From: Candidatus Bathyarchaeota archaeon
Lineage (GTDB): Archaea; Thermoproteota; Bathyarchaeia; TCS64
NCBI GenBank assembly: GCA_030593155.1
Contig: JAUVHT010000011.1
Span: 1-11,709, forward strand
Reading direction: 5' to 3'
Length of the DNA stretch: 11,709 nucleotides
Numbering within the stretch: position 1 is the stretch's first letter; the number at the start of each line of letters is the position of its first letter. Positions 1-11,709 of this stretch are shown piece by piece. The notes beneath the pieces are model-generated. The model was not told the origin of the DNA, did no database searches, and saw only the letters and a program-made list of their open reading frames with translations. The position numbers were made by a program, and so were the translations under genes.

Positions 1-380
1 AAATCTTGGATCCGTCAAGCCTCTCCGAGAGACAGTTGAAAGCCTTGGAGCTGATCAGGGAGAAGGTCCTCGGGAGATGCGGCACCACGGGGCTGCAGGA
101 GGCCATCAACGCGGCGTTCTTCCGCCTTCTCGAATCCATCCCCGTCTACCCGGTGGAGGACGCGGAGAAGCTCACGGACCATCAGGGAAGGGTCCTCCCC
201 GACTGCTACCTGGTGCGCCGGGGGACGACCACGAAGCAGTTCGCGGGCCTGATCCACTCCGAGCTGGCGGAGAGCTTCATCTTCGCCATCGACGCCCGGA
301 CCAAGAGGAGGCTGGGGGACAGCCATATCCTCAAGGAGAACGACATCATCCAGATAGTCTCAGCGAAGTCGAGGAGATGA
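1..380 (+). CDS. Ygr210/YchF-type GTP-binding protein, C-terminal part with TGS domain (5' end outside window)
   Basis: The frame is open from the first bases to a TGA at 378-380, so this is the 3' end of a longer gene; the TTG at base 6 is not a believable start. About 125 residues are visible. An alpha-helical stretch (NAAFFRLLESIPVYPVEDAE) leads into a TGS-like domain of about 70 residues: LTDHQGRVLP, then the LVRRGTTTKQFAGLIHSEL block, then GDSHILKENDIIQIVSAK. This arrangement is typical of the C-terminus of the archaeal and eukaryotic Ygr210 branch of Obg/YchF GTPases. Members bind GTP or ATP and are thought to act on ribosomes or translation, but their exact role is poorly known. The G motifs lie outside the window and cannot be checked. 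The next gene starts within about 30 bases, suggesting co-transcription. Confidence 0.8.
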   Translation, partial: ILDPSSLSERQLKALELIREKVLGRCGTTGLQEAINAAFFRLLESIPVYPVEDAEKLTDHQGRVLPDCYLVRRGTTTKQFAGLIHSELAESFIFAIDARTKRRLGDSHILKENDIIQIVSAKSRR

Positions 381-404
381 GCGAGGAGGATTAAGACGAA
401 CGGT

Positions 405-1322
405 ATCAGGATCCTGGTGTGCGACCCCATCCACGACGAGGGCGTCAGGATGCTCATGGAGGCCGGATTCGACGTGGACATCGAGACGTCCATCACAGGC
501 CCAGAGCTGGTGGAGCGAGTGAAAGATTTCGACGCCATCGTGGTCCGGAGCAGGACCAAGGTGACCAGGGAGGTCATAGAAGCCTCGGGAAGGCTGAGGG
601 CCGTGGCCAGGGCCGGAGTGGGCCTGGACAACGTGGATCTGGAGGCGGCAAAGGAGCGGGGAGTCGAGGTGCTGAACTCCCCGGAGGCCCCCTCCAACGC
701 CGTCGCGGAGCTGGTCCTCGGGCTAATGCTGTCCCTGGCCCGGAGGATCCCCCTCGGCGACGCCAGCATGAAGAGGGGCGAGTGGATCAAGCGGCGGCTC
801 ACGGGCTTCGAGCTGGAAGGGAAGACCCTGGGCATCGTGGGCTTCGGCCGCATAGGCTACAATCTGGCTAGGAAGGCGAAGGCCATGGGGATGAGGGTGG
901 TCACCGACGCAAGCATCGAGAAGCTGATGCGCTTCGTGGAGGAGACGGGCGCGGAATCTGTCCCCATGGAGGACCTCTTTAAGGAGTCCGACTTCGTGTC
1001 TATTCACGTCCCCCTGCGCCCTCAGACCAGGCACATGATTGGAGCCAGGGAACTGGAGACCATGAAAGACGGCGCATATCTCATCAACACCGCCCGAGGC
1101 GGGGTGGTGGACGAGGACGCCCTCAGGGAGGCTCTCGTTCGCGGGAAGCTCGCGGGGGCGGCTCTGGACGTCTTCGAGATCGAGCCCCCCGAGGACACTT
1201 CCCTGACGGGGTTGGAGAACTTTATCGCCTTGCCCCACATCGGGGCGGCCACCATTGAAGCCCAGGCGGCCAACTCCACTATCGTGGCCGAGAAGTTGAT
1301 AACACTATTTACCGGAGACTAG
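405..1322 (+). CDS. serA: D-3-phosphoglycerate dehydrogenase-like D-2-hydroxyacid dehydrogenase, short form without ACT domain
   Basis: Predicted NAD-dependent oxidation of 3-phosphoglycerate to 3-phosphohydroxypyruvate, the first step of serine synthesis. Counting from ATC at 405 (305 residues), the substrate domain begins RILVCDP. The Rossmann motif GFGRIG is at about 146-151. The catalytic set is Arg231 (NTARGG), Glu260 (EIEPP) and His278 (PHIGAAT). The protein ends right after the returning helix, so it lacks the ASB and ACT regulatory domains of long SerA. Other 2-hydroxyacid dehydrogenases share this fold, so the substrate is inferred. The start is unusual: the first canonical codon after the preceding in-frame stop (378-380) is GTG 417, which removes the first beta strand. 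ATC 405 gives the expected MRILVCDP, although the GAGGAGG site at 383-389 is 15 bases away. A one-base indel joining ATG 377 (MSEE...) to this frame is the alternative. Confidence 0.85.
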   Translation: MRILVCDPIHDEGVRMLMEAGFDVDIETSITGPELVERVKDFDAIVVRSRTKVTREVIEASGRLRAVARAGVGLDNVDLEAAKERGVEVLNSPEAPSNAVAELVLGLMLSLARRIPLGDASMKRGEWIKRRLTGFELEGKTLGIVGFGRIGYNLARKAKAMGMRVVTDASIEKLMRFVEETGAESVPMEDLFKESDFVSIHVPLRPQTRHMIGARELETMKDGAYLINTARGGVVDEDALREALVRGKLAGAALDVFEIEPPEDTSLTGLENFIALPHIGAATIEAQAANSTIVAEKLITLFTGD

Positions 1323-1356
1323 AGGTCGCCGTAGGACTCTGTGGCCCTGATCTAGG

Positions 1357-1815
1357 CTAGTCCTGTCTCTTGCTTATCCAGCCGACGTCTTTGTCGGATT
1401 TTATTGAAGGGCTGTGGGGGTCTACCAGGATGACCTCGAACCACTTGGAGACTCCGTCTTCCCAGACCCAGTAGGAGCTGAGGACCTCCAGGTTTGGATA
1501 CTTTCTGGCGACTCTCTCCTCTCCGATGAGCTTGATGCTCTTGGCGGGGGTGTACTTCGAGACGCCCATCCTCTTCTGCCGCCTCCCCATCTTGGGCCGG
1601 GGCTTCCTCCTGCCGCCCCGCCTCACCTTCACCCGGACGACCACGAAGCCCTTCTTCGCCTTGTAACCCAGGCGCCTGGCCCTGTCGATGCGGGTGGGCT
1701 TGTCGATCCTGACTATGGTTGGCTGGCGCCTCCACACGATGACCCTTTTCCTCATCAGGTTCCTGACGAAGCTGTCATCGGGTCTCCTCCACGCCTGCTT
1801 AAGGTGGCGATACAT
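1357..1815 (-). CDS. rpl15e: 50S ribosomal protein eL15 (L15e), lacking the usual C-terminal tail
   Basis: This is a structural protein of the large ribosomal subunit, found in archaea and eukaryotes. The 152 residues carry the family's signature run: MYRHLKQAW at the start, [17 protein letters not shown] near 41-57, [22 protein letters not shown], then [19 protein letters not shown] and [14 protein letters not shown]. The ATG start (1813-1815) matches the family start exactly and has a GAGGACG site 6 bases upstream. Many archaeal eL15 proteins run to about 190 residues and continue after the WI..K position with a basic tail like HRGRVFRGLTSAGKKGRGL. Here the protein stops at WISKRQD. In a neighbouring frame the DNA just past the stop reads HRVLRRPLVSGK, which resembles that tail. 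The gene converges on the dehydrogenase gene with only 34 bases between stop codons. Confidence 0.93.
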
Positions 1816-1864
1816 CTGGGTCGTCCTCTATTTCCGAAACTACCGAACAAAACAGTCTTCGACC

Positions 1865-1872
1865 ATATAAAG
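1865..1872 (-). promoter_or_regulatory. TATA-like box for the eL15 gene
   Basis: The minus strand reads CTTTATAT about 50 bases before the eL15 ATG. An archaeal start site about 25 bases downstream would leave a leader of some 20-25 bases that still holds the GAGGACG ribosome-binding site. Nothing else recognisable was found in the 210-base gap between eL15 and the pyrophosphatase gene (1816-2025). Confidence 0.55.
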
Positions 1873-2025
1873 ATTGAGGACAGCCCGGTCACGGTCATGA
1901 TAGATCGCTAGATAGATGTGGCCCCCCGCCAATGTCCCAAACTTGGCTTACCCCTGCGGTTTTCTCCTTCAATGATTCGTCGCGAGACTAAAACTGGGGA
2001 GAATCGCGGATGTTGAAACAGGCCC

Positions 2026-4029
2026 TCAGAGCCCGATGAGGGCGTAGGCTATGATGAGGGGAGCGAACAGCGAGGCGATCTGGCTGATCACCGTCACGAG
2101 GGTGTTCAGCGATGGCCCGGCAGTATCCTTGAACGGGTCTCCAACCGTGTCACCGATGACCGCGGCCTTGTGGGCGTCCGAGCCCTTCCCCCCGAAGTAG
2201 CCTGACTCGACATACTTCTTCGCGTTGTCCCAGAGCCCCCCAGAGTTGGCCATGAGGATGGCTAGGAAGAACCCGCTGAAGATCGCCCCGCTGAGGTAGC
2301 CCCCGAGGGCGTGGATGCCTGCCACGAACCCCACGATCAGAGTCGTGCTTATGGAGAACACTATGAGGGGGAGCAGCTCCTTTAGGGCTCCCTTGGTTGC
2401 GATGTTGATGCATGCGTTGTAGTCGGGCTGGCCCGTTCCCTCCATGAGGCCGGGGATCTCCCTGAACTGGCGGCGGATTTCCTCGATCATCCTGAAGGCG
2501 TTCTTGGAGACTCCGAGGATGATCATAGCGGAGAAGATTATAGGGACGGACATGCCTATGAAAACCCCCATCATGACGAGGGGGTTCATCAGGTTGAAGC
2601 TGATGGTCTGCCCCGTGATGGTCTTCACGATCTCCTGGTAGGACGCGAGGAGGGCGAGGGAGGTGAGGCCCGCGGCTCCGATGGCGAAGCCCTTTGTGAT
2701 AGCCTTCGTCGTGTTGCCGGCTGCGTCGATCTCGTCCGTGATGTCGACGATATCATCCCCCAGTTCGGCCATCTCGGCTATGCCCTTGGCGTTGTCCCCG
2801 ATGGGGCCGTAGGCGTCTCCCGTGATGATGATACCTGCAATTGCGAGCATCCCGACGGCGGCGATGCCGACGCCATAGACACCGTAGAGCGTGTAGGCGA
2901 TGGCTGAGCCGATCCCTATCCCGAGGAGGGCGGGGAAGCAGCTGATCAAGCCGTAGGAGAAGCCGGTAAGGATGCTTATGGCGGCCCCGGTCTGGGACGC
3001 CTCTGCGGTCTTCTTGACGGGAGACCGGTTGATGGAGGTATAGTAGTCAGAGGTCATACCGATAACTATGCCAGCTAGGAGGCCGACTACGTTCGCGTAC
3101 CAGATCTTCACGTCGTAGCCGAAAAACCAGGTTGCGATATAGGTGAGGGCTGCGAAGGTGAAGGTGGTGACGTAGGTTCCCATGTTCAGGGCCTTGCCGG
3201 GGTCGCCCCCCTTCGGTACCCTGACCATCGCGATGCCGATGATGGACGAGATGATGCCCAAGCCGGCGAAAACCAGGGGTACCGTCTCTAGGTAGGCGAT
3301 CTGTGAGGATCCGCCCAGAATCATGGCTGCCATGATCGCTGCGATGTACGAGTCGAAAAGGTCGGCTCCCGACCCAGCGCAGTCCCCCACGTTGTCCCCG
3401 ACATTGTCGGCGATGACCGCGGGGTTCCTCGGGTCATCCTCCGGGATGCCGAGCTCAACCTTGCCGACGAGGTCGGCCGCTATGTCGGCGGTCTTGGTGT
3501 AAATGCCGCCTCCCGCCTTCATGAATAAAGTGAGGGTGCTGGCGCCGATGCTCATGCCGAGGATGGTCTCGGGGTCTCCAGTTAACCAGTAGATGATGCT
3601 GATACCGAATAGGGCGAGGCCGACCACCATGAGGCCCATGACGGCACCTCCCCTGAAGGCGATGTGGAAAGCCTCGGCGAGACCCCCCTTCTTGGCGGCG
3701 TTCGCCGTCCTGACGTTGGCTTTGACCGCGATCTCCATGCCTATCACGCCAGCGATGGCGGAGAATATGGTGCCGAAGACGTAGGTCAGGCCGATCTTGA
3801 CGTTCAGGAAGACGGAGAGGGCGATGGCCATGAGGGCCACGAAGACGCCGAGGTATGTATACTCGGTCTTCAGGAACGACCTAGAGCCTTCCTGGATCCA
3901 ACCGGCGATTTCCTTCATCCGGTCCGTGCCTGCATCCTTACCCATGACGTACCGAAACAGAAATAATCCTATTGCGATCGAAATGACCGATGAAACGGGC
4001 GCGATTAGCCAGGGGTCGAAAGCAGCCAT
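2026..4029 (-). CDS. hppA: Membrane-bound proton-translocating pyrophosphatase, K+-independent type
   Basis: An integral membrane pump that hydrolyses pyrophosphate and moves ions out of the cytoplasm. The 667 residues contain many hydrophobic spans, and the length is normal for the family. Substrate-site motifs are intact: [14 protein letters not shown] (179-192), [18 protein letters not shown] (208-225), [11 protein letters not shown] (404-414) and [17 protein letters not shown] (626-642). In [10 protein letters not shown] (438-447) a lysine occupies position 442, where K+-dependent enzymes have alanine, and threonine follows at 445. This is the established signature of the K+-independent class, whose known members pump protons, so H+ is the likely ion. 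The ATG start has a GAGAGG site, and a TATA-like box lies 59 bases upstream. By consuming pyrophosphate it could help pull biosynthetic reactions forward, including ATP sulfurylase encoded further along. Confidence 0.96.
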
Positions 4030-4087
4030 GATAAAATCCTCTCACATCTAACTGAATGAAACTTACCAAAACTCACTCGGGAATGAC

Positions 4088-4096
4088 TATATAAAA
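4088..4096 (-). promoter_or_regulatory. TATA-like box for the pyrophosphatase gene
   Basis: The minus strand reads TTTTATATA here, in the 77-base gap after the P-type ATPase stop and 59 bases before the hppA ATG. Its position supports separate transcription of hppA rather than pure read-through from the ATPase gene. Confidence 0.6.
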
Positions 4097-4106
4097 GTAT
4101 TTGAGA

Positions 4107-6845
4107 TTAGGCGGTTGCCTCTGTTTTCCTGTGGGCCATGTATCTTCTCCGCGGAATCAGTTTTCCTGGAATTATCAGGAAGGCCGTCAGCGAGCCGATG
4201 AAGCAGAGGAGGAGTTGGAAGGGGGTCAGAGGGACCACCTTGAATATTATGTTTAACGCCGGGACATATAGTATAGCCATCTGCAACATAAGGGACACGA
4301 GGATGGTGATGAATAGCATCTTGTTTTCCGTCCAGCCCTTCCACCCTAAGCTGAAGATGTGGTGGGTCTCTGACCGGCATTGGTAGGCGAGGAAGAACTC
4401 GAAGAACACTATTGAGGTGAAGGCCACCGTCCTGGCTTGGACGGCGCTGCCAGTAGTAGCGTACGTATATATGAAAGGTATGAAGTCGGAGATGAAGTCG
4501 ACCAGTGCGGCGAACACGATGAAACGCCAGAACCGGGTCAGCAACCCTTCGTCGGGGTTCCGGGGCGGATACTTCATCAGGTCGGGGTCCGGCGGGTCGA
4601 TGCTCAATGCGACGGCTGGCAGACCATCCGTGACCAAGTTGACCCACAAGATATGGATTGGCAGGAAGGGCAGCGGCAGTCCCAGGAGGGTGCAGACTGT
4701 GATCTCTATGAACTCGTCGAAGTTGGCGGCCAGCATCAGCCTGAGGTACTTGGTGACGTTGTCGTAGATGTGGCGGCCCCCCTGCACGGCCCGGACGATG
4801 GTGGCGAAGTTGTCGTCCTCCAGCACCATGTCGCTGGCCTCCTTGGTGACATCGGTGCCCTTGATGCCCATGGCGATGCCGATGTCCGCGGCCTTCAGCG
4901 CCGGGGCGTCGTTGACTCCGTCCCCGGTCATCGCTACGATGTGGCCATTCCGTTTAAGGGACATGGCGATGCGCATCTTGTGCTCAGGGGAGACCCGGGC
5001 GAAGACACTGATGTCCTCGATGACCTCGTCGAGCCTATCGTCGTCGATCTCCTCCAGCTCCTCGCCAATCATCACCGAGCCTGGGGTCTCCTCCTCGAGC
5101 ATCCCGATCTCCTTGGCGATGGCGACGGCGGTGAGCCTGTGGTCTCCCGTGACCATCACGGTCCTGATGCCCGCCTGCTTGCAGGTGTTTATCGCCTGCG
5201 GGACCTCTTCCCTCGCCGGGTCTATCATGCCAACGAGGCCGACATAGGTTAAGCCGGATTCCACCGCCTCCATCTCGTAGTCGTCGATGTTGTCGGTCAT
5301 CTCCTTGTAGGCCATCGCGAGCACCCTGAGGGCGTCGCTCGCCATAGCCTGCATTGTGAACAGGGCGTGTTCACGGTCCGCCTCGGAGAGGGGTCTCGCT
5401 TCCCCATTTTCGATGATGCTGACGCTCCGCTCTAGGATGATTTCGGGGGCGCCCTTGACGTACGCGATCCTGACGCCGTCTGGGCTATCGTGGATGGTGG
5501 TCATCATCTTCCGGGTCGAGTCGAAGGGGAACTCGCCGACCCTGGGGTAGTCCCTCCTGAGCTCTTCGCCCATGTCGGCCTTGGCGCCCACTACAGTCAG
5601 GGCTCCCTCGGTGGGATCTCCTAAGACAACCCAGTTTCCTTCGCTCTCCTGGAGGTGGGCGTCGTTGTTGAGGAATCCTATCCTTAGGAGGAGATCTACG
5701 TCGCTGTTCTCCTGGGGGGTGACAGGCTCACCGTACATGGTGAACTCCCCGGTCGGGGCGTACCCCGAGCCTGATATGTCTATGACACTGTCTCCGTAGG
5801 TGATCTGCCTGACGGTCATCTCGTTCCGGGTAAGAGTGCCAGTCTTGTCTGAGCAGATGACGGTGGTGCTTCCCAGGGTCTCGACAGATGCAAGTTTACG
5901 AACGATGGCCTTCTGCTTGGCCATCTTGGAGACGCCGAGAGCAAGGGTGATGGTCAGAACAGCGGGTAGCCCCTCGGGGATGGCCGATACTGCGAGGCTG
6001 ATGGCGGTCATGAACATGGTCTCGAGCTCGTGTTTGTGGATGAGGAATCCGATGAGGAAGACCCAGATGGTGAGGATGACGCTGATCGCTCCGAGCTGGC
6101 GGCCCATCTTCTCCATCTTCTGCTTCAGCGGAGGCTCCTCCACCTCCACGGCCTGTACCATGCCCGCGATCTTCCCGAACTCCGTGCTCATCCCGGTCTC
6201 CGTCACCACCGCCACGGCTCTGCCGCCGGTCACGACGGTGCCCATGAAGACCATGTTCTTCCTGTCTCCGATGCCAACATCTTTTCCCAGTGCGTCGAGC
6301 CTCTTAGTCACGGGGGTGGATTCCCCGGTGAGGGCGGCCTCGTCCACCTGGAGGTTGGGGGCCTCGATCAGCCTCGAGTCCGCGGGCACGCGGCTGCCGG
6401 CCTCGAGGAGGGTTATGTCTCCTGGGACGAGGTCCTTGGAGTCTATGGACTGCTCCTTCCCGTCTCGGAGAACCAGGACGTGGAGTGAGACCATCTTCTT
6501 TAGGGCCTCCACGGCCTGCTCGGCCCGGTACTCCTGGACGAAGCCGAGGATGGCGTTCATGACGACGATGAACAGAATGACGTAGGTGTCGGTCATGACC
6601 TCCCCCTTCTGAATGGCGATGTAAGCCGAGAATACTGCGGATATCATCAGGATGAGGACAAGGACGCTCTTGAACTGGCTGAGGAAGATCTCCAGAGGCG
6701 TGATCTTCTTCTCCTCCTTCAGCTCGTTGGGGCCGAACCGCTCCAGCCTCTCCTTGGCCTCTTCTCCACTTATGCCGCTACGGTTCGAGCTCAGCGATTC
6801 TAGAACTGTTTCAATGTCCTCAGCGTGCCAATCCTTCTTTTCCAA
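4107..6845 (-). CDS. P-type Ca2+-transporting ATPase (type IIA, SERCA-like)
   Basis: An ATP-driven cation pump of the membrane, 912 residues. Cytoplasmic motifs: TGES (173-176) in the actuator domain, phosphorylated Asp333 in CSDKTGTLT, KGAPE (464-468) for nucleotide binding, MVTGD (564-568) and TGDGVNDAP (640-648). The calcium ligands of SERCA all have counterparts: Glu291 in PEGLP (E309), Asn708 and Glu711 (N768, E771), Asn736, Thr739 and Asp740 in WVNLVTDG (N796, T799, D800), and Glu816 (E908). Both SERCA-type sites therefore look complete, which argues for Ca2+ over Na+/K+ or H+ and for two ions per cycle. The start is TTG (6843-6845), with GGTGAG 7 bases upstream. Ion choice rests on residue comparison only. 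It ends 77 bases before hppA on the same strand. Confidence 0.95.
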   Translation of the reverse strand: MEKKDWHAEDIETVLESLSSNRSGISGEEAKERLERFGPNELKEEKKITPLEIFLSQFKSVLVLILMISAVFSAYIAIQKGEVMTDTYVILFIVVMNAILGFVQEYRAEQAVEALKKMVSLHVLVLRDGKEQSIDSKDLVPGDITLLEAGSRVPADSRLIEAPNLQVDEAALTGESTPVTKRLDALGKDVGIGDRKNMVFMGTVVTGGRAVAVVTETGMSTEFGKIAGMVQAVEVEEPPLKQKMEKMGRQLGAISVILTIWVFLIGFLIHKHELETMFMTAISLAVSAIPEGLPAVLTITLALGVSKMAKQKAIVRKLASVETLGSTTVICSDKTGTLTRNEMTVRQITYGDSVIDISGSGYAPTGEFTMYGEPVTPQENSDVDLLLRIGFLNNDAHLQESEGNWVVLGDPTEGALTVVGAKADMGEELRRDYPRVGEFPFDSTRKMMTTIHDSPDGVRIAYVKGAPEIILERSVSIIENGEARPLSEADREHALFTMQAMASDALRVLAMAYKEMTDNIDDYEMEAVESGLTYVGLVGMIDPAREEVPQAINTCKQAGIRTVMVTGDHRLTAVAIAKEIGMLEEETPGSVMIGEELEEIDDDRLDEVIEDISVFARVSPEHKMRIAMSLKRNGHIVAMTGDGVNDAPALKAADIGIAMGIKGTDVTKEASDMVLEDDNFATIVRAVQGGRHIYDNVTKYLRLMLAANFDEFIEITVCTLLGLPLPFLPIHILWVNLVTDGLPAVALSIDPPDPDLMKYPPRNPDEGLLTRFWRFIVFAALVDFISDFIPFIYTYATTGSAVQARTVAFTSIVFFEFFLAYQCRSETHHIFSLGWKGWTENKMLFITILVSLMLQMAILYVPALNIIFKVVPLTPFQLLLCFIGSLTAFLIIPGKLIPRRRYMAHRKTEATA

Positions 6846-6914
6846 AGAGGTCTCACCGAACTGTTCCCTAGGCCCTTTGTGGACTCTATGACTTCAGAAG
6901 AAGATGTGGTTGAA

Positions 6915-6923
6915 TTTAAATAT
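6915..6923 (-). promoter_or_regulatory. TATA-like box for the P-type ATPase gene
   Basis: The minus strand reads ATATTTAAA about 70 bases before the TTG start. A start site 25 bases downstream would leave a leader of about 45 bases with the GGTGAG site at its end. Apart from this box I see nothing definite in 6846-7051. Confidence 0.5.
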
Positions 6924-7051
6924 CTTCTCCCACGTTTGAGGCTCGAATAAGTGGGATTTGGTCCTTTGCATAGTGTTTTGAAAGGGAGGCATGGATAGAT
7001 CTAATGGAAACTCAAAGCCGGCGGCCCATCATTCCATCAAGGCGTGGTTCC

Positions 7052-7213
7052 TCAAGCGAACGAGGAAACTTGTTTCTCTTCGAGTTTCCTTCTCCGTTCT
7101 TCCCGGAGACGCCTCTGCAGGCTCCGGTACGTGCTGTAGTCAATGGCCACGCAGCACCCGAACAAGATGGCGGCGGTTATGCCTATGGCCAATACCAGAT
7201 AATACCAGACCAA
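7052..7213 (-). CDS. Small single-span membrane protein with a strongly basic C-terminal tail, unknown function
   Basis: I do not recognise this protein. From TTG at 7211-7213 it has 53 residues. A hydrophobic segment of about 22 residues (YYLVLAIGITAAILFGCCVAI) starts almost at the N-terminus, followed by a charged, probably helical tail (RSLQRRLREERRRKLEEK). By the positive-inside rule the tail should be cytoplasmic. The start was chosen because GAGGTGATC (7223-7231), close to a perfect anti-SD match, sits 9 bases before it. A GTG start at 7273 would make 73 residues but lies upstream of that site. A TATA-like GTTTTAAC is at 7263-7270. It stands alone between the PIN nuclease and the ATPase on the same strand. 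Overlapping plus-strand frames are less convincing. Its reality rests on the ribosome site and protein character. Confidence 0.55.
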   Translation of the reverse strand: MVWYYLVLAIGITAAILFGCCVAIDYSTYRSLQRRLREERRRKLEEKQVSSFA

Positions 7214-7262
7214 GGCTACCCCGATCACCTCTGACGAATTTGCGTTTATAATGATTTTGATA

Positions 7263-7270
7263 GTTAAAAC
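7263..7270 (-). promoter_or_regulatory. Possible TATA-like box for the small membrane protein gene
   Basis: The minus strand reads GTTTTAAC 50 bases before the TTG start, within an A+T-rich stretch (7240-7340) that contrasts with the G+C-rich genes on either side. Several other A+T-rich hexamers nearby could serve instead. Confidence 0.3.
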
Positions 7271-7361
7271 CACGGTTTACTTGTATGCAAACTTGGAATT
7301 TTTTCTGTTTAAAATGGTTTATTATCCTTTTTTTAAAGCCTTAAGCCAATGCAAACGGGGG

Positions 7362-7751
7362 TTAATAGGCAATTCCATCTATTTCGAGGTGGTTCTTCTG
7401 CCTCAGGAAAACCACCGGGATCCCGACCTTCCTGAGTCTCTTTCTCAGTTCGGCGTCGTTAGTCGCCACGGTGAATCGCCTTTCCAACGCTATCCTGAGG
7501 ATGGAATCATCCACCGTCTCGCCGGGGCCAAGGCTCTCATCCATCACCTCACAGCTATCCGTGAGCCCTAGAGCAAAATCCACCTCTCTTCTTAACGATG
7601 GTTTCGCATCGGATCCGAGGAGCTTGAGTTCGTCTATTATCGGGGTGGTCACGATGCAGCGGACGTTCCTGCTAAGGATCCGCCGGAGTTCCTCGAAGAT
7701 GTCCACCCTGAATCGGTGGGGGACGAAGAGAAAGTTAGAGTCCAGGATCAC
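7362..7751 (-). CDS. PIN-domain ribonuclease, archaeal Fcf1/VapC9-like
   Basis: A predicted metal-dependent endoribonuclease of 129 residues, the normal size of a single PIN domain. The acidic residues expected for the active site are present: Asp4 (ILDSN), Glu41 (PIIDEL), Asp81/Asp82 (TVDDSIL) and Asp99 (VATNDAEL). The opening ILDSNFLFVPHRFRVDIFEEL and ending VVFLRQKNHLEIDG match the archaeal family related to eukaryotic Fcf1/Utp24, which cuts rRNA precursors; in archaea the role is inferred. The GTG start at 7749-7751 begins the first beta strand and lies 23 bases after the aIF2 gamma stop. The frame is open further upstream, but that part only overlaps aIF2 gamma. The SD site is weak, so translation is probably coupled. 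A PIN gene right after aIF2 gamma is a common archaeal arrangement. It is unlikely to be a VapC toxin, as no antitoxin gene adjoins it. Confidence 0.88.
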   Translation of the reverse strand: MILDSNFLFVPHRFRVDIFEELRRILSRNVRCIVTTPIIDELKLLGSDAKPSLRREVDFALGLTDSCEVMDESLGPGETVDDSILRIALERRFTVATNDAELRKRLRKVGIPVVFLRQKNHLEIDGIAY

Positions 7752-7774
7752 CCCCGCTGAGGGTTCCGTGCGGG

Positions 7775-9013
7775 TCAGCCCTTCAGGGTCCCTACTCCTA
7801 TCAGTCGCCACCTGCTTCCGATCCTCCGGCTCACGGCAACCCTGTCGTCCACCTCCCCGCACACGGGGATGGTGAGGGCCGCCTCGAGGTAGTTCTTGGA
7901 GACCTTCGTAACTGTCCCCATGGTTTTGGCGGTCCCTATGTTCAATAGCAGCTTCTCCCCCTTGGCGATGGCAGCCACCTTCTGCATCTCCCTGCTCCCC
8001 ACCACGGTGTCGAAGAGCTGGAGGTCTAGGTTTATCTCGTCGATGACGGGCGGGAGGGTCTCGGGTTTCCCTATGAGGCTTCCCACGAGGCCGTCGGACT
8101 TGGTCAGGGAGGGATCTAGGAATGTGCCTACGCCCACGAGGCCGCCCGGAAGGGCCTCTTCAACGGAGCTGTTCCCGGCATGGAGGCTCGTGATCTCCGT
8201 GTATAGCTCCTGCATCTTCACCCGGTTCTTCTCCCGGGTGGGGAGGCCCGGCCTTATCTCTATCTCCTCCCCGACGTTGAAGCTTCCATGGATTATAGAT
8301 CCTCCCAGGATGCCGCCCACGAGCTTCTCGATGGGGGTGCCTGGGACGTTCACGTCAAAGCTCCTGACGATGTACATCCGGGAAGCCTTAGATGGATCCC
8401 TCTCCGGCGTGGGGAGATACTCCTCCATCGCCTCGAGAAGGAGGTCCGTGTTGACGTCGTGCTGGGCCGAGACCGGGATGATGGGGGCTTCCTCGGCCAC
8501 CGAGCCCTCCACGAATCGCTTGATCTCGTTGTAGTTGCGGACGGCGTCCTCCCGGGTGACGATGTCGATCTTGTTCTGGACTATGATGATGTTCTTCAGG
8601 CCGACTATGTCGATGGCGGCCAGGTGCTCCCTGGTCTGGGGCTGGGGGCACCGCTCGTCAGCCGCGATGACCAGGATAGCGCCGTCCATCACCGCGGCCC
8701 CGCTCAGCATGGTGGCCATGAGGATCTCGTGGCCGGGGGCGTCCACGAAGCTTACGGCCCTCTGAAGCTCCGCCTCTCCTCCACAGTGGGGGCACGTGGG
8801 GGAGGTGCAGTAGCACTGAGGGCCCTTGCAGTCCGGGCACTTGTATATGGTGGCGTCCGCGTAACCCAGCTTGATGGTGATGCCTCGCTTCAGCTCCTCG
8901 CTGTGGCGGGAAGCCCAGACCCCTGTGATCGCTTGGACCAGAGTGGTCTTGCCGTGGTCGACGTGGCCGATGGTGCCGATGTTGATCTCCGGTTGACTCG
9001 AAAGTTTCGGGAT
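7775..9013 (-). CDS. eif2g: Translation initiation factor aIF2 subunit gamma, apparently starting at ATC
   Basis: This GTPase binds methionyl initiator tRNA and brings it to the small ribosomal subunit together with the alpha and beta subunits. Counted from ATC at 9011-9013 it has 412 residues, the usual length. Motifs in order: GHVDHGKT (16-23), switch 1 SRHSEELKRGITIKLGYADA (35-54), a zinc knuckle with Cys59/Cys62 and Cys74/Cys77, DAPGHE (91-96), NKID and SAQHD, then the two beta-barrel domains ending RRIGSRWRLIGVGTLKG. The knuckle holds two additional cysteines, at 67 and 69. The frame closes upstream at a stop (9029-9031). No ATG, GTG or TTG occurs in frame before GTG 8746, which would delete the P-loop. 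The ATC sits 7 bases after GGGGGAG and gives the expected MPKLSSQPEINIGTIGH. A base error replacing ATG is the alternative. Confidence 0.95.
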   Translation of the reverse strand: MPKLSSQPEINIGTIGHVDHGKTTLVQAITGVWASRHSEELKRGITIKLGYADATIYKCPDCKGPQCYCTSPTCPHCGGEAELQRAVSFVDAPGHEILMATMLSGAAVMDGAILVIAADERCPQPQTREHLAAIDIVGLKNIIIVQNKIDIVTREDAVRNYNEIKRFVEGSVAEEAPIIPVSAQHDVNTDLLLEAMEEYLPTPERDPSKASRMYIVRSFDVNVPGTPIEKLVGGILGGSIIHGSFNVGEEIEIRPGLPTREKNRVKMQELYTEITSLHAGNSSVEEALPGGLVGVGTFLDPSLTKSDGLVGSLIGKPETLPPVIDEINLDLQLFDTVVGSREMQKVAAIAKGEKLLLNIGTAKTMGTVTKVSKNYLEAALTIPVCGEVDDRVAVSRRIGSRWRLIGVGTLKG

Positions 9014-9020
9014 GTCTTTT

Positions 9021-9027
9021 CTCCCCC
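9021..9027 (-). promoter_or_regulatory. Shine-Dalgarno site that selects the ATC start of aIF2 gamma
   Basis: The minus strand reads GGGGGAG here, followed by 7 bases and then ATC. The strong match and spacing point to ATC 9011-9013 as the initiation codon even though it is not ATG, GTG or TTG. Confidence 0.65.
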
Positions 9028-9056
9028 TTTACGGTATCGTAGTTGTGAGGTATGGG

Positions 9057-9065
9057 CTTATATAC
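9057..9065 (-). promoter_or_regulatory. TATA-like box for the aIF2 gamma gene
   Basis: The minus strand reads GTATATAAG 44 bases before the ATC start. A start site about 25 bases downstream would fall near 9035, giving a leader of about 22 bases. This limits any alternative start to the interval after it, where no ATG, GTG or TTG occurs in any frame until the P-loop region. Confidence 0.6.
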
Positions 9066-9143
9066 GTTTATGAATCGGGCTAATGGACTCGCATCCAGAG
9101 GCGTGTCATGGAATGTACGTTGTCCGTGCCAGGAAAATAACAG

Positions 9144-9150
9144 TTTTAAG
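9144..9150 (+). promoter_or_regulatory. TATA-like box for the small-protein/ATP sulfurylase operon
   Basis: TTTTAAG lies 39 bases before the ATG of the first gene and fits an archaeal promoter with a leader of about 15-20 bases. It is divergent from the aIF2 gamma promoter, within an intergenic stretch of about 175 bases. Confidence 0.4.
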
Positions 9151-9188
9151 CCCCGCTTGAGGATAGCATCTGATTCAGGGTGAGTCCG

Positions 9189-9401
9189 ATGGTTGATGGT
9201 GAATCAGGGAAAGTTACAATCCGGGTCCCGAAGGACCTCTACGAAAAAATTGAGGAGAAGATATCCGGGACGAGTTTCTCGTCCGTCGAGGAGTATGTCG
9301 TGAGCAAACTTGAGAGCGAGTTCCCCACGGAGCCCGTGTACACCAAGGAAGAGGAGGAGCTGATCAGGGAGCGCCTCCGCAAGCTCGGCTACATAGAGTG
9401 A
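9189..9401 (+). CDS. Small ribbon-helix-helix-like protein with an EEEE..RERLRKLGY tail, first gene of the sulfurylase operon
   Basis: A 70-residue protein. The N-terminal part, KVTIRVPKDLYEKIEEKISGTSFSSVEEYV, has the strand-helix-turn-helix pattern of CopG/Arc-type ribbon-helix-helix proteins, which usually bind DNA as dimers. The C-terminal part, TKEEEELIRERLRKLGYIE, resembles the tail I associate with many alkaline-phosphatase-superfamily and sulfatase proteins. ATG 9189 was chosen because GGGTGAG (9178-9184) precedes it by 4 bases; the GTG at 9180 lies inside that site. The gene ends 9 bases before the preferred ATP sulfurylase start and shares its strand, and an AlkP-type enzyme follows. 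It may regulate this operon or pair with its products. Neither role is shown by the sequence, and the fold is judged by pattern only. Confidence 0.85.
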   Translation: MVDGESGKVTIRVPKDLYEKIEEKISGTSFSSVEEYVVSKLESEFPTEPVYTKEEEELIRERLRKLGYIE

Positions 9402-9410
9402 GGGATGAGG

Positions 9411-10556
9411 ATGCTGCCCCCCCACGGCGGGAGACTGATAGACAGGCTGGTCCCCGAGGGTGATCGCCCTCACATCAGGGACGAGGCCTCGGAGCTAATC
9501 GACATCCCCGTCTCCCTCGAGGCGAGGAAGGACTACGAATGCATAGCCTATGGGCTGTTCAGCCCCCTCGAAGGACCCCTGAGCGGGAACGACTATCGAT
9601 CGGTCCTGGAGAAAGGCAGGCTCCAGAACGATCTTCCATGGACCTTCCCCATAGTCCTCGACGTATCGGAAGATGTGGCGTCGGGTATCGACGAAGGCGG
9701 CGACGTCGCCCTCTCCCATTCGGGAGCGCCTTTCGCGATCCTCCATGTGGAGGATAAATACGCGCTTGATAGAAAGATGCACGCCGAGAGCATCTACAAG
9801 ACTTTAGATGTCGAGCATCCTGGTGTGGCTAGGATCCAGGGTATGGGGGCCCGCCTGCTCGGGGGGAGGATCGACCTCTTCGAGGAGACGCCCGGCAAGG
9901 TCCCGAGGTACAGGCTGAATCCCAAGGAGACGCGGTTCTTGTTCAAGGAGATGGGCTGGAGGACGGTGGCCGGCTTCCAGACCCGCAATGCGCCTCACAT
10001 AGGCCACGAGTATGTCCAGAAGACCTCCCTCGCCTTCGTCGACGGGCTGTTCATAAACCCCCTCATAGGCCGGAAGAAGGCGGGAGACTTCAAGGACGAG
10101 GTGATCATCGACTCCTACGAGGCCCTCATCCGTAACTACTACATGAGGAACTCTGCGACCCTCGTCACCCTCGAGATGGAGATGAGATATGCGGGGCCCA
10201 GGGAAGCCATCTTCCACGCCATCGTCCGGAAGAACTTCGGGTGCACTCACTTCGTCGTGGGCCGGGACCACGCCGGAGTCGGCAGCTACTACGGCCCCTA
10301 CGAGGCCCAGGAGAAGTTCGACGAGTACCCGGACCTGGGGATCGCTCCCATCTTCTTCCGGAGCTTCTTCTACTGCAAGAAGTGTGGCGGCATCGAGAAC
10401 GACAAGGTCTGCCCCCACGGCCCCGAGGATCACATCAACTTCAGCGGTACCAAGATGAGGCAGCTCCTGATGAGGGGGGAGCGCCCGTCCAAGGAGATGA
10501 TGCGCCCCGAGGTCGTGGACGCCATCCTAAAGCATCCTGAGCCCTTCGTGAGCTGA
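9411..10556 (+). CDS. sat: Sulfate adenylyltransferase (ATP sulfurylase)
   Basis: Makes adenylyl sulfate (APS) and pyrophosphate from ATP and sulfate in the cytoplasm, the entry step for sulfate use. The 381 residues include the nucleotide-binding pair QTRN (190-193) and HIGH (196-199), then VVGRDHAGVGSYYGPYEAQ. Cys322, Cys325, Cys334 and probably His336 form the zinc cluster known from single-domain bacterial and archaeal enzymes. There is no fused APS kinase domain. ATG 9411 is preferred because GTGAGGG ends 6 bases upstream; ATG 9405, which adds two residues, is also possible. The gene follows the small RHH-like protein by 9 bases and precedes the phosphohydrolase by 5, so the three form an operon. 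Assimilatory or PAPS-forming use seems more likely than sulfate respiration, because no reductase genes are seen, but the operon leaves the window. Confidence 0.97.
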   Translation: MLPPHGGRLIDRLVPEGDRPHIRDEASELIDIPVSLEARKDYECIAYGLFSPLEGPLSGNDYRSVLEKGRLQNDLPWTFPIVLDVSEDVASGIDEGGDVALSHSGAPFAILHVEDKYALDRKMHAESIYKTLDVEHPGVARIQGMGARLLGGRIDLFEETPGKVPRYRLNPKETRFLFKEMGWRTVAGFQTRNAPHIGHEYVQKTSLAFVDGLFINPLIGRKKAGDFKDEVIIDSYEALIRNYYMRNSATLVTLEMEMRYAGPREAIFHAIVRKNFGCTHFVVGRDHAGVGSYYGPYEAQEKFDEYPDLGIAPIFFRSFFYCKKCGGIENDKVCPHGPEDHINFSGTKMRQLLMRGERPSKEMMRPEVVDAILKHPEPFVS

Positions 10557-10561
10557 GAGAC

Positions 10562-11709
10562 ATGAGGAAAGCCCTCCTGATAGGCCTAGACTGTGCGGCC
10601 CCCGACCTCCTATTCGACAAGTTCGTCGACAAGCTCCCCAACTTCCGGAGGATGATGGAGAAGGGGGCTTATGGCAAGCTGGAGAGCAGCGACCCCCCCA
10701 TAACCATACCAGCCTGGACCGTGATGGCGTCGAGCAGGTCCCCCGGCGTCCTGGGCCTGTATGGTTTCCGCCACAGGAGGGACAACTCGTACAAGGACAT
10801 CTGGATAGCCTCCTCCAGGAGGGTGAGGGCGAAGAGGATCTGGGACTATGTCGCCGAGGCCGGCGGAATGTCCTGTCTCATAGGGGTTCCCCCGAGCTAC
10901 CCCCCCTTCCCAGTGGAGGGGTGGCTGGTGGGGGGCTTCATCACCCCTGACACCAACCGGAACTACACCTACCCGGAGGAGCTGGGGGAGGAGATCAAGG
11001 GGGTCGTGGGCGAGTATCCGGTCGACGTGGAGTTCCGAATCGAGGACAAGCGGAACCTCGTCAAGGACATTTTCGAGATGACGGAGAAGCACTTCGAGGT
11101 CATCAAGCACCTGATGCGCACCCGTGACTGGAGCTTCTTAATGTTCGTGGAGATCGGCCTCGACAGGATCCACCACGCCTTCTGGAAGTACTTCGACGAG
11201 GCCCACCGCCTCCACGAGCCGGGGAGCGAGTTCGAGGGGGTGATGGAGGACTATTATGTCCTTCTAGACGAGAAGGTGGGGGAGCTACTGGATATCGTAG
11301 ACGAAGACACGGTGGTCTTCGTCGCCTCGGACCACGGCGGGAAGCCCATGAAGGGGGCTTTCTGCGTCAATGGCTGGCTCGAGGAGCAGGGTCTCCTGAA
11401 GCTGAAGAGGCCTGTTGAGAAGGTCGTCAGGCTGAACGATGCGGATGTCGACTGGGAGAACACAGTGGCGTGGGGATGGGGGGGCTACTATGCCCGCGTC
11501 TTCCTGAACCTGAAGGGTAGGGAGGAGCACGGCGTCGTAGATCCCAGAGATTATGAGAGGGTGAGGGACGACATAGCCGACCGCCTCAGAAACATCAGGG
11601 GGCCCGACGGCGAGGAGTGGGACACCAAGGTGCTGAAGCCCGAGGAGATCTACCCCGAGTGCAGGGGCGACCCCCCAGATCTCATGGTCTACTTCGACGA
11701 CCTTAGCTG
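10562..11709 (+). CDS. Alkaline-phosphatase-superfamily phosphohydrolase/phosphodiesterase (3' end outside window)
   Basis: The frame stays open for 382 codons from ATG 10562 to the window end, so the C-terminus is missing. The metal and catalytic layout of the type I phosphodiesterase/nucleotide pyrophosphatase branch is visible: Asp10 (IGLDCAAPD), probable nucleophile Thr48 in PPITIPAWTVMAS, Asp201 with His204/His205 in GLDRIHHAFW, and Asp257-His258 in ASDHGG. GWGGYYARVFLNLKGREEHG near 305-324 is typical of the predicted phosphohydrolase/phosphomutase group (COG3379-like). No signal peptide is seen, so it is probably cytoplasmic. The start lies 5 bases after the sat stop, with only a weak ribosome site, suggesting coupling. 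The substrate is unknown. Linkage to sat suggests a sulfonucleotide or a sulfated or phosphorylated compound, but this is inference. Confidence 0.88.
   Translation, partial: MRKALLIGLDCAAPDLLFDKFVDKLPNFRRMMEKGAYGKLESSDPPITIPAWTVMASSRSPGVLGLYGFRHRRDNSYKDIWIASSRRVRAKRIWDYVAEAGGMSCLIGVPPSYPPFPVEGWLVGGFITPDTNRNYTYPEELGEEIKGVVGEYPVDVEFRIEDKRNLVKDIFEMTEKHFEVIKHLMRTRDWSFLMFVEIGLDRIHHAFWKYFDEAHRLHEPGSEFEGVMEDYYVLLDEKVGELLDIVDEDTVVFVASDHGGKPMKGAFCVNGWLEEQGLLKLKRPVEKVVRLNDADVDWENTVAWGWGGYYARVFLNLKGREEHGVVDPRDYERVRDDIADRLRNIRGPDGEEWDTKVLKPEEIYPECRGDPPDLMVYFDDLS

What the first reader, a model, noticed from the sequence alone, without database searches (positions are those of the whole stretch)
8990..9035. 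aIF2 gamma appears to start at AUC, a possible self-regulating start like that of infC
Between the in-frame stop at 9029-9031 and the P-loop there is no ATG, GTG or TTG in the reading frame, nor in any frame after the predicted transcription start. ATC 9011-9013 lies 7 bases after GGGGGAG and yields MPKLSSQPEINIG and a 412-residue protein, both as expected for the family. A rare start on a gene for the factor that delivers initiator tRNA recalls the AUU start of bacterial infC, through which IF3 controls its own synthesis, and the poor start contexts used by eukaryotic eIF1 and eIF5. That this gene is autoregulated is inference.
Basis: partly seen in the sequence, partly recalled or inferred. 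Interest (0 to 1): 0.75.

Follow-up and report, generated by a model that had tools for sequence, protein, structure and literature searches.

The report
Archaeal initiation-factor gene with AUC start
In this group of uncultured archaea the gene for the protein that brings the first tRNA to the ribosome seems to begin at an AUC, AUA or AUU codon instead of the normal AUG, and comparison with relatives shows this is no sequencing slip, which suggests (untested) that the cell may use a deliberately poor start to control how much of the factor it makes.

Summary
Window 9013-9011 (minus strand) is ATC, 7 bases after GGGGGAG; the next in-frame ATG/GTG/TTG is 89 codons on, past the P-loop. In the 28 closest species genomes found, the homologous codon is ATC, ATA or ATT in 27 and GCC in one, never ATG. 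With the window they form one clade (100/100). Three outgroup genomes have ATG exactly there. A Shine-Dalgarno run lies at a fixed distance in most rows, coding rhythm begins at this codon, and two genomes have an in-frame stop two codons upstream. A base error, splicing or a distant start is unlikely.

It looks gene-specific as far as tested: aIF2-alpha, aIF2-beta and aIF1A loci of these genomes have ATG/GTG/TTG in 79 of 79 read, and in 794 gene ends of two partial genomes aIF2-gamma was the only clear AUH start. Five of the 28 genomes do have a canonical codon close by.

The parallel with bacterial infC holds for codon class and kind of gene. Autoregulation is plausible but unshown; even its sign is unknown. 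No listed paper treats it.

The parts
9057..9064 (-). TATATAAG, TATA-box-like word 51 bases upstream of the ATC
   Evidence: Sequence; a TATA-like word at -45 to -55 in 27 of 29 rows. Promoter function is inference.
9029..9031 (-). in-frame stop TAA, six codons upstream of the ATC
   Evidence: Sequence
9021..9027 (-). GGGGGAG, Shine-Dalgarno-like run
   Evidence: Sequence; G at -13, -11 and -10 in 26 or 27 of 29 rows, at -12 in 20. The 16S 3' end was not found in the parts of two genomes searched, so pairing was not tested.
9011..9013 (-). ATC, proposed start codon of aIF2 gamma
   Evidence: ATC 14, ATA 8, ATT 6, GCC 1 over the window and 28 relatives
7775..9013 (-). aIF2 gamma gene (translation initiation factor IF-2 subunit gamma), 412 aa from the ATC
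   Evidence: NF003077 652 bits and TIGR03680 639 bits, both over cut-off; PF00009, PF03144, PF09173
8744..8746 (-). GTG, first canonical codon in frame, 89 codons downstream; gene callers start here in near-identical relatives

Best explanation
The aIF2 gamma gene of this clade is translated from an AUC/AUA/AUU codon placed by a Shine-Dalgarno run on a short leader behind its own promoter. Initiator Met-tRNA (anticodon CAU) would pair with A and U and mismatch the third base. The start has been kept non-AUG by selection, so that the factor is made slowly and in step with how permissive initiation is; the most likely use is homeostasis of the initiation machinery, as with bacterial infC. Shown: the codon, its conservation, its spacing, and canonical starts of three sister genes. 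Inferred: that ribosomes start there, that it is weak in these cells, and that there is feedback. My estimates: start at this codon 0.92; kept for weak initiation 0.75; true feedback by aIF2 level 0.4.
For: 27 of 28 relatives have AUH at this codon and none ATG; one clade, 100/100; at least six third-base changes, never to G (topology typed by hand); three outgroup genomes have ATG at exactly this codon, with stops at -1, -3 and -4; Shine-Dalgarno run and TATA-like word at near-constant distance; in-frame stop at -2 in G234 and G255; 79 of 79 loci of aIF2-alpha, aIF2-beta and aIF1A canonical; only clear AUH start among 794 gene ends. aIF1 disfavours non-canonical starts in S. solfataricus (PMC6237735, passages); aIF2 pulls the tRNA out of the P site unless pairing holds it (PMC5103072, passages).
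Against: No protein or ribosome data. 5 of 28 clade genomes have a canonical codon at -2, -3 or +3; G231 has GCC at codon 0. In G001, G244, G003 and G255 codon -1 is also AUH, so the exact codon is ambiguous there; P0005, the same N-terminus as G001, is annotated from codon -1. Of the 120 closest proteins 20 are called from codon -2 and 13 from +1. The genome-wide control is blind to genes with a chance canonical codon upstream. No feedback was observed.
Confidence: 0.6

Rival explanations
1. The AUH start only sets a low, fixed output of aIF2 gamma (dosage, subunit balance); there is no feedback loop.
For: All sequence evidence for the start fits this equally well.
Against: A weaker promoter or Shine-Dalgarno would do the same; a codon class whose use depends on initiation factors, kept on an initiation-factor gene, is a pointed coincidence. 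This is argument, not data.
Confidence: 0.35
2. Translation starts elsewhere: at another codon close by, or upstream through splicing, the Ile being internal.
For: 5 of 28 genomes have a canonical codon at -2, -3 or +3; many database proteins are called from -2 or +1.
Against: 23 of 28 and the window have none from -12 to +3; stop at -2 in two genomes; codon -2 is not conserved while codon 0 is; in sister genomes with an upstream start codon 0 is not a conserved Ile.
Confidence: 0.06
3. Non-canonical starts are simply common in this lineage and mean nothing for this gene.
For: A few other genes in G002 and G001 seem to start at CTG or GTT; eight other genomes of the class have CTG at or near the aIF2 gamma start.
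Against: 79 of 79 loci of three sister factors are canonical; no other clear AUH start among 794 gene ends.
Confidence: 0.08
4. Base or assembly error in the window: the true codon is ATG.
For: None found; the window's reads are not available to me.
Against: 27 of 28 other genomes share the trait with three different third bases; near-identical proteins are truncated in the same way.
Confidence: 0.01

Closest known systems
Bacterial infC (IF3), start ATT in E. coli, ATC in Streptomyces (PMC5472188, passages)
   Same: Start codon of the same class on a gene for a translation initiation factor
   Different: Unrelated protein and domain of life; IF3 discriminates against such codons and its loop is established; for aIF2 gamma the effect and its sign are unknown
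Eukaryotic eIF1 and BZW1/BZW2 with AUG in poor context (PMC5823381, passages)
   Same: Poor start kept by selection on genes of factors that set initiation stringency
   Different: AUG in poor context with scanning; here a non-AUG codon behind a Shine-Dalgarno run
Streptomyces sigR with GTC start under IF3 (PMC5472188, passages)
   Same: Non-canonical start used for control
   Different: Not an initiation-factor gene, hence no self-control
aIF2 gamma genes of sister Bathyarchaeia with ATG, GTG, TTG or CTG start
   Same: Same protein; in G203, G204 and G202 the ATG is at the same codon
   Different: In nine loci tested an S6e gene lies upstream; in six CTG loci and G203, G204 of these its frame overlaps the start; in G005 (AUH clade) it ends 159 bases before

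Membership tests
aIF2 gamma (NF003077, TIGR03680) | Score over the curated equivalog cut-off along the full length | tested here: met
   652 bits against 315 and 639 against 514.5
Genes of initiation factors with a conserved AUH start (infC kind) | AUU/AUC/AUA at the start position, conserved in relatives | tested here: met
   27 of 28 genomes; G231 GCC
Genes of initiation factors with a conserved AUH start (infC kind) | No canonical start available nearby | tested here: inconclusive
   Absent from -12 to +3 in 23 of 28 and the window, present in 5 of 28
Genes of initiation factors with a conserved AUH start (infC kind) | Ribosomes initiate at the AUH codon | not testable with these tools
   Needs N-terminal peptides, toeprints or footprints
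Autoregulated weak-start genes (infC, eIF1) | Level of the product changes initiation at its own start | not testable with these tools
   Needs reporters or in vitro initiation
infC itself | Encodes IF3 | tested here: not met
   The protein is aIF2 gamma

The most novel reading that the evidence does not exclude
A clade of archaea has fixed an AUH start on the gene of the initiator-tRNA carrier as a feedback valve, the archaeal counterpart of infC, and weak starts on this gene arose more than once in Bathyarchaeia (CUG overlapping the S6e gene in two groups, perhaps AUU or ACG in single genomes).
Probability: 0.38. Interest if true: 0.87.

Novelty: new variant of a known kind. Interest (0 to 1): 0.74.

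Why it matters
It would be a non-AUG start kept by selection on a core archaeal initiation-factor gene, which I did not find described in searches. It makes the question whether archaea control their initiation machinery through start-codon stringency directly testable with simple AUC/AUG reporters. It also explains why databases hold truncated aIF2 gamma proteins for this group.

Tried and rejected
Rejected or left: base error (relatives); RNA editing to AUG (three different third bases, so no single edit fits); a structured leader (window and G002 fold no better than shuffles, z 0.85 and 0.99); a special initiator tRNA (none noticed among 20 and 17 tRNAs called in the fetched parts of two genomes, which are incomplete, and the initiator was not identified). 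The first versions of the genome-wide control gave many overlap and wrong-frame hits; one search replaced them and its 27 flags were sorted by eye.

In G010, G014 and G019 (ATC) and G007 and G024 (CTG) the codon before CAA/CAG looked like a start, but relatives with upstream canonical starts have Ile or Val at that residue, so I do not count these as AUH starts; their starts stay unresolved. A tRNA-Sec called by ARAGORN in G002 had no Rfam tRNA match.

Papers: searches; only part of the hits is listed for 40, 41, 54 and 70, and the library is partial. Six papers were opened for passages only; none was read whole. The attempt on a further paper failed.

Full report
What is there. The minus strand of the window carries aIF2 gamma (7775-9013). 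Its frame is closed upstream by TAA at 9031-9029, and between that and the P-loop there is no ATG, GTG or TTG. ATC at 9013-9011 follows GGGGGAG by 7 bases. The next canonical codon in frame is GTG 8746, 89 codons downstream. Read from the ATC the protein has 412 residues and aligns with NCBIfam NF003077 (412 positions) at identical numbers, 5-411; Pfam finds three expected domains.

Relatives. A scan of species genomes kept the best 80 loci; the closest, 72-84% identical, are nearly all labelled Candidatus Bathyarchaeota. No whole genome is held for the window. In the class of G002, 230 of 256 genomes had a match at E 1e-100 or better; the 28 with 72% identity or more were all read. The codon at the ATC position is ATC, ATA or ATT in 27 of 28 and GCC in G231. 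With the window the rows are ATC 14, ATA 8, ATT 6, GCC 1. Upstream, G is at -13 in 27, at -12 in 20, at -11 in 26, at -10 in 27 and at -8 in 26 of 29 rows, and A at -7 in 26. A TATA-like word lies at -45 to -55 in 27 of 29. Positions -6 to -1 are little conserved, while from codon 0 on a coding rhythm appears. G234 and G255 have an in-frame stop at codon -2.

Outgroups and tree. G203, G204 and G202 have ATG exactly at this codon, with stops at -1, -4 and -3. In sister genomes with a canonical start further upstream codon 0 is not a conserved Ile. In a maximum-likelihood tree of 71 proteins the 28 AUH rows and G231 form one clade (100/100); G234 (ATA) branches first and the next fork is not resolved. 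On that topology the third base changed at least six times and never became G.

Exceptions and ambiguity. Within codons -12 to +3, 5 of 28 clade genomes have a canonical codon: G002 ATG-2, G236 TTG-2, G230 and G233 GTG-3, G255 TTG+3. In G001, G244, G003 and G255 codon -1 is also AUH. Of the 120 closest database proteins, 43 are called from within or beyond the P-loop motif, 7 from between codon +1 and that motif, 25 from more than two codons upstream (6 of these begin MYI or MYL, which looks like an ATG in the TATA box), 20 from codon -2, 13 from +1, 11 from 0 and 1 from -1. So some annotations already use the AUH codon, and some lineages near the window may use a canonical codon two codons up or one codon down.

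Controls. In the same 28 genomes aIF2-beta was matched in 25 and 25 of 25 loci have a canonical codon at the conserved N-terminus; of aIF1A matches in 26 genomes 29 loci were read and 29 of 29 are canonical, with one fragment and five further matches not read (judged by eye). aIF2-alpha was matched in 25 genomes and 25 of 25 loci have a canonical codon within 15 codons of the conserved motif. For a wider view I compared stop-to-stop frames of 1.2 Mb of G002 with 1.2 Mb of G001. Of 794 gene ends examined, 16 more being skipped for N, 27 were flagged as having at least 12 conserved codons before the first canonical codon. By eye most are gene overlaps or wrong frames. The believable ones are aIF2 gamma in G001 (ATC), a few CTG cases and one GTT; an AlaX-like gene (name recalled) is unclear. 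The test cannot see genes with a chance canonical codon upstream, such as aIF2 gamma of G002 itself.

Rest of the class. I read 110 other genomes (30 loci short stretches). Four gave no motif and one stops at a contig edge. Of the other 105, 15 have no ATG, GTG or TTG from codon -12 to +3, some of them having one further upstream. Eight of the 15 have CTG at or near codon 0: G048, G065, G066, G071, G073, G199, G200, G201. In ten CTG loci a same-strand frame runs 17 or 26 bases past codon 0; the six of these that I tested are ribosomal protein S6e, so translational coupling can explain a weak codon there. In the tree CTG rows sit in two groups with other starts among and between them. G007, G010, G014, G019 and G024 could not be resolved. 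G059 and G187 have ATT and ACG as candidates. Outside the class, L039 (Asgard) has no canonical codon and an ATT. In the AUH clade there is mostly a promoter-like word of its own; in 12 of 29 rows a divergent frame upstream resembles, by eye, the window's ATP sulfurylase. G005 still has an S6e gene ending 159 bases upstream.

Mechanism. Initiator tRNA would pair with A and U only (established knowledge). In S. solfataricus aIF1 disfavours non-canonical starts (PMC6237735, passages), and aIF2 pulls the tRNA out of the P site unless codon pairing holds it (PMC5103072, passages). A gene for aIF2 itself with such a start would report on stringency. For infC this is a described loop, ATT in E. coli and ATC in Streptomyces (PMC5472188, passages); for eIF1 and BZW a weak AUG context does the same (PMC5823381, passages). 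A 2020 review names AUG, GUG and UUG as start codons of archaeal mRNAs (PMC7531240, passages). Whether aIF2 raises or lowers AUC use is unknown, so feedback stays a hypothesis.

Verdict.

Noticed in passing
L110, L114, L116, L118, L123, L124, L125, L127, L128, L129 (start regions): CTG at or near codon 0 of aIF2 gamma, inside the tail of an upstream frame that is S6e in the six loci tested; two of these loci also have a GTG three or five codons up.
   Followed up: partly
L389, L391, L392, L394, L397: aIF2 gamma of G010, G014, G019, G007 and G024 has no ATG/GTG/TTG from codon -12 to +3; the start could not be fixed.
   Followed up: partly
L120 (G059), L358 (G193), L372 (G187), L039 (Asgard LC30): Candidate ATT or ACG starts of aIF2 gamma in single genomes, each behind a G-rich run; G193 also has an ATG at codon +3.
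   Followed up: partly
G002 pieces (L139-L198), frames at 466469, 544077, 559433 of the joined sequence: Genes whose conserved N-terminus seems to start at CTG, CTG and GTT, where G001 has GTG, ATG and GTG.
   Followed up: partly
P0001, P0020, P0032, P0054, P0065, P0068; P0101, P0105: Database starts of this gene are unreliable: some begin MYI/MYL, apparently at an ATG in the TATA box, others 89 codons too late.
   Followed up: partly
window 9180-9401 (+): Small divergent gene (73 aa) without a Pfam match between aIF2 gamma and ATP sulfurylase; similar N-termini are seen at that place in some relatives.
   Followed up: no
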